A DNA stretch of 64,000 nt from Planctomycetota bacterium (GTDB taxonomy: Bacteria; Planctomycetota; Planctomycetia; Pirellulales; UBA7805): the NCBI GenBank assembly GCA_003389215.1, contig QQVP01000110.1, forward strand, positions 1-64,000, in the 5' to 3' direction. A model generated the notes under the pieces. It was given only the letters and a program-made list of their open reading frames with translations. It was not told where the DNA came from and made no database searches. Made by a program: the position numbers and the translations under genes. Positions 1 through 64,000 of this stretch are shown here, one piece after another. How positions within the stretch are numbered: position 1 is the first letter of the stretch; each line of letters starts with the position of its first letter.

Positions 1-67
1 CTAGCAACGCGGTCCGCTCCTCCGGTGGGGTTCGAGCCGCGCCCGCCTCGCGTATCGCGTTCTCGCG

Positions 68-1447
68 ATGCCCGCCGTCGCCTTTCCCCCCGCCGTCCCA
101 CCTTTCTGTCCGCCAAGCTGCCCGATGAGCGAACGAGCCACGCCCGACGAGCGGCTTAAGGTCGTCTACATTTCGCCCGGCGCCGCGGGCATGTACTGCG
201 GGAGCTGCATGAACGACAACATGATCGCCCGCACGATGATGCGGCTCGGTCATGACGTCATGTTGCTGCCGCTCTACACGCCGATTCTCACGGACGAAGA
301 AGACGTCAGCGATGCTCATATCTTCTACGGCGGCATCAACGTCTACCTGCAAGAGAAGTTCTCGCTGTTTCGCCACCTGCCGCGGTTCCTGGATCGCGTG
401 CTCGATGCCCCCTGGCTGTTGCGGTCGATCGCCAGCGGCTCAGTCGAGGTCGATCCCAAAGTGCTTGGGCCGATGACCCTCTCGATGGCTCAGGGGGAGA
501 GAGGTCGGCAGCGTAAGGAGGTGAAACGGCTCGTCGATTGGCTGGCCCGCGGCGAGCGACCTTCGGTCGTCTGCTTGAGCAATCTGATGATCGGCGGCGC
601 CGTGCCGGCCATCAAGCGACGCCTCGGCGTGCCGGTCCTCCTGATGCTGCAAGGCGACGACGTGTTCCTGGACGAACTTCCCGAACCTTATCGCACGTCA
701 GTGATCGAGGAATTGCGCGCGCTGGCTGCGCAGTTCGACGGCGTAGTCGCGCACAGCCGTTTCTATGCCGACTACATGTCGGACTATTTCAGCATCCCTC
801 GCGAGAAGATTCGCGTCGTGCCCCTGGGCATCGACGGACGCGACTTTCAGAGCGAGGCGGCCAAACCAGCGCACCAGGCTCCGGCGAAGATTGGCTACCT
901 GGCCCGCATTTGTCCCGCCAAGGGGCTGCACGTGTTGGTCGAAGCGATGATCCAGCTCCGCCGCCTGGAAGGGGCCGAGCAAGCTGAGCTGCACGTGGCC
1001 GGCTACCTGGGCCCGGGAGACCGCGACTACTTCGACAAGCTTCGTCGGCGGATGGAGCAGGAGGCCGGCCCTGGGGCGATGCAGTACTTCCCCGATCTCG
1101 ACCACAACGGCAAACAGGACTTTCTTCGCTCGCTCGACCTGTTCAGCGTGCCCACCGTCTATCGCGATCCCAAGGGTCGCTACGTTCTCGAAGCGCTGGC
1201 GTCGGGTGTGCCCGTGGTGCAGCCGTCCCACGGCGCCTTTCCCGAACTCCTCGGCGATACGGGCGGCGGGCGATTGGTGCCGCCGGAAGACCCCGCGACG
1301 CTCGCCCACGTGTTGCACGAGCTAATCCAGCAACCCGAGGAGCGACGGCGACTGGGCGAATCGGGCCGCGCGGCGGTGCGTGAACGTCACTCGGCCGAGG
1401 CCGCCACGGATGCGATGATCGAAGTCATTTCGCAGTTTGTCAGATAG
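68..1447 (+). CDS. GT4-type glycosyltransferase
   Basis: Transfers a sugar from an activated donor to an unknown acceptor at the cytoplasmic face. The N-terminal Rossmann half has the glycine-rich entry 'SPGAAGMYCGSCMNDN', a GSC variant of the usual GG loop of GT-B enzymes. The C-terminal half has 'GYLARICPAKGLHVLVEA' and the donor-site pattern 'GRYVLEALASGVPVVQP' followed by an acidic patch, as in the GT4 Glycos_transf_1 domain. The length (about 440-459 aa) is normal. A second in-frame ATG at 125 (MSERATPDERL) gives a more natural start; neither has a convincing Shine-Dalgarno, so the track start is kept. It stands alone with unknown acceptor. The next 225 bp hold no recognised feature. Confidence 0.88.
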   Translation: MPAVAFPPAVPPFCPPSCPMSERATPDERLKVVYISPGAAGMYCGSCMNDNMIARTMMRLGHDVMLLPLYTPILTDEEDVSDAHIFYGGINVYLQEKFSLFRHLPRFLDRVLDAPWLLRSIASGSVEVDPKVLGPMTLSMAQGERGRQRKEVKRLVDWLARGERPSVVCLSNLMIGGAVPAIKRRLGVPVLLMLQGDDVFLDELPEPYRTSVIEELRALAAQFDGVVAHSRFYADYMSDYFSIPREKIRVVPLGIDGRDFQSEAAKPAHQAPAKIGYLARICPAKGLHVLVEAMIQLRRLEGAEQAELHVAGYLGPGDRDYFDKLRRRMEQEAGPGAMQYFPDLDHNGKQDFLRSLDLFSVPTVYRDPKGRYVLEALASGVPVVQPSHGAFPELLGDTGGGRLVPPEDPATLAHVLHELIQQPEERRRLGESGRAAVRERHSAEAATDAMIEVISQFVR

Positions 1448-1672
1448 AGCGTGTCTAGGATAGGTGTAGCGTCACTGGCGTAGGCGAGGCAAGTTTGGCA
1501 AGGAGACCGAAGCAGACGAATTGGTGAATTCGTCGATGCAGGTCGACGTCGCCAAAGCTAGCCAAGACGCTAGAGATAAACGAGACGCGCTCAAGTCCGA
1601 TAGACTGATCGGGACGGCACCCCTGTGCGGCCAACGGCAACGGCCGCGTCCCCCTCAGTGCAGAGAGAGAGC

Positions 1673-2575
1673 ATGGAACTACGCTGGCTAGCCAGTGCCT
1701 CGACGAGCAGTCTGCACGCCGCCGCGGTCATCTTGCACGGCAGGCGAATCGCTGACGAGCAGCTCGCCGGCGCCCTGCAGGCGTCCGCGCAACTCTTGCA
1801 CCAGGAAATCGACGCCGTGGCGGAATCGCCGTGGCGGCTCCTACAGGAGCTAATCCCGCTCTCGGCAAGTATCGACAATAACCGGCAGCTCACCGAGACC
1901 GCCGTCAGCAAGGCATTCGGACCCGACTCCGTCAATGAGACCACCGTGACGCATATCGCGGGTGCGGTGGCCGAGTTGGAAGCCGCCTTTCGTGGCCACG
2001 CGCCCGAGGCGCTCGCCGAGTTGGAGACCCGAGGTCGCCTCCTGCGCGAGCAGTGGGAGACACGCGGCCCAGGCATGCTGCATGTCATCGAAAGGCTCGC
2101 CCCCGAGCCCCTGCTTGTCGAACAGGCGGACGTCGTGCTTGTTCAACCGGTAAGTGGCGGCGACGGCGAAGCGTTCCTGCGCATGAACCGGGTCACGATG
2201 GAAGGCGTCCTCGCCGACGCGGAGGCCAAGCTGCCGGAGGTCGTCCGCCTGGGCTGGCTCCTCTCGACGCTGAATCTGGACGTACCGGTGCTCGGCGAGA
2301 CCGTTCCCGGCAGTCGCTTGCCCTGGATCAGCAAACTCGCGATGCTGCCGCTGGCGATGCAGGCCGCCGCGGAAGTGGAGTGGTGCCAGGACGACCCCGC
2401 GAACATCGAGCTTGCCGTTGCGCGCTGGATTCCGGGTCGCGACGACGCCTCGCGCGTGAGCGGGGTTGTGAACAAATGGTGGGACACCTACCAGGCGGCC
2501 CGGCCGCGTTGGTCGGTTGCCATGGCCGCACTCGATCGGGCGCTGTCGGAGCAGTCGCTCGCGCCGCCCCTCTAG
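1673..2575 (+). CDS. hypothetical protein, mostly helical, unknown function
   Basis: About 300 aa. I start it at the internal ATG (MELRWLASAS) preceded by a purine-rich 'agagagag', rather than at the track start 48 bases upstream. Composition is soluble and rich in Ala, Glu and Leu, with long predicted helices ('ELEAAFRGHAPEALAELE'). I see no signal peptide, membrane span, or catalytic or metal motif. It converges on the MATE gene, with only about 43 bp between the two 3' ends. Codon and GC pattern match the neighbours, so it is probably a real gene. I do not recognise the family. Confidence 0.6.
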   Translation: MELRWLASASTSSLHAAAVILHGRRIADEQLAGALQASAQLLHQEIDAVAESPWRLLQELIPLSASIDNNRQLTETAVSKAFGPDSVNETTVTHIAGAVAELEAAFRGHAPEALAELETRGRLLREQWETRGPGMLHVIERLAPEPLLVEQADVVLVQPVSGGDGEAFLRMNRVTMEGVLADAEAKLPEVVRLGWLLSTLNLDVPVLGETVPGSRLPWISKLAMLPLAMQAAAEVEWCQDDPANIELAVARWIPGRDDASRVSGVVNKWWDTYQAARPRWSVAMAALDRALSEQSLAPPL

Positions 2576-2618
2576 TGTCTTGCCGTGGCGGTGATCGCTG
2601 CCGTCGCGGCGTGATCGC

Positions 2619-4106
2619 CTACACGCGAACTCGTTGCCAGCCACCGTGGCGGAACCGCCACACGATCAGCCCGCAACGAACCGACAGGTCGATCAACATC
2701 GCCCACCACGCACCCTCGACGCCCAAGTTGCCGAGCCCCGGCGCGCTCAGCACGTAGGCCAGGGGAATCCGCAATCCCAACAGACCGATCAGCGAAAAAA
2801 ACAGCGGCCAGCGCGTATCGCCTGCGCCGCGCAGCCCGCCGGTCAGGATCATCTGCAGCGCCAGCGGAACCATCGCATAGGCGGCAATCTTCAGAAGCGC
2901 GGCGGCCTGGCGGGCTACTTCCTGTTCCCCTGCGGAAACGAAAGTGGAGGCCAACTGGTAGCCGCCAAACCAGAACACGAAGCCCACCCCGGCAAGCACC
3001 GCCGAGCCAACCAGGCAGGCGACCAGCAGCGCGCGACTCGCCCGACGACGATCGCCCGCGCCGAGGAACTGACCCGTCAGCGTGGTGGCGGCGACGGCAA
3101 TTCCCGCCCCGGGCAGAAAGGCCATCGACTCCAAACGCACGGCCACGTTGTGGGCCGCCGCGGCCGCCGTGCCCAGGCCGTTGATCAGGGACAGAAAGAT
3201 CAGGTGACAACCGATTACCGAGAGCACATCCACTCCGCCGGGCACGCCGATCCGCAGAATCCGCCGGATTCTCGGCAGGTCGGGACGAAAGATTTCGCGG
3301 GTAATCTTCAGTCCGTCGTAGCCGCGGCCGAGGAGCGCCAACAGCAGAAGTCCCCCGACGACGTGCGCCGCTGCCGTGCCGATCGCGACCCCGTCCCAAC
3401 CAAGAGCCGGAAAGCCCGCCCAGCCGGTGGCATAGACCGCACTGACCACCACATTCACGACGTTCACGATCGACATCACCAGGAAGACGATCACCATGTT
3501 GCCCGAGGCCCGCAGACAGGCGATGCCAACCCGTTCGATCATCATCATGGGCATCACAGGCCAGATGTAGTCGAGGTACCGCACGGCGAGGGCAGCGGCG
3601 GTCCCTTCGAGCTGCAACAGCGCCACGAAGTCGTCGGCGATCCAGCCTCCGCCAAGCCACACGACCGCCGCGACGACCACGCCGATCAGCAATGACTGGT
3701 TGGCGATGCGCGCGGCTTCGTCGCGTTCGCCAGCGCCGATACAGCGGGCCACGATGGCCGTCGTGCCGATGGAGATGAATTCGAACACGCTGGTCAGCAG
3801 CCACATCGTGTAGGCCATCAGACCGATCGCGGCCAAGGCATCGTCGCCGCCGAGGTACCGGCCGACGAGGAACACGTCGACCAGCATCACCATCATCGCC
3901 AACAGCTGTTCTGTGACGACCGGCGCGGCGAGACGCACGAGCGGGCGCAGCGTGCCCCGGCTGGCGACAATGGCACTGGGCCGGCGGTCTTCGGATTCGG
4001 GGACGTCAGACACAGGGCCGGCAGACACGGGGACCGAACAGGCAAGAGGATCGAGGGGCACGCGCTCGCAGGCGCGGCGAGCACAACGTCGTGCCGACTC
4101 TAGCAA
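2619..4106 (-). CDS. MATE family efflux transporter
   Basis: Cation-coupled multidrug or metabolite exporter of the inner membrane. After a polar lead of about 50 residues come about twelve hydrophobic spans in two homologous halves. 'LAAPVVTEQLLAMMVMLVDVFLVGR' matches the usual first MatE helix, and 'GIPGGVDVL'-like text ('RIGVPGGVDVLSVIG') begins the second half. The 495 aa length is slightly long because of the lead, and a later start is possible. It lies 31 bp downstream of the DUF1501 gene on the same strand and may be co-transcribed with it. Substrate cannot be inferred. Confidence 0.9.
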   Translation of the reverse strand: MLESARRCARRACERVPLDPLACSVPVSAGPVSDVPESEDRRPSAIVASRGTLRPLVRLAAPVVTEQLLAMMVMLVDVFLVGRYLGGDDALAAIGLMAYTMWLLTSVFEFISIGTTAIVARCIGAGERDEAARIANQSLLIGVVVAAVVWLGGGWIADDFVALLQLEGTAAALAVRYLDYIWPVMPMMMIERVGIACLRASGNMVIVFLVMSIVNVVNVVVSAVYATGWAGFPALGWDGVAIGTAAAHVVGGLLLLALLGRGYDGLKITREIFRPDLPRIRRILRIGVPGGVDVLSVIGCHLIFLSLINGLGTAAAAAHNVAVRLESMAFLPGAGIAVAATTLTGQFLGAGDRRRASRALLVACLVGSAVLAGVGFVFWFGGYQLASTFVSAGEQEVARQAAALLKIAAYAMVPLALQMILTGGLRGAGDTRWPLFFSLIGLLGLRIPLAYVLSAPGLGNLGVEGAWWAMLIDLSVRCGLIVWRFRHGGWQRVRV

Positions 4107-4137
4107 GGTCGCCGGTGCAAAGGAATAGACCCGGCCG

Positions 4138-5421
4138 CTACGCGTTGGCCAACAGTCCCTTAATAAGGCGACCGCCGTTGGCGATCTTCATCGGCCGTCC
4201 GCTGCGGCTGGTGAAACGGGAGTCGAGCGAGATGCCCAAGGCGGACAGCGTCGTCGCCAGCAGGTCCTCGGACGTATAGGGCTCGGTCTCTACGGCGGTG
4301 CCGTCGGCGTTTGTCTCGCCGATGACCTTACCCCCGGCAAAGCCCGCTCCGCCCGCCACCACGCTCCAGCTACGGGCCCAGTGATCGCGACCCGTGTTGC
4401 CGTTGATGTTGGGCGTGCGTCCGAACTCGCCCATCCACAAGATCGCCGTATTGCCGAGCATGCCTCGCTGTTCGAGATCGGCCACCAGGGCGCTCATCCC
4501 CTGGTCGAGCTGCGGCAAGCGGTTGTTCTGCAGCGTGGCAAAGTTGTTGCTATGCGTGTCCCAGCCGCCGAAATCGACTTCGACAAACGGCACCCCCACC
4601 TCGACCAGACGACGCGCCATCAGGCAGCCCCGGCCAAAATTCGTATTCCCGTAGCGCTCGCGCACCTCGGCCGGCTCTTGCTCGACGCGAAAGGCGTCCA
4701 TCTGCTTGCTGGTCATCAGGTCTTGCGTCTTGCGGAGCACCTTGGCGTGCTCGCTCGCCGCCAGCCCGCGGTCCTCTTCGATGAAGCGCTTCTCCAGGGC
4801 ATTGAGCAGCTGCATGCGACTGGCCGCGCGACTCGCTTCGATGCCGAGCTTCAGATCCTGAATCCGACCTTGAGAATTCACCACGAACGGCGCGTAGCTC
4901 ATCCCCAGGAAACCCGGGCCGACGCTGCTGCCACCGATGGCCACGAACGGCGGGATCTCGAGCGACTCGCGCTGATCGCCCAACTGCTGGGCCACGACCG
5001 ATCCGTAGCTCGGATGGTCGATCGTCGGGTTCGGCACGTAGCCGGTGTGCATGTAGTAGCGACCGCGACCGTGATCGGCCTCGCGGGTGCTCATCGATCG
5101 CACGATCGACAGGTGCTTCATCAACTGCGCCGTCTGCGGCATGTGCTCGCTGATCTGACCCTCGCCGGTCGTGGCGATCGGCTGGAAGGGGCCGCCGTTG
5201 ACGCTGCCCGGCTTCAGATCCCAGATGTCGATGGTGGCCGGTCCGCCGCTCATCCAAAGCAGGATGCACGAGCGCTCGTTCTTCTTCAGCTCGGCGGCGT
5301 TCGCCCTCAGCGAACGGGTGAACGTCATCGCCGGAATCGCCATCGCCGCGGCACCCATCAGGTGCTCGGTGAAATGCCGGCGCGTCATGCGGTTGCCTTG
5401 GCTTCGCTTACCCATGGTCAC
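4138..5421 (-). CDS. DUF1501 secreted protein with Tat signal
   Basis: Member of the DUF1501 family, related to alkaline phosphatase/sulfatase folds and abundant in planctomycetes. The N-terminus carries a twin-arginine signal ('MTRRHFTEHLMGAAAMAI'), so export is probably folded. Family motifs are visible: 'CILLWMSGGPATIDIWDLKP', 'DHGRGRYYMHTGY', 'VPFVEVDFGGWDTHSNN' and 'WMGEFGRTPNINGNTGRDHW'. Length (427 aa) fits. It starts 18 bp after the DUF1549/DUF1553 gene, the standard planctomycete pairing thought to act with c-type cytochrome-like partners at the cell surface. Its substrate is unknown. Confidence 0.9.
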   Translation of the reverse strand: MTMGKRSQGNRMTRRHFTEHLMGAAAMAIPAMTFTRSLRANAAELKKNERSCILLWMSGGPATIDIWDLKPGSVNGGPFQPIATTGEGQISEHMPQTAQLMKHLSIVRSMSTREADHGRGRYYMHTGYVPNPTIDHPSYGSVVAQQLGDQRESLEIPPFVAIGGSSVGPGFLGMSYAPFVVNSQGRIQDLKLGIEASRAASRMQLLNALEKRFIEEDRGLAASEHAKVLRKTQDLMTSKQMDAFRVEQEPAEVRERYGNTNFGRGCLMARRLVEVGVPFVEVDFGGWDTHSNNFATLQNNRLPQLDQGMSALVADLEQRGMLGNTAILWMGEFGRTPNINGNTGRDHWARSWSVVAGGAGFAGGKVIGETNADGTAVETEPYTSEDLLATTLSALGISLDSRFTSRSGRPMKIANGGRLIKGLLANA

Positions 5422-5439
5422 AGCCTCATCGAGAGGAAG

Positions 5440-7251
5440 TTAGTGATTCAGAATGAACTCGTTCGTGTTCAGCAATACCCACCACACATCGCGAATCGCG
5501 TCGGTCTGGCCGGGCCGGCTGCCCAGCACCTTCGTCATCAGGCGGCGCTCCCGCGAAGTCGGCGTCCGGGCCAACGCTGCTTTATAGAGATAGTTGATCT
5601 TCTTCGTACCACGAAGCCGCGGATTCGTGGCAACTCGATAGAGAAAACTCCCCTCTTCGGTGCTCGTCGCCTGCTTGATCAGGTCGCCATTGAACATCAT
5701 CAGCGTCTGGGCGATCGTGCCGTCGAAGGTCGTGGTCTCGTCGTTCTCGTCCGTGCCAAAGGCGATCACGAACTGCTGCAACCACATCTCCTTGGCCTTC
5801 TGTTGCTCTTCCGCCGAACCGCGTGTCTTGTGGGCCTCGGTGGCCACCAGCAACGACTCGTACAACTCCTCGGCCCGCATTTGACGCAGATAGAAACGAC
5901 TGAACAGCGGCGTCTCGCCCATCGTGGGATCGTCCTGCCGGTTGCCGTCGCCAAACTTGCTCGACAACGAATACGGCTCACTGAGCACGATCCAGCGAGT
6001 CAGCTGCTTGATGTCGTAGCCGCTCTCGCGAAAGGCCGCAGCAAGTTGATCGAGCAGCTCGGGATGGCTGGGCGGATTGTGGGGACCCATGTCGTTAATC
6101 GGCTTGGTGAACCCGTAGCCTAGGTAGTGAGCCCAAACGCGGTTCACCATCGCCCGCGGCAAGTAGCCGCTCTTCACGATCAGTTTGGCCAGCTCCTGAC
6201 GCCGATCGACGTCGCTGATGTAACCGCTCCGCTCAATTTCGTGAACCGTGCCGTCGTAGTCCGTGAACTCCGGATAGGCCACGCGAAGAATGCGATCGCG
6301 GGGCTCGTAGTAGATCTCCGCTTCCTCGGGCGTGTTGCCCTCGCCGCCGAAATCCTGGTTCGCCAGCTCCACGAACTGCACGTTCTGCCCGCCGCCGAAC
6401 CGCCGCAGGGCGACCGCCTGGCGGAAGAAGGCGTTCATCTTCCAGAACTGATCCTGCTTCCAGCTGTTGAACGGGTGATCGTGACACTGCGTGCACTGCA
6501 CGCGAATGCCCATGAACAGCTCGGACGTCCGCGAGGTGGCCAGCACGCCGTCTTCGGCGAGCTTCATGGTGAGAAAGTTGACCGCGCCGTTGAAATTCTC
6601 TTCGCCCGGCTTGTTCACGCCGCGAGCGCTGACGATTTCGTGGACCATGCGGTCATATGGCTTGTTCTCGCGAAAGGTCTCGCGGAGATATTGTCGCATC
6701 CCGGCGCGATTGGTGAGCGTGTTGTTCTCGTTCCCTCCGCTCCGCCCGATCAGCAAGTTGGTCCACAGCGTGGTCGCGTTGCGGGTGTACTCGTCGAGAT
6801 ACTTGGCCCCCAGCAGGTCGTCGACCAGCCGCATCCGCTTGTCCGGCGCGCGGCTCTTCTCGAATTCTTCGAGTTCTTCCACGGACGGAATGCGGCCGAG
6901 CACGTCGAGGTAAATGCGTCGACACCATTCGCCCTCGGTCGCCGGAGGCGAAGGCGTGATCTCCTCGTCCGTCCAGCCCTGGCGAATGTACTTGTTGATC
7001 AGGGCCACCTGCGGAAACCGCTCGGCGGGGTCGCCGGCTCGATAGCGCTCGCGTTTGTCGGGGGAGCCCGAAGCCGCTGCTGACGTGGCACCCGCCGCCT
7101 CGCCCGCGTCTGCCTCAGAAGGCTCCTCGGCCGTCGCCAGCGAAAGACACGCCGCAAAGACACCCACGCCGATCAGCAGAGGAGCCAGGCCCGCGGACCG
7201 GCCGCACCGCCAAGAGTCCGGCCGCAGATTGGATGGCCGACGAACCTTCAC
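5440..7251 (-). CDS. DUF1549/DUF1553 secreted protein with CxxCH motif
   Basis: Secreted partner of the DUF1501 protein. The DUF1549 half has 'RRIYLDVLGRIPSVEELEEF' and 'GIRVQCTQCHDHPFNSW', a CxxCH heme-attachment-like motif. The DUF1553 half follows, with 'AMVNRVWAHYLGYGF' and 'RRLMTKVLGSRPG'. I move the start from the track ATG to a GTG (residue 38 of the track ORF). A 'GAGGGG' Shine-Dalgarno lies 7 bases before it, and the resulting N-terminus gives a clean signal peptide (MKVRRPSN... then a hydrophobic stretch ending near ATAEE). The mature N-terminus is acidic and Ala/Gly-rich. This is the first gene of a probable operon with DUF1501 and perhaps MATE. Confidence 0.88.
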   Translation of the reverse strand: MKVRRPSNLRPDSWRCGRSAGLAPLLIGVGVFAACLSLATAEEPSEADAGEAAGATSAAASGSPDKRERYRAGDPAERFPQVALINKYIRQGWTDEEITPSPPATEGEWCRRIYLDVLGRIPSVEELEEFEKSRAPDKRMRLVDDLLGAKYLDEYTRNATTLWTNLLIGRSGGNENNTLTNRAGMRQYLRETFRENKPYDRMVHEIVSARGVNKPGEENFNGAVNFLTMKLAEDGVLATSRTSELFMGIRVQCTQCHDHPFNSWKQDQFWKMNAFFRQAVALRRFGGGQNVQFVELANQDFGGEGNTPEEAEIYYEPRDRILRVAYPEFTDYDGTVHEIERSGYISDVDRRQELAKLIVKSGYLPRAMVNRVWAHYLGYGFTKPINDMGPHNPPSHPELLDQLAAAFRESGYDIKQLTRWIVLSEPYSLSSKFGDGNRQDDPTMGETPLFSRFYLRQMRAEELYESLLVATEAHKTRGSAEEQQKAKEMWLQQFVIAFGTDENDETTTFDGTIAQTLMMFNGDLIKQATSTEEGSFLYRVATNPRLRGTKKINYLYKAALARTPTSRERRLMTKVLGSRPGQTDAIRDVWWVLLNTNEFILNH

Positions 7252-8000
7252 AACGGCTCCCCTCGAGAACAGCTTCTCGTCGAATGACCAGAAAGAATGG
7301 GACGATATGACTAACACCGCCGACGCCGCGACGTTCCGCCCGCATGTCCACGGCAAAGGCAATCAGCGTGCCACGCCCGATCTTACCACAAACGCGATCA
7401 GCGCCGTTTGCTTGACACGTGACGGGCGTTCGCTCGCATCTGGCGGGTCGGCTGGTGGTCTAAGAGAAACCGCAGAGGGGGGACCCAGGGAAGCCGAGAG
7501 AGGGGCAGCGTCAGAAAAATCTAAAAAACGCCGAATTTTGTCGGCGGGCGGGTCCTGGCAGGCGGCCGAGAATTGTAGCTAATTGCTACACCTGTACGAT
7601 TCCGATACAGGCAAAAAGAAACAGGCAAGTCGGGAACCCTATGGTACCGGATTCCCGTCTTGCCTGTGTGGGAGCGGGTTGAGTTCCCTCAGACCGCTCG
7701 ATTCGCACCTCTTCTCGTTCTCTCGGCTGCTCTTCTCCGTCTCGTGAAGAGACGATAACCATCTTTCTGTTCAGGGGTTCGGTCGAAACCGAACCGGCCT
7801 CTTCGGCGGACCGGCCCCGGACGTTTTGCCTCTCCGTCTGTTCCGGCCCCGACGAACTCTTGTCACGCCCCGAGAGAACGGCCTTGCGTGACGGAACCAG
7901 AGAAATGCAAACGCCGTGCCAAAGGAGCCAGCACCCTTCGTTCGGTGGTCTGTGCCTAAGTGTGCAGGCACGGAGATTCCATGCCGATTCTGAAACAAAG
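7252..8000. other. intergenic region with one long hairpin
   Basis: About 750 bp without a credible gene; the overlapping ORFs are short and have no family character. The one clear structure is a long inverted repeat at 7621-7636/7652-7667 (arms beginning ACAGGCAAG and ending CTTGCCTGT, one mismatch, 15-base loop containing GGTACC). No T-run follows, so it is not a classic terminator. It may be a structured RNA, a REP-like element or a protein-binding dyad. Confidence 0.5.
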
Positions 8001-8028
8001 GAAGCCGAAGAAGTGAATCTTCGGCTTC
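8001..8028 (+). other. 10-bp perfect hairpin abutting a tRNA gene
   Basis: GAAGCCGAAG at 8001-8010 is the exact reverse complement of 8019-8028, with an 8-base loop. The 3' arm ends one base before the tRNA acceptor stem begins at 8029. It could be a terminator-like stem without a T-run, a processing determinant for the tRNA 5' end, or an integration footprint. Confidence 0.6.
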
Positions 8029-8128
8029 GGCAGGGTGGCCGAGTGGCGACGTAGCCGACTTATAATCGGCGATCCGGGTGGCCCTTCACAGCACTAACCC
8101 GGCGCGGGTTCGATCCCCGCCCCTGCCG
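8029..8128 (+). tRNA. type II tRNA, anticodon UAU, serine-like body (atypical)
   Basis: Acceptor stem GGCAGGG/CCCTGCC is 7 perfect pairs. The T arm GCGGG-TTCGATC-CCCGC is canonical. The anticodon arm GCCGA-CTTATAA-TCGGC has U33 and anticodon UAU. The variable region is 33 nt with a 6-bp stem CCGGGT/ACCCGG and a long loop, longer than normal for Ser or Leu tRNAs. The D arm starts like tRNA-Ser (GCCGAGTGG), but the D stem is weak, with one G-U and one mismatch. Discriminator base is G, the usual serine determinant in bacteria. CCA is not encoded. UAU would read AUA (Ile), which bacteria normally read with a lysidine-modified CAU tRNA, so identity is uncertain. It could be a mistranslating tRNA, a relic, or a tRNA-like element. 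It sits at the edge of an accessory patch. Confidence 0.7.
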
Positions 8129-8132
8129 TTCG

Positions 8133-8447
8133 TCATGGACTCTTGAGAACGTCATCGTGGGTCCCGCAGTTTCTAAAAAGGATTTCATCATTCCCATATT
8201 GAAACGTGACTAAGAGACCGCCTCCAGCATGCATTTCCCAAACTGGCGGGCGCGCCTTGCCCTCTTCAGTTGGCGTGCCCAATACGCCCTCAAGTTTATG
8301 TACTCGCATACCTCTCGGAAAAGGATGAAATGGATTTTGCGCAAGCTTTCGTAGGGCCTCGTCGATCCGGCCCTGCGCTTTCTCTGATAAGCGGCTGTAC
8401 GCCCTTTGAAATGAGGTTGTATAGCCATATTGCAAGGGGCACCCCAA
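8133..8447 (-). CDS. RelE/ParE-superfamily toxin-like protein
   Basis: About 104 aa. It is probably the toxin of a toxin-antitoxin pair; RelE members cut mRNA at the ribosome and ParE members poison gyrase. Visible features are an N-terminal helix pair ('SFQRAYSRLSEKAQGRIDEAL'-type, basic), a central 'WEMHAGGGLLVTFQY' strand pair and the C-terminal 'ILFRNCGTHDDV', matching the family ending with a conserved GxHD. The track start is TTG directly after the TAG stop of the upstream antitoxin-like gene (zero spacing), consistent with translational coupling. A later TTG is possible. It ends 5 bases from the tRNA. GC content and codon use are lower than in flanking genes, suggesting acquisition. 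Confidence 0.7.
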   Translation of the reverse strand: MGCPLQYGYTTSFQRAYSRLSEKAQGRIDEALRKLAQNPFHPFPRGMRVHKLEGVLGTPTEEGKARPPVWEMHAGGGLLVTFQYGNDEILFRNCGTHDDVLKSP

Positions 8448-8657
8448 CTAATTGCGCAGGCTATCTATCAGCTCATCAATGGACGCGAACCGTTTTACAT
8501 TGCCGTTTTCGATGTCGTCGTCAGGACACGACAAGCTAAGGTATTCATCAAACAGCGGCGCATTGAAATCAAGATTTCTTTCGTCGCTGCAAGGCCCACC
8601 GGGATCTTTCGCATAAGCCGCGGTTCGCCACCCTGTTGTCTTTGTTTCCCATGTCAT
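8448..8657 (-). CDS. antitoxin-like small protein
   Basis: 69 aa, acidic, with 'FNAPLFDEYLSLSCPDDD' in the middle. The ending 'VKRFASIDELIDSLRN' resembles the amphipathic C-terminal helix of small antitoxins that wrap around RelE/ParE toxins. No clear DNA-binding domain is visible, so if it represses the promoter it does so through an unrecognised fold. It abuts the toxin-like gene and lies 22 bp downstream of the 253-aa unknown gene. The call rests on gene order, size and the terminal helix, not on a known antitoxin family. Confidence 0.55.
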   Translation of the reverse strand: MTWETKTTGWRTAAYAKDPGGPCSDERNLDFNAPLFDEYLSLSCPDDDIENGNVKRFASIDELIDSLRN

Positions 8658-8679
8658 AGCGCCACTCCGTTATTGATTG

Positions 8680-9441
8680 TTACTCATGCTGTTCATCATC
8701 TGATACATCAAACTGATCTAAGAATTGCTTGCAGTTCTCGGTGAGAAATCGATACGCAGATCGGACCTGTTGCTCAATTTTTTCTGAATCGTCTACCGCT
8801 GGCAATTCTCCGCTAAATAGGCTGAAGGAATCACATTCCATCCATACTTGTTGCGGGTCTTCTGAGTACGTTTCAAATCGAACGGTCGCAAAGTCATCGT
8901 GTGAAACCTCAGCTCCTGCTGCGTGTTCTATGGTGCAGGGCGGGAATCTAAACCGGACTCCAAAAAATGCAGGTGGTCGCCCGAAGGGATCAATTGATTC
9001 CATTGCATTGGCTACTCGACCAGCAAGCAGATTTAGTGAATCATCTAAGATTTGTGGCTGAGATAGCGCTTGAACTCGTGTGCGTTGCGTTATGAACGGT
9101 GGAAATCTCACTCCATCAGCATCTTCCGAAATCGCGTGTAGAGCACGCAAAACGCCGCGAATCTTTTCGAGAAATCCATCCACCGTGAAATTCGGATGGC
9201 GTTCAATAAAAATCATCCAATCATCACCAAAGCGACAAATCGATTCGCTGCGCTCTATATGCGTACTTAAGTCGCAATGAACACTTCCTAGATTTATGTT
9301 GTCGTAGCGAAAAGTTTCAAAATCGCTCTCATGAAGTTTGTTGTATAGCCGACGCACCAAGTCCCTCGTCACGCGAAAATCTGGCACTTCTGGCCAATCC
9401 AGCCGCGTCTGAAAGAAGATTGTCCGTGGTTCGGAAAGCAT
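8680..9441 (-). CDS. unknown 253-aa protein, first gene of a TA-like unit
   Basis: First gene of a three-gene unit with the antitoxin-like and toxin-like genes. Mostly soluble alpha/beta text with many aromatic residues: N-terminal 'TRLDWPEVPDF', a middle segment 'RFGDDWMIFIERHPNF', and a C-terminal helix containing 'AYRFLTENCKQFLDQFDVSD'. No membrane span or catalytic signature is evident. The layout (N-terminal strand, long helix, C-terminal helical tail) recalls sporadically distributed accessory proteins, but I cannot name the family. It is clearly less GC-rich than its neighbours and has its own consensus promoter. Confidence 0.6.
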   Translation of the reverse strand: MLSEPRTIFFQTRLDWPEVPDFRVTRDLVRRLYNKLHESDFETFRYDNINLGSVHCDLSTHIERSESICRFGDDWMIFIERHPNFTVDGFLEKIRGVLRALHAISEDADGVRFPPFITQRTRVQALSQPQILDDSLNLLAGRVANAMESIDPFGRPPAFFGVRFRFPPCTIEHAAGAEVSHDDFATVRFETYSEDPQQVWMECDSFSLFSGELPAVDDSEKIEQQVRSAYRFLTENCKQFLDQFDVSDDEQHE

Positions 9442-9565
9442 CTACTGGCCTACCGGCGCAAAAATTAGGCCCCTGTGCGAGCGCAGCGGCCGAAGTCATA
9501 TCCGTACTTCCATTGTTGCCACAGTACCGACACGCTCCTTCCCTTCCATGTTCATCGGCGTGCCT

Positions 9566-9593
9566 ATTATACGACATTTAAGCCGAATGTCAA
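9566..9593 (-). promoter_or_regulatory. consensus sigma-70 promoter with embedded dyad
   Basis: On the minus strand TTGACA (9593-9588) and TATAAT (9571-9566) are separated by 16 bases; both boxes are perfect consensus. A 6-bp inverted repeat GACATT/AATGTC (9573-9578 and 9586-9591) overlaps the -35 box and spacer, the usual position for a repressor operator. Transcription would start near 9559, about 120 bases before the 8680-9441 gene. The rest of 9442-9773 holds no recognised feature. A promoter this strong and E. coli-like is unusual in this window and fits an acquired, autoregulated TA-type unit. Confidence 0.7.
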
Positions 9594-9773
9594 GACGCAA
9601 AATGAGTCCACAAAAGGACTTGCGCCCAACCGCAATACTTAAGGGCCTGTATCGCACGGCTTTACAACATCTAATACACATCAACGACGCCCGAGGTTCA
9701 ACCCCCGCACGCATTTTCACACACCACCCTTCGTTCGTCAGCCCGCCGGGCCGGCAGCGCAGGGCAAGATCGC

Positions 9774-10058
9774 CTACCAGCGGTCACGCCGACGCTTGCC
9801 GGATCCGCGAAAGATCCCGCGGACCAAGGCCAGCAGCAGCACCATGCCGACGGGCGCGATGAGCGTGATCAGCACGAATTGCCCCTTGCTGCGATCTTCG
9901 ATTCCCGAGCCGCTGTGGCGCACCAGTCCGCCCAGGGCAAGGAACAACACGCACGCCAACGCCATGATCAGGAACATCGTGCGCAGCGTGAACTGAAACC
10001 GCACGCGCGACCGCCGTGGGCTACCGTTCGGATCCGAATTCTGCGGGCTCTCGCTCAT
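9774..10058 (-). CDS. small two-span membrane protein, unknown
   Basis: About 94 aa from the internal ATG (MSESPQNSDPNG), preferred over the track start 27 bases upstream. The polar, basic N-terminus is followed by 'FTLRTMFLIMALACVLFLA' and a second span 'FVLITLIAPVGMVLLLALV', ending in a basic tail. 'FQFTLRTMFLIMA' resembles the short 'FSLRTLLLLM' segment seen in many small planctomycete membrane proteins. Function unknown. It is the downstream neighbour of the phosphoesterase gene, about 96 bp away, on the same strand. Confidence 0.6.
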   Translation of the reverse strand: MSESPQNSDPNGSPRRSRVRFQFTLRTMFLIMALACVLFLALGGLVRHSGSGIEDRSKGQFVLITLIAPVGMVLLLALVRGIFRGSGKRRRDRW

Positions 10059-10154
10059 GGACGGTCTCGCCTGCGAAATCTGCACCAGGAAAATTGCACC
10101 GCGACTGGCAGCGGCTCTCGACTCGACCGCGCGACTTCCAGCCAGAGACGCCGC

Positions 10155-11027
10155 CTACCGACCCGCCAGCGGCTTGATGCGACCCACCACGTCCTCTTGG
10201 GTCAACCGCTGACCGACCGGCAAAATGACGTACTTTGCCCGATCGGCCGTGCAGTCCAAAATCACTTGCCGCGTATTCGGCGTGGCAAAGCCCGTTTCGC
10301 TGGGCTCATGTCCGTGAATCAGAATCTCCGCCTGCACGACGTCGGCAAAGGCGTCGGCATTCTCCTGCCGATAGTCACGTCCCCAAACGAAGCCGAACAG
10401 TGCGCTGTCTTCGACCAAGTCGTCGTCCCGCAAAGGGCGATCGAAGATGTCGGTCTTGAACTTCCTCTGATCGACCTTTTCGGGCAGCGTATGGCTCACC
10501 CAGACCCCTTCGGGAAATCGTACCGCCAAGGGTAGCGTACGCAGAAATCCCAAAAATGCTTCGCGAATCTTGTCCGTGGCCGGGCCGTACATCTCCTGCA
10601 GCCCGAACCGGAACATCAGATTCAGCATCTTGCCGTTCTTCACGATCGGGTAGTCCGTCAGCTCGGCCAGCTCGTGATTGCTCAGCAAGAAGTGCACTCG
10701 ATCGGGATACTTGGCCTTCAGCGCGGCCACGTCCTCGAGCATCTGGTGCGACATGCAGCCGCCGGAAATCGGGTAGGTCGGCCCGCCATGGCAGACCTCT
10801 TGGAGGATGAGGTGCCGCTGGGGATGGCCATCGAGATTGGCAATCTGCCGAATCTGGTTGAAATTCTTGCGGTGTCCGTGCAGATCCGCCGTGATCATCA
10901 CTTCCTTGGCCGAATCGGTCGTGAGCTCGATCACGTTTCCGCGTCGGGTCGACGGACTGGTGTTGGCCTTGGCGGCCTTGGCGAAGGTGTCGATGACACG
11001 CTCGATGTACTCGATTGTCGCAACCAT
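10155..11027 (-). CDS. calcineurin-like metallophosphoesterase
   Basis: Two-metal phosphoesterase, 290 aa, cytoplasmic (no signal). Metal-site motifs appear in order: 'MITADLHGHRKNF' (block I, D-x-H), 'LLSNHELAEL' (the NHE block), 'VWVSHTLPEK' and 'EILIHGHEPSE' (the GHxH-like last block). The usual second block GDxxDRG is not evident; the region reads 'LILQEVCHGGPTY', so the metal set is atypical. The C-terminal part is a beta sandwich ending 'DRAKYVILPVGQRLT'. Substrate is unknown; serine/threonine-phosphatase-like or nucleotide hydrolases share this pattern. Confidence 0.8.
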   Translation of the reverse strand: MVATIEYIERVIDTFAKAAKANTSPSTRRGNVIELTTDSAKEVMITADLHGHRKNFNQIRQIANLDGHPQRHLILQEVCHGGPTYPISGGCMSHQMLEDVAALKAKYPDRVHFLLSNHELAELTDYPIVKNGKMLNLMFRFGLQEMYGPATDKIREAFLGFLRTLPLAVRFPEGVWVSHTLPEKVDQRKFKTDIFDRPLRDDDLVEDSALFGFVWGRDYRQENADAFADVVQAEILIHGHEPSETGFATPNTRQVILDCTADRAKYVILPVGQRLTQEDVVGRIKPLAGR

Positions 11028-11231
11028 AGCAGGTCAAAACTATCAGTCGGCTGGCGGCACGACAAGCAGTGCTATCGGCCGAGCTCGTGGAACGACGACG
11101 GATTTAACGATTGTGTGGATTCTACGGATCGCGCCGCCGATATCTTTCCATGTGGCTCGTTGCTAGCCTCGCGCTCGCGGTGCCCTCATGGCGAGCGGAG
11201 GCGGCGTCAGCACGTTCAGGGAGGTGAGGAA

Positions 11232-11564
11232 ATGATCCATCGAAATCTTCTGGCCGCCGCGGCCGTCGTCCTGCTCGCGGCCACGACCGGCTGCCACTGC
11301 AATCGCGGACCGTGCGCCGGCGGCTGCTACGATCCGCAACAGGGCGTGTTCGGCAACCTGATCGGTTCGCTCAAGGCCGACGCCGAGTGCGATGCCTGCC
11401 TGGCCGGCGACGCGCGCTGGAACCGACATGGTCGCCGCGGACTCGACGCGACGGCGGGCATGCTGCCCTCCGGGCCACCGTCGGCCGCGGTTACCTATCC
11501 GTATTATACGACCCGCGGTCCGCGCGACTTCCTGGCGGTCGATCCGCGCGGCATTGGCCCCTAA
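11232..11564 (+). CDS. small lipoprotein, cysteine-rich
   Basis: 110 aa. I start it at ATG 11232, which has a good Shine-Dalgarno (gaggtgagga) immediately upstream, instead of the long track ORF that runs antisense to the phosphoesterase. The N-terminus 'MIHRNLLAAAAVVLLAATTGC' is a lipoprotein signal with a TTGC lipobox, so acylation at Cys21 is expected. Four further cysteines follow within 20 residues (HCNRGPCAGGCYD), and another pair at 'CDACLAG'. This composition fits a disulfide-stabilised or metal-binding envelope protein. It converges on fabF; one copy of the interspersed repeat lies between them. Confidence 0.75.
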   Translation: MIHRNLLAAAAVVLLAATTGCHCNRGPCAGGCYDPQQGVFGNLIGSLKADAECDACLAGDARWNRHGRRGLDATAGMLPSGPPSAAVTYPYYTTRGPRDFLAVDPRGIGP

Positions 11565-11631
11565 CCGGCCTTTCGCGACGTGCCGAGCAGAGTCCGCAGC
11601 CGGCCACGTCGACACGCGCCGCGCTACGATC

Positions 11632-11736
11632 TATTGAGCCCTGCGCAGCCAATGAACCAGGCCGACCAGCGGGAGGCCGGCATTCCAGCTATCACCGCCG
11701 CGGCGAAGGGCTCATTAACAACGCAGCCATCAATAA
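11632..11736 (+). repeat. interspersed 105-bp repeat, copy A
   Basis: One of five near-identical copies in the window. It begins TATTGAGCCCTGCGCAGCC and ends CGCAGCCATCAATAA, giving imperfect terminal inverted repeats (TATTGA-N3-CTGCG). An internal GC-rich dyad (GGCC...GGCC) follows the left arm. The right end supplies the TGA stop codon of the convergent fabF gene at 11730-11732. Confidence 0.9.
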
Positions 11737-13010
11737 ACGCGACCGAGCACCAGCGAAATGTTTTGGCCACCGAAGCCGAAGCTGTTCGTCAGCGCCACGT
11801 CGCACTTCGCCTGGCGGGCTTCGTTGGGCACGTAGTCCAGATCGCATTCCGGATCGGGCGTCTCGTAGTTGATCGTCGGCGGCAGGACCCCCTCGCCCAG
11901 GGCCTTCAGGCAGATGATCACTTCCGTCGCGCCCGCGGCGGCGATCAGATGCCCCATCATGCTCTTCGTGCTCGAGACGGGCACCTTGTAGGCCTGGTCC
12001 CCGAACACCTCGCGGACCGCCAGCGTCTCGACCTTATCGTTCACCGTTGTGGCTGTGCCGTGGGCATTGATGTAGTCGACATCCTCAAGCGTGACGTTGG
12101 CATCGTCGATGGCCATCTTCATGCAGCCGATCGCACCGCGACCTTCCGGATGGGTGTCCGTAATGCGAAAGGCGTCGGCGGTGGAGCCGTAGCCCAGCAC
12201 CTCGCCGTAGATCTGCGCGCCGCGGGCCTTGGCGTGTTCGTACTCTTCCAGCAAGACCATCGACGAGCCCTCGCCGAGCACGAATCCGTCCCGATCGCGG
12301 TCGAAGGGCCGTGAGGCCCGCTGGGGTGCGTCGTTTCGCGTGGAAAGGGCCGTCAACAGATTGAACCCGGTGACGCCGAACGGATGAATCATGCTGTGCG
12401 TTCCGCCCGAGAGCATCACGTCGGCGTCGCCGCGGCGAATCAGCTCGGTCGCTTCGCCGATGGCCTGGCTGCTCGCGGCACAGGCGGTCAGGCAATTGGC
12501 GTTCGGGCCCTGGGCGTCGAACATACTCGCCAGGTGGCCGGCCGGCATGTTCGGTTCCTGCTCGAGCTCGGCAACCGGGTCGAGCATTTCGAGGCCAACC
12601 TGGAGGAACTTGGCCACGTCGATCTTCTCGTCGTGGAACGACTTCAGCACCATTTGCGTGAAGGTCTGAAAATCCTGGGTACCCTCGCCGCTGCCCAGGT
12701 AAACGCCGAAGCGGGTCGGATCGAGATCGCCTTCGAGAACCCCCGAGTCGAGCACGGCCTGCTTCGCCGCCCCGCCGGCAAATCGACTATGGCGTCCGCG
12801 TGCTTCCCAAACCTGCGCATCCTCACCCTCGTCGGTGATGTCCCAGTTCTTCACCTCGGCCGAGAACTTCGTGGGAAACTCGCTGGCGTCGAAGATCGTG
12901 GTGGGCGCCACGCCCGAGGCCCCTTCCTTGAGATTGCCCCAGAGCTCTTCGACCTTGGTGCCCAGTGGCGTTACGCAGCCAACTCCCGTTACGACGACTC
13001 GTCGTCTCAT
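11730..13010 (-). CDS. fabF: beta-ketoacyl-ACP synthase II
   Basis: Condenses malonyl-ACP with acyl-ACP in fatty acid elongation. The thiolase fold shows the nucleophile site 'LTACAASSQAIGEA' (Cys), the first catalytic His in 'INAHGTATTVNDKVET' and the second in 'STKSMMGHLIAAAG', plus the family ending 'NSFGFGGQNISLVLG'. Length 426 aa is typical. It is the last gene of a four-gene minus-strand set (dehydratase, ACP, dehydratase variant, KS), 37 bp after the preceding gene. Its stop codon lies inside repeat copy A, so the final residues (RVY) may have been shaped by the insertion. Whether this set is the housekeeping FAS or a dedicated pathway is unclear. Confidence 0.93.
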   Translation of the reverse strand: MRRRVVVTGVGCVTPLGTKVEELWGNLKEGASGVAPTTIFDASEFPTKFSAEVKNWDITDEGEDAQVWEARGRHSRFAGGAAKQAVLDSGVLEGDLDPTRFGVYLGSGEGTQDFQTFTQMVLKSFHDEKIDVAKFLQVGLEMLDPVAELEQEPNMPAGHLASMFDAQGPNANCLTACAASSQAIGEATELIRRGDADVMLSGGTHSMIHPFGVTGFNLLTALSTRNDAPQRASRPFDRDRDGFVLGEGSSMVLLEEYEHAKARGAQIYGEVLGYGSTADAFRITDTHPEGRGAIGCMKMAIDDANVTLEDVDYINAHGTATTVNDKVETLAVREVFGDQAYKVPVSSTKSMMGHLIAAAGATEVIICLKALGEGVLPPTINYETPDPECDLDYVPNEARQAKCDVALTNSFGFGGQNISLVLGRVY

Positions 13011-13047
13011 CTCCGACTTCCTCCAACAGAACCTCAGCGGCTCACGG

Positions 13048-13584
13048 TCACGCCACGGCCGAGCCTTCGGCCACGGCCAGGTGGCGGGGCATCTTGATCG
13101 GCTCGCCCTCGGGAGTTTGGCCGACTTCGTACATTCTCAGCGCCCGCAAGGTCGTCGCAAAGTCACGTTCGTCGAAAAGTCCACCTCCGGCACCTTCGCC
13201 ATCAATATCGGCGTGGGCGAAAAGAACTTCCATCTCGGCCTGCAACCGCTCGCCCAGGTGGCTGGTCACTTCGGCGCGTGCGCCCGACTCATCGATCGTC
13301 GTCAACACCGCGCGATAGGTGAGCGTCTCGCCGGGCGTCGCCCGCTCGTGGAACCGCACCTTGGCGACCTTGGCCAGGATCACGCTTTCCTGGAACCCGT
13401 AATGTTCGCCCGCCAGCAGTCCGGCCGTTTGTGCCATGCCCTCGATGATCAGAGAATTCGGCATGGTCGACGTGCCGCACAGATGGTCGTGCACGTGCTC
13501 TTCCGAAAGCGAAACGGTCTTCACGGCCGTGGCCCGCTGACCGCTCGTGAACTCGGTAAATCGATCGATCCAAAACCAGCGCAT
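13048..13584 (-). CDS. FabZ/FabA-like hotdog dehydratase, variant active site
   Basis: Hotdog-fold protein of the 3-hydroxyacyl-ACP dehydratase family, 178 aa, slightly longer than FabZ (about 150). The helix motif 'MPNSLIIEGMAQTAG' keeps the catalytic-type acidic residue and AQ pair, but the classical HFPxxPxxPG loop reads 'HDHLCGTSTMPNSL', with PG changed to PN and the FP lost. It may be a variant dehydratase or a non-catalytic chain-shape partner of the canonical paralogue encoded two genes upstream. It lies 42 bp downstream of the ACP gene and 37 bp upstream of fabF. Confidence 0.82.
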   Translation of the reverse strand: MRWFWIDRFTEFTSGQRATAVKTVSLSEEHVHDHLCGTSTMPNSLIIEGMAQTAGLLAGEHYGFQESVILAKVAKVRFHERATPGETLTYRAVLTTIDESGARAEVTSHLGERLQAEMEVLFAHADIDGEGAGGGLFDERDFATTLRALRMYEVGQTPEGEPIKMPRHLAVAEGSAVA

Positions 13585-13626
13585 CTATCCCGCCCTTGGC
13601 CCAAGCGGCTCGTCGTCCAGGGCGTC

Positions 13627-14019
13627 CTAAGCCGCGTCACTCAGCTTGCTCTCGACAAAGTTGCACATGTCCTGGACGGTCAACTGCGTGGCGAATTCCT
13701 GCACTTCCGGGTTCTTCTCGAAGGTGGAAAGATCCGCGAACGGCATCCGCTCTTTCAAAAGCGCCAGGCCGGCCTCGTTGATCTTTCCATCGACCACGTA
13801 ATCGGCACTGGTGAGAATGTCCTCCGGAAACAGCTCTCCACGCGGAATGCTGATGTCGAAGCCCTTTTCCAAACGGAACACGATGTCCAGAAAGTCGATC
13901 GATTCGGCTCCCAGATCGCCGACCAGAGTCGCCTCGGGCGTGACCTCGTCATCGTCAACGGCCAAGGCGTCGACCAGTGCGGCCTGGACCTTCTCGAAAA
14001 TCTCTTCTCTCGTCGCCAT
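13627..14019 (-). CDS. acyl carrier protein, extended form
   Basis: Carries acyl intermediates on a 4'-phosphopantetheine arm. The attachment motif is 'LGAESIDFLDIVFRLE', with Ser in the DSL-like position (ESID). Residues 1-70 match a normal ACP ('EEIFEKVQAALVDALAVDDD'). The protein continues to 130 aa where housekeeping ACPs stop near 78. The extra C-terminal part ('GLALLKERMPFADLSTFEKN') is helical and ends 'VQDMCNFVESKL', itself similar to an ACP-type final helix, so the fold may be an ACP with a long insertion. It sits between two dehydratase-like genes. Confidence 0.87.
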   Translation of the reverse strand: MATREEIFEKVQAALVDALAVDDDEVTPEATLVGDLGAESIDFLDIVFRLEKGFDISIPRGELFPEDILTSADYVVDGKINEAGLALLKERMPFADLSTFEKNPEVQEFATQLTVQDMCNFVESKLSDAA

Positions 14020-14168
14020 CGCTTGCAGTCCTCCAAGTAACGTATTTGCTTGCTGACCCGTTATCGGCCGCCCTTCAAGTTGGGGCGGTCATCAATTTGT
14101 GCCAACCACGCGACGTCTCTTTCTTGTCTTCTGTTCTTGTCTTCTGTCGACGCCGGCAGCTGCATTGT

Positions 14169-14699
14169 CTATCGAACTCGATCGGTCTCGGACCCCACCG
14201 CTTCGGTCACCCCACCCGCGGCCACGGCCGCCGGGCCTCCGAGCAACATAAACCACTTTCTCGCGTCGTCACGGGCAAACTCATCTCGCGGCCATTCGGT
14301 CGGATGCTCGTCCGCCAGGTTATATCGTTCGAATACCATACGGCCGCTCACGCACAACTTGTCGTCGACCCGTCCCGACGCCTTCACTTCGGTCTCCCGC
14401 TCGTCGTGGCGAACCACCAACACCTCGACCTGCAACGTATCGCCAGGGAAAACGAAGCCCGCATACTTAATGTTCTTGGCCTCCTTAAGGACGATGATCG
14501 AATGCGCGAAGTCGTCCTCGACGCGAATCAGCCAACTCGCCGCCTGCGTCATCGCCTCGACCATGAACACGCCGGGCAACACGGGGAATCGAGGAAAGTG
14601 GTCCGCCAGATACTCTTCGGCAAGCGATAAACTCTTGGTCGCGACGATCTTTTCACCGCGATGGATCTCCAAGATGCGGTCGATAAGGGCAAATCGCAT
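14169..14699 (-). CDS. FabZ-like 3-hydroxyacyl-ACP dehydratase
   Basis: Dehydrates 3-hydroxyacyl-ACP to trans-2-enoyl-ACP. 176 aa hotdog protein with the canonical catalytic loop 'DHFPRFPVLPGVFMVEAMTQ' (His in HFP, acidic residue in VEAMTQ). The middle strand set 'NIKYAGFVFPGDTLQVEVLV' fits FabZ. The C-terminus has a short Ala/Gly/Val tail (GGPAAVAAGGVTEAVG) beyond the fold. It is the first gene of the minus-strand FAS-like set and lies 149 bp upstream of the ACP gene. Confidence 0.88.
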   Translation of the reverse strand: MRFALIDRILEIHRGEKIVATKSLSLAEEYLADHFPRFPVLPGVFMVEAMTQAASWLIRVEDDFAHSIIVLKEAKNIKYAGFVFPGDTLQVEVLVVRHDERETEVKASGRVDDKLCVSGRMVFERYNLADEHPTEWPRDEFARDDARKWFMLLGGPAAVAAGGVTEAVGSETDRVR

Positions 14700-14996
14700 A
14701 GGTGGGTAACACTGACGCGGCAGGCAGATACGAAAGTGGGAACTGCGCGAAGCCCGTGACGGTCATCCTCGGATAATCCAAGCCCCTGAGTGTAGCTCTG
14801 CCACCAAAAAACCTCAACGGAGCATTGCTATCGCCCGCCAGTGACAATGCGGCCCGCAGCCCGCCGAATCACGCCGAGCTTTGCCTCAGCGCCAGGGACC
14901 GCCAAGCGGCATGGACCGCCGGGATACCGCACGGGAGGATCCGGACCATGACCGACTCCCACCGCACCAGGACAGCCCACACCGCAGAATCGAGGA

Positions 14997-15144
14997 TGCC
15001 ATTTTGGCAGGACCGCCGCATTCGCAGCCGCAACTGCCATATCGGCAGTCCCGACACCATCGACCTGGCGCTGGGGAATCATCGCAACGTATTTACATGA
15101 CGCATCTTATGAATCCAATAGACGACTCTGGCACGCCGCTTGCA
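14997..15144 (+). promoter_or_regulatory. sigma-54 promoter with two upstream dyads, before hsp20
   Basis: TGGCACGCCGCTTGCA at 15129-15144 matches the sigma-54 consensus TGGCACG-N4-TTGCW exactly. Two identically built dyads lie upstream: TGCC-ATTTT-GGCA (14997-15009) and TGCC-ATATC-GGCA (15035-15047), 38 bp centre to centre and roughly 110-150 bp before the expected start near 15155. That is the typical range for enhancer-binding-protein sites. The Hsp20 gene follows at 15246. The rest of 14700-14996 holds no recognised feature. Confidence 0.78.
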
Positions 15145-15245
15145 TACCTACACGAACATCGTTTCATCCTGGCCTGAATCGCCGACCGTCCCAACCAGCG
15201 ACCGACAGCCAGGACCCGAGAATCACTAGAGGAGGTAACCAAACC

Positions 15246-15725
15246 ATGACGCGAATCTCAACGCATCCATTCGCTCCGTTGACCCGAGTCGGTTCCGACC
15301 TGGACTGCATCTTCTCGGGCGCCTTCGACCGGGACTTCGCTCGCTTCGAAGGTAGCCGCTCCCCCCGGGGGTGGGCGCCGGCGCTCGACGTGACCGAAGA
15401 GGACGACACCTATCACTTCGAGGTCGATGTGCCGGGTTTCCGGCTCGAAGACATCGACGTCACGATCGAAGGTCGCAAGGTAACGATCGCGGGCAAGCCT
15501 GCGCGTGAGGACGCGACGGAGCACGACGGGACGGACGAGCCGACGACGCCAAGAACCATTCACCTTCGCGAGCGGCATGCGGACGCCTTCAGCCGTACCG
15601 TGACCATGCCGGTGCACGTCGATGCTACGAAGGCCGAAGCGTCCTTGAGCGACGGCGTCCTTTCGCTTCGCGTTCCCAAGGCGGAAGCGGCGCGGCAACA
15701 CAAGATCGAGGTCCGCGCGAGCTAA
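15246..15725 (+). CDS. Hsp20-family small heat-shock protein
   Basis: ATP-independent holdase chaperone, 159 aa. The alpha-crystallin domain spans about residues 40-157: 'ALDVTEEDDTYHFEVDVPGF', 'IDVTIEGRKVTIAGK', 'FSRTVTMPVHVD' and the GxLxxxxPK signature 'DGVLSLRVPK'. The N-terminal arm is short; the usual C-terminal IxI anchor is weak ('KIEVRAS'). A strong Shine-Dalgarno (agaggaggt) supports the start. The promoter is of sigma-54 type rather than the CIRCE/HrcA or sigma-32 types common for this family. A good terminator follows, so the gene is a single transcription unit. Confidence 0.93.
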   Translation: MTRISTHPFAPLTRVGSDLDCIFSGAFDRDFARFEGSRSPRGWAPALDVTEEDDTYHFEVDVPGFRLEDIDVTIEGRKVTIAGKPAREDATEHDGTDEPTTPRTIHLRERHADAFSRTVTMPVHVDATKAEASLSDGVLSLRVPKAEAARQHKIEVRAS

Positions 15726-15769
15726 GGCCCCCCGGGGGACTCTCAAATTTGTAAGGTAAGCGTGTGCAG

Positions 15770-15813
15770 ACCCCTCGTTCGCGCCGTCGTCCGGCGCGGC
15801 GAGGGGTTCTTTG
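15770..15813 (+). terminator. rho-independent terminator after hsp20
   Basis: Two-part stem: ACCCCTCG (15770-15777) with CGAGGGGT (15800-15807), enclosing CGCGCCG/CGGCGCG (15780-15786 and 15792-15798). It is followed by TCTTTG. It lies 45 bp after the hsp20 stop. Confidence 0.82.
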
Positions 15814-15866
15814 TTCGCACGACGAAGTGAGGCTGACTAGGGCGCCTTGCGACGCATACGGCTGGG

Positions 15867-17900
15867 TTAGTGCACCCGCTCGCCCGGCACAGCGCCCTCG
15901 TCGGGACTTAGCAGATAGACTTCCTTGCCACCGCCCCCGGCCGCCACGACCATGCCCTCACTCACGCCGAACTTCATCTTGCGCGGCGCCAGGTTGGCGA
16001 CACAAATGACCAGCCGCCCGACCAGCTGTTCGGGTTGATAGGCCGCCTTGATGCCGGCAAAGACCGTACGCTCTTCGGTGCCGCCCAGGCTTAGACAGAG
16101 CTTGATCAGCTTGCGGGCCTCGGGCACCTCTTCGGCCGACTTCACCCGGGCGACGCGAAGGTCGACCTTGGCAAAGTCGTCGATCGTAATCTCCTCGGCC
16201 AGCGGTTCCGCGGCCAGCGCGTCTCCGCTATCGCTGGGGGCCATTGCCGGAGCGGCTTCTTCACGACTTTCTTCAATCATGGCTTGCACCTGTTCTTTCT
16301 CGACACGTTGCATCATGTGCTTGAATTTGGCGACTTCGTTACCACACAGCGGCGACTGCGACTCGGCCCAGTGCTCGATCGGCGCCCCCAAGAGTTCGCC
16401 GGTCTGCTCCGCCAGGCGGGGCAGCACCGGGGCGAGATAGACCGCCAACTGCCGGAATAGATTGAGCACGACGGAGCAGACGTCCTGAAGCCGCGCGTGC
16501 TGCTCGGGGTCCTTCTTGAGCTTCCACGGCTCGTGCTGTTCGACGTAGGCATTCGCCCGATCGGCCAAGGCCATGATGCGACGCATCGCCTGGTTGTAGT
16601 CGCAATTCTCGTAGGCCGCGGCAATCTGCTCGCCTTCCTGCGCGGCGGCGGCGAACAGGCCGCCGTCGTCGGGATAGACCTGGGAAAGCCCCAGGCCCGC
16701 AACAAACTTGGCGGAACGGCTGGCCAGGTTGACGACTTTGCCGACCAGGTCGGAATTCACCTTGGCGGCAAACTCCTCCAAATTCAAGTCGAGGTCATCC
16801 ACCCGCGGCGTCAGTTTCGCGGCGTAGTAGTAGCGCAGGTAGCTCGGATCGAGATGCTCCAAGTAGGTCGCAGCCCGGACGAACGTTCCTTTCGTCTTCG
16901 ACATCTTCGCGCCGTTGACGGTCAGGAACCCGTGAATGTGCACCTTCGTGGGCAGATTGAATCCGGCCACCTTGAGCATGCCGGGCCAGAACAGCGTATG
17001 GAAGTAAGTGATGTCCTTGCCGATGAAATGGTGGATTTCGGTCGCCTCGTTCCGCCACCACTCGTCGAAATTCTCACCCTCTCGCTCGCACCACTCGCGC
17101 GTCGAGGCAATGTAGCCAATCGGGGCGTCGAACCAGACGTACCAGTAGTTGCCTGGACTGTCGGGGATCTCGAACCCAAAGTAGGGCGCGGGCCGCGAGA
17201 TATCCCAGTCGCGTAACGGCTCGTGCAGGAAGTGACCTTTCAGATAGTTGGCCACCTCGCGCTGCAGGTGATCGCCCGACTGCGTCCACGCTTCGAGAAA
17301 CGGATGGAGTTGCTCCAGCTGGATGAAGAGGTGCGGCGCGCTGCGGACCTCCGGTTTACTGCCACTGAGCGTGCTTACGGGGTCGATCAAGTCGGCCGGG
17401 CTGTAGGTATGCCCGTTGTCGCAACTGTCACCGTACTGGTCGGTCAGTCCGCAACCAGGGTGCGGGCAGGTGCCGCGCACGAAGCGGTCGGCCAGAAAGG
17501 TCCCCGCCTCGACGTCGAACAACTGCGTGACGTCTCGCTCGACGACCAGGTCGGCGGCCCTCAGCTGCTGCCAAAACTCGTGACAGAGCTCGCGGTTGGC
17601 AGGGCTGTTGGTGCTGCCATAGTTTTCGAACTCGATGTCGAATCCGGCGAAGTCCGCGATATGATGCTGCTGCATCTCGGCAATCAGCTCTTCCTCCGAT
17701 CGCCCGTCGTCGCGGGCGCGAATCATGATCGCCGTGCCGTGGGTGTCGTCGGCACAGATGTAGATGCAGCGATGGCCGCGGAGCTTCTGAAACCGCACCC
17801 AAATATCCGTCTGCAGATACTCCACCAAGTGGCCAAGGTGGATGTGACCGTTGGCGTAGGGCAGGGCGGCAGTGACGAGAATGCGTCGCTCAGACATCAA
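15867..17900 (-). CDS. metG: methionyl-tRNA synthetase
   Basis: Charges tRNA-Met. 677 aa, class I. The HIGH-type motif is '[15 protein letters not shown]'. The zinc knuckle region has two Cys-rich pairs ('GTCPHPGCG', 'GDSCDNGH'). The KMSKS loop reads '[14 protein letters not shown]' (KMSKT). The C-terminal EMAP/OB tRNA-binding module is present ('[18 protein letters not shown]' to '[14 protein letters not shown]'), as in dimeric E. coli-type MetRS. A Pro/Ala/Glu-rich linker joins it to the anticodon domain. It stands alone, divergent from the thioredoxin-protease gene. Confidence 0.96.
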
Positions 17901-18229
17901 ATCAAATCAGCGAATCGAACGAACCTCTCTGTAGACTCCGATGGCCGCCCGGGGCGGACCGAGAAGTGGGGCATTGTAGCCCAGGCAGGGCGGTAGCATG
18001 AACCCTGCTATCGCTGCAGGCATGCGGAATGTTCGCGCGATTGGTACGGAAACTGCACCGCCTTTGCTCGCTTGGCTGCGACGACCAAGGAAGGTCCACC
18101 AAAGCAGCCGCAAGTGACAATCAGTTCGCTAGTTGAGGCAAACCGAACTCGAAAGAGCGAGGTTTGTCCCGGGGTCCTTTTGTAAATTGCGACCTCGCCG
18201 GCGTGAAAGATGTTCCATGGAGGGAACCG

Positions 18230-19849
18230 ATGGGCACGCTCACGATAACGACCGCTCTGCTGGCAATCAGCGCCGCGGGCGAGACCGTTCTTCTCGACTT
18301 TCAAGCCCCATGGTGTGGTCCATGTCGCATGATGGACCGCCATGTCGAGCAACTCGCCGAAACGGGCTATCCGATTCGGAAGATCGACACCGACCAAGAC
18401 CAGGACACCGCCGCGCGGTATGGGGTTCAGAGCATTCCCTGCTTTGTGCTGCTCGTCGACGGTCAGGAACGCGGGCGAGTCGTTGGCGCCACCACCCGTG
18501 AGCGACTCGAACAGCTGTTTCGAGACGCGGGCGTCCGCCCCGTGACCAAGCGGGGTGCGGTGACCCGCGGGCAGTCGCCGGATGGTCGGTTCTTTGGGCG
18601 AGGACGAGGTCGCTCGCCGGCTTCCAGTCCGCCGTCGGGTTCGCCGATGGGTCTGCACATTGAAGAAGGCCAATTGGTCTCCGCCGCTTCGACCGAACAA
18701 CCACGCACGCCACCCCCACCGCGGCCCAGCGTGGCGCCCGCCGCGGCACCGAGGACCAATCCCGGCGCAATGGCCGCCGTGGCCCCGCCCGCGCAACCTG
18801 CGGCCAGTCGTCCGACCCCGCCTGTTGCCCCAGCCTCCTTTGTCGCGCAGGAACCGCCGACCGATCTGCGGACCGCAGGCAATCCGCAAACCGATCTGGC
18901 CACCCAGCTGCTCGCCTCGAGTGTCCGCCTGAACGTCGGCGACGCCGCCGGGGCGTCTCACGGGTCGGGCACGATCATCGACTCCATTCCGCCGCGTGAC
19001 GGCAAACCGGGCGAGGCCCTCATCCTCACCTGCGCGCACATCTTCCGCGACTCACAGGGGAAGGGCCCGATTCGCGTCGATCTCTTCGATCGTGGTCAGC
19101 CGCAATCGTCGCGCGGCTATCTGGTGCGTTACGACCTGGAACAAGACGTGGCCCTGGTGAGCATCTATACCAATCGCGTTATCCCAGCCGTCAAGATGGC
19201 CGGCGATTCGTACCGGCCGCAGCGCGGTGACGCGACCATGAGCATCGGCTGCGGCGGCGGCCGACAACCGACCGTGCAGCAAGGGCAAGTCATCAACGTC
19301 GAGGGCTTCTCGGAAGTCGGCAAGATCCAGGTCAGCGGCCAGCCTGAGATTGGACGCAGCGGCGGCGGACTCTTTAACGCCGACGGGCACCTGGTCGGGG
19401 TCTGCAACTTCGCCGACCCGACGGACGCCGCCGGACTGTACGCCAATTTGAGTGCGACCAAGCAACTCTTCGTCGACGCAGGTCTGGCCGCGATCTATCA
19501 GGACGCCTCGGTTCCGAGCTCAATCGATCGGGCCCCCGCGACACTCGCTTCGACTGCGGCCACGCCACCGCCGATGCCGAACATGCCGGGCTGGGGCGTG
19601 CAACCGGCCGCTGCTGCCGCTTCCCTGCCACGGCAGATGGAGCCGGTCGAAGGCCTGAGCGTGACCGACCGCGAGAAGGAACTGATCTGCATCGTGCGCT
19701 CCGAAAGCGATCCCACGGCGCCCGCCGAGGTGATCGTGATCGACCGCGCCTCGCAGGAACTCCTGCAGCGAATCGCCTCCGAACGACGGCAGCGGCAAGG
19801 GGCGTATCCCACCTCGCAGCACTCGCCCGCGACGACAAAGCATCGCTAG
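18230..19849 (+). CDS. thioredoxin-trypsin-like protease fusion
   Basis: About 539 aa from the ATG at 18230 (MGTLTITTALL), which follows 'agggaac'. Residues 15-105 form a thioredoxin fold with active site 'FQAPWCGPCRMMDRH' and cis-Pro text 'YGVQSIPCFVLLVDG'. Residues 110-225 are a Pro/Ala/Arg-rich linker. Residues 230-430 form a trypsin-like domain with 'GSGTIID', His in 'LILTCAHIFRD', Asp in 'LEQDVALVSI' and Ser in 'EIGRSGGGLFN', a full triad. A C-terminal tail of about 100 aa is low-complexity. No obvious signal peptide precedes the thioredoxin part, so location is uncertain. A redox-gated quality-control protease is a reasonable but unproven idea. Confidence 0.87.
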   Translation: MGTLTITTALLAISAAGETVLLDFQAPWCGPCRMMDRHVEQLAETGYPIRKIDTDQDQDTAARYGVQSIPCFVLLVDGQERGRVVGATTRERLEQLFRDAGVRPVTKRGAVTRGQSPDGRFFGRGRGRSPASSPPSGSPMGLHIEEGQLVSAASTEQPRTPPPPRPSVAPAAAPRTNPGAMAAVAPPAQPAASRPTPPVAPASFVAQEPPTDLRTAGNPQTDLATQLLASSVRLNVGDAAGASHGSGTIIDSIPPRDGKPGEALILTCAHIFRDSQGKGPIRVDLFDRGQPQSSRGYLVRYDLEQDVALVSIYTNRVIPAVKMAGDSYRPQRGDATMSIGCGGGRQPTVQQGQVINVEGFSEVGKIQVSGQPEIGRSGGGLFNADGHLVGVCNFADPTDAAGLYANLSATKQLFVDAGLAAIYQDASVPSSIDRAPATLASTAATPPPMPNMPGWGVQPAAAAASLPRQMEPVEGLSVTDREKELICIVRSESDPTAPAEVIVIDRASQELLQRIASERRQRQGAYPTSQHSPATTKHR

Positions 19850-20137
19850 CGCTCGACGACGAAGCATCGCTAGCCCGCTTCAGCTCGGGCCGTCGCCGAA
19901 AGCGGCACCGCACTCATGGCGGCCCGCGGCGAATAACGTCACGGTGCGCAACGGCGCGGACCAGTGCCCTTACAACCGGCACGAGCCGTACCGGCGGAAC
20001 GCTCGGGCACCTCGACACGGCGTCCACGGTAGGAAGCGGGCCGGGCCGCCGGCGCGCCGACGTATAGTTCAGAGCTTGGCGGCGGCTCTCCGTTCGAGAA
20101 CCGTCGATCCTCGAGGAACCTGCCGACGGACGATCCC

Positions 20138-20506
20138 GTGTCGATGTTCTTGCTCATCCTGGTGCTCTGCCTCGTCAACGTGGCGGGCGGCTATGCGCTT
20201 GCCCGCTATCTGGCACAGACACCCGTCGAAGAGGGCGAGCTCGAAATCCGCAAGTCGGGCGGCTCGCTGAGTAACGTGTTCCAGGACGATCGCGAATCGG
20301 CGGCATCCGACGGCCATTCGGCGGGCGCGAAGAACGACGCGACCAGCGGGCCGATGGCGTCCGTCGGTCAGGCCGACACGGGCCAGGCCGACACGGGGCA
20401 GTCCGACACGGGGCAGTCCGAAGCTTCCAACTCTGCTAAGGGCGAACACGAAGACGCGATCGCAGTCTTCAAAGCGCAACTCGCCAGCCAGGCCGCCGCC
20501 GAATAG
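20138..20506 (+). CDS. small membrane-anchored protein with GQxDT repeats
   Basis: 122 aa. One N-terminal span ('MFLLILVLCLVNVAGGYAL') is followed by an acidic soluble tail. The tail holds repeats of the pattern G-Q-A/S-D-T (four to five copies), encoded by a DNA tandem repeat of about 15-18 bp near 20370-20420. It ends in an Ala-rich helix. Start is GTG at 20138 or ATG two codons later. I see no catalytic motif. It may be a small envelope scaffold; the repeats could vary in number between strains. Confidence 0.6.
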   Translation: MSMFLLILVLCLVNVAGGYALARYLAQTPVEEGELEIRKSGGSLSNVFQDDRESAASDGHSAGAKNDATSGPMASVGQADTGQADTGQSDTGQSEASNSAKGEHEDAIAVFKAQLASQAAAE

Positions 20507-20550
20507 CGACCGGCAGCGCACTCGCGCGGGGCGTGGATCGCGCCGGCTCG

Positions 20551-21309
20551 CTAGCGGTTTCGGCGTCGACCGAACAACCGCAGCCGACGCCAGCGTCGCA
20601 CCGGCTCGACCGCTGCGGTCGATTCTTCAAGACGGACGATCCGAATGTCGTCGAAGTCGCCGGCGTCGTCGAACGAGCCGATGCCGAACTTGCCACGACC
20701 GTGCGTCGTGTCGTGGGCCACCATGATCGGCTCTTCCATGTTGTCGAAGTAGACTTCGATCAGACCGTCGCCCAGCTTGCGGACGATCTTCACGGTGTGC
20801 CACTTGTCATTCCACGGCGTGCCCTCGGTCGTCTTCTCCGAGATCTTCACGCGGGCCGCATTGTTGACGATGAAGATCTGGTTTGCCCGGTCGTCGCCGC
20901 GGTTGGCCAGGTGGCAGTAGTAGAAACGGGCCGGGTCTTGATAGCCCAGAAAGAAGCACAGGTCACGATGACCGTAGTCGTGGGTGTTGCTGCGCACGCG
21001 GAGCGTGGCTTCGAAGTCGCCCAACTCGACGTCTTCCAGCCAGGCGATATTCAACGGACTGGTATGCGGCGGGCTGTACTCACTGTCCTTGAAGAGGCTG
21101 TACACGTTCCCGTCTTCGGTCTTCTTGATCTTCCAGGCAGAAGGATCGGTCGGCGTCCACTTGTCCGCTCCGTTCTCGAAATCCTCTTCGAAGACGACAC
21201 AACCAGGTTCATCGGCAAGAACGACCAGGGCCGTGCCGAGAAAGAAACCGAGCGACAAAGCCGCCACGACGCGCCGTTGAAAAGACTCCGAACAAAGTCG
21301 CATGCTCAT
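20551..21309 (-). CDS. secreted DUF1080/concanavalin-like protein
   Basis: About 253 aa. I start at MSMRLCSESF (21309) or two codons later, rather than at the track ATG. A signal peptide ends near 'LVVLADEPG'. The body is a single jelly-roll like DUF1080/LamG domains: 'EEDFENGADKWTPTDPSAWK', 'FEATLRVRSNTHDYGHRDLC', 'WHTVKIVRKLGDGLIEVYFD' and 'GKFGIGSFDDAGDFDDIRI'. Such domains bind carbohydrate, often beside glycosidases in planctomycetes. A basic tail (RRWRRLRLFGRRRNR) ends the protein. It is followed downstream by hisG on the same strand order, separated by 45 bp; no functional link is evident. Confidence 0.8.
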   Translation of the reverse strand: MSMRLCSESFQRRVVAALSLGFFLGTALVVLADEPGCVVFEEDFENGADKWTPTDPSAWKIKKTEDGNVYSLFKDSEYSPPHTSPLNIAWLEDVELGDFEATLRVRSNTHDYGHRDLCFFLGYQDPARFYYCHLANRGDDRANQIFIVNNAARVKISEKTTEGTPWNDKWHTVKIVRKLGDGLIEVYFDNMEEPIMVAHDTTHGRGKFGIGSFDDAGDFDDIRIVRLEESTAAVEPVRRWRRLRLFGRRRNR

Positions 21310-21354
21310 GCTCCCAAGTAAGTTGGATGGTGAATCGGTTCTCAATCAATGAGT

Positions 21355-22230
21355 TTAATCAATGACTTTGTTGAGCGGATACTCGACGATGCCACGGGCC
21401 CCGGCCGCCTTGAGCCGCGGGATGATGTGCCGGACGACCGATTCGTCGAGCACGGTGATCACGTCGACCCAACTCTCGTCCGCCAGGCTCGAGACCGTCG
21501 GGCGTTGCAAGGCGGGCAACAGTTCGATCACTTCGTCGAGGTGGTCTCGCGGCACGTTGATCATCAGACCCACCTTGCCTTCGGCCGCCATGGCACCTCG
21601 CAGCATGAGGGCCATGTCGTCAATCTTCTGACGTTTCCAGGGATCCTGGTACGACTCGTGATTGGCAATCAACCGCGTCGTGCTCTGAATCACCTCGGCC
21701 ACGATCCTCAAGTTATTCGCGCGGAGCGAACTTCCCGTTTCGGTTACCTCGACGATCGCGTCGGCCAGATGAGGCGGCTTGACCTCGGTGGCTCCCCAAC
21801 TGAATTCGATGTTGGCCTCGACCCCGTGATCCGCGAAGAACCTTGAGGTCAGTCCGACGGCCTCGGTCGCGATCTTCTTCCCGGCCAGGTCCTTCACGCT
21901 CTGCACCGGCGAGTCTTGCGGCACGCAGAGCACCCACCGCACGGGTCGCTTGGTGGCCTTGGAGAAAACCAATTCTTCCACTTCGCGGACATCGGCGCCC
22001 GTTTCGACGATCCAGTCGTGCCCCGTCAGTCCGGCGTCGAGCGCTCCGTTCTCGACGTAGCGAGCCATCTCCTGGGCGCGGATCAACGTGCACTCGATTT
22101 CGTCGTCGTCGATCGTGGGAAAGTAGCTGCGCGAGCGAAAGACGATGTTGTATCCCGCGCGGCGAAAAAGCTCGCCGGTCGATTCCTGCAGACTTCCCGC
22201 GGGAATTCCAAGCTTGAGGGTATTTGCCAT
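21355..22230 (-). CDS. hisG: ATP phosphoribosyltransferase, long form
   Basis: First step of histidine synthesis: ATP + PRPP to phosphoribosyl-ATP. I start at [14 protein letters not shown] (22230); the longer track ORF extends through hisI in another context. 291 aa matches the long, HisZ-independent form. Substrate motifs: '[18 protein letters not shown]' and '[20 protein letters not shown]' (PRPP loop). The C-terminal ACT-like regulatory domain ('[20 protein letters not shown]') explains histidine feedback. It lies 41 bp downstream of hisI, an operon pair. Confidence 0.95.
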
Positions 22231-22271
22231 GCCAAGTGTGTCTCTCGGGAAGAGCCTGCGTGGCCGCCGGG

Positions 22272-22673
22272 CTATTTCTTGTAGACTTCCGCCGGGTCGA
22301 AGACTCGTTCGCCGACGACTTCGAGTCCCTGCGGGGTCACCCGACGAAAGAAACAGCTGCGATAGCCTTCGTGGCACGCGGCGTCGCCAACCTGGGTGAC
22401 TCGCAGCAAGATCGTGTCGCGATCGCAATCGAGATAGACACTCTCGACCTGCTGGACGTTCCCGCTTTCCTCGCCCTTGCGCCAGAGCTTCCCGCGGCTG
22501 CGGCTGAAGTAGACCGCCCGGCCGGTGTCCAGCGTCTCCGCGTAGCTCTCGGCGTTCATATAGGCCATCATCAGCACGTCGCCGGTGGCGGCGTCCTGGG
22601 CGATGGCGGGCAGGAGTCCGTCGCCCTTGCTGAAATCGGGCTCGGCGGGGGAATCTTCCACGGTCCGGATCAC
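22272..22673 (-). CDS. hisI: phosphoribosyl-AMP cyclohydrolase
   Basis: Opens the adenine ring of PR-AMP in histidine synthesis. 133 aa, single-domain form (no HisE fusion). The metal/substrate motifs are '[20 protein letters not shown]', '[18 protein letters not shown]', '[11 protein letters not shown]' and the Cys/His site '[15 protein letters not shown]'. It is upstream of hisG on the same strand. Repeat copy B lies 58 bp before the start codon, probably inside or upstream of the promoter. Confidence 0.95.
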
Positions 22674-22731
22674 TCTCGAAAGTCCGTCGAGTGGGCAACG
22701 GGAGCCTACGGCTGCCGCCGCCGCGTCGAAT

Positions 22732-22836
22732 TATTGAGCTCTGCGCAGCCAATGAACCAGGCCGACCAGCGGGAGGCCGGCATTCCAGCTATCACCGCCG
22801 CGGCGAAGGGCTCAGTAACAACGCAGCCATCAATAA
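22732..22836 (+). repeat. interspersed 105-bp repeat, copy B
   Basis: Same orientation as copy A and nearly identical to it (GAGCT instead of GAGCC at the left end, CAGTAAC for CATTAAC at the right). Lies just upstream of hisI. Confidence 0.9.
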
Positions 22837-23264
22837 GCCCTTCAGGATAGTTGGCAAGAATCGCGAAAACCAGGGTAGGCGACCCACAACGACCGGGACG
22901 CAGCGCGGGTGAATAATCGGCAAAACCCTCTGAATGGCGAGTTTTCCGCAAACTTCTCGCCACCGCCCAACTACCTCGCGGTCGCCTGCGAGCGACGGCC
23001 AATCGGGTCGAGATCGCACCCGATGGCAAACGCACCCGTCGCGACCGGCCCGCCCCAACCGCCGGCGCGCGCCCGTCTCGCCTATTTCTCCGGAGAGCCG
23101 TCGCGACCCGACTTGGCGTTAGGAAGGCGACAACTCGTATTCCGGCAAGGCTGTTTCAGTTGCCCGGAGCGAGAATCCGATCCTCCTTTCGGCGTGCTGT
23201 CGAAGGGGCCCCCCTGGGGCGGCCGCCCTGTCCCTAGTCCTTCTGTCGCCAAAGGCACTGTGTC
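22837..23264. other. intergenic region, no feature recognised
   Basis: About 430 bp between repeat copy B and the GT2 gene. Short ORFs here lack family character or start signals. The region should hold the hisI promoter (minus strand) and the GT2 promoter (plus strand), but I see no convincing consensus boxes. Confidence 0.4.
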
Positions 23265-23936
23265 TTGAACGATTCACTTAGCATCCTGATCCCGATTCAC
23301 AATGCCGAATCGACGTTGGCCGATTACGTGCATCGCCTGCTCGAAGTGGCCGCCGAACTCACTTCACGCTTCGACGTGCTGATTCTCGACGACGGCTCGA
23401 CCGACGGCACCGAAGACGTTGCCCGCGAGCTGTCGACGAACTACCTCCAGGTTGCCTACGTGCGGTTTCCGCAGCGACGGGGCCTCGTCAGTGCGTTGCG
23501 GGCCGGCGTGCCGATCACCCGCGGCGCGTACGTCGCGATTTGCGACACGGAAAAGCGACTGAGCTGCGACGCGCTGGCCAGACTGTGGGCCGGACGCATG
23601 GCTGCCGGTGAGGTGACCACCGACGCCACAGACGTTCCCCGCTGGCTACGGCACCTGATGCGCTGGGGCCGCGCCCTCAAGGAAACTGACACCGCCCAGG
23701 ACAGCTCCGGCAGCATCCGACTGATGCACCGCGATGACACGACAGCCCTGAATGCCCTCGATTCCAAACCGGAACGTCCTCACTTCGACCGGATGCGCAA
23801 GCGACAGGCGGGGCCGCGACGGTCCCGGACCCACCACGGTGCCGACGTCGGCCGCGTGGACGCGACGAGCCCCACGGGTACTCCGAGTTGGGTTGGCCCG
23901 AGCGGCGCGACGCAGACGTTCGCGATCGACGACTAA
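23265..23936 (+). CDS. short GT2-like glycosyltransferase
   Basis: 223 aa with a TTG start. The N-terminal GT-A half is typical: 'LSILIPIHNAESTLADYVHR', 'FDVLILDDGSTDGTEDVARE' and 'PQRRGLVSALRAGVPITRGA'. The metal-binding DxD position reads 'CDTEKRLS', so the second Asp is replaced by Glu. After about residue 125 the domain stops and a polar, repeat-poor tail rich in Arg, Thr and Gly follows ('SRTHHGADVGRVDATSPTGT'), so most of the acceptor half is absent. It may be a truncated or regulatory GT2. Its neighbours are unrelated. Confidence 0.7.
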   Translation: MNDSLSILIPIHNAESTLADYVHRLLEVAAELTSRFDVLILDDGSTDGTEDVARELSTNYLQVAYVRFPQRRGLVSALRAGVPITRGAYVAICDTEKRLSCDALARLWAGRMAAGEVTTDATDVPRWLRHLMRWGRALKETDTAQDSSGSIRLMHRDDTTALNALDSKPERPHFDRMRKRQAGPRRSRTHHGADVGRVDATSPTGTPSWVGPSGATQTFAIDD

Positions 23937-24131
23937 GCAAGCCCAAGAGACGGGCGCAGCGTTCGGTTGCCCTGCGGCGGGCCAGAAGGTCGCTTTGCCG
24001 CAAGCTCTCGTCTTCACTTCGCCGAATCGTCCGCTCGCCACGTCTCTTTCCTTTCGCAGCTGGCCGCCCGCGCCGGCTCACTCCGCAGTCGTGCAGACGT
24101 TTGCCCACATGTGTCGCGGCGACTAAGATTC

Positions 24132-24158
24132 GGCAACGCGGACATTGATGTCGTTGCC
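24132..24158. promoter_or_regulatory. dyad 48 bp before the oxidoreductase gene
   Basis: Nested inverted repeat GGCAAC-(GCG)-GACAT-TG-ATGTC-GTTGCC. There is no T-run, so a binding site or mRNA hairpin is more likely than a terminator. It lies between the GT2 and Gfo/Idh/MocA genes, 48 bp before the TTG start. Confidence 0.5.
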
Positions 24159-24205
24159 AGGCAGATTGGGCTGTCAGCCAGCCAGATCGCGGAACCATCG
24201 GGAGA

Positions 24206-25255
24206 TTGCTTGTGGGTTGGCACGTTGCCGTGCTCGGAACCGGACGCTGGAGCGAAGTGCACCTGCGAGCGCTAACCGCCAGTCCGTACTGTGACCGGGT
24301 CACCCTGGCGGGTCGCAATCGCGCAGCGGCGGCGGCACGCGCCGCGGAATTTCCCATCGTCCAGCACTGCGTCGACGACTTTTGCAGCGTCTACGACGAT
24401 CCGTCGATCGAACTGGTGCAGATCTGTCTTCCGCATCATCTGCATACCGAGGTGGCCTACGACGCTCTGCAGGCGGGCAAGCACGTCATTTGTGAGAAAC
24501 CGGCCGCGATCGACATGGCGTCCTTCGATCGTGTCGTGGCCAAGGCGGAAGAGGTCGGGCGACGTTATCTCGTCGTCATGTGTCAACTCTACAATCCGCT
24601 CGTTCTGCGGGCTCGCGAACTTGTCGACGAAGGAGCGTTGGGGCGGGTCTTCCTCTACGTGGAGACCGGCTTCAGCCAACACGCCGATTCCTATCGCAAT
24701 CCGGACGACTGGCGAACGCGCGTCGCGCTGGCCGGCGGCGGCGTGCTGATCGACGGCGGCTACCACATGGTTTACAAGCAGCTCTTCTTGCTGGGCGGAG
24801 TTGCCCGGCCGCGTTGGATCATGGCAGACGCTTCGCAGCTGAATGTCGACCCGCGCGGCAAACCCATCGAAGCGATTGGCGAGGACTACATTGCTTACAC
24901 GATCGGCTTCGATGAGCCGCTGCGAGTCGTTTCCTCACATGCCTGGACGTTGGCGGCCGACGCCCACCCGGCGCGGCGGGGCTTCATCGCGGGAAGCGAT
25001 GCCACGCTCGAACTACCCACCAATGTGACTGAACCGCTCATATTGCGCGCCGCGGACGGAACCGAGCGGATCGAGGACGTGCCGGGTCCGCGGAGCGGTG
25101 CCGACGCGACGCATGCATGTTTGCTTGACTATCTCGAAACGCTGGCCACAAACCGTGAATTACAAAACGCTTCCGTGGCGGCGGCGCGAAGCGCGCTCGC
25201 GGTAATTTTCGGTGTTTACAAGTCGTCATCCCTCCGGCAACGCATAACTCTTTAG
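24206..25255 (+). CDS. Gfo/Idh/MocA family oxidoreductase
   Basis: NAD(P)-dependent sugar or cyclitol oxidoreductase, 349 aa. The N-terminal Rossmann domain has 'VAVLGTGRWSEVHLRAL', 'VQICLPHHLHTEVAYDALQA' and the conserved catalytic-site text 'GKHVICEKPAAIDMASFD'. The C-terminal alpha/beta domain has the His of 'GVLIDGGYHMVYKQLF' (the D-G-G-x-H pattern). Start is TTG at 24206 or GTG two codons later. Planctomycetes carry many paralogues; the substrate cannot be read from the sequence. It follows the GT2 gene by 270 bp. Confidence 0.9.
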   Translation: MLVGWHVAVLGTGRWSEVHLRALTASPYCDRVTLAGRNRAAAAARAAEFPIVQHCVDDFCSVYDDPSIELVQICLPHHLHTEVAYDALQAGKHVICEKPAAIDMASFDRVVAKAEEVGRRYLVVMCQLYNPLVLRARELVDEGALGRVFLYVETGFSQHADSYRNPDDWRTRVALAGGGVLIDGGYHMVYKQLFLLGGVARPRWIMADASQLNVDPRGKPIEAIGEDYIAYTIGFDEPLRVVSSHAWTLAADAHPARRGFIAGSDATLELPTNVTEPLILRAADGTERIEDVPGPRSGADATHACLLDYLETLATNRELQNASVAAARSALAVIFGVYKSSSLRQRITL

Positions 25256-25872
25256 AGTGGTTATCCGGCGACGACGCTTCGGTGTCGGCCGATTCATTAG
25301 CCCTCAAAACGATCTTCGCTTTGACCTTCGCGTCGTCGTGGCAGACAGCGTGTGCGCAGTCTTTCTCGCATCTCGGGAAGACGTCCCTCTCTCGAAACAT
25401 TTCGGCTACCCTTGCCTGAAGCATGCGGTTGGGATACCATTTGCGCATGAAGACTACGTCGTAGCACATCTTCTTCGAGAGTCTTCAGCGAATCACATCT
25501 TCGGCACAACGAAACAGCGCGAAACAGCCACCACAACGGTCTAGGTCGGTGGCAGGGAATCTCGGGTAGTGCTGAAGAAATCAGGGAACGACAAGACCGG
25601 TGTGTGTCTGCGCACTAAGGCGTCTATGCGGACGCAAGCGAGGCCAGCGCAGCGCCCCGGAGGCCGTCGTAACGGCGTTCTGGACCCGGAACGGAAACGC
25701 GTGGCGTTACTTTCGAGGAAGGTTCAAGTCGTTTGAACCCGAGAGTTCCGCACGTGGTGTGCTGCTGGCACACGAGGCGCAAATTCGGCAAGCCGAAGGG
25801 ATTCGATAGGCGCGGGGTAACACGCCCCGCGTGAATTGCGTCGTCTGACATTTCCGTTTTTCTCCCTAGGAA
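25256..25872. other. intergenic/leader region with two hairpins
   Basis: About 620 bp without a credible gene, although a minus-strand ORF here (through 'FMRKWYPNRMLQARVAEMF') might be a decayed coding remnant. Two perfect 7-bp hairpins lie near the 3' side: GGTTCAA/TTGAACC (25721-25739) and CGCGGGG/CCCCGCG (25811-25831). If the HTH gene is transcribed from upstream of these, its leader would be well structured. Confidence 0.45.
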
Positions 25873-25887
25873 GTCCGAATTTCGGAC
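25873..25887 (+). promoter_or_regulatory. perfect palindrome touching the RBS of the HTH gene
   Basis: GTCCGAA-T-TTCGGAC, 7-bp arms with 1-bp centre, lying directly before the 'ggagagga' Shine-Dalgarno and 10 bp before ATG 25898. Position fits an autoregulatory operator for the encoded HTH protein. Confidence 0.6.
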
Positions 25888-25897
25888 GGAGAGGACC

Positions 25898-26440
25898 ATG
25901 ATGAGTTCTGCTCCTTACAACGCGTATCCAGGGACGCCGCGCGGTCAAACCGTCAAAACCACCAGCGGGCTGGGAAGCTCTGCCCGCCCGCTTCACCGGA
26001 TCTCGACGGTAAGACGTCGGCAAGGCGTTTCCTTGCGTACCGTTGCCCGACACTGGAACGTTGAAGTGGCAAAAGTGCGTGAGCAACAGGACGAGAACTA
26101 CGACCTGACGCTCAGTGAGCTCTTTCGATGGCAAGAGTTGTTGAATGTGCCCGTTGCCGAGTTGTTGGTCGATTGCGATGTTCCGCTGTCGACACCCGTC
26201 ATGAAGCGGGCTCAACTCGTCAAGCTCATGAAGACCGCCGTCACCATCAAAGAGAACACCCGCGAGCGTTCGACGCAGCGTATGGTCCGCATGCTCATTG
26301 AACAACTTGTCGAGCTGATGCCGGAACTGGCCGAGGTCGGTCCCTGGCACGGCAACGGCAGCCGACGCAGCACGGCCGAGTTTGGCCAGGCCGCCCGTCG
26401 GCAACTCTCCGAGGACATGTTCGCAAGCGACATCGATTAA
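25898..26440 (+). CDS. XRE-like helix-turn-helix protein
   Basis: 180 aa. After a disordered N-terminus of about 40 residues comes an HTH-like segment 'RRQGVSLRTVARHWNVEVAKVREQ', matching the Cro/C1 pattern (helix, QGxS, helix). It is followed by 'LSELFRWQELLNVPVAELLV'. The C-terminal half is helical ('RMVRMLIEQLVELMPELAE'), probably for dimerisation. Probably a DNA-binding regulator; autoregulation is suggested by the palindrome at its RBS. Start by ATG with a strong Shine-Dalgarno. It converges on pheT; the 337 bp between them hold nothing I recognise. Confidence 0.7.
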   Translation: MMSSAPYNAYPGTPRGQTVKTTSGLGSSARPLHRISTVRRRQGVSLRTVARHWNVEVAKVREQQDENYDLTLSELFRWQELLNVPVAELLVDCDVPLSTPVMKRAQLVKLMKTAVTIKENTRERSTQRMVRMLIEQLVELMPELAEVGPWHGNGSRRSTAEFGQAARRQLSEDMFASDID

Positions 26441-26777
26441 CCCATCCATCCGGAGAAACTTGTTGCAGGCGGCAACACCCGACTTTTTGCCCGTGGCGGG
26501 GTCCTTTCACACTTCTCATCTTTTTTTGCGAGCCACAGGCAAACGACATTCGTCACTTTTCAACAAATCCAAACTCGACATTCACGAACCACGCGAGCGT
26601 TCACGGTGCCATCACCGCGCTGTGTGCCTGCCAGGTCGGTCGTCTTGGTGCGTCGCCACCGCGGGCGCGCAGGTTGTGTTGCCAAGTATTCACGCGTTGA
26701 TCCGCCGCCGAATTGCGGTGCCTGATCACCTGCGGGAAGGCGCTGTGCCACCATCCCGACACCGGCGGCCTTCCGCC

Positions 26778-28805
26778 TTACGATCGTAGCACGGCACCGT
26801 GACGCTCGTGACAGGCTCGCTCCACCGCATCGCGAAGTCGATCGGCCTCTTCGCTGGTCAGCGTGCCATCGTCGCGGCGCAGGCTCAGCTTGAAGACCAG
26901 ACTCTTCTTGTCGGCACCCAGTCGCTCGCGGTCGCGATAGGTCTCGATGTACTCAACCGTTTCGAGCAAGTCGCCGGCCGTCTCGTTCACGGTCCCCAGC
27001 AGATCCGCCCAGCGAACGTCCTGGGCGACCTCGAAATTGATATCGCGAGTGACGGCCGGATAGGCCGACAGCGGCCGATAGCGAGCCACGTCGCGTGCCT
27101 GCGCGAAGAGGGGCCGCAGCATCAGTTCGGCGACACTCGCGGGGCGACGCAGATCGAAGTGCCGCTTTGCGAACGAGGCGTCAACTTCTCCGAGGTAACC
27201 GCAGACTTCGGTGCCGATCACCAGCTCGGCGCTGCGCGACGAGAGCAGCGGCAACCTTCCGCCTGGGACGTCCTTAGAGATGAGAAACTTCGCCTCGGGG
27301 GCGATTTCCGCGAGAATCGCTTCCAGAACGCCCTTGAGCTGGAAGTAGTCGCCGCCGCTGGTCAGCGCCAACATCCGCTCCTCGACCGGCAGCTGGCTCC
27401 GCTGCGGCAGATAGATGTTGGCCAGCTCGAACAGCTCGATGGGGTCGTTGCCGAGAGTCTCGTTCAGGCGCCGTGCCGTTAGCAAACTCGGCACCAGCGA
27501 CCGCCGCAGTCGGGTCGCCCCGCGCAACAGCGGCGTCGAGGTCCGCAGAGGAGCCGCGTCGGTCCAGGGACTGAAGGCTTCGGACGTCGCCTCGTCGACC
27601 ACGCTGGTCGTCATCGCCTCGTCGAAGCCGGCGCCCAACAACACCGAGTGGACCTTCTCGACCAGGCGGTCCTGTTCCGTCTTGTGCGAGGGCACCATCG
27701 GCACTCGCGAATCCTCCGGAATCTCCCCGTATCCGTAGATGCGAGCAACCTCTTCGACCAGATCGATCTCGCGGGTCAGGTCACTCCGCCAGCTCGGCGG
27801 CACGACCGTGAGCGAATCGTCGTCGCTGGACTTCAATTCGGTGCCCAGCGCCGTCAGGATGCGCCGCACCTCGTCTGGCGGAACGGGAATACCCATGATG
27901 CGTTCCACCTGACCCAAGCGCAGCGTCACCGGTTCGCGCGGTACGGGAGCTGTTCCGGCGTCGATCATTCCGCTCGCCAATTCGCCGCCGGCGACTTCGA
28001 GAATCAGCTCGCAACAACGACGACTCGCCCATTCGACGCTTTCCGGGTCGGGGCCGCGCTCGAATCGAAAACTCGAGTCGCTATGCAGATTGAGCTTTCT
28101 GGCAGTGGCGCGAATCGATACGGCGGCGAAGGCGGCACTCTCGATCAGCACGTCGCGCGTCGACTCCGTAACCTCCGTCTCCGCTCCGCCCATGACCCCG
28201 CCAATCGCCACGGCTCGCGTCGCGTCGGCGATGACGCAGACGTCCGGGTCGAGTTCGTACTCTTTGTGATTGATCGCCTCGAAGCGCTCGCCACGGGCGG
28301 CACGTCGCACCACGATGCGGCTCTCGGCCAGCTTCGCGAGGTCAAAGGCGTGGAGCGGCTGGCCACACTCCATGAGCACATAGTTGGTCACGTCGACAAC
28401 GTTGTTGATCGACGCAATGCCTAAGGTTCGTAGACGAGCCACGAGCCAATCGGGACTCGGCCCGACCTTGACGCGACGAATCACGCGTGCCGTGTAGCGA
28501 GGGCAAAGGTCCGCGCACTCAATCTTCACCTGCGCCAGTTCGGCAACCGGCGTCGAGCTCTGCTGAACTTCAGCCGCGGGAACCTTCAACGGCGTGTCGA
28601 AGAGAACCGCCACCTCACGAGCCACGCCGAGGTGCCCCAGGCAGTCGGGACGATTGCTGGTGACTTCCAGGTCGATCGCCGCGTCCCCTTCGACGACTTC
28701 CGTGCCCTCGTGATTCAGGCCGGCCATCATCAGCCGCCGCTCCAGCTCGGTGCGCGGCATCTCCAGGGCGACATACTCTTTCAGCCAATCCCAGCTAACG
28801 ATCAT
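26778..28805 (-). CDS. pheT: phenylalanyl-tRNA synthetase beta subunit
   Basis: Pairs with PheS in the (alpha-beta)2 enzyme. 675 aa, shorter than E. coli PheT (about 795). The N-terminal EMAP/OB tRNA-binding domain is missing: 'MIVSWDWLKEYVALEMPRTE' runs straight into 'AIDLEVTSNRPDCLGHLGVA' (B1/B3 junction). B3/B4 with the editing region ('LMECGQPLHAFDLAKL'), B5 ('DEVRRILTALG') and the C-terminal FDX-ACB anticodon domain ('YPAVTRDINFEVAQDVRW') are present. It is the last gene of the thrS-infC-rpmI-rplT-pheS-pheT set. Confidence 0.95.
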   Translation of the reverse strand: MIVSWDWLKEYVALEMPRTELERRLMMAGLNHEGTEVVEGDAAIDLEVTSNRPDCLGHLGVAREVAVLFDTPLKVPAAEVQQSSTPVAELAQVKIECADLCPRYTARVIRRVKVGPSPDWLVARLRTLGIASINNVVDVTNYVLMECGQPLHAFDLAKLAESRIVVRRAARGERFEAINHKEYELDPDVCVIADATRAVAIGGVMGGAETEVTESTRDVLIESAAFAAVSIRATARKLNLHSDSSFRFERGPDPESVEWASRRCCELILEVAGGELASGMIDAGTAPVPREPVTLRLGQVERIMGIPVPPDEVRRILTALGTELKSSDDDSLTVVPPSWRSDLTREIDLVEEVARIYGYGEIPEDSRVPMVPSHKTEQDRLVEKVHSVLLGAGFDEAMTTSVVDEATSEAFSPWTDAAPLRTSTPLLRGATRLRRSLVPSLLTARRLNETLGNDPIELFELANIYLPQRSQLPVEERMLALTSGGDYFQLKGVLEAILAEIAPEAKFLISKDVPGGRLPLLSSRSAELVIGTEVCGYLGEVDASFAKRHFDLRRPASVAELMLRPLFAQARDVARYRPLSAYPAVTRDINFEVAQDVRWADLLGTVNETAGDLLETVEYIETYRDRERLGADKKSLVFKLSLRRDDGTLTSEEADRLRDAVERACHERHGAVLRS

Positions 28806-28873
28806 GTTCGAAGGGGCTCAAAATCCTTGGATATCGGGCAGGAGCAGCGACGTCGCGACACGCCCTCGGTCGC

Positions 28874-29944
28874 TCAAAACTGATGGAGAAATCGAATGTC
28901 GTTCTTGTAGAACTCGCGAATGTCGTTGATGCGATGACGCCGGGCACAGAGTCGCTCGACCCCCAGGCCAAACGCAAAGCCGGTGAATTCTTCAGGATCG
29001 TAGCCGACCGAGCGCAACACGTGCGGATCGACCATGCCGGCGCCGCCAAACTCGATCCACTCTCCGTCGGCGTCGTGGCGACTCATGTCGACTTCGACGC
29101 TCGGCTCGGTGAAGGGAAAGAAGCTGGGACGAAACCGCACGTGGACGTCCTCACCCAGGTAACTGCGGGCGAACAATCGCAGGACGCTCTTCAGGTCGGC
29201 CATCGACACGTCGCGATCGACCATCAGGCCTTCGACCTGGTGGAACATCGGGTAATGCGTCGGATCGGCGGTATCGGGCCGATAGACACGACCGAGCGAG
29301 ATGATCCTCACCGGCGGCTGCGTCTGCTCCATGACACGTATCTGTACCGTGCTGGTCTGGCTGCGCAACAGCAACGGCGATTCGTGCTCGACGGCAGCGC
29401 CATTTGCCTCGGCCGTGGCCAGATAGAAGTTCTCGAGCGGATCGCGAGCGGGGTGCGACTCGGAGATGTTCAGGGCCTCGAAGTTGTGCCACTCGTCCTC
29501 GATCTCCGGACCTTCGGCCACGCTGAACCCCAGGCGGCCCATGATGTCCTTGAGGTCGGCAATCGTCTGCGTGATCGGATGGAGTCGCCCGCGTACGAGG
29601 CGACTGCCAGGTTCCGTGGGATCGAAGGCGCCATCGTCGGCGGACGCGGCCTCGCCGGCCAGCCCCGACTTCGCCTCTTCGAAGGCCGCCTCGACCGCGA
29701 CCTTGGTCTCGTTGAATTGCTTGCCGGCGGCCGGTTTGTCGGCCTTGTCGACGCTGCCCAGACCCTTCTGAGCCACCTTCAAGCGACCGTTCTTGGCGCC
29801 CAGATACTCGATGCGGGCCGCCTCGAGTTGTTCGGCCGTGTGGGCTTCGGCAAAGGCGCAGCGAGCCTGCTGGACGAGATCGTCGAGCTGCGTCAGATAG
29901 TCGTTCAGTGCCACGACCAGCGTACCGAAGAAAGAACTGCTCAA
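28874..29944 (-). CDS. pheS: phenylalanyl-tRNA synthetase alpha subunit
   Basis: Catalytic subunit of PheRS, 356 aa. It has an N-terminal coiled coil (about residues 10-95), then class II motifs: '[19 protein letters not shown]', '[20 protein letters not shown]' (motif 2 entry), '[17 protein letters not shown]' and motif 3 '[20 protein letters not shown]'. Lies 68 bp upstream of pheT and 68 bp downstream of rplT. The first ten residues may be excess; GTG at residue 10 is an alternative start. Confidence 0.95.
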
Positions 29945-30012
29945 ACCGTTCCGCCGGTTCGAACGCCAAATGCGGAACCCGTGTCGCGATTTGGCCCCGC
30001 GCCAGGCCAGAC

Positions 30013-30375
30013 TTACGCGGCGGTGCCCAGCGCCTCGCGGACCTGTTCGACGACCGCGTCAAACGCTCCCGGGTCGCTTACGGCCAGCTCGGCCAGCATC
30101 TTGCGGTCCAATTCGATCTCGGCCTTGTTCAAGCCGTGAATGAATTCGCTGTATCGCAAACCGCGCTCACGACAGGCCGCGTTGATTCGAATAATCCACA
30201 GCTTGCGGAACTCCCGCTTACGGACGCGTCGATCGCGATAAGCAAAAGCGCCGGCGCGGACGAGCGTCTCTTTCGCCGTACGCAGCAATTTTCGACGACC
30301 GCCACGGTAACCCTTCACCTTCTTGAAGAGTCGACGTTTCGCCTTGTTGCGGGCTGCGCCCTTGATTGTTCTCAT
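30013..30375 (-). CDS. rplT: 50S ribosomal protein L20
   Basis: Early assembly protein of the large subunit and, in other bacteria, translational repressor of its own operon. 120 aa, normal length. Sequence is highly typical: '[20 protein letters not shown]', '[20 protein letters not shown]' and '[20 protein letters not shown]'. It lies 86 bp after rpmI. Confidence 0.97.
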
Positions 30376-30461
30376 CGTCTCGTGCCGATTCTCAAGTCGT
30401 CTCGTTGCGTCCGCCTGCGGCCATCTGGCGGCGACGCCCCGCTGTGTTCGTAACTGCTGCT

Positions 30462-30665
30462 CTAGTAACTATTGTCGCCCAAGGCCTGGCGGATGCGCTT
30501 GGCATCGACTTCCGCGACCACGGTCGTGCCACGAAGATTCCGCTTGCGCTTCTGATCCATGCGCGCGGCCAGGTGGCTCGTGCCACTTTGGCGATGCTTC
30601 GCCTTGCCGGTGCCGGTCAGACGAAATCGCTTTTTGGTGCCTTTGTGAGTCTTCTGCTTGGGCAT
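30462..30665 (-). CDS. rpmI: 50S ribosomal protein L35
   Basis: 67 aa once started at MPKQKTHKG; the track ORF adds 21 upstream codons that are not L35. The family pattern K-T-H/N-K-G-xx-KR-F and the Lys/Arg-rich body ('[20 protein letters not shown]') are clear. The 197 bp between infC and rpmI are non-coding and could hold the leader where L20 or L35 regulate translation, but I could not identify a defined structure. Confidence 0.95.
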
Positions 30666-30862
30666 CGCTCTTCCACTCCCCGCCGGACCGAAGTCGAACC
30701 AGACCGGTCCGCGAGCTGCAATTCGCAAATCGATAAGTTCGCTAGTATAAAGTGCTTGCTCGCCCGCAGGAAGGGGGCTTTTGCACCATTCACGGTTGCC
30801 ACCGACAGCCCGCGGCAGCCGGAAATGCCACGCTTCGCCACCAGCGTCGCCCGCGTTTCGAG

Positions 30863-31372
30863 CTACTTCGGTGCCAGAATACAGATGATTCGGCGACCCT
30901 GACGGGAAGGTCCCGATTCGACTTTGGCAATGTCGTCGAGTGCCTCGATGATGCCCTGCAGCACCTTTTCGCCCTCCTCGACGTGGGCCAGCTCTCGCCC
31001 GCGGAAGATCACCGACACGGTGACCTTATCCTTGTGGCCGAGAAACTCACGGGCATGATTGACCTTGAAGTCGATGTCATGCTGCCCCGTCTTCGGACGC
31101 ACGCGAATTTCTTTCGTGCGACCGTGATGCGCGGCGGCCTTGTTGCGGTGCTGTCGTTTCTTTTGCTCGTACTTGTACTTGCCGAAATCCATGATTCGGC
31201 AAACAGGCGGCCGCTCGTTGGGCGCCACCTCGACGAGATCCAGCCCCGACTCCCGCGCCGTCGCCAACGCGTCCTCGGTGCTCAAGATGCCTAGTTGCTC
31301 TCCTTCAGCAGAAACGACCCGCACCGGGGTAATTCGTATCTGCTCGTTAATCCGTTGCTGTTGCCGTTCGAT
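30863..31372 (-). CDS. infC: translation initiation factor IF-3, probable AUC start
   Basis: Checks the start codon and keeps 30S subunits free. The track ORF starts at a GTG inside the conserved N-domain. Reading upstream in frame restores the typical '[20 protein letters not shown]'. The only well-placed start is ATC at 31372-31370, with 'AGAAGGA' 8 bases before it; an in-frame TGA lies further upstream. The product is then about 169 aa, normal for IF-3. Non-canonical starts (AUU, AUC, AUA) are known for infC and give autoregulation. N-domain, Lys-rich linker ('[19 protein letters not shown]') and C-domain ('[20 protein letters not shown]') are all present. Confidence 0.93.
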
Positions 31373-31536
31373 CGTGCGAGTCCTTCTATCCTGTCTTCAA
31401 CTAATTCCAGCGGTGGGGGTCGAGTGACGAGCGGCGTCTCCGCTCGTCGGCCAATCCCCCCCGACAATCTCACAAGTATCGGTATTTTGGGAACTTTCGT
31501 CAACGCCCGAGCCCTCCGGCTACCCGCCCGGCGAGG

Positions 31537-33540
31537 CTAATACTCGTTGCTCGTCTGGCCGTCGCCCAGGCCGGCCGACGCTTCGGCCACCTGGCGCACG
31601 ACGCGAGCTCGTATCTCTTCCTCGAAGCTGGCAATTGCCTCGGCGATGCGGATCGTCTTCTGCGAGCCGTCGACGCGGTCGCGAACCGACACCGTTCCCG
31701 CCTCGGCGTCCTTGGGGCCCACCACCACCGTGTAGGGGATCTTCTCCAACTGCGAATCGCGAATCTTTGCCCCCAGCTTTTCGGGTCGAAAATCGGCCCC
31801 CACCCGCAGGCCGGCCGATCGCAATTGGGCCTCGACCTGCCGACCATATTCCTCCGACTTCTCGCTGACGGTACAAACTCGCACTTGCTCGGGCGCCAGC
31901 CACAGCGGAAAGGCCCCCTCGAAGTGCTCGATCAACACGCCGATAAAGCGTTCCAGGCTGCCCAGCGGCGCGCGATGGATCATGACCGGTCGATGCGGAT
32001 GATTGTCGGCCCCGATGTACTCGAGCGCGAACCGCTCTTCGCTCGGCAGGTTGTAATCGAGCTGGACGGTGCCCAATTGCCACTCGCGGCCGATACAGTC
32101 GGAGACCACGAAGTCGGCCTTCGGCCCGTAGAAGGCCGCCTCGCCCGCTTCGGCTTCCGCCTCCAGACCGGCATCGCGGCACACCTGGACCAGGGCCGCT
32201 TCGGCACGATCCCAGCTCTCCGGGCTGCCGACGTACTTGTCGCTCATCGGGTCGCGAAATCCGAGCCGCACCCGATAGTTGCTCATGCCCACGGCTCGCA
32301 GCACTTCCTGAGTCATCTCGATGCAGCCGCGAAACTCCTCGGCGACCTGTTCCTCGGTACAGAAGATGTGGGCGTCGTCCTGAGTAAAACCGCGTACCCG
32401 GGTCATGCCCGACAGCTCGCCCGACTTCTCGTTGCGATAGACGGTGCCGAATTCCGCCAGCCGCAGCGGCAGATCGCGATAGCTGCGCGGTCGCGCCTGA
32501 TAGATCTTGATGTGATGCGGACAATTCATCGGCTTCAGCAGATACCGCTCGTCCTTCTCCATCTCGATCGGGGCGAATTGGCTGTCCGAGTAGTACGGGT
32601 AGTGGCCCGACGTCTCATAGAGTTCGATGCGCCCGATGTGTGGCGTGTTGACCGGCTGATAGCCGCGCTTGGTCAGCTCGTCGCGGACAAAGCCCTCGAG
32701 CGTGGCCCGCACTGTCGCGCCCTTGGGCATCCACAGAATCAAACCCGAGCCGACCATCGGATCGATCGTGAACAGGTCGAGCTGTTTGCCGAGCAGGCGG
32801 TGATCGCGCTTCTTGGCTTCTTCGACGCGAGCCAGGTACGCCTCCAGCTCCTTCTTGTCCCAGAAAGCGGTCGCGTAGACGCGTTGAAGCTGTTGCCGCG
32901 AACTGTCGCCTTTCCAGTAGGCCCCGGCCACCGAGAGCAACTTGAAGGCGGACCCGATCACCTTGGCGCTGCGCACGTGCGGTCCGCGGCAAAGATCGAG
33001 AAACTCACCTTGGCGATAGAACGACAACACGTCGTCCTCGGCGAGCCCCGTTTCGATATGCTCCACCTTGAGCGGTTGGGCCAGATCACTGCAAATTGCC
33101 AGCGCCTCGTCGCGGGGCTCCTCCAACCGCTCGAACGGTTCGTCGAGCTTAATGATCTCGCCCATCTCCTTCTCGATGGCCGGAAAATCCTCCTCGGAGA
33201 GCGCGTGCGGCAATTCGAAGTCGTAGTAAAATCCGTTTTCGATCGTGGGACCGAACGCCAGCTGCACGCCGTCAAAAAGCCGCATCACCGCCCGGGCCAT
33301 CACGTGGGCACAACTGTGCCGCATCACGCCCAGCGATTCGGGGTCCTTCTTCGTCAGCAGCCGCAACGAGACGACGCCGACCTGTGGCAGCGAAGTGTCG
33401 AGGCCGACGATCTTGTCGTCGATGGCCGCGGCCACGGCCGCCTTGGCCAGACCGGGTCCGACATCGCGGGCCACGTCGAACGGGGTGACCGGCTCACCAT
33501 ATTCGCGGACACTTCCATCGGGGAGGGTTACCTTGAGCAT
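31537..33540 (-). CDS. thrS: threonyl-tRNA synthetase
   Basis: Charges tRNA-Thr and edits Ser-tRNA. 667 aa full-length form: TGS domain ('[20 protein letters not shown]'), editing domain with '[15 protein letters not shown]' (HxxxH zinc/editing site), class II catalytic core ('[16 protein letters not shown]', '[16 protein letters not shown]', '[19 protein letters not shown]') and anticodon domain ('[18 protein letters not shown]'). It is the first gene of the translation set, 164 bp upstream of infC. The 370 bp upstream up to the tRNA hold the promoter region but no box I can assign. Confidence 0.97.
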
Positions 33541-33914
33541 GGGGAGATCGCACCTTCGTGAGAGGAGGCGGAGGCGTGGTCGACGTCGCTACAAATGACG
33601 TCCTCCGGCCCAAGCGGCCGACGCTCGCCCACGGGCGTCGCACCCAACTGCAGCCACGGACCGCTGAGACCGGCCAGTATAGGCAGCCAGCGGCGACGGG
33701 CAAGAAGAGTTATTCGCGGCGTTGCGGCAAGCCGGGCCGCCCCTCTGTCGCGATCGGGTGCCCGAGCGGTAGAATGTTGCACGGCGGCGCTCCAGTTGTC
33801 ATATTTCTGGAGGCGCGTGGCGCCGGAAAGGTTCGTCGGTCGTCCGTCAGTTCGGTTCATCGAGTTCGGCTCATTGGTCGGTTCGGCTCGTCGGCGGATA
33901 CATCGAAGAATTCA

Positions 33915-33989
33915 GGGCGATTAGCTCAGTTGGTTTAGAGCACTAGCTCGACAAGCTAGGGGTCACAGGTTCGAGCCCTGTATCGCCCA
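33915..33989 (+). tRNA. tRNA-Val (GAC), with C at position 33
   Basis: Acceptor GGGCGAT/ATCGCCC, D arm GCTC-AGTTGGTTTA-GAGC, anticodon arm CTAGC-TCGACAA-GCTAG, variable GGGTC, T arm ACAGG-TTCGAGC-CCTGT, discriminator A. Anticodon GAC reads GUC (Val). Position 33, almost always U, is C here. CCA is not encoded. Confidence 0.88.
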
Positions 33990-34382
33990 CTCCTACACAT
34001 CGACTACTCCTGCATCGTCTCGCCGGACTCGTGGCCCGTGGCACCGTGGGCGCGAGTTTCGCCGCGGCCGAGGAGCGGTGGTTTTTTTTCCTCAGCGGCA
34101 TATTTCGGACCGAGTGGTAAAAAACTCGAAGTCCGCCGTGCGGCACGACTTGGCGATTTGCGGTCTCGGGCAGTTTGGGCACGCAACGTTTGGACCTCGC
34201 TGGGCTTACGTTCTTTCCCCCACTCCCGCGAGTGGACGGCAAAAAACTCCCTCTGTGTCGTGGGGTGGCCATCCCGGGGTCGGGTCCAATTTTCGGCCGC
34301 TCGGCTCTCCTCTTGGAGATCGCACCGACCGAAAACTTGGACCTGCCCCCGTCGTCGCGCACTCTGACCGCACGGACTCGAG

Positions 34383-34439
34383 ACAGGATGAACAGGATCG
34401 ACGGGATTGAATTCCCATCCTGTGATCTTGTAATCCTGT
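34383..34439. repeat. ACAGGAT/ATCCTGT inverted cluster
   Basis: Two direct ACAGGAT units (34383-34389, 34392-34398) face two ATCCTGT units (34417-34423, 34433-34439), forming an extended inverted repeat. The rest of 33990-34477 has no credible gene. Confidence 0.65.
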
Positions 34440-34477
34440 CAACTCTCCTGTCAACAAGTCTCGGCCGGGTGCCATGG

Positions 34478-34555
34478 CCACGCTCGCGTGGCCATGCGCG
34501 ATCAAGGACATACCCCGTCGCGGCACTGGCTGACAAGCGGCCAGTGGCACACAAA
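34478..34555 (+). repeat. 78-bp direct repeat, copy 1
   Basis: Identical over 78 bp to 34988-35065, exactly 510 bp downstream. Contains two dyads, CCACG..CGTGG and CACTGGC..GCCAGTG. The two copies flank the gene at 34607-34921. Confidence 0.92.
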
Positions 34556-34606
34556 GGGCAGAATCCGTGACACCCGTCGCATTACGTTCCTCGCAGAGAC
34601 TCTCGC

Positions 34607-34921
34607 TCATTCCTCCAACAGCACGCCCGTTGCCACACAATGTGGGCCTTCGTAGAGCTCGAATCTCCGACCGGCGCGAAGCTCGTGACGAGGTGCTTCC
34701 GGCATCGCGTAGCGGACATCCGCGATCCACTCGCGCTCGCTACTCCCCGCGGCGAGTTGTCGCACGAAAACCGTCCACGTAACCTCCTGCGAAGGCCAGG
34801 GCTCGGTGGGATCGTGCAAACGAATCGCAGGATTGTACGGAGTCTCCCACCACTCTGCGGGCGCAGGAGGTTTCGATCGACCTCCCTCGTCAGCGGTCTT
34901 CCAGTGAATTTTGGCTCGCAT
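34607..34921 (-). CDS. small protein with EF-Tu domain-like C-terminus
   Basis: 104 aa. The polar N-terminus 'RAKIHWKTADEGGRSKPPAP' leads to 'YNPAIRLHDPTEPWPSQEVTW' and the C-terminal 'AGRRFELYEGPHCVATGVLL'. The latter resembles the last beta-barrel domain of EF-Tu-type proteins (F-x-x-x-E-G-x-x-V-x-x-G). It has no GTPase part. Similar stand-alone proteins of about 100 aa are common in planctomycetes, but their role is unknown to me. The gene is flanked by 78-bp perfect direct repeats, so it may be a movable or duplicated unit. Confidence 0.65.
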   Translation of the reverse strand: MRAKIHWKTADEGGRSKPPAPAEWWETPYNPAIRLHDPTEPWPSQEVTWTVFVRQLAAGSSEREWIADVRYAMPEAPRHELRAGRRFELYEGPHCVATGVLLEE

Positions 34922-34987
34922 CGTGGCTCCTCATCGACTCCTTGCGACCACGCTCGATGGCGCGTAGCCGGGTGCCGGATGCCAATT

Positions 34988-35065
34988 CCACGCTCGCGTG
35001 GCCATGCGCGATCAAGGACATACCCCGTCGCGGCACTGGCTGACAAGCGGCCAGTGGCACACAAA
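34988..35065 (+). repeat. 78-bp direct repeat, copy 2
   Basis: Perfect copy of 34478-34555 in the same orientation. The similarity is also detectable a few bases further left (GCCGGGTGCC in both). Confidence 0.92.
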
Positions 35066-35296
35066 CCGAGGAGCCCGTGCCACCCCTTCGGCTCACCCTA
35101 CCAAACGAGTGTCACATTCCCAAATGGTTTGGCGGTCGCGAATGTCGGTTGCCCGCGTGCGGGCGCATCGTCCCGACGGCCCGGCATTCCAGACGCGTTC
35201 CATCACTGCCCCACGCGCGCGCTCGTCGCTGGCGCAGGCCCACCGTGTGACAGCGCCCCATCGCCGGCGTCCTCGCCCTTCTATCGGCACCACCTT

Positions 35297-35908
35297 CTAT
35301 CGGCACCAGGATTGTCCGCCGCCGAACTCCGTGGCGACGGGTTCGTCAAACTCGCGGGCGAAGCGGGGCATCAGCAAAATCACGTACACGAACACGGGGT
35401 ACACGGTGCCAATGAGCGTGCCGATCTCGCCGCTCGTCACGGCCGACACGGACGAGAAACCAACCAAGCCGGTGACGATCAGACTCACGATGCGTCCCCA
35501 TTGTCGCCGCATCAGCACGCCATAGCCCGCCAGCACCGTGACGACTCCGATTCCGACAACCAGGATTCCCGCGACCAACATCATGGCGCGGACCACGAAC
35601 GCCAAGCCGTGAAGCAAGAAGAGAACCGAGTCGGGCGACGGCGTTTTCCAGTTGAGCGAAATCATCACCCACGTCAGGGCAACGCCGAGGACGATCTTCG
35701 CGGCCCCCGACAGGAAATTGAGAATGGCGACCGAGGTGACCCAGCCGCTCCGCCGGCGGTCGAGCGGCGGAGGTGGCTCGACCGGGAACGGGCGTACGAC
35801 CGGTGGCGGCGCCACGAGCGGGGGCGGCTCGACGGGTGCGGGTCGCGCGATGGGGGCAGGTCGCGCGACGGGCGGCGCTTCGAGCGGTAGATCGTCGGGA
35901 TCTGGCAT
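35297..35908 (-). CDS. proline-rich membrane protein, unknown
   Basis: 203 aa. Residues 1-50 are a Pro/Val/Ala-rich cytoplasmic tail with repeated PxP ('PPPLVAPPPVVRPFPVEPPP'), built from short DNA repeats. Then four hydrophobic spans follow ('WVTSVAILNFLSGAAKIVLG', 'LAFVVRAMMLVAGILVVGIG', 'IVSLIVTGLVGFSS', 'YPVFVYVILLMPRFA'). Helix text such as 'GVLMRRQWGRIVSLI' is shared with small membrane proteins described as DUF2127-like, but I do not claim that family. Between copy 2 of the direct repeat and this gene (35066-35296) I see no feature. Confidence 0.65.
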   Translation of the reverse strand: MPDPDDLPLEAPPVARPAPIARPAPVEPPPLVAPPPVVRPFPVEPPPPLDRRRSGWVTSVAILNFLSGAAKIVLGVALTWVMISLNWKTPSPDSVLFLLHGLAFVVRAMMLVAGILVVGIGVVTVLAGYGVLMRRQWGRIVSLIVTGLVGFSSVSAVTSGEIGTLIGTVYPVFVYVILLMPRFAREFDEPVATEFGGGQSWCR

Positions 35909-35989
35909 ATCCGAATTGTGGCGGAGAGCGGAACGCGATTCGAGATTCCCGGTGTCGGAATCAGTCCGCCAGAAGCAGCCATCGGCCCG

Positions 35990-37234
35990 CTAGCGCGCAC
36001 TCCGCCGCCGCCAGCCGTAAAGGCCGAGGCCAACGAGCGCCAGCGCCGCCATGGCATAGGTCGACGGTTCGGGGACGATCGTGGCGAGGTAAATGACCTC
36101 GCCCCCAAAGGCAGGGCTGGAAGCAACGAAGACGATCTGGTTGCCGACGATGTCCGGACGGTCGGACGCCAGGAACGGGATCGACTCGCCGTTGATGAAT
36201 CCACCTTCCTCGATCACTTCAACGAGGGTTCCGTCAATCTCTGCATAGAGGCCGACGATGGAGTTGGAAAGCGAGCTGTCCGTGCCCGTAAAGACGACGT
36301 TTCCGTTTGAGATATCGGGGTCCCCGATGTTCGCAAAGGTAACGGACCGACCCGGGATCACCGTGTTGGTATCGGCGACAAGATCCAACACTCCATCTTG
36401 CCAGCGGTACGCGCCGCGAACCCCGGTGGTGACGGACGCACCACGAAAGACAACGTCGCCGTCCTTGATACGAGAGTCGCTCAAGCTCGTGAAGTCTCCT
36501 GCGCTGCCAGGCATGGTGGTGTCGACGTCGGCGACCAGATCGGTGGTGGCTCCGTCAGTTACGTAAATGCCGGCGTGACCGGAACCGTCGAATCCGGCGA
36601 AGACGACTTGCCCGTCGTCAGCATCCGGCTCGAAGAAGTCGCTAAAGTTGCCGGTGTGGCCGGGGATGGCGACCGAATTGTCGATCACGGTGCTGAGACT
36701 GCCACCGGTGCTCGATAAGATTCCGTCGACGCCGCCGCCCTGCGCCGCGAAGATGACGGAGCCGCCATCGATGACCGGACGAAATACGAAATCAAACGTG
36801 CTGGCCGTTCCGGGTACCATCGTATTCCCATCCGCCACGAGTTGGACGCTGCCCGACACGTCGCTATACACCCGCTGATTGAAAGGTGACGTGGTACTGC
36901 TGAACGTGACCTTTCCGCCGTCGATGTCCGAGGGCTGGTTATCGAAAGGGATGAGATTGTCCGTTCCACTCAGCGTGTTTCGGTCAGCAACCCGTTGCAG
37001 TTGCCCACTCAGAAGGTCATACGTGTAGATGCCCGCCTGGTCACCGGACCCGCGACCTTCGAACACGACGGTCTGACCGTCGAATGCCGGACGTAGCAAG
37101 CGGGAAAACGACCCGGTTCCATCAGGAATCGCAGCGGAGTTCTCAACGAGCTTTTGAAACTGAAACGTCACGCCCCAGGCGGGCGTTGCCAAATGCAGCA
37201 GCGCGAATGTGAAGATAATGACATTGAATCGCAT
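35990..37234 (-). CDS. PEP-CTERM secreted protein, beta-propeller-like
   Basis: 414 aa exported protein. Signal peptide 'MRFNVIIFTFALLHLATPAW'. The body is six or seven repeats of about 55-60 residues sharing 'VFxGxxSxxxxGIYxxxxG' and 'DxxTxxPGxxGxF' (for example 'SGDQAGIYTYDLLSGQL', 'VFAGFDGSGHAGIYVTD'), suggesting a propeller. The sorting tail is 'VPEPSTYAMAALALVGLGLY' plus an Arg cluster, the exosortase-recognised PEP-CTERM signal. It is one of three such genes in a row on the minus strand. Repeat copy C sits about 15 bp upstream of the ATG, so it likely carries or disrupts its control region. Confidence 0.87.
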   Translation of the reverse strand: MRFNVIIFTFALLHLATPAWGVTFQFQKLVENSAAIPDGTGSFSRLLRPAFDGQTVVFEGRGSGDQAGIYTYDLLSGQLQRVADRNTLSGTDNLIPFDNQPSDIDGGKVTFSSTTSPFNQRVYSDVSGSVQLVADGNTMVPGTASTFDFVFRPVIDGGSVIFAAQGGGVDGILSSTGGSLSTVIDNSVAIPGHTGNFSDFFEPDADDGQVVFAGFDGSGHAGIYVTDGATTDLVADVDTTMPGSAGDFTSLSDSRIKDGDVVFRGASVTTGVRGAYRWQDGVLDLVADTNTVIPGRSVTFANIGDPDISNGNVVFTGTDSSLSNSIVGLYAEIDGTLVEVIEEGGFINGESIPFLASDRPDIVGNQIVFVASSPAFGGEVIYLATIVPEPSTYAMAALALVGLGLYGWRRRSAR

Positions 37235-37249
37235 GTACGTGCCTGACCG

Positions 37250-37355
37250 TTATTGATGGCTGCGTTGTTAATGAGCCCTTCGCGGCGGCGGTGATGACTG
37301 GAATGCCGGCCTCCCGCTGGTCGGCCTGGTTCATTGGCTGCGCAGGGCTCAATAG
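37250..37355 (-). repeat. interspersed 105-bp repeat, copy C
   Basis: Reverse orientation relative to copies A and B: begins TTATTGATGGCTGCGTTG and ends GCAGGGCTCAATAG. It lies directly upstream of the 35990-37234 PEP-CTERM gene. Confidence 0.9.
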
Positions 37356-37448
37356 GTTGGAATTCCGAAAGAAAACGTACTCATTGTGCTATCGCTTCAT
37401 AAACGTGACGGGACCCGCAACGTGACGGGACCCACCTGAGCGTCGATC

Positions 37449-38825
37449 TCAGGAATCACGAACTTGTCGCGAGGCCAGGATGGTTGGCATGCGGGCTGCG
37501 TTCTTGAAGCTGTGTGATTGAACAGCCGCACGGACTTCATCCGCATCCCGATCGGGTTTGGCGTCGCGGTGATCCATGCGTGCGAAAGCGGCACGGGGCG
37601 CTCGCCGCCAGCGGTAAAGGGCAAGGCCAACGAGCGCCAGCGCCGCCATGGCATAGGTCGACGGCTCGGGAACAGGCGGCGCGTAGACGTAGGCCGCCCC
37701 GGCTTGCGACTCGGTTTCGCTGTCGAGTCGCGCTCCAATCAGGGCCGTGTCGCCCTCGATCGCCACGGCAAAGCCGAACTCAGTCTGCGTGGCACCATCG
37801 AACGCCGTGATGAGCTGCAGTTCCGCTCCCGTAATCGTGTCGAAGATGAACACGTTATCGCGATCTCGAGAGCCGACAATGGCTCGGTCGCCGTCGATGT
37901 CGACCGACCAACCGAATTCGAAGGTTCCGTCGGACGGCGTGAGCTCGAAGAGCTGGTTGCCGGTCGTCGTGTCGTACAGATAGGCACTACTGGCTCCCGG
38001 TGCGCCAATGATGGCCGTCGTGCCACTAACGGCCACCGACCGGCCAAAGTCGGCCGTAATCTCGCCCGTGGGATTGGGAATCTTGAACAGTTGACTGCCC
38101 GTGCTCACGTCGAAGATGTAGGCCGCTCCCTCCTTGATGAACGAGGCGGTTTCCAAGGGGTCGTCGCCGGCCGCGCCGATCACGGCGACCGAGCCGTCGA
38201 GGGCGACCGAGGTACCGAAATGGTCTTCGGCGTCGGTATCGTTACCCACCAGTTTGAAGACCTCGTTGCCGGTCGCCGTATCGAATACGAAGGCAGCGCC
38301 GGGCGCGCAATGGAGTTCGACACAGCCGTTCTTCTCGAAGATGGAACCGACCATCGCCCGGTTTCCGCTGACCGCGACCGATCCGCCGAAACCACTACCC
38401 GGCACGGGCACGTCAAACTCGTGAAGCTGATTTCCCGTCGTCGCGTCGTAGAGATAGGCCGCACCGGTGGCGGCCGTCATCAGGTGGTTGCCATCGATGT
38501 CGACGGTGAGCCCAAACTCCTTCCGCACCGCCGGATCGGGATTGGGGATGGCCAGAAGCTGGTTTTGCGTCGTCCGATCGAAGAGATAAACCGTTCCCCG
38601 GTCAGGTGCCGGCTTGCTCAACAGTCGAGGCTCGCCGACGACAAGGCGATTGCCGCTGATCGCCACGTCGGTTCCAAAGCGGTCGGTGTCGTCCGGCGCC
38701 GGCGGTAAGATCTTGGCCGTCGGCTGGTAGTCGGCCTGTACCGCGGTGGCCGCGACAAGGCCGATCGTGAACAAGCCGACGAGCAGTAGAAGTTGGTTCG
38801 TGGAGAAGTTGGCTGAAGGTCTCAA
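37449..38825 (-). CDS. PEP-CTERM secreted protein, FG-GAP-like propeller
   Basis: About 458 aa. The track start lies in unrelated upstream text. I start at TTG 38825, preceded by 'GAGGAA' 7 bases away, which gives a signal peptide ('LLLLVGLFTIGLVAATAVQA'). The body is about seven repeats of the FG-GAP type, each with 'FGxxVAxxGxxAxVGAxxD' and 'YLFDxxTGxQLxxL' (for example 'DRFGTDVAISGNRLVVGEP', 'AAYIFDVSTGSQLFKI'). The PEP-CTERM tail 'VPEPSTYAMAALALVGLALY' is unusually followed by about 50 more residues, so the sorting signal is internal rather than terminal, or the stop codon has been lost. Confidence 0.85.
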   Translation of the reverse strand: MRPSANFSTNQLLLLVGLFTIGLVAATAVQADYQPTAKILPPAPDDTDRFGTDVAISGNRLVVGEPRLLSKPAPDRGTVYLFDRTTQNQLLAIPNPDPAVRKEFGLTVDIDGNHLMTAATGAAYLYDATTGNQLHEFDVPVPGSGFGGSVAVSGNRAMVGSIFEKNGCVELHCAPGAAFVFDTATGNEVFKLVGNDTDAEDHFGTSVALDGSVAVIGAAGDDPLETASFIKEGAAYIFDVSTGSQLFKIPNPTGEITADFGRSVAVSGTTAIIGAPGASSAYLYDTTTGNQLFELTPSDGTFEFGWSVDIDGDRAIVGSRDRDNVFIFDTITGAELQLITAFDGATQTEFGFAVAIEGDTALIGARLDSETESQAGAAYVYAPPVPEPSTYAMAALALVGLALYRWRRAPRAAFARMDHRDAKPDRDADEVRAAVQSHSFKNAARMPTILASRQVRDS

Positions 38826-38955
38826 TGGTCGGTTCCTCGGTTCGTGGGACGACTTGCCTGGGAGGTTGTGCTGGAAAGGATGTGTGGTGCCGTGCTTGGA
38901 ACGACGATCTCTTTCTTGGCTCTTTCTTGGCAGAGTTCTTGTTTCTACGGCGCCT

Positions 38956-39657
38956 CTACCACGACTCTGTGCTTGGCAATCGCCGCCGCCAGCCGTAAAG
39001 ACCGAGCCCCAGTAGCGCCAGCGCCGCCATGGCATAGGTCGACGGTTCGGGGACGACGTGGGCCCCGCCGTACTCGATGACCGCGCGACGACTGGGGTTT
39101 CTCAGATTGTTGACGTCGTTCCACTTCAATGGTGGGGTGAACAACCAAGCGACCCCGTAGTCCTCGCCTCCGCCTGGTTGCTGGGTGTGATTGTCGAAGA
39201 TGGCCGGTGCCGAGTAGGTCCACGGTTCCCCCGTCACCCACGTCCAGTTTCCTTCACTCACTTCGTCCGTCGCGCCGATCCAGCCTTGGTCGAAGGCCTT
39301 CTGATGCGGCTCCAGTACGGCCTGACGAACAAACAGCCACTCGCTTGCGCTGGTGAACGTCGCCAGATGACCAAAGCGGCCGTCATGGACTAAGTTCTCT
39401 GCCGTGTCGCGGGCCGTGTGCCAGGTAACGGGGCCCTCGTCGAATTCAATCAGTTGGTACCACTTGTCGTTGCCACCGGAACCGGCCGCCCACTGCTGCG
39501 TTTCCAACACGATAATGCTGGCACTTGCGAGCTGCGAACCGAGCTGCCAGCAAGTGACAGCCAAGAGTGTTGTGACAACCGAGGCGCAGCGCCGACTCCG
39601 TGGCGATGGCCCGCTGAATCGGAACAGGCGAGCGGAGGCGAATGGTAGCGCGTTCAA
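38956..39657 (-). CDS. PEP-CTERM protein with C-type lectin-like domain
   Basis: 233 aa. Signal peptide ends near 'LGSQLASASI'. The mature part has C-type lectin-like landmarks in order: 'WHTARDTAENLVHDGRFGHL', 'FDQGWIGATDEVSEGNWTWV', the 'EPW' then 'GGGEDYGVAW' segment (calcium/carbohydrate-site-like), 'KWNDVNNL' (the WND core) and 'AVIEYGG'. The PEP-CTERM tail is 'VPEPSTYAMAALALLGLGLY'. Probably a surface carbohydrate-binding protein sorted by an exosortase. A Shine-Dalgarno (AAGGAG) precedes the ATG. The 31-bp-period operator array lies 164-247 bp upstream. Confidence 0.87.
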   Translation of the reverse strand: MNALPFASARLFRFSGPSPRSRRCASVVTTLLAVTCWQLGSQLASASIIVLETQQWAAGSGGNDKWYQLIEFDEGPVTWHTARDTAENLVHDGRFGHLATFTSASEWLFVRQAVLEPHQKAFDQGWIGATDEVSEGNWTWVTGEPWTYSAPAIFDNHTQQPGGGEDYGVAWLFTPPLKWNDVNNLRNPSRRAVIEYGGAHVVPEPSTYAMAALALLGLGLYGWRRRLPSTESW

Positions 39658-39820
39658 GGGATCGCTCCTTATGTCTTGGTATGAAAGACGACGTATTTTT
39701 CCGCATTCCCCGGGACCGGGTTGCGTCGCAAATAGAGTGCCTTCGGTGCCGCCGGCCGGGGACTTTTCTGTAAGACACGCTCGGCCCGCGACTTAGTACG
39801 GCCGGCGCGCCTGGACCAAC

Positions 39821-39904
39821 TGTCCGCGTGCGGTCAGCTGCGGCGCGGCCGTGTCCGGCTGCGGTCAAGTCGCCAACGCAACTGTCCGGAATCGGACAGT
39901 TGCG
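39821..39904. promoter_or_regulatory. three operator-like dyads, 31-bp period
   Basis: TGTCCG-N4-CGGTCA at 39821-39836, the same at 39852-39867, and TGTCCG-N4-CGGACA at 39883-39898, each starting exactly 31 bp after the last. The third is part of a perfect 12-bp hairpin (39877-39904) with GAAT loop. The even spacing of about three helical turns suggests cooperative binding on one DNA face. The likely target is the lectin-like gene on the minus strand. The rest of 39658-40185 holds nothing else I can name. Confidence 0.7.
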
Positions 39905-40185
39905 CATGGGCCACCCAGAAGCGAACGATGAAGCTCTCACTCCTGCCGTTCGGCGGGCAGACGGCAGTGACGCTCGACGCGGCGCAAGCCCGCGGAACGA
40001 CGTGCCATTAGCGCGCGACAAAGAGAACGCGACCGGGAGAACCAAGGAAAAAAGAAGTGACGACCGGTACGAGGCGGCCCGGCGCGGTATGGCGGTCGCG
40101 CCCTTCGCGTCGTCGAACCGCGCGGCACTTCCGTTCGCGCAACAATCCAACCGCGCAAAAAAACAACCACACGAACCAACCGCGC

Positions 40186-40226
40186 AAAAAAAGACCCTTC
40201 GCAGTCGGGGCAGTAACTGCGAAGGG
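40186..40226 (-). terminator. strong minus-strand terminator without an assigned gene
   Basis: On the minus strand, an 11-bp perfect stem (CCCTTCGCAGT with its complement at 40195-40205/40216-40226, 10-base loop) is followed by TCTTTTTTT. The next gene upstream on this strand is the small ORF at 40238-40516; the sulfatase ends about 400 bp away. Confidence 0.8.
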
Positions 40227-40237
40227 AAGCGAGGGCT

Positions 40238-40516
40238 CTAAGACTTCCCCCGCTGCACATGTGTATTTGTATTCTTTGCGGATGGGCCCCCGAATGCAAG
40301 TGTGGTCGTGGAGAATTCTCTTGCGGCGGTTCGCCGCACCTCGTTCGGCAAGCGAACTCGTCCGCGCGACGTTCCGTCGCCCTGTGTAAAGGAGCCGATT
40401 TTCGCGGGTTTTCGTTCGCTCACGTCCCGCTGCCGGGCCAACTTATACCCCCTGCAAAGCGGACTCATGACGTGCCGAACGTCTTCGTTCGCGGCGCTAA
40501 CGACACCCCCCCTCAT
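40238..40516 (-). CDS. possible small gene or ncRNA ending at a terminator
   Basis: A 92-codon ORF (internal ATG gives 'MSPLCRGYKLARQRDVSERK') whose stop lies 12 bp before the terminator at 40186-40226. The product is basic and unlike any family I know. No clear Shine-Dalgarno precedes either start. The region also has stems (for example CGAACG-AAGA-CGTTCG near 40480), so a structured RNA is possible. I list it because the terminator implies a transcript here. Confidence 0.35.
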   Translation of the reverse strand: MRGGVVSAANEDVRHVMSPLCRGYKLARQRDVSERKPAKIGSFTQGDGTSRGRVRLPNEVRRTAAREFSTTTLAFGGPSAKNTNTHVQRGKS

Positions 40517-40624
40517 CGGCTGGTTCGCCAGGCGGTGAGAGCTGCCTCACCGCAGGCGGCGCGGACTCCGCTCACCGCCCGCCGTCGGCTCCTGGGGCCA
40601 ACCCCAGACAGGCAAGCCCAAGAA

Positions 40625-42223
40625 CTACAACTCGGGAATCGCGGCGTCCGCTTCGACGCGCTCGCCTTCCCAAGTCACCACGCCCGCTTCATACGTCAAC
40701 ACGCGGCCACCGCTGCCGGGAACGGGTCGGGCGTTGCGCTTCGGCAGGTGCGCGCGATGCCGCGCGAGGTCCGCTTGATATTGCGGGTCCGCGGCCAGGT
40801 TCTGCCACTCGTTCGCATCGCGGCGATGATCGTACAGTTCTTCGCTGCCGTCGGCGTAGCGAATGTACCGCCAGTCGCGGCTGCGGACCGAGTGGTTGTC
40901 ATGGTTGTGCGTGGTGATGGCCGGCCACGGTCGCGCCGTCTGCGCATCGCGCAGTTGCGGCATCAGGCTATGACCCTCCAGTCCTTCCCGCGCGGGCAGG
41001 CCGCAGAGTTTGACGAGCGTCGGATAGAGATCCAACAACTCGGCCGGCTCACCACAGCGGGCGGTCTTGGCGACCTGCGGACCGGCGAAGATCAGCGGTA
41101 CCTGCGTCGACTCCTCCCAGAGAGAGTTCTTGCCGGTGATCAGCTTCTCGCCGAGATGAAAACCGTGATCGGACCAGAGCACGACGACCGTGTTGTCGGC
41201 CAACTCGTTTTCCTCCAGCGCCGCCAGAACGCGGCCCACCTGGGAATCCATGAAGCTGACGCAGGCCAGGTACGAGCGAACCAGATTCTTCCACTGGTCC
41301 TCTTCTTCCAGAAAACGGAGTCGCGGCTCGGGCAATTTCCAATGCAGGTACCAGGAAAATCGCGGCGTGTCGTCACGGTCGTCGCGACGGACCTTCGGAA
41401 GCTGGAGGTTCGACGTCGGGTAAAGATCGAACCACTCTTGCGTCGCGTAGAGCGGCACGTGGGGCAGAAAAAACCCGACGGTAAAGAAGAACGGCTGCTC
41501 GTCGTCGCGACGCGCTTCTGACAGGCGTTCGACTGCCCAGCTGGCGACACGCCAGTCGCCCTTCTCCTCATCGCGGTGGGGAAAGGTGCCCCAGTCGACC
41601 AGCGGATGCCGGCTCGGCGTTTTGACGAGCAGCTGTCCGGGACCGCGACCGATGCTCACCGGCGGTCCGTGGCGCGCGAACTCGGCCCGTGTGCGGTCCT
41701 CGCGATAGTGATGCACCTTGCCGGCGGTCAGGGTGCGATAACCATGTCGGGCAAAGTACTGGGTGAGGGTCTCGTGATCCTTGAGCGTGGCCACTTCGCG
41801 CAACCACGGCGAGAGACCGTAGACGCCAGTCGTCGAGGGTCGCAGCCCGGTGAAGATACTGGTCCGCGACGGATTGCAAAGCGGAGCCTGACAGTGGGCG
41901 TTGGTAAACAACGTGCCGCGCGCCGCCAGGGCGTCGATGTGCGGGGTCTTCACCTGCTCATGCCCGCCGAGGCAACCGACCCAATCGTTCAGATCGTCGA
42001 TGCAGATCATGAGCACATTGGGCCGGCGGCCTGCACCCCGTTGGTCAGCGGAGGCTTCTGCCTTGGCCTCACCCGTTACTCCGCCAACCGTCTCGTCGGC
42101 AACCGGCTCGCCATCATCGGCGGCGGCCGAGCCCGCTGTCGTCAGCGTGACGACCGAGAAGATCAGCAGCAGCCGACCTAACGTCGTCGTCGCTGGCTGC
42201 GTGCGTCGTCGTTGCTTCGTCAT
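40625..42223 (-). CDS. secreted sulfatase, iduronate-2-sulfatase type
   Basis: 532 aa from MTKQRRRTQPATTT, which has a strong Shine-Dalgarno (GGAGGAG); the track start adds 32 doubtful codons. A signal peptide ends near 'AGSAAADD'. The active-site motif is 'PLCNPSRTSIFTG', a Cys-type formylglycine site (C-x-P-S-R). Metal ligands are visible in 'NVLMICIDDLNDW' and later 'VVVLWSDHGFHLGEKLITGK'. The C-terminal part ('YRYADGSEELYDH...NEW') is the usual small domain. Planctomycetes use such enzymes on sulfated polysaccharides. Activation needs a formylglycine-generating enzyme, not seen in this window. Confidence 0.92.
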   Translation of the reverse strand: MTKQRRRTQPATTTLGRLLLIFSVVTLTTAGSAAADDGEPVADETVGGVTGEAKAEASADQRGAGRRPNVLMICIDDLNDWVGCLGGHEQVKTPHIDALAARGTLFTNAHCQAPLCNPSRTSIFTGLRPSTTGVYGLSPWLREVATLKDHETLTQYFARHGYRTLTAGKVHHYREDRTRAEFARHGPPVSIGRGPGQLLVKTPSRHPLVDWGTFPHRDEEKGDWRVASWAVERLSEARRDDEQPFFFTVGFFLPHVPLYATQEWFDLYPTSNLQLPKVRRDDRDDTPRFSWYLHWKLPEPRLRFLEEEDQWKNLVRSYLACVSFMDSQVGRVLAALEENELADNTVVVLWSDHGFHLGEKLITGKNSLWEESTQVPLIFAGPQVAKTARCGEPAELLDLYPTLVKLCGLPAREGLEGHSLMPQLRDAQTARPWPAITTHNHDNHSVRSRDWRYIRYADGSEELYDHRRDANEWQNLAADPQYQADLARHRAHLPKRNARPVPGSGGRVLTYEAGVVTWEGERVEADAAIPEL

Positions 42224-42284
42224 GAGATGCTCCTCCGTAGGACCCTGTACCGCCGTCGCACCTGCGCCGCCGCGGGCGGCCTCG

Positions 42285-43529
42285 CTAATTCGTGAAGCGA
42301 TCGGGCCGCAGCGCCGCAATGTCGAGGCTCGTCTTGCCGGTCAAAATTCCCTCGGCGACCAGCTTACCCGTGATCGGCCCCTGGGTAAGTCCCAGCATAC
42401 CGTGTCCCGAGGCGATCCAGACCTTCGGCGACGTGGGCGTGGGCCCAATCATCGGCACGCCGTCGGGGGCCATTGGTCGCAGATGGCACCAGCGCGACCG
42501 CACGGGGGCCGATTCGATGCCCTCCATGTAACGCCCGGCGCCGACCGACAGCTGGCGAATGCGTGCCGGCAGCTGACGCAGATTGAAGCCACTCAGTTCC
42601 ATGGTTCCGGCCAGCCGCACGAAGTCGTCGATCGGCGTGGCAAAGACCCGCTCCTCGACGAATAAGGTCGGCGCCCGAATGCCGGGCTGGGGCGCTTCGA
42701 TGTCGAGATGGTAGCCCTTGCCGGGCTGGATCGGCAGCCGCAGGTCGAGCTGCCGGGCGAGCCGGGGCGTCCAGGCTCCGCCAGCCACCACGGCACGGTC
42801 GACCTCGAGCTGGTCGTCCGCGGTCGTGATTCGCACCGGGCCACTTCCGTTGGCGAGGACCTGTTTCACCTCGACGTGTTCTCGCAGTTCGACGCCACGC
42901 TCCGCGGCGGCCCGGCTCAGCTCGACGACGAACGTGGCCGGGTTGCAGTAGGCCGATTCGTGGAATTGCACGCCGCCGGCCACCGGGGTCGTGACCGCCG
43001 GCTCCAACTCGCGAACTTCGTCCGCCGAGACCTCGCGCCAGGTGAAGCCAAAGCCCTCGAGCAGCTCGGCTTCGTGAAGCACCTCGGAGAGCGATTTCTT
43101 GCTGAGACAAACTTCCAGGCGGCCGAGGCGATGATAGCCGAAGTCGAAACGGTCCTTGAACTCTTCGAAGAGCTCGAAGCTGGCATGCCCCAACAGGGCG
43201 AGCAGCTCCGTGGCGCGGCGAACCCGCGGCGGCGAACAAGCCTTGTGAAATCGCCACAGCCAGCACATGAGCCCCCAGTCCCAGCGCATGGGAATGTAGA
43301 GCGGGCTGGACCGCTTCATCAGCAGGCTCAGGTTGCGCCAGATGACGCCGGGCTGATTGAGCGGCATATGCCCGGGAGTCAGTTGTCCGGCATTGCCCTG
43401 CGAGCTGCCCGAGCAGATCTTGTTCTGTTCGAGCAGGGTCACGCGGGCGCCCATCTCGGCGAGGTAGTAGGCAGTCGAGACGCCGATGACGCCCCCGCCG
43501 ATGACCACGACCCGCGACTCCGACATCAC
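42285..43529 (-). CDS. DadA-like FAD-dependent oxidoreductase
   Basis: D-amino-acid dehydrogenase/DAAO family, 414 aa. The N-terminal FAD site is 'VVVIGGGVIGVSTAYYLAEMG' shortened here to the GGGVIG core, followed by an acidic end of strand ('VTLLEQNKICSGSSQGNAGQ'). The middle has the substrate half ('GVQFHESAYCNPATFVVELS'). The C-terminus has 'DGVPMIGPTP' and 'IASGHGMLGLTQGPITGKLV', typical of DadA and glycine oxidase. The start may be the second Met. It lies 61 bp upstream of the sulfatase on the same strand, so the two may be co-transcribed, although no metabolic link is obvious. Confidence 0.88.
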   Translation of the reverse strand: MMSESRVVVIGGGVIGVSTAYYLAEMGARVTLLEQNKICSGSSQGNAGQLTPGHMPLNQPGVIWRNLSLLMKRSSPLYIPMRWDWGLMCWLWRFHKACSPPRVRRATELLALLGHASFELFEEFKDRFDFGYHRLGRLEVCLSKKSLSEVLHEAELLEGFGFTWREVSADEVRELEPAVTTPVAGGVQFHESAYCNPATFVVELSRAAAERGVELREHVEVKQVLANGSGPVRITTADDQLEVDRAVVAGGAWTPRLARQLDLRLPIQPGKGYHLDIEAPQPGIRAPTLFVEERVFATPIDDFVRLAGTMELSGFNLRQLPARIRQLSVGAGRYMEGIESAPVRSRWCHLRPMAPDGVPMIGPTPTSPKVWIASGHGMLGLTQGPITGKLVAEGILTGKTSLDIAALRPDRFTN

Positions 43530-43952
43530 ACGCTCCCGAACTCTCCATCACCTCGTACGGAACCGCCCCGCGACGGCCCGACATTGCCAATATAGGCAGT
43601 GTCGTGAAGCCGGAGAATGGTCGGCGGCGCCCGGCCGCGAACGCGTGCCGTTCTCGCTTGACGCGGGGGTGCCGGCGCGATTGTCGGCAACAACTCGAGC
43701 CACGAGCGACGGCAACCGGACCGGTCGTGCCGATTAGTTGACGTTTAGCGATCGCCGCCCGGCGTGGCGGACCGCAAGCCACGAGAACCGGCAGGACCCG
43801 CCTCGCCCAGCGAGAAAAGCGGGCCGCCCCACACGTTCTGGCGGGGCGATCGAGCACACCTTGGCCGGCGAAAGCTAGACTTGCCCGAATACGAAGCCCG
43901 CGGTGGACTCCGAGAATGGGACCCGCTTACGGCGTTTTCCGAGAACTTGCCG

Positions 43953-44768
43953 ATGCCAGCCGATACTTCCAATTTCGCCTGTCCCAGCACCGTCGAGTCG
44001 CTGCTGCATACGATCGACGCGCTCGTTCTGGTCATGGAGCCGGACGGCACGATCGCCGAGGTCAATCGGACCTGCGAGAAGCTGAGTGGCTTTGCCGCCG
44101 ACGAACTGTGTGGTCGCAACGTGGCCAGCGCCCTGTTGACGCAGGATTCGCACGTCGAGTTCATGCAGAACGTGCGTCGCGTGACCAACGGCGAGACGAT
44201 CGATCGCTTTGACGGCTCGCTCCTCACCAAGCGAGGCGACTCGAGCCGCATCCGCTGGACGGGACTGCCGCTTCCCGGCGCCGAATTCGAAAACGACACC
44301 CCCAGCGTGCTGCTGTGTGGCATCGACGTGACCACGGAACATCGGGCCCTGGTGGAGCTGGAAGAGGCCCGCACGATCAACACCGAGCTGCGGCAGGAAG
44401 TGGAACAGCTGAAGACGGTTGTGGAAGAGTCGGCCGAGCAGCCTCGCCAGGAGCGCCGCAGCGACCGCCGCCGCCACTATCCGTTCGAACAGGCGCTCGC
44501 CCCGCTGGTCGACCGACGGATGCCGGCCGAGAGCGATTTCTTCCGGGTCAAGTTCTACAACCTGGGAGCACGCGGCTTTTCTTATCTGAACCGCACGGCG
44601 CCGGCGCATCGGGATGTCGTCGTCTCGCTGGGAAGCGAAGACATGCAACTGATGCTCACCGCTCAAGTCAAGCACGTCACCGATCGAAACACGGTGGAAG
44701 GCAAGACGCTGTTGATCGGTTGTGAGTTTACCGGTCGCATGGCGACGAATAGTCGCGACGAGAAATAG
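43953..44768 (+). CDS. PAS domain plus PilZ-like domain protein
   Basis: 271 aa from MPADTSNFACP; the track start lies in a Pro/Arg-rich shadow 63 codons upstream. A PAS fold covers about residues 15-130: 'LLHTIDALVLVMEPDGTIAE', 'CEKLSGFAADELCGRNVASA' and the terminal strand 'LLCGIDVTTEHRALVELEEA'. A coiled coil follows ('ELRQEVEQLKTVVEESAEQ'). The last 100 residues look like a PilZ-type barrel: 'RQERRSDRRRHYPF' and 'FFRVKFYNLGARGFSYLN', where the RxxxR and D/NxSxxG elements are only partly met (Asn-Leu-Gly-Ala-Arg-Gly). It may sense a signal and respond to c-di-GMP. It is followed by a second PilZ-like gene. Confidence 0.75.
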   Translation: MPADTSNFACPSTVESLLHTIDALVLVMEPDGTIAEVNRTCEKLSGFAADELCGRNVASALLTQDSHVEFMQNVRRVTNGETIDRFDGSLLTKRGDSSRIRWTGLPLPGAEFENDTPSVLLCGIDVTTEHRALVELEEARTINTELRQEVEQLKTVVEESAEQPRQERRSDRRRHYPFEQALAPLVDRRMPAESDFFRVKFYNLGARGFSYLNRTAPAHRDVVVSLGSEDMQLMLTAQVKHVTDRNTVEGKTLLIGCEFTGRMATNSRDEK

Positions 44769-44817
44769 GATGCCGACGGCCAGACGAAGGCGGCCCGACG
44801 ACAGTGAGAATCGAACC

Positions 44818-45168
44818 ATGTTCCGATTGACGCCCGCTGCCCCGACCTCCGATTCCCTCGCCAGCGACCGCGACTTGCGACGCGAACCGCGCACCCATGA
44901 TCCCGCCACCGTCGTCTGGCTCGACTCCGGCCACGACGCCGCCGAGCAGGCCGCGACCGGAGACGCCAGCTTCTTGGGCATCGTGCTGCCGCAGGTGGTC
45001 GACGAGTCGCCGAGCGGGATGGCCCTGTTATTCGACTCGTTGCCAAATCTTAACGTCGGCGATCGGGTGCAACTCTCGCAGGACGCGGTCGGCCGTTCGG
45101 CCGTGGTGCGGAACATCGAGCATCTGCCGGAAGGGCAGGTCCGACTCGGTCTCGAGTGGGTCGACTGA
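44818..45168 (+). CDS. small PilZ-like protein
   Basis: 116 aa from ATG 44818. N-terminal 'RDLRREPRTHDPATVVWLD' resembles the R-xxx-R entry of PilZ. The middle 'LPQVVDESPSGMALLFDSLP' places D-x-S-x-x-G (DESPSG) exactly where PilZ proteins bind c-di-GMP. The end 'VRNIEHLPEGQVRLGLEWVD' matches the closing strands. So the key residues look better kept here than in the upstream PAS-PilZ protein. It lies 49 bp after that gene. Following 45168 are about 360 bp with a 22-bp tandem repeat (45216-45259) and no other feature. Confidence 0.72.
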   Translation: MFRLTPAAPTSDSLASDRDLRREPRTHDPATVVWLDSGHDAAEQAATGDASFLGIVLPQVVDESPSGMALLFDSLPNLNVGDRVQLSQDAVGRSAVVRNIEHLPEGQVRLGLEWVD

Positions 45169-45528
45169 GCCGGTCTCCAACCCGGGACGGGCGTTCGAAG
45201 GTATCGACGGCATCTGCAGCCCCGCCCCGTTTCTTCAGCAGCCCCGCCCCATTGCTTCAGCGGGCCAACCTACCTTCGTCGTCATTGACAAGCTTGGGAG
45301 TGCGAAGCATCATACTGGGTTTACGCCGATGGCATGGCCCACGATGGGGAATCTGTCGGCGGTGGCGGAACTGCATTGCGGCCTCCTGCGTTCCCGGCGG
45401 GCGACGTCGGGCCTTTGCCAGCGAGCTGCGCGACGATGCGGGCGTGGATGGTTGACGTCTTCGCTCGTGCGAGCCCGTCAGCACTCGCCCCGCCGCTCGA
45501 CTTCTCTTGAGACAGGATTGCAGGTCCT

Positions 45529-47316
45529 TTGACCACGAAGCGCGCGGCGATTCGAGGGGTAATCTTCGGCTGGGTCACCGTGGTGGGCCAGATCCTCATC
45601 GCCTTCGTGGCGACGCCCATCTTCATTCACGAACTGGGGATCGATCGCTACGGAATCTGGACGATCGTGATGTCGTTCACGGCCTGGTACCTGTTGGCCG
45701 ATTTCGGTCTGCGGGGCGCCGCCGTGAAGTACATTTCGCAGCACGAGGCCCTCGAAAATCACGACGCCATCGATGCGGTCATTGTCACGTCGACGGGCGC
45801 TTATCTTGCGTTCAGCGCTTTGCTCATGGCCGTCGGACTGGTCATCGCGTGGCTGTTTCCCGCCTTCTACGAGACGGAGCTGGTTTCGACGACGACCCTT
45901 CGTTGGGTGATTATCTTTGCCACGGCGTCCGTGGTGATCAATTTGCTGGGACAGGTCTTCGACGCCTCGTTGGTCGCCCTGCGCCGCTTCGACCTGCAGA
46001 ACCTGGGAGCGCTCGGGGCCCAACTCGTGCAAGCCTGTCTGATTGTCTATGCCTTGAAAGTCGGCCGCGGACTATTGACGATGTCGGTCATCGTCTTCCT
46101 GGTCGCCGTGGGCACGCTGTGCTTTCGCTTCTTGATGGCTCGGCGGATCCTGCACGGCATCTCGCTGCGGCCGAAGCACTTCGATCGCAACCTGCTCTGG
46201 CGGCTCTGTCATTTCGGTGGACTCAGCTCGATTCAGATCATCGCCCGGCAGGGCGCGACACCGGCGAGCAACATCCTGATCGCGATTGCCTTGGGAACCA
46301 AAGCCGGGCCGCCCAACGTAACGTACTTTTCCATCGCCAGTATGCTCTCCGACTACGGAGCACGACTGGCGACCGGGGTGGCGGGGCCGCTCATGCCCGT
46401 CGCCAGCCAGCTCGATACGCTCGGCCGCGAAAAGATCCTCCGCCGGGCATTTGTCCTCGGCACGAAGACGCTGTTGGCGATGGGCTGCATTATGGCCACG
46501 GTGCTCGTGGCGATCGGCTTCCCGCTGATCGAGTTTTGGATCGACGATCCCACGACGCTGGGAGGCCTTACCAGCAGCGAATTCGCCGGCATGACCTATC
46601 CCTTGCTCTGCATTCTGTTGCCGGCCTATATCTTTCGGATGGTCGGCATGGGTTCGCGCAGCATCCTGATGGGGACGAATCGGATCGAATTTCTCGGCGT
46701 CGTGGGGCTCGTGGAGATCGTGCTGACGCTCGGCATCGGCTCCGTGCTGCTGTGGAGCTTCAAGTGGCCCATCGGCATGGCCATTGGCATCCTCGTCGGG
46801 CAGGCGGTCGGCGGCGGCTTCCTGATTCCACTCGCGGCAGGACGCGCCGTGCGCATCACGCTCGGTGAATTTCTCGCCAAGGTGATCGGCCCCGTGCTGA
46901 CCGCCATCGTGCCCGTCATCGCCGTGGCTTATGGAGTCTGGCTTACGAATCAGTACGGCGGTTGGCTGCAGGCTCAGAACGTCTACCACATCGTCGTGCA
47001 GGCCTTGGCGATTGGCTGTGTCGGTGCCTTGTGTATCTTTCTGATCTGCTTCGATCGCCCCCTGCGGAATGACATTCTGCAATCGTTCATTACGAAGAAC
47101 TTCCTGCTCTCCTCTGTAGGCACTCGCCTCCGCCGACTGCCGGGTGGACAGCGGTTTCTCGAGCCGTTGCTGCATCACACCGGTCGAGGAGACGTGCCGC
47201 CAGAGGACGACGACGACGGTTCCGCAGCGGTGGCCACGGATGGTGACCGCACCGCGGCGGCGACCGATTCGGCGTCCAGCGCAGACGCCTCCGCCGAACC
47301 AAAGCAGGGACGCTGA
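45529..47316 (+). CDS. polysaccharide flippase (MOP/Wzx-like)
   Basis: 595 aa with a TTG start. Twelve to fourteen hydrophobic spans follow the Wzx/MurJ pattern, beginning 'RGVIFGWVTVVGQILIAFVA' and 'TPIFIHELGIDRYGIWTIVM', with 'FGLRGAAVKYISQHEA' after the first pair. Residues 490-595 form a soluble tail ending in an Asp/Ala-rich low-complexity stretch (DDDDGSAA...). Flips undecaprenyl-linked oligosaccharides across the inner membrane. No synthesis genes lie next to it. It converges on the fasciclin gene with a terminator between them. Confidence 0.9.
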   Translation: MTTKRAAIRGVIFGWVTVVGQILIAFVATPIFIHELGIDRYGIWTIVMSFTAWYLLADFGLRGAAVKYISQHEALENHDAIDAVIVTSTGAYLAFSALLMAVGLVIAWLFPAFYETELVSTTTLRWVIIFATASVVINLLGQVFDASLVALRRFDLQNLGALGAQLVQACLIVYALKVGRGLLTMSVIVFLVAVGTLCFRFLMARRILHGISLRPKHFDRNLLWRLCHFGGLSSIQIIARQGATPASNILIAIALGTKAGPPNVTYFSIASMLSDYGARLATGVAGPLMPVASQLDTLGREKILRRAFVLGTKTLLAMGCIMATVLVAIGFPLIEFWIDDPTTLGGLTSSEFAGMTYPLLCILLPAYIFRMVGMGSRSILMGTNRIEFLGVVGLVEIVLTLGIGSVLLWSFKWPIGMAIGILVGQAVGGGFLIPLAAGRAVRITLGEFLAKVIGPVLTAIVPVIAVAYGVWLTNQYGGWLQAQNVYHIVVQALAIGCVGALCIFLICFDRPLRNDILQSFITKNFLLSSVGTRLRRLPGGQRFLEPLLHHTGRGDVPPEDDDDGSAAVATDGDRTAAATDSASSADASAEPKQGR

Positions 47317-47400
47317 GGCGTACGCCGCTGATCTCGCTTGTTTCGTTGCAGGCCGCCCTGTCGGCCCCATGCGCCGCCTCGTCTGCCGACGAGCCAAAGC

Positions 47401-47432
47401 AAAAAGGCGAACCTCGCCCGTGAGGTCCGCCT
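47401..47432 (-). terminator. terminator of the fasciclin gene (minus strand)
   Basis: Stem AGGCGAACCTC/GAGGTCCGCCT (one bulge) with a GCCCGT loop; on the minus strand it is followed by TTTTTG. It lies about 48 bp past the fasciclin stop and may also help end flippase transcription from the other side. Confidence 0.72.
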
Positions 47433-47479
47433 CTTCGTACTTTCAACAGCGTTGCCTGCAGCGCGGGGCGGTCCGCGTC

Positions 47480-47998
47480 CTATTCGGGAATGATTACGGA
47501 GTCGATCACGTGGATCACCCCGTTGCCACACTCGATATCCGCCTGGACGACGTTAGCGTTGTCGATCTTGACGCCGCCGTCGGCGACGCTGATGGTGACG
47601 TCGCTGCCCTGGACGGTGGTGGCTTTGTCGAGCTTGACCACGTCGGCGGCGGTGACTTTGCCAGGAACGACGTGGTAGGTGAGGATCGCTACCAACTTCG
47701 ACTTGTTCTCCGGCTTGAGCAGCGTTTCGACGGTGCCCTCGGGGAGCTTGGCAAAGGCGTCATCGGTCGGAGCGAAGACGGTAAACGGGCCGTCGCCCTG
47801 AAGGGTGCCGACAAGATCGGCAGCCTGAACGGCGGCGACGAGTGTGCTGAAACTGCCGGCGTCAACCGCCGTGGCAACGATGTCGGGCTTGGCTTCGGCG
47901 TGCTGATCGTTGAGGGGGCACTTGTCGGCTGCCAGAGCAGGAACGGCTACGAGAGAGGCGACGACCGCGAAGGCGGCCAATGTGAGGAAATGTTTCAT
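47480..47998 (-). CDS. secreted fasciclin-domain protein
   Basis: 172 aa. Signal peptide '[20 protein letters not shown]'. One FAS1 domain fills the mature protein: '[20 protein letters not shown]', '[20 protein letters not shown]' (H1-box) and '[20 protein letters not shown]', ending '[17 protein letters not shown]' (H2-box). FAS1 domains mediate cell adhesion or matrix binding. A single FAS1 unit of this size is typical of bacterial MPB70/YdhB-like proteins. Two cysteines (CPLN and ECGN) could form a disulfide. The 280 bp upstream (47999-48282) hold no gene I recognise. Confidence 0.93.
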
Positions 47999-48329
47999 CG
48001 GTTTAGCCTTACTTTTTTTGTGTTTCGAATTGTTTCTTGTTTACCGGTAGGTGAAAAAGCAACGCCGCTCGGCCGAGTCGTTCTGCTTCTTTCGTTCTTT
48101 AGCGCCCGTCGTCCGATTCGACAAGTTCACCCGGCGATCGGCGCGCTGGACGAAAATGAATGCGTCCGTGAATCGATGCGCTGACGGCGCAGGATGAAAG
48201 GGCGCGGGATCGACGGGACGTCTCCGCGCTTCGCACTTGAAGAAACGAAGAGTGAAGAGCAGAGATAAGCGCCGGCTCGTATCTAAGAACCCGAGGACGC
48301 GGCAGCACGCGCACGCCGCAGAGGCACCG

Positions 48330-48624
48330 CTAGGGGGCCGCATCGGCCCCCAGTAGCGTGCCGGCAAACTCGTCGAGGTGCTGCAAGTTGTCGCAGTACG
48401 CGGTGCACGGAATCTGCTGCCGAAGACTCTCGTGCAGCGATCTTCCGCCCAGCACGAAAGGCCACCTTGTCGGAAAACTCGAGCAACCCGCTGAGCGGAA
48501 TCCGGCGATGGCCGCCCGGCGTGTATTGGGTGGCGATGGCGCCTCGATCACACCACCGTTTAATCGACGACTCGCTTACGGAAATCGCCCGGGCAACCTG
48601 TTTGGGAGTGAGCAGATCGTTCAT
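48330..48624 (-). pseudogene. HTH (MerR/excisionase-like) gene, apparent frameshift
   Basis: Starts at MNDLLTPKQVARAIS (48624). Residues 1-56 form an excisionase/MerR-type HTH: 'LLTPKQVARAISVSESSIKR', 'WCDRGAIATQYTPGGHRRIP'. After 'DKVAF' the track ORF becomes Arg/Ala noise, but the +1 frame continues 'VLGGRSLHESLRQQIPCTAY' and 'CDNLQHLDEFAGTLL' with normal composition and stops at 48330. Removing one C near 48456 (TTTC-GTG) joins the two into a product of about 97 aa. It may be a sequencing error, a programmed shift or a decayed gene. It diverges from the sigma factor gene. Confidence 0.6.
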
Positions 48625-48647
48625 CGCTGGCACCGAAATAGATCGAT

Positions 48648-48847
48648 TTGACCGTTTTTTGTGGATTCCCGCCTGTCGCTAAAACATACCCCTGCTGTCG
48701 GGCCGAACAGGCCAAAATGTATACAACTTTATTGACTGCAAGTAGTTAAGAAAACCACATCGAAAAGAACCAAGAATTTTAGCTGGCGGCCGTTGCCTGG
48801 GGCCCGGGAGATCGGTATAACGGATGTGAACGAATTGACCGTTTTTT
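48648..48847 (+). promoter_or_regulatory. AT-rich divergent control region with repeated TTGACCGTTTTTT
   Basis: The 13-base motif TTGACCGTTTTTT occurs at 48648-48660 and 48835-48847, same orientation. The first copy lies just upstream of the HTH gene start and the second 25 bp before the sigma-factor ATG. This region is clearly richer in AT than its surroundings. It probably contains both promoters; the repeat may be a shared binding site. Confidence 0.55.
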
Positions 48848-48872
48848 AACTCTACCGCTTCGGGAGCCGATC

Positions 48873-49841
48873 ATGGCCACCGCGACCGCTCAGAAAACTC
48901 GTCCGACGGCAAGACTCCGTGCTCGTACTCGCTCGAATCGCGTCAGTTCAGAGCGACTGAAAACACTGCGATTGCGGGAAATCACCTTCATCCCCTGCCA
49001 GAGTTTCCGACTACGTCATCCGGCCACCGTGCCCGAGTGGACCGAAAGCCCGCACCTGAAGGCCGTCGAGTTGGGTGAGGTGACCCCCAAGGTGCCGAAG
49101 CTCAGCGGCTTTCCCGCCCACCTAATGCGGATGTGTGAGACGCCGATTCTGGAAGTGGCCGACGAGCGACTCTTCTTCCGCCGCATGAATTATCTAAAGT
49201 TCCGCGCCCACAACCTCCGCGACAAACTCAAGTCGACGGCGACCTCCGCTGAAATCGGCGACGTGGAAGCTGCGATCGCCGCTGCTGAGCGGATTCGCAA
49301 CTACATCATCCAAGCCAACACGCGGCTGGTGATCTCGATCGCCAAGAAGTTCTCCGACGCGACGAACGATTTTGACGAAATGCTCAGCCAGGGTATCACC
49401 TCGCTAATGAACTCGGTCGAGAAGTTCGACTTCGATCGAGGGTTCCGTTTCAGCACCTACGCCACGACGGTGATCCAGCGAGACCTTTACCGGCTCGTCG
49501 TCAAGAATCGGAATCAGCGGACCCGCTTCAACACCGGAGCAGAAGAAGTCTTTGCCGGCTGCGCTGGCGACCAGGCCGAAGAGAACCGGGCCGCCCGTAA
49601 CGCAACCCAGACTTACGGTCGACTCACCGAGATGATCGAACGGCTCGACCCACGGGAGATGCGGATCATCCGCTCGCGGTTCGGGTTCGATACGGAAGGG
49701 GGCCGCAAGGAAACGTATACGAGTCTTGGCAAGGAACTTGGCATCTCCAAGGAGCGCGTGCGGCAACTCGCCGAGCGCGCACTCGCCAAGCTGCGCAAGG
49801 CCGCTCCCGAGTTCGGTCTGGCGGCGAGATTCGACTACTAG
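48873..49841 (+). CDS. sigma-70 family RNA polymerase sigma factor
   Basis: 322 aa. Region 1.2-like text 'ETPILEVADERLFFRRMNYL' is followed by region 2 ('IIQANTRLVISIAKKFSDAT', 'FDEMLSQGITSLMNSVEKFD', 'FRFSTYATTVIQRDLYR'), which covers core binding and -10 recognition. A short region 3 and region 4 come next ('LDPREMRIIRSRFGFDTEGG', 'LGISKERVRQLAERALAKLR', the -35 HTH). The N-terminus is basic and unique; region 1.1 is absent. It is larger than ECF factors and looks like an alternative, RpoD-related factor. No anti-sigma gene is adjacent, but a SpoIIE-like phosphatase lies 500 bp downstream and a divergent HTH gene upstream. Confidence 0.9.
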   Translation: MATATAQKTRPTARLRARTRSNRVSSERLKTLRLREITFIPCQSFRLRHPATVPEWTESPHLKAVELGEVTPKVPKLSGFPAHLMRMCETPILEVADERLFFRRMNYLKFRAHNLRDKLKSTATSAEIGDVEAAIAAAERIRNYIIQANTRLVISIAKKFSDATNDFDEMLSQGITSLMNSVEKFDFDRGFRFSTYATTVIQRDLYRLVVKNRNQRTRFNTGAEEVFAGCAGDQAEENRAARNATQTYGRLTEMIERLDPREMRIIRSRFGFDTEGGRKETYTSLGKELGISKERVRQLAERALAKLRKAAPEFGLAARFDY

Positions 49842-49844
49842 GCT

Positions 49845-50261
49845 TTGTTTCAAGAGTGGGTGGTCGCCCCCTTGATGCTCGCCGAGGTGGCTACCGCGCT
49901 GGCCCTGCTCGTCGTGACGCCCCCGCAGGTGAGTACCGATCTGGTGTGGACGGGGCTGGCATCGACGGGGCTGGCATCGACGGGGCTGGCATCGACGGGG
50001 CTGGCATGGACGGGGCTGGCATGGACGGGGCTGGCATGGATGGGGCTGGCATGGACGGGGGCGGGTCTGGCCGTCGCGACCTGGCTGATGACGCTCTTGG
50101 TCGCCATGCCCCAGCACGCCCGCCTGGCCCGCGGCTACGATCCCCAGATACAGCGCAACCTGGTGCGTGGCAACTGGTACCGTACCGCGGCTTGGACGCT
50201 GCGAGGGCTTCTGGTGCTGACGATGTTGGGTCAGACCTTGTCAATTTCGGGGTCACGGTGA
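49845..50261 (+). CDS. truncated membrane protein containing a 15-bp VNTR
   Basis: 138 aa if started at TTG 49845, three bases after the sigma factor stop. 'WVVAPLMLAEVATALALLVV' and 'ARLARGYDPQIQRNLVRGNW' with 'RTAAWTLRGLLVLTMLG' resemble the second half of a known planctomycete membrane family. That family has more N-terminal spans before this point, so the gene may have lost its N-terminus when it met the sigma gene. The VNTR encodes WTGLA-like five-residue repeats placed inside a span. Coding status is uncertain. Confidence 0.5.
   Translation: MFQEWVVAPLMLAEVATALALLVVTPPQVSTDLVWTGLASTGLASTGLASTGLAWTGLAWTGLAWMGLAWTGAGLAVATWLMTLLVAMPQHARLARGYDPQIQRNLVRGNWYRTAAWTLRGLLVLTMLGQTLSISGSR
49950..50060 (+). 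repeat. 15-bp tandem repeat (seven units plus part)
   Basis: Unit acggggctggcatcg or acggggctggcatgg, in frame, seven complete copies and a partial eighth. Near-perfect identity implies recent expansion. Confidence 0.93.
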
Positions 50262-50354
50262 CCATAACTCCGGGCGGTGAAAGCAGTTCACGGTGGAACG
50301 GCTCGAGCAGCGCCCCGCCGGCATGGCAGAGAGAACAGAGGCAGGTTTACGGAA

Positions 50355-51257
50355 ATGACGGAAATGACGAGCGTCCCCTGCGACTTGACCACAGTCGCCA
50401 CCAACATCGAGGCAACCGTGCCGGAAGAAGTCAAATGCATGGAAGTTTGGGGCGGCTGCGGTGCCGTCTCCCAGGGATTCTCTCGGCCCGGCTTGGACGT
50501 CTGGATCTGGAGCCGACCCCAGGGCGACTCGGCTGCGGCGGGCGGCGAGCTTCATCTGCTCTCTTCCTGCGCCTCGGGTCGCATCACCCGCATGCTCGTG
50601 GCGGACGTTTGTGCTCACGGCTCCGTTTTCGCCGAACTTGCGGGCAGCCTTCGCGACATGATGCTCCGCAACCTCAATCAAATTCGCCAGACACGGTTTG
50701 TCGAGTCGATGAGTCGTAGTCTGCACGACTTCGCCCCCAAAGGCGGATTCTCCACCGCGCTCATCGCGACGTACTTCGCACCGCGACGCACGTTCTCGCT
50801 CTGCAACACCGGCCATCCTCCGGCCTTGCACTATCGTCAGTCCGACCGTAGCTGGACGCTACTCAAGCAGGCGCCAGCCGACACGGTAGGGCGCAAGTCG
50901 TTCGCGGCCGACGTCACCAGCGAAGCAGAGTACCAGCAGTTCGAGTTTCACCTGGAAACCGGCGACATGGTCATCGGCTACAGCAATACGCTCGCCGAAT
51001 GTCGCGATGCCGACGGGAACTACCTGGGCGTCGATGGCGTGCTCGATCGCGTGCGGCGTTTGGATGCCACGGCTCCGGACGAGCTGGCGACTCGCCTGGT
51101 CGATTCGATTCGCGACGAGCGTACGGAAAATCTACAGGCCGAAGACGCCACGATCCTGGTCTGTCAGGCGACCGACAAGCGGGTGCCATGGAAAGACAAC
51201 CTGATGGCTCCGCTACGGCTGCTTACCGGTGCGACCGACAAGACGCGCCTCACTTAG
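50355..51257 (+). CDS. SpoIIE/PP2C-like phosphatase with altered metal site
   Basis: About 300 aa; start at ATG 50355 (or 50364), 26 codons inside the track ORF. PP2C-type motifs are partly kept: 'RITRMLVADVCAHGSVFAEL' (the ADVxGHG block, here ADVCAHG), 'TALIATYFAPRRTFSLCNTGHPPA' region (NxGHxP) and 'LQAEDATILVCQ'. The Asp of the usual YTDG block is replaced, reading 'IGYSNTLAECRD', and the first GGDxYD-like block is poor ('GLDVWIWSRP'). So catalysis may be altered or lost. Such proteins act in partner-switching control of sigma factors. The nearby sigma gene makes this attractive, but no anti-sigma gene is in the window. Confidence 0.78.
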   Translation: MTEMTSVPCDLTTVATNIEATVPEEVKCMEVWGGCGAVSQGFSRPGLDVWIWSRPQGDSAAAGGELHLLSSCASGRITRMLVADVCAHGSVFAELAGSLRDMMLRNLNQIRQTRFVESMSRSLHDFAPKGGFSTALIATYFAPRRTFSLCNTGHPPALHYRQSDRSWTLLKQAPADTVGRKSFAADVTSEAEYQQFEFHLETGDMVIGYSNTLAECRDADGNYLGVDGVLDRVRRLDATAPDELATRLVDSIRDERTENLQAEDATILVCQATDKRVPWKDNLMAPLRLLTGATDKTRLT

Positions 51258-51285
51258 GGCTGCGTACCGTCAACTGCCGCGACGG

Positions 51286-52815
51286 CTAGCTCCATTGCTG
51301 TCGCAGTTCTTGGGCTGTCTTTCGGATCTCGCGCAGCTCGTCGGCACTCTTACGAGTGAGATTCTTCAATTGCATGGACATGCGGTTGTTGCCGCGGAGG
51401 CGCTTTTCGTGGCGGGCCAGGAAATCCCAGTAGAGCGTGGTAAAGGGGCAGGCCCGCTCGCCGACCGCCAGGGCGGGATCGAACTGGCAACCGCGACAGT
51501 AGTTGCTCATGCGATCGATGTACTTGCCCGTGGCACAATAGGGCTTGGAGGCCATGACGCCCTCGTCCGCGAATTGCGACATCCCGAGCGAATTGGGCAG
51601 CTCGACCCATTCGACCGCATCGACGTAGATGGCCAGGTACCACTGGTGAACCTCGCGAGGATCGACCCCCAGCAGCAGGCAGAAGAGACCCGTCACCATC
51701 AGGCGCTGAATGTGGTGCGCGTAGCCGTGATCGAGCGTCTGCGTGATCGCCTGTCGCAGACAGTTCATCTCCGTATCGCCCGTCCAGAAGAACTCCGGCA
51801 ACGGCACCTTGGCCCGCAGCGTGTTGCGGTCGAGGTAACCCGGCATGTAGAGCCAGTAGATGCCGCGAACATACTCGCGCCAGCCGAGCACCTGGCGAAT
51901 GAATCCCTCGACGGCGTTGAGCGGGGCGCGGCCCGCACGATAGGCCGCCTCGGCCGCCGCCACGACGTCCCGCGGGTCAAGCAACTTGAGATTCAGTGCC
52001 GCGGAAATGCGGGCGTGGAACAGGTAGGGTTCGTCGGTCCACATCGCATCCTGATACTCGCCGAACTGCGGCAGGCGACGCTCGATAAAGTCGGCGAGGG
52101 CCGCGGTCGCCTGACGCGGCGTCACCGGCCAATCAAATTGCTCCAGGCGACCGGGGTGCTTGGCGAATTTTCGCTCGACGAGATCGAGGACTTCCCGTGT
52201 GGTTGCGTCGGGACGGAACCGCTTGACGCGTGGCAGCTCGCCGGGGCCCGCTCGCGGAAAGCTCCCGCGGTTTTCCGCATCGTAGTTCCACTTACCGCCG
52301 ACCGGCGCGTCGCCATCCATCAGCACCCCGGTCTGGCGGCGTAGCTCGCGATAGTAGTACTCCAGACGCAACTGCTTCCGACCGGAGGCGTGCTCGGCAA
52401 ACTGGGCCGGCGTGCTGAAGAAATGACGGTCGTCGCGTACTTCCAGCGGGACCTCAACGGCACGAGCCGTCTCGCGAAGCTGCTCGAGCACACGCCACTC
52501 ACCCGGCTGGACGACGATCAGCCGCTGGGGAGCGTGGTTTCGCACCGCGGCCTGCAGTGCGGCGGCCAGCGTCTTGCGATTGCCACGATCGTCGAGCTGC
52601 CGATAGTGGACGACGATGTTGCGCTTGCGTAGGGCGTCGCGGAAATGGCGCATCGCGGAGAGAAACAGGGCGATGCGAGCCTTGTGGCTCCAGACATGGG
52701 TCGACTCTTCGGCCACCTCGGCCATCCAAACCGCGTCCGACTTCTTGTCGAAATCGTCAAACGCCGCGGAGTTGGCATTGAGCTGATCGCCGAGCACCAG
52801 CACGAGATTACGCAT
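51286..52815 (-). CDS. DPRP-type photolyase/cryptochrome (FeS-BCP-like)
   Basis: 509 aa of the deoxyribodipyrimidine photolyase-related family (PF04244), which includes FeS-containing 6-4 photolyases such as PhrB. Start 'NLVLVLGDQLNANSAAFDDF' is the Rossmann-like antenna domain; the C-terminal helical FAD domain includes 'GWREYVRGIYWLYMPGYLDR', 'HIQRLMVTGLFCLLLGVDPR' and 'YCATGKYIDRMSNYCRGCQF'. Cysteines at 'FCLLL', 'PYCATG', 'YCRGCQ' and 'RACPFT' could bind the 4Fe-4S cluster. Last gene of the six-gene minus-strand unit, 66 bp after its neighbour. It converges on the phosphatase gene. Confidence 0.9.
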   Translation of the reverse strand: MRNLVLVLGDQLNANSAAFDDFDKKSDAVWMAEVAEESTHVWSHKARIALFLSAMRHFRDALRKRNIVVHYRQLDDRGNRKTLAAALQAAVRNHAPQRLIVVQPGEWRVLEQLRETARAVEVPLEVRDDRHFFSTPAQFAEHASGRKQLRLEYYYRELRRQTGVLMDGDAPVGGKWNYDAENRGSFPRAGPGELPRVKRFRPDATTREVLDLVERKFAKHPGRLEQFDWPVTPRQATAALADFIERRLPQFGEYQDAMWTDEPYLFHARISAALNLKLLDPRDVVAAAEAAYRAGRAPLNAVEGFIRQVLGWREYVRGIYWLYMPGYLDRNTLRAKVPLPEFFWTGDTEMNCLRQAITQTLDHGYAHHIQRLMVTGLFCLLLGVDPREVHQWYLAIYVDAVEWVELPNSLGMSQFADEGVMASKPYCATGKYIDRMSNYCRGCQFDPALAVGERACPFTTLYWDFLARHEKRLRGNNRMSMQLKNLTRKSADELREIRKTAQELRQQWS

Positions 52816-52881
52816 CGCGCGGGACCCTCCGCCGCCAAATACGCCGTGCCGAAGCGAGCCTGGGGCCTAGCGGGCACGCCT

Positions 52882-53391
52882 TCAGGCCGTCCAGTTCTTG
52901 CGGTCGAACGCCAGGTAGTTGAGCAGGATCGGCAGCTCGTAGAGCGAAAGCAGAATGAACAGCGTAAACCCCTTCGGGTATTTTTCGGCGAACTCCGACA
53001 TGTCGCGGTGCTTCGTATAGAACTTGTGCGTCCAGTTCTGGAACTGGTGACACAACACGATCAACACCAGGTACACCCACGGATACAACCACCACGGCCC
53101 GAGCGGAACGACCTTGAACAGGGCGAGGATCAGCAGGATCGAGATTACGTTGACCAAGAACACCCGCACCGGAATATTAAAGGCCAGCACCACGAAATAG
53201 ACAGCCAAAATGCCCAGCACGATCCAGTCGGGATTGACGGGCAAGAAGTCCGCCAGCCAATAGGCCAGCCCAAACAGACCAAAATAGGTACCGGCCACGG
53301 CTATCAGGTGGGTCAGGTTGAGGCCGAACTGGGAATGGCGACAAAGGTGGCGACGATAGATCTCGTCGAAGTCGATATTGAGGATGTTCAT
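52882..53391 (-). CDS. conserved membrane protein, unknown
   Basis: 169 aa once started at MNILNIDFDEIYRRH; the longer track ORF reads antisense through the aminotransferase tail. The ATG overlaps the aminotransferase TGA (ATGA), showing translational coupling. Four to five hydrophobic spans include 'LTHLIAVAGTYFGLFGLAYW' and 'VFLVNVISILLILALFKVV'. Histidines occur at 'RRHLCRH', 'NLTH', 'LCHQFQNWTHKFYTKHRD', which recalls membrane di-iron or Mpo1/DUF962-type proteins, though the spacing does not match those motifs clearly. It could be a membrane oxygenase or hydroxylase of the cluster pathway. I cannot assign a family. Confidence 0.7.
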   Translation of the reverse strand: MNILNIDFDEIYRRHLCRHSQFGLNLTHLIAVAGTYFGLFGLAYWLADFLPVNPDWIVLGILAVYFVVLAFNIPVRVFLVNVISILLILALFKVVPLGPWWLYPWVYLVLIVLCHQFQNWTHKFYTKHRDMSEFAEKYPKGFTLFILLSLYELPILLNYLAFDRKNWTA

Positions 53392-55562
53392 GGCGTCGTC
53401 TCCGATTGCAAACGCGGCCTCCGCGGCGCGACGGCGCGATTTGCGCGCTGCCGACCGTATGGTAGCCGAGACTGAAGGGCCGCCCCTACCCCCATCGCCA
53501 ACGCACGGGCCCCCATCGCCAACAAGCGGGAGAGCGGGATCCGCAGCACTTCGGCGATGGTCGATGTGATCGCGTCGATTTCGTGATCGGTGATGGTAAG
53601 CGGCGGCGTCAGCTTGAAGATGTGCGGCTCGTACTGGCAGAAGCCCATCAAGAGCGGATCGGTGCGGTGTCGCGTCATGGCCAGCAGGTAGAGGCGGTGT
53701 GCTAATTTGCGCAGTCGCGCGCTCCGCCACGAGTCGTATTCAAGCTCGATGCCGATCAGCATGCCAAACACCCGGACGTCGCGCACCGAGCGACAGCCAC
53801 GCAACTTCGCCGCCAACTGCTCGGCGAGGAGCCGACCCGCATGGGCGACCCGCTGCGAAAGCTGCAGATCCTGGGCCCGCTCGATAACATTGGTCGCGGT
53901 GAGGTAGCCCATCCGGTAACCGTGGGCCGCTTCCCAGGCTTTGAGCAGCGGACAATCGAGTTCGGCCATGCGCGTGCGGATCGCCTCGTTGTAGAGCGTT
54001 ACGGCGAAGGGGAACATCATGTCGGACGTGCCCTTGCCGATCGTCATCAAGTCGGGCGTGATGTCGAGATGCCGCGCCCGCACGAACGGCCCGGTGCGGA
54101 ACATGCCGGTCTGCACCTCGTCACAGAAGAGGTAATAGCCGTACTTTTGCCGCGCGGCGTCGAGAAACTCGAGCACGGCGCGGGGGATCTCGCGCACGCC
54201 ACCGACCCCCTGCACGAGCTCCGCCTGAACGACGGCCACGGGATGCTGCTTGAGGGCGGCGGTCAGCTGCTCGACCGCGTCCGCGGCAAAGGGATCGACG
54301 TAAACCACGTGGGGATAGAGCGGCGCGAGCCCCGACTTGTAATAGGGCCGCGCCGTGCCGGTCAGGGCGAAGAGCGTCTTGCCACCAAACCCTCCGCCGA
54401 GGGCGAGCACAGTCTGCTTGGGCCAGGCGGCCGCCAGGGCCAGCTTCAGCGCGCTCTCGACAGCCGACGCCCCACTGACCGCCGGCGCGAAATGCTCGAT
54501 GCCGGTCAGTTCGTGCAGGTGCCGGCCCAGACGACCGCGAATGTCGGGCTCGTCGGCCAGTTGTTCGATTTCCTCGACGTACGATTCGGGGTTGTGGCCG
54601 CGCACGCTGCAGGCCACGCCCGCCACGCCGTCGAAGATGCGTCGCTCGCCGATCTGCACGTGGTGACCGCGAGCTTGAATCTCCTCCCGATCGAAGCCAA
54701 GCGCGGCGGTGACCTTCCGCAGCGAAGGGCTGTAGTAGCGGGCAAACTGCTCGGCGGCCTGCCCGCGGTCTTCGGCGATCGCCCGTAGGGGGGCCGCGTG
54801 CTCGGCGCGAAACTCGGCGTCGGCCGCTTCCAGACAGCGGACCAAGTGCCGGCTGGAGATTGTGTTCGGCTGAAACGTCGTGGAATGAAACGTCGTCATG
54901 CCGGCCCGCTGCCAGTGATCGTAGTGCTCGCGACGCGCGGCGAAGGCGGCGAAGGGCACCTCGCGGTCGACGAACGACTCGTCGAACACGACGACGTCGG
55001 GCGACGACGGGGCAGGCCACTGCAAACGGCCTGAGCGCAAGTCGCCAAGACACGCGCGCGAGACCCCCAAGATCGTCACGGGCCGGTGGCGGCTCAGCAA
55101 TTCGCCCAGCGGCTCGGCCACTGCGGCGAGCGCGGCGGGCACCACCGCGACAAAGCCGAGCGGCTGCTCGTCGTGCGCGGCCGCGGCCACCTCGCCGGCG
55201 TGGCGAGCGACGGTCAGCTCGGGAATGAACTCGATCTGGCCGTCGGGAAGTTCGAGTTTGGCGAAGTGCGGCAGCAGCCCGTCAGGATCGATCAGCAAGC
55301 CGCGCGTCGCGGCCGACTCAAGATTTCGCACGTAGCGGGCCAACTTGGTGGCCCCGCTAAACGCCTCTTCCAGGCCGTTGGCCAGGAAGATCTGCCGATC
55401 GACCGCCGGCTCGCCCGGAGCGTCCTCGGGCCATGTCGTGCTCACATAACGCGAGAGGCAGAAGCAGCACTGCGCAACGTGCGGGTTGATGTAGACCCGA
55501 AACAGATTGGGAATCTGTCCGTCGATGATCTCCTGGCAGGTTTCCAGCACGGACGACGACAA
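53388..55562 (-). CDS. class III PLP aminotransferase with extra N-terminal domain
   Basis: 724 aa, nearly 300 longer than simple class III aminotransferases. The N-terminal 280 residues are separate: Cys-rich 'AQCCFCLSRYVSTTW' then an alpha/beta fold with 'PLGELLSRHRPVTILGVSRA'. The aminotransferase core has 'AVSGASAVESALKLALAAAW', 'GGGFGGKTLFALTGTARP', 'YLFCDEVQTGMFRTGPFVRA' (PLP Asp) and 'TPDLMTIGKGTSDMMFPFAV' (PLP Lys in IGKGT). The C-terminus is complete. Substrate unknown; the neighbours suggest an aldehyde or keto group on a lipid-like molecule. Starts 6 bp after the FAD gene. Confidence 0.88.
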   Translation of the reverse strand: MSSSVLETCQEIIDGQIPNLFRVYINPHVAQCCFCLSRYVSTTWPEDAPGEPAVDRQIFLANGLEEAFSGATKLARYVRNLESAATRGLLIDPDGLLPHFAKLELPDGQIEFIPELTVARHAGEVAAAAHDEQPLGFVAVVPAALAAVAEPLGELLSRHRPVTILGVSRACLGDLRSGRLQWPAPSSPDVVVFDESFVDREVPFAAFAARREHYDHWQRAGMTTFHSTTFQPNTISSRHLVRCLEAADAEFRAEHAAPLRAIAEDRGQAAEQFARYYSPSLRKVTAALGFDREEIQARGHHVQIGERRIFDGVAGVACSVRGHNPESYVEEIEQLADEPDIRGRLGRHLHELTGIEHFAPAVSGASAVESALKLALAAAWPKQTVLALGGGFGGKTLFALTGTARPYYKSGLAPLYPHVVYVDPFAADAVEQLTAALKQHPVAVVQAELVQGVGGVREIPRAVLEFLDAARQKYGYYLFCDEVQTGMFRTGPFVRARHLDITPDLMTIGKGTSDMMFPFAVTLYNEAIRTRMAELDCPLLKAWEAAHGYRMGYLTATNVIERAQDLQLSQRVAHAGRLLAEQLAAKLRGCRSVRDVRVFGMLIGIELEYDSWRSARLRKLAHRLYLLAMTRHRTDPLLMGFCQYEPHIFKLTPPLTITDHEIDAITSTIAEVLRIPLSRLLAMGARALAMGVGAALQSRLPYGRQRANRAVAPRRPRLQSETTP

Positions 55563-55568
55563 GACACT

Positions 55569-57431
55569 CTAGCCCGCTAACATGCTGTGCTTCCCCACGT
55601 TCGACTGCACGTGCGAGAAGTTGTTGCGAAGGTACTCTTGGAACACGCTACTATGCTTGCGCCGCATGAACAAGTCGGCCGAGATGCAGTCGTGTTTCCC
55701 GAAGGGCGAATGCGGCATGCCGTCCTGCTTGACGTAACGCAGCTGAATCTTGGAAATCGGCAGCTCCGCGTGCGTTTCCCAGAAGCGGACAAACTCCTCT
55801 TTCGTGAAAAACAACTCGACGTGGTAGCCGAGTTCCCGCACCATGGCGTGAAACAGGTACGAGCTGATCGGGTTTTCTTCGAGCCGGTCCCAGAGGCGGC
55901 CAATGGCGTCCTTGGGCATCTCCAGCGCCCCGGCACCGCCGCCTTCGCCATCGCCCTGGTCGTAATACTTGTAAACGTCGATCGTTTCGCTGGCGGCCTG
56001 CGATTTGCGGATCTCGATGTTCGACGGTTCCCGATCGGCAAACACCTCTAGCACGGCCTCGCCGCTGGTGGCCGAAAGCGTCTCTTGCTTGACGAAGTAC
56101 CGCGACTTCTCCTTGGCCCGCACGTAGAGCCGCAGCAGCAACGCCCCGCTGGCCGGGTTGTAGAGATAGCGCCCGAACGCCTCTTCGCTGCGAGAGGTGG
56201 CCACCAGGCGATCTTCGACCGGGTCGTAGAGCAGCACCCTTTCGATCGTATCGGCGACCGTCGTGACCTCGCTGCCCGAGCCGTGGACCGGCACGAAGAA
56301 GCACGTGCCCATACTGATGTACGAGTAGTTGGGGACGACGAACAGTTCTTTGTCGTCGGCGCGAAGCGCGTCGATCGTCGTCCGCATCAGCGTGCCTGCG
56401 TCGAGCTTGACGCGATAGCCGTCGATGCGCGGCGGACCGGCCGTCTTGATCGTGGAAACAACCGTGCGACCGGGAAACGTCTGGCCGAAGTGTACCACGC
56501 CGGTGTTGTAGCCCACGACCTTCACATCGCGATAGCCATAGCAGTTGTACAGGGACAGTAGCTCCGAGACGCTCTGCGGGTAAAGCGTATCGAACCAGCA
56601 CGACCGCAGTCGCGACGACCAACGACGCAGCGGACCGACAAAGAGCGCGACGAGCTGCCCGACGAGCAGGAAGCTGAGCACGGTTGCCAGGCCACGCAGT
56701 CCCGCCGAGAGCGGGCCGCCGGGGTTGTGCTCACCAAGCACTTCGCGCCAGGGTCGGTTGCGGCCCAGCAGGGTCAATTCGCGGCAGCTTGCGCGGCGCA
56801 TCGTCCCGGCTTCCGCCGCTTCGGTGGCCACCATCGCCCAAAGGTCCGACTCGTTGAGGAACGTGCTGGAGATGCGTCTCGGCACCAAGGGGGCCAGCCA
56901 GCTTAGCGATCGCAGGCGACAGGCCAGCCGTGTGCCGTCTCCGAGCAGGTGCCCCGCCCGCAGAAAGGTGATCGGGACCCCGTCGAGGCGTCGGCGGACC
57001 TCCGCTTCGTCACGAATCGTCCGGGCGTCGGCGAAGTGGCGGAGGAACGTCCCCACCAGGAGCACCCGAGTGCCGGGCGACTCTTTCGCCCGTCGGGCAA
57101 TGTCGTCGACCAGCGCCGTTTGAGCAGCGTCATGCTTTGCGGCGAGCAGCAACACGATGGCAGCGACCGAAGCGTCCGCATCGCCGGCGTTGGCAACTTC
57201 GTCCCACCGGCAGGGTTGCAGCGACGGATGCGAGCCTGGGCGCTTTTCTGCGGCCGCCGCCGACACCGGAAGCGACTGGCCAAGGGCGGCCGCTAGCCGA
57301 TCGACAACCCGGGCGACAAGCCGAGCATCGACCGCGGCGACAGGCAGCAGAGCAGGGGGGCTTTCGGCAGAGGGCTCGGCAGCGGAGCCAGACTGGGCGT
57401 CGGGGTAGGCAAGATTACCTTGGGTCTTCAT
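55569..57431 (-). CDS. SDR-like domain fused to FAD (PCMH-type) oxidase-like protein
   Basis: 620 aa. Residues 60-230 resemble an atypical SDR/epimerase: 'GTRVLLVGTFLRHFADARTI' and 'VPITFLRAGHLLGDGTRL', but the N-terminal GxxGxxG loop is missing. Residues 300-520 match a PCMH FAD domain: 'VKVVGYNTGVVHFGQTFPGR', 'YRVKLDAGTLMRTTIDALRA' and 'MGTCFFVPVHGSGSEVTTVA' (the HGSG element of VAO/aldonolactone oxidases). The C-terminal part ('YHVELFFTKEEFVRFWETHA') fits the ALO-type cap. Its first 17 bp overlap the psd stop. Probably an FAD enzyme of the cluster with a degenerate NAD domain. Confidence 0.68.
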   Translation of the reverse strand: MKTQGNLAYPDAQSGSAAEPSAESPPALLPVAAVDARLVARVVDRLAAALGQSLPVSAAAAEKRPGSHPSLQPCRWDEVANAGDADASVAAIVLLLAAKHDAAQTALVDDIARRAKESPGTRVLLVGTFLRHFADARTIRDEAEVRRRLDGVPITFLRAGHLLGDGTRLACRLRSLSWLAPLVPRRISSTFLNESDLWAMVATEAAEAGTMRRASCRELTLLGRNRPWREVLGEHNPGGPLSAGLRGLATVLSFLLVGQLVALFVGPLRRWSSRLRSCWFDTLYPQSVSELLSLYNCYGYRDVKVVGYNTGVVHFGQTFPGRTVVSTIKTAGPPRIDGYRVKLDAGTLMRTTIDALRADDKELFVVPNYSYISMGTCFFVPVHGSGSEVTTVADTIERVLLYDPVEDRLVATSRSEEAFGRYLYNPASGALLLRLYVRAKEKSRYFVKQETLSATSGEAVLEVFADREPSNIEIRKSQAASETIDVYKYYDQGDGEGGGAGALEMPKDAIGRLWDRLEENPISSYLFHAMVRELGYHVELFFTKEEFVRFWETHAELPISKIQLRYVKQDGMPHSPFGKHDCISADLFMRRKHSSVFQEYLRNNFSHVQSNVGKHSMLAG

Positions 57432-58329
57432 CCCGATGTCCGTTCGTCATCGAAACCCCATTGGCGAACACGCCGCCACCATACTGCACCTTATCCTCGG
57501 CGGCAATGAGCGGCGTCAGCGCCTCGTGCGGCGAGGTGAGCAATATGACGGTCGAGCCGAGTTCGAAGGTGCCGATCCACTCGCCGCGTTCGACCGGTCG
57601 TGGATCCTTGAAGCGGCGCCGCTGCACCAGTCGCGAGCGACGCTTCAGGCCGGTGCTGAAGGGATGCGTGATGTTGCCAACTCCCCAGCCGGCGACCATC
57701 ACGACCGCCATCGGGCCGAAGTTGGTCGAGAAACGCATCACAACCCGTTCGTTGAGCGTGAAGACCGGATACTCTTCGCGCTGGTAGGGGGGATGCACCA
57801 GCAGACGACGGCCTGGCACGTGGCATATCTCTTCCAGCATTCCGTCTTGCGGCGCGAAGACGCGGTGACAGTCGGCCGGCGAGAGAAAGAAGATGGCGTA
57901 ACGACCGCCGCGGAAGGGCGTCTCATCGGTGTCGGCCAGTAACGAGCCGACTGAGTACTTGGTTCCCTTGACCGTCAGCTCCGCCTGCTGATCGACGACG
58001 CCCACGTCTTGGACCGTGCCGTCGCAGGGACTGACAAAGTGGTCGGCCTCTTCGGGAAGCGGCCGCAGCTCGGGCCGAATGCCGCGCGTGAACAGGGCGT
58101 TGAACGATCGATACGACTCGAGCGGATGTTCCAGGTCGTCTTCGACCAGCGCCGGGTACTTCTTTCCGTAGATCGTGCGGTACAGCTTCAGGCGAAGCCG
58201 CTGCGAAGGAATCGGCACGCGCGAGAGCTTCACCCCCATCTTCATCAGCCACATATTGAACAGGCCGCCATGGATCGAACTGGCCTGGCGGACCTGTTCG
58301 ATGCGGGCATTCAACTTTCCTGTGGGCAT
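57415..58329 (-). CDS. psd: phosphatidylserine decarboxylase family proenzyme
   Basis: 304 aa from MPTGKLNARIEQVRQ. The family decarboxylates phosphatidylserine to phosphatidylethanolamine after self-cleavage at an LGST site. The site is 'FELGSTVILLTSPHEAL', giving a pyruvoyl serine. Other motifs are 'FVSPCDGTVQDVGVVDQ' (the SPxDG), 'AIFFLSPADCHRVFAPQDGM' and 'TNFGPMAVVMVAGWGVGNI'. So it looks active and of canonical size. Lying inside an operon of oxidoreductases and an aminotransferase, it may act on a dedicated substrate rather than serve bulk PE synthesis. It follows the GMC gene by 31 bp. Confidence 0.9.
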   Translation of the reverse strand: MPTGKLNARIEQVRQASSIHGGLFNMWLMKMGVKLSRVPIPSQRLRLKLYRTIYGKKYPALVEDDLEHPLESYRSFNALFTRGIRPELRPLPEEADHFVSPCDGTVQDVGVVDQQAELTVKGTKYSVGSLLADTDETPFRGGRYAIFFLSPADCHRVFAPQDGMLEEICHVPGRRLLVHPPYQREEYPVFTLNERVVMRFSTNFGPMAVVMVAGWGVGNITHPFSTGLKRRSRLVQRRRFKDPRPVERGEWIGTFELGSTVILLTSPHEALTPLIAAEDKVQYGGGVFANGVSMTNGHRDEDPR

Positions 58330-58360
58330 GAGGGCAACCGCGTTCTCGCCGTGTGGCTTG

Positions 58361-59860
58361 TTAGATTTCTTGAGTGAGGATGTCCGCGACGCGAAGCGCC
58401 ATGGCACTAATCGTCAACGAGGGACCAACTCCCAATGAAGTCGGCAAAATGCTGCCGTCGACGACAAATAAATCTCTCTGGCCGAACATTCGACAATCGG
58501 CGTCGACGACGGCCTCGTCCGCCCGGCGACCGAAACGGAGCGTGCCGCACTGGTGGGCCACGTGCTCCTGCGAAGGGAGCGCGTTACCTGCACAGTATAC
58601 CGCCCCGCCGCGGCGCAGAATACGCTTCATCTGACGCCCCAAGGCCCGTCCGCGGTCGCGGTCATATTCGCTGAATTGGTGGCTCAGGCAAATGCGACCT
58701 CCCTCACCCAGGGTGACGCGATTCGCCGGATTCGGCAAGTCCTCGACGATGCCGACCAGAGGCAACATCCGCTTGCGCAGCGACGCCAGCAGCCAGCGCG
58801 GCAACAGGCGACCTCCGCTCTTGGCCATCATCAGCGGACCCGGCGCCGGCAGCGACTGAACGAGGCCCATTTTGTGGGGGCAGTCGTCGGTGCCAAAGTA
58901 ATAATCGGCAAAGCCAACCTGCTTTACGAAAGTTTCGTCAGCCCCCGTCGATGCCAGGTAGAAACCGACGCACAGCGGCGAGTAGTGCATCATGTAGTGA
59001 CGACCGATTAGCGGATGGACGAAACCCGAGCGGAGCAAAATGGCGGGCGAGCCGATGGCTCCCGCGGACAGGACGTAACGCCGCGCGCGATAGAGCGACA
59101 ACTCGCCCGTCGAGCGCTCGCGCACATGGACCCCTCCGAGCACCTCGCTCGTGCCCGATTCGAATCGCTCCACCTCACAGTTGGTGAGCAAGGTGAGTTG
59201 GCTCGTTGCGGCCTGTGCTTCATCGACAAGTTGCGCGGCCGAGCGGCGCGCGCCGGTCGGACAAGGAAAGCCCGCGCAGTTGTCGCAGCGCAGACAAAGG
59301 CTGGCGTCAATCGACAAGGGCAATTGAAAGGGATGGAGTCCCTGCCTGCGATTGGCGTCGATCAGGCGGCGATTGATGTCCGCCAGCGGCAGGATCTCAT
59401 CTTCGTTGCTCGCGGTCGGCGGCGCGAGGGGGGCGAAGTCGTCGCCACCCCTGGCGGCGACGTGATAGAGTCGTTCGGCCTGGTCGTAGTACTCGGCCAA
59501 TTCGTCGTAGCCGAGAGGCCAGTCCCAAAGGGCCCGGTCGATTCGTTCGCCGTACGACTTGCCGGGGTGGAAATCGTCGACGCTGGGACGGATCATCGCG
59601 CCCCCGTAGAGCGAGGTGCCACCGCCCAGGACGCCGCCCATCAGCAGCCGTCGCGACTCGCCGTTCAGTTCGATGGGACGATCGTCATAGGGCTGCTTGT
59701 CGAAGAGCGTCCGCTGCTCATCGTGCACCCGCTCGTCGATTTGCGTGCGACGACCGCGCTCGATGACCAACACTCGCTTGCCCCGCGTGGCACAGGCAGA
59801 GGCCAGGGTGCCACCGCCCGCGCCGCTGCCGATGACAATCAGGTCGAAGTCATAGTCCAT
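58361..59860 (-). CDS. GMC-family FAD oxidoreductase
   Basis: 499 aa, glucose-methanol-choline fold. FAD site 'DFDLIVIGSGAGGGTLASAC' at the N-terminus, then 'LLMGGVLGGGTSLYGGAMIR' (GMC signature 1-like) and 'CDNCAGFPCPTGARRSAAQL', a Cys-rich element seen in bacterial GMC alcohol/sterol-type oxidases. Signature 2-like text is 'RYVLSAGAIGSPAILLRSGF'. The C-terminus has 'HQCGTLRFG' and 'LFVVDGSILPTSLGVGPSLT', with the catalytic His in HQCG. It is the first gene of the cluster; copies D and E of the interspersed repeat lie upstream. Likely oxidises a hydroxyl on the pathway substrate. Confidence 0.9.
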   Translation of the reverse strand: MDYDFDLIVIGSGAGGGTLASACATRGKRVLVIERGRRTQIDERVHDEQRTLFDKQPYDDRPIELNGESRRLLMGGVLGGGTSLYGGAMIRPSVDDFHPGKSYGERIDRALWDWPLGYDELAEYYDQAERLYHVAARGGDDFAPLAPPTASNEDEILPLADINRRLIDANRRQGLHPFQLPLSIDASLCLRCDNCAGFPCPTGARRSAAQLVDEAQAATSQLTLLTNCEVERFESGTSEVLGGVHVRERSTGELSLYRARRYVLSAGAIGSPAILLRSGFVHPLIGRHYMMHYSPLCVGFYLASTGADETFVKQVGFADYYFGTDDCPHKMGLVQSLPAPGPLMMAKSGGRLLPRWLLASLRKRMLPLVGIVEDLPNPANRVTLGEGGRICLSHQFSEYDRDRGRALGRQMKRILRRGGAVYCAGNALPSQEHVAHQCGTLRFGRRADEAVVDADCRMFGQRDLFVVDGSILPTSLGVGPSLTISAMALRVADILTQEI

Positions 59861-60048
59861 GACGCGATGTCAGGTCCCGTTGGCGAAATGTGGGGCAGTC
59901 AGCAAGGATAGATAAAGCCTGCCGATTACGAGTGGGCAGCTTGCGATTCGCTGGGAACGTGCGATCTCGCGCACATGGTGCGCCGAGAGTGGGGGCATCC
60001 GCAAATTCCCGAGAACGAGAATGCGACGGCTCGAATCGGGCGAGGACC

Positions 60049-60154
60049 TTATTGATGGCTACGTGGTTAATGAGCCCTTCGCGGCGGCGGTAATGGCTGG
60101 AATGCCGGCCTCCCGCTGGTCGGCCTGGTTCATTGGCTGCGCAGGGCTCAATAG
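60049..60154 (-). repeat. interspersed 105-bp repeat, copy D
   Basis: Reverse orientation, as copy C. Two base changes in the left arm (GCTACGTGG for GCTGCGTTG). It lies about 190 bp upstream of the GMC gene. Confidence 0.9.
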
Positions 60155-60220
60155 ACCTGCGAGTGCGCAAGACCGGTGAGTCCCCACAACCGGCGAGCGA
60201 TCGACGGCGACTGGTACGTC

Positions 60221-60268
60221 GGCACCCTGGTACGCCGGCACCCTGGTACGCCGGCACCCTGGAATCGG
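60221..60268 (+). repeat. 16-bp tandem repeat (two units plus part)
   Basis: Unit ggcaccctggtacgcc, repeated at 60221-60236 and 60237-60252 with a degenerate third unit. It lies between repeat copies D and E. No gene is near. Confidence 0.8.
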
Positions 60269-60383
60269 ACCACCTCCTCGCTGTGCAGAGAATCTGCTAG
60301 GATTCTAGCTTCTGCTAACTCGGCCGCAATTGGAGTGGTAGCGGTCGCCGCCGGGTTTTCGTAAAGTTCGCGAAGCTCTTCGT

Positions 60384-60489
60384 TTATTGATGGCTGCGTT
60401 GTTAATGAGCCGTTCGCGGCGGCGGTGATGGCTGAAATGCCGACCTCCCGCTGGTCGGTCTGGTTCATTGGCTGCGCAGGGCTCAATAG
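60384..60489 (-). repeat. interspersed 105-bp repeat, copy E
   Basis: Reverse orientation, 230 bp beyond copy D, with a few more changes than the others (for example GAGCCGTT for GAGCCCTT, GGTCTGG for GGCCTGG). The 270 bp from here to 60757 hold no other gene. Confidence 0.9.
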
Positions 60490-60756
60490 GATGTCGCCCG
60501 GCGCGAAGAAAACATCGACGAAAAGGCATTCGTCATCCCAATCTTAACTGGATCTTTTTCCTGCCTTGACACAGTTTTCGCCGTCGTTGGTCACAATAAC
60601 GCGGACGCTGGCATTCGTCATCGGACGACGAATCGTCGGTTTCGCGGAAGTCGCAATCCACGGTCGCGCTCGTCCCTGCTGGCGAGACGCGGCCCGCTTG
60701 AGCGGATTTGCGACGCGTAGGAGGGTCGACACGGCAAGGAGCACACTTCTCCCGCG

Positions 60757-61575
60757 ATGAACACGGCCGTCATCCAACGTCAGTACGACGAACTCATTGC
60801 CGAACGCTACGATCAGGATCCTCACGGCCTGACGGGCGCTTCGCTCGACCGCGCCATCGCTCAGATCGAGCAGGCGGGTCTCCTGTCTTCTGAACTCTCC
60901 CCGCTGCGGATGCTCGATTTGGGCATGGGAACGGGTCTGTTTTGCGAAAAGCTGCGATTCAGTTCCGACCGCGAAATCGCCCCGTACGGCATCGACATCT
61001 CGGCCAAGATGATCGAGGTCGCCCAGCAGCGGCTGCCCGATCTGATTGCCGAGACCGACGACGCGGCCAACGTCGACCGCCAATTCGTCGGCGAGACGTT
61101 CGACCTGCTCTGCACTCACTTCATCACCGGGTTTGTGCCGATCGACCATCTGGCTCCGCGGATCCACGACAAATTGGAGGACGGCGGCTATTGGTCCTTT
61201 GTCGGCGGCACCAGCGCGGCGTTTCCGGGTCTGCAGAAGCGGGCCAACTCGCGCGAGGTGCGCTGGCTCTTCGGGGCGGGCAAGCTCGACGTCTCCGAAG
61301 CGACCTCCACCCCGGCCGACGAGCACGAGGTGTCGCAGACGATGCTCGCCCACGGCTTTGAGCTCTGTACCTGCGAGACGTTCCGGCCGCAGCTCGATTT
61401 TCCCAAGTTCGCCGACTTCATGCGGTTCGGCTACGAGGGAGGCTGGCTCACGCCGTTCATCGAGGAGATCGGCTTGCACAAATGTGGCCCCGTCACTCGG
61501 GCACTGATCAACACTTTGTTCTTCCCAATGCGCGACCACCACGATATCGTGATCGCGCTGGCGCGGAAGGTTTGA
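60757..61575 (+). CDS. SAM-dependent methyltransferase
   Basis: 272 aa class I methyltransferase. SAM motif I 'LRMLDLGMGTGLFCEKL' (D-x-G-x-G-T-G), the acidic end of strand beta2 'YGIDISAKMIEVAQQRLPD' and motif IV 'FDLLCTHFITGFVPI' are visible. The C-terminal half carries a substrate cap with 'SFVGGTSAAFPGLQKRA' and 'YEGGWLTPFIEEIGLHKCGP'. No signal or membrane span. Substrate unknown. It precedes a GT4 gene by 138 bp on the same strand, and the LpxH-like gene follows, so a role in modifying a glycolipid or cell-surface sugar is possible. Confidence 0.87.
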   Translation: MNTAVIQRQYDELIAERYDQDPHGLTGASLDRAIAQIEQAGLLSSELSPLRMLDLGMGTGLFCEKLRFSSDREIAPYGIDISAKMIEVAQQRLPDLIAETDDAANVDRQFVGETFDLLCTHFITGFVPIDHLAPRIHDKLEDGGYWSFVGGTSAAFPGLQKRANSREVRWLFGAGKLDVSEATSTPADEHEVSQTMLAHGFELCTCETFRPQLDFPKFADFMRFGYEGGWLTPFIEEIGLHKCGPVTRALINTLFFPMRDHHDIVIALARKV

Positions 61576-61713
61576 CGGACGATTGGGACGCTGACATCGC
61601 GATTTCCCGACAGCGTCGCAGGGCGAGCAGGAGGCACGCCCCCGGGAGAATCGGCCAGCACCAGGACGCTCTCGCAAAGCGCTGGCTCCTACGGGCCAGA
61701 CGATGAGGAAACG

Positions 61714-62967
61714 ATGCGGATCGCGATTATCGCGGAAGTCTTCTTGCCCAAGGTCGATGGGGTCGTCGTCCGCACGATGAACCTGATCGAGCACTTGCAG
61801 CGGTCGGGCGACGAAGTGCTGGTCGTTTGCCCCGAGGCCGAGGGACGTCGTGACTGCTCGGTGCCGGTAGTCGAGTTTCGCAGCTTCCCGTTTCCGACCT
61901 ATCCCGAATATCGTATCGGGCTGCCGGATCAGCGCCTGGTAACCGCAGTGCGCGATTTTGCGCCCGACGTCGTGCATTACATCAATCCGTTCGCCTTCGG
62001 ATTTCGCTGCTACGACCGGCTCCGTAAGGGCGGTCTCGACCTGCCCAACGTGTTCTCGTTTCACACCCTCTACGGTGAGTTCGTGAAGCGCTACGGGGTG
62101 CTCAAGCCACTTTCCAGAATGCTCTGGTGGCTGACGCGCGAGTATCACAACTGCGCCGATCTGAATCTGACCGTCTCGGCCATCATGCGGGAAGAACTGA
62201 TTCGCCGCGGCTTCGAACGCGTCGAGTGCTGGCCGCCCGCGGTCGACAGTGCGCTCTTCCAGCCCGAGCGCGAGAACGACGAGATGCGTCGCCGGATCGC
62301 CGGCGGCGAGTGCGAGAAGCCGCTGTTGCTCACCGTGTCGCGGCTGGCGCCCGAAAAGAACGTCGCGTTCCTGGCCGACGTCCTCGAACAGGCGCCCGGC
62401 GCGCGGCTCGCCATCATTGGCGACGGTCCACAGCGGGAGGAGTTGGAGCGACGCTTCGCCAACGTCGACGCGCACTTCGTGGGCTACCTGCAAGGTGCCG
62501 AGTTGGCGGCGGCCTACGCCTCGGCCGATGCGTTTATTTATGCTTCCGAAACGGAGACGATGGGGAACGTGGTGCTCGAGGCGATGGCCTCGGGCTTGCC
62601 GGTCATCGCCCCCGCCGCCGGAGGCATCCCCAGCCTGGTCGTCCACGGCGAGACCGGCCTGCTCTTTGCGCCGGGCCAGCTGGACGAGGCGGTCGGCCAC
62701 GTGCAGGCGGTGCTGACCGACGAAGCCTTGCGCGAGCGACTCGGCGCCTCGGCGCGACAAACCGTGCAAGCGTGGGACTGGAACAATTCCGTGGAAACGG
62801 TGCGACAGTCGTATCTCAATTCGATCGAGCAACATGGCCGGCGCAACGGTCGCCGCGTGCCGGGCCATCATCTGGCGCGGGCGACGGTCGGCGGACTGGT
62901 GATGGCGTTTCGGGCCGTGCCGCGACGCCGCAAGAAGGCAAATCCGATTTCCACCACGCCTGCTTAG
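61714..62967 (+). CDS. GT4-type glycosyltransferase
   Basis: 417 aa, closest in pattern to the glycolipid-forming GT4 set that includes MgtA/PimB and SQD2. The N-terminus 'AEVFLPKVDGVVVRTMNLIE' has the signature GV-rich acceptor loop and 'VFSFHTLYGEFVKRYGVLKP' the FHT helix. The donor half has 'LLTVSRLAPEKNVAFLADVL', 'AIIGDGPQREELERRF' and 'ASETETMGNVVLEAMASGLP' (the E-x7-E element). The C-terminal basic tail (VPRRRKKAN) may bind membrane. Start ATG follows 'gatgaggaaac'. Confidence 0.92.
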   Translation: MRIAIIAEVFLPKVDGVVVRTMNLIEHLQRSGDEVLVVCPEAEGRRDCSVPVVEFRSFPFPTYPEYRIGLPDQRLVTAVRDFAPDVVHYINPFAFGFRCYDRLRKGGLDLPNVFSFHTLYGEFVKRYGVLKPLSRMLWWLTREYHNCADLNLTVSAIMREELIRRGFERVECWPPAVDSALFQPERENDEMRRRIAGGECEKPLLLTVSRLAPEKNVAFLADVLEQAPGARLAIIGDGPQREELERRFANVDAHFVGYLQGAELAAAYASADAFIYASETETMGNVVLEAMASGLPVIAPAAGGIPSLVVHGETGLLFAPGQLDEAVGHVQAVLTDEALRERLGASARQTVQAWDWNNSVETVRQSYLNSIEQHGRRNGRRVPGHHLARATVGGLVMAFRAVPRRRKKANPISTTPA

Positions 62968-63058
62968 AACAACGCCCGCCGAGAACAAAGCCAGATCGAA
63001 GACCGCCCCGAGCTGGGACGACTCGCGAATGACAACGCATCAGGGAGGAAACGAAGCT

Positions 63059-63937
63059 ATGCCGGGATGCCACGACAGTTCGGAACGCCAGGTGCGTTCG
63101 ATCTTCGTCAGCGACACCCATCTGGGCTGTAAACACGCGCGGGCCGATGCCTTGCTCGACTTTCTGCGCAACCACCGCGCGGACACGCTGTACCTGGTTG
63201 GCGACATCATCGATGGCTGGGCCCTGCGGCGGAAATGGCACTGGCGGCCGATTTACGACGCCATCATTCAACGCCTGCTCGAGATGCGCGCCGAGGGCAC
63301 GCGACTTCGCTACGCACCCGGCAATCACGACGCCTTCCTGCGGCAGTATCTGATCGATATGGGCGTGGTCGACGTCGCCGATCAATTCATCCACACGACG
63401 CCGGCGGGCCAGCGATTCCTGGTCTTGCACGGCGATCGCTTCGACAAGTTCGAACAGTACGCCACCTGGTTCACGATGATGACGGCGGCCACCTACAACG
63501 TGATGTTGTCGATGGACTACTGGCTGCATCGACTCACGTTCCGTCGCACTCAGCGCAACGTGGTCTGCGGCGTGGTGAAGACCAAAGCCAAGAAGCTGGT
63601 GATGCACTACAGCGAGTTCGAGCGCCAACTAATCGACAACGCCGAGAAGCACGAGTGTCACGGAGTTATCTGCGGCCACATTCACAACCCGAAGATCAGC
63701 GAGTTGGCCGGCATCACCTATGTGAACACCGGTGACTGGTTGGAAAACTGCACGGGGCTCGTGGAACGGGAAGACGGCGTGCTGGAAATCGTCAATGCCG
63801 ACGGAAGCGTACGCCAGGCCTCGCAGCCGTGGGGACCGATGTCGGTCGAGGGTGAATTCAACGGTGACGAACCGCAGCGCGAAGTCGCCGAAGAAGACGT
63901 CGACGTGTCGGAGCCCGCCGAGGTGGCCGTCGCCTGA
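63059..63937 (+). CDS. LpxH-like UDP-2,3-diacylglucosamine diphosphatase family phosphoesterase
   Basis: 292 aa from ATG 63059, which has a 'ggagga' Shine-Dalgarno; the track start is 30 bases upstream. Metal blocks in order: 'SIFVSDTHLGCKHARADALL' (DxH), 'LYLVGDIIDGWALRRKWHW' (GDxxD), 'LRYAPGNHDAFLRQYLID' (GNHD), 'FLVLHGDRFDKFEQYAT' and 'CHGVICGHIHNPKISELAGI' (GHIH). This is the family that splits UDP-2,3-diacylglucosamine in lipid A synthesis, but several members act on other lipids or nucleotides. It follows a GT4 and a methyltransferase. The C-terminus is acidic. Confidence 0.9.
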   Translation: MPGCHDSSERQVRSIFVSDTHLGCKHARADALLDFLRNHRADTLYLVGDIIDGWALRRKWHWRPIYDAIIQRLLEMRAEGTRLRYAPGNHDAFLRQYLIDMGVVDVADQFIHTTPAGQRFLVLHGDRFDKFEQYATWFTMMTAATYNVMLSMDYWLHRLTFRRTQRNVVCGVVKTKAKKLVMHYSEFERQLIDNAEKHECHGVICGHIHNPKISELAGITYVNTGDWLENCTGLVEREDGVLEIVNADGSVRQASQPWGPMSVEGEFNGDEPQREVAEEDVDVSEPAEVAVA

Positions 63938-64000
63938 GCCGCGAGGTACCTTGCTCCTCCGGGTTTGCCCGAGGGCGTATTCTCGTCGTTCACGCTCGGC

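Follow-up and report, generated by a model that had tools for sequence, protein, structure and literature searches.

Serine-type tRNAs with a UAU anticodon in IS1-like transposons suggest control of transposition through AUA codons

Results

An IS1-like element with a tRNA gene

The window, i.e. the whole stretch of 64,000 nucleotides that was analyzed, contains at positions 7944 to 9728 an element of 1,785 bp with IS1-like inverted repeats, which is enclosed by a perfect 8-bp target duplication. The following features were assigned:

7936-7943, no strand: left 8-bp target-site duplication CTTCGTTC, identical to 9729-9736
7944-7967, plus strand: left terminal inverted repeat GGTGGTCTGTGCCTAAGTGTGCAG, 20/24 identical to the repeat of the tRNA-carrying IS1-like element G002:C43
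8002-8027, plus strand: perfect 10-bp hairpin (aagccgaaga, loop agtgaa, tcttcggctt), role unassigned, read from the sequence
8029-8128, plus strand: class II 7/5 tRNA with UAU anticodon, G73 and a damaged D stem (Rfam; homologues with compensatory changes)
8133-8447, minus strand: ORF of a YafQ-like type II toxin, convergent with the tRNA (Pfam YafQ_toxin, E 2e-6; 28.5 bits, just below the curated cut-off of 30 bits)
8448-8657, minus strand: small ORF immediately 5' of the toxin ORF, presumed antitoxin by position and size
8680-9441, minus strand: ORF of 253 amino acids, function unassigned, AUA at 4 of 13 Ile codons
9705-9728, minus strand: right terminal inverted repeat GGTGGTGTGTGAAAATGCGTGCGG, 18/24 identical to the right repeat of G002:C43
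9729-9736, no strand: right target-site duplication CTTCGTTC, identical to 7936-7943

The element G002:C43 used for comparison originates from a genome (G002) of the same family as the window genome (G000). Within the 64 kb, the left end was the best and the right end the second-best match to the right repeat of G002:C43, and the pair at 7944 and 9728 ranked first in the window when inverted repeats with target duplications were sought. A pair of repeats combined with a duplication occurred exactly once in the window and in none of 20 shuffles, while the left repeat, with up to three mismatches allowed, was found at a single site of G000. The same flanking genes are separated by approximately 2.1 to 2.4 kb less in the genomes G006, G007, G008 and G009, measured from gene to gene. 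The inverted repeats and a duplication in the range of the IS1 family (8-9 bp) are thus present, but a DDE transposase is not: neither the ORFs nor Pfam disclosed a transposase between 7944 and 9728. Since the IS1-type transposase is lacking, the element can only be a non-autonomous derivative. For the case of a non-functional gene, the first-pass annotation had envisaged a tRNA-like element bordering an accessory patch. This came close to the present result, as the tRNA is almost certainly cargo of a non-autonomous IS1-like transposon.

The toxin gene adjacent to the tRNA is not conserved in the homologous loci of the genomes G026 and G052 (see below), and therefore the toxin/antitoxin pair was regarded as independent cargo. 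Neither the presumed antitoxin nor the 253-amino-acid ORF gave a match in Pfam or NCBIfam. In the latter ORF, AUA makes up 4 of 13 Ile codons versus 2 of 207 in sampled genes of the window.

Structure of the window tRNA

The Rfam tRNA model RF00005 matched positions 8029 to 8128 of the plus strand with 43.3 bits (E 6.8e-6), the gathering score being 29. Scoring by a covariance model had been proposed in the first-pass annotation, whose coordinates for a long-arm tRNA with UAU anticodon turned out to be exact. ARAGORN missed the gene; its only call in the window was a tRNA-Val at 33915. All seven pairs of the acceptor stem (GGCAGGG/CCCTGCC) and all five of both the anticodon stem (GCCGA/TCGGC) and the T stem (GCGGG/CCCGC) are formed. 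The anticodon loop CTTATAA provides U33, the anticodon UAU and A37, and the variable region of 33 nt includes a stem of 6 bp (CCGGGT/ACCCGG). The discriminator is G (G73) and CCA is not encoded. Only the D stem is weak, with a G10-U25 and a C11-G24 pair followed by a C12/C23 mismatch. The three perfect stems, U33, the anticodon UAU, the length of the variable region, the discriminator and the poor D stem had been described beforehand and agree with the sequence. The hairpin at 8002-8027 ends 1 nt 5' of the tRNA and might be a terminator or a processing signal.

Homologues and identity of the tRNA

A search for the same gene in related genomes, likewise envisaged at the outset, was successful. 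By BLAST of 40 relatives, one homologue with 76% identity was detected in G026, a member of another family of the order, and further tRNAs of the 7/5 type were later found in G052 (anticodon UAU) and G069 (anticodon UAC). In the alignment of the four homologues 97% of the cells are paired and eight pairs changed on both sides. This combination of pairing and two-sided changes was matched by none of 500 shuffles, and structures slid along the alignment reached 40 to 54% pairing. Since the tRNAs of G026 and G052 possess intact D stems, the D stem of the window copy has apparently decayed.

The nearest ordinary relatives of the window tRNA are tRNA-Ser(GCU), and G73 is present in all four 7/5 members. 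The long variable arm and G73 are those of a tRNA-Ser, but the anticodon UAU is not. The 33-nt variable region and G73 disagree with a tRNA-Ile, the reader of AUA with a short variable loop and A73, and G73 in all four members also disagrees with a tRNA-Leu (A73). A tRNA-Sec would have an acceptor branch of 13 bp and usually the anticodon UCA, but the window tRNA has 12 bp (7/5) and UAU. Searches of phage and plasmid records with the window tRNA gave no match, nor did viral contigs contain a tRNA of the window type (class A), and an origin from a phage or plasmid was dismissed on these grounds. The tRNA arrays of the own genome were discarded as a source as well, class-A tRNAs being absent from them. 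An exact pattern scan of genome contigs yielded five loci in other phyla, none of which passed a cloverleaf scan.

Complete transposons carrying long-arm UAU tRNAs

A pattern scan covering 397 genomes from the order brought up numerous UAU tRNAs that combine a long arm with G73 and a 9/3-like partition. For this 9/3 set, RNAalifold predicted an additional helix joining columns 10-12 to columns 51-53, giving a possible five-stem junction. At G026 and at the majority of the 9/3 loci inspected, the tRNA is followed by a convergent small ribbon-helix-helix or NikA-like ORF and an IS1-like transposase gene. The transposases consist of a zinc finger and a DDE domain and match NF033558/NF050000 and PF03400; the inverted repeats start with GGT. 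The limits of the transposons were determined element by element through a search for inverted repeats together with target duplications, which delimited complete elements in many genomes; a consensus repeat derived from G220 did not recognize other elements. In all 12 complete elements that could be bounded and were checked (2.4-3.6 kb, 8-bp duplications), the tRNA is located inside, 194 to 435 nt 5' of the transposase gene and on the same strand. The 7/5 tRNA of G026 resides in one of these 12 elements, of 2,413 bp with a repeat identical at 24/24 positions (GGTAGTGTCTTAAGAGTGTGTGGG) and the duplication ATCGCTCC, and that of G052 in a complete element of 2,582 bp with the duplication GCCGATGC. 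G220 harbors two copies at different sites that are identical over 3,318 bp.

Among the passengers located close to the tRNA are PemK/MazF-like and DUF5615/DUF433 genes, which are of the toxin-antitoxin type. A phylum-wide search with the tRNA model under strict filters revealed only two new loci, G659 and G501, so that the prevalence in the phylum is a lower bound. Two transposons contain tandem tRNA pairs (L248:2871-3049 and L261:3011-3179). Their long-arm tRNAs have the anticodons UAC (L248) and GUC (L261), and the second tRNA of each pair, 68 to 71 nt in length, has UAU.

AUA codons in the transposases

All 42 scored transposases accompanied by a tRNA contain AUA at column 237, 248 or 256 of the alignment, versus 2 of 23 without a tRNA (Fisher 4e-15, the rows not being independent). 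Fisher values are descriptive here because the three columns were picked after viewing the alignment. On the tree, the tRNA needs six changes and AUA four, too few for an independent-pairs test to have power. Among the 42 tRNA-positive rows, AUA accounts for 55 of 72 Ile codons at the three columns versus 65 of 606 elsewhere (p 3e-32), and at each of 16 further Ile columns, which together hold 262 Ile codons, AUA occurred at most once. Codons neighboring the AUA columns vary synonymously. Column 237 carries AUA in one clade and columns 248 and 256 in the other, and in L252 the codon has moved from 248/256 to 237. The out-of-sample loci G659 and G501, which belong to another family of the class and were found with the tRNA model alone, have AUA there in the downstream transposase as well. 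Exceptions are L250 and L282 with AUA at which no tRNA was found, and L297, where just a short UAU tRNA-like gene was spotted by eye. Taken together, the tRNA and the programmed AUA codons are very probably linked in function.

In homologues the three columns are mostly occupied by I, V, M, C, A or L, not by Ser. Most transposases without a tRNA (e.g., L310-L312 and L317-L327) have Cys (TGC/TGT) at column 237, and the residues seen in homologues at columns 248 and 256 are I, M, V and A, whereas Ser never occurs there. The AUA columns are hydrophobic positions, which the predicted fold (pLDDT 86) places between the second catalytic Asp (D198) and the catalytic Glu (E261), on the strand 235-245 and just ahead of the catalytic motif.

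AUA reading in the host

The host genome encodes TilS and a tRNA which, judged from its sequence, is probably tRNA-Ile2(CAU). Therefore, the host should be able to read AUA as Ile without help. A single relative of the transposases was detected in G000 (C23; genome completeness 93%), with no AUA at 237, 248 or 256 and no adjoining tRNA found. Given its broken D stem and the lack of a detected AUA-bearing transposase in G000, the window tRNA probably represents a relic or retains little function; its interest lies in having pointed to the transposon system of tRNA and AUA. G000 also possesses large arrays of many divergent tRNAs (C1:425352-431415, L031, and C79:11154-12912, L032), one of which includes a short-arm tRNA-Ile(UAU) at C1:426010.

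Discussion

The data suggest that IS1-like elements use a tRNA of their own to regulate their transposition. At the sequence level, the fold of the tRNA, the ends of the transposons, the cargo position and the conservation of AUA together with its link to the tRNA have been demonstrated. We propose that the element encodes a tRNA dedicated to the AUA codons of its own transposase. This tRNA would most likely be charged with Ser and compete with the host Ile-tRNA at AUA, where Ser in place of Ile would spoil the transposase, thus creating a brake on transposition that grows with the copy number of the element. The AUA site would be free to move, as in L252, while staying in the stretch between D198 and E261. 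Ile is presumed to be the working residue because the residues that prevail at these columns in homologues (see Results) do not include Ser. As Ile fits best and Ser would spoil the enzyme, a brake is favored. We infer that the tRNA is transcribed, accepts Ser, misreads AUA and thereby acts as such a brake. The proposal as a whole, comprising the transposon-borne tRNA, programmed AUA codons and the Ser brake, is in our opinion the best explanation and probably correct in outline, while its component that Ser insertion exerts the braking is put forward tentatively. A further reason is needed why selection should keep a brake against the short-term interest of the element. In a more general form, the tRNA and the AUA codons may constitute a private decoding device, in which the element's own Ser-type tRNA(UAU) decides upon the residue at programmed AUA and by this means controls transposition, be it through a brake or, most boldly, a required AUA-to-Ser recoding. 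For this wording we see the chances as evenly balanced.

The Ser brake has to be weighed against other readings of the same data. The tRNA might be loaded with an aliphatic residue, i.e., with Ile although its body is of class II, and serve AUA codons for which the supply in G+C-rich hosts is short; transposase would then be produced chiefly in cells in which the element expresses its tRNA. Such a helper would suit the residues I, V, M, L or C found at the AUA columns in relatives, the rarity of AUA in the sampled host genes (2/207) and, by general knowledge on tRNAs, U36-A37, but according to established identity rules the long variable arm and G73 of the aligned members contradict recognition by IleRS. 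Moreover, with TilS and a probable tRNA-Ile2(CAU) the host should already be able to read AUA, and a helper alone leaves unexplained why AUA has been retained where AUC would serve. We therefore consider this reading rather unlikely. It is quite improbable that, conversely, the Ser-containing transposase is the active form and the tRNA inserts Ser at programmed AUA. The Ser-type body with G73 and the Cys at column 237 of most tRNA-less transposases, which is nearly isosteric with Ser, are compatible with this possibility, but columns 248 and 256 never show Ser in homologues, and an AUA site that differs between clades and has shifted in L252 is unexpected if a specific residue were needed.

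The tRNA could also be a mere passenger, or act as a structural RNA in the transposon, the AUA codons being due to an unrelated cause. The unusual folds of the 9/3 set including the extra helix 10-12/51-53 would agree with that, and the review PMC7609411 suggested an association with transposons or toxin-antitoxin systems without a translational role. This explanation appears improbable given that UAU is complementary to exactly the codon that the transposases conserve, that L248 (UAC) and L261 (GUC) each carry a second, small UAU tRNA, and that AUA and tRNA co-occur. Finally, it is scarcely conceivable that the gene is an independent tRNA-Ser or tRNA-Leu of the host whose anticodon has mutated, or that the cloverleaf arose by chance, even though the closest ordinary relatives are tRNA-Ser. 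The notion was refuted by the transposon ends with target duplication that enclose the gene, and by the homologues from two other families of the order with their compensatory changes and conserved UAU. Of the initial proposal of a serine-type body that reads AUA, the body was borne out by the long arm, G73 and the kinship to tRNA-Ser(GCU), and the reading of AUA is plausible; a change of the host code did not hold, as TilS, a probable tRNA-Ile2(CAU) and a short-arm tRNA-Ile(UAU) are present.

Among known tRNAs, allo-tRNA(UAU) is the nearest counterpart. The sections on allo-tRNAs in PMC7609411, referring to Mukai et al. 2017, describe class II, Ser-like tRNAs, in whose 8/4 set UAU is among the commonest anticodons, and mention stem-destabilizing changes and possible five-stem junctions for the group. 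They list Clostridia, Proteobacteria and Acidobacteria as hosts, report that one pseudogene copy overlaps a transposon-related ORF and propose an association with transposons or toxin-antitoxin systems. According to the same sections, translation in E. coli made no use of the Edaphobacter allo-tRNA(UAU), and the synthetases of E. coli did not charge allo-tRNA-like species. The planctomycete 9/3 set resembles the published group, also in the possible five-stem junction, whereas the tRNAs of the window, G026, G052 and G069 are canonical 7/5 tRNAs. Thus, the window tRNA shares the Ser elements and the non-Ser anticodon with allo-tRNAs but not the 8/4 or 9/3 partition, which is found (as 9/3) in other members of the transposon group. 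The allo-tRNA sections of PMC7609411 name neither the transposon family nor AUA codons of a transposase, and a search of a paper library for transposon-borne tRNAs or AUA control gave nothing beyond this review. tRNAs with a mismatch of body and anticodon, above all UAU, have hitherto been described without a purpose. Their placement in IS1-like transposons beside AUA-bearing transposases gives them a definite and testable one, codon-level control of transposition, which, if true, would be a new route of self-control for a mobile element and a naturally occurring example of missense decoding in local use.

The elements share with IS1/IS1595-type insertion sequences the transposase with zinc finger and DDE domain, the repeats starting with GGT, the 8-bp duplication and the presence of passengers. 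They differ in that the tRNA is a regular passenger at a fixed place and accompanied by AUA codons in the transposase gene, which the window copy lacks altogether. In Streptomyces, the chromosomal bldA tRNA-Leu(UUA), a cognate tRNA, reads the rare TTA codon in regulated genes. The principle of a rare codon in a regulated gene that is read by one special tRNA is the same, but here the tRNA is part of a mobile element and combines a body and an anticodon that do not belong together. The eukaryotic nev-tRNA-Ile(UAU) of nematodes is likewise a long-arm tRNA with UAU, which is not expected to carry Ile and has been reported to be charged with Leu. By description, it shares the long arm and UAU with the window tRNA; we know of no link between it and transposons.

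Long-arm UAU tRNAs were also encountered in tRNA arrays of IMG/VR phages (L103, L107, L108, L117 and about 50 further loci). They are of the 7/5 type with A73 and an encoded CCA (e.g., GCCAGCGAGACTTGG...CGCCAGATTAGCG...). We judged them to be unrelated to the window tRNA, and they apparently represent a separate origin of long-arm AUA readers.
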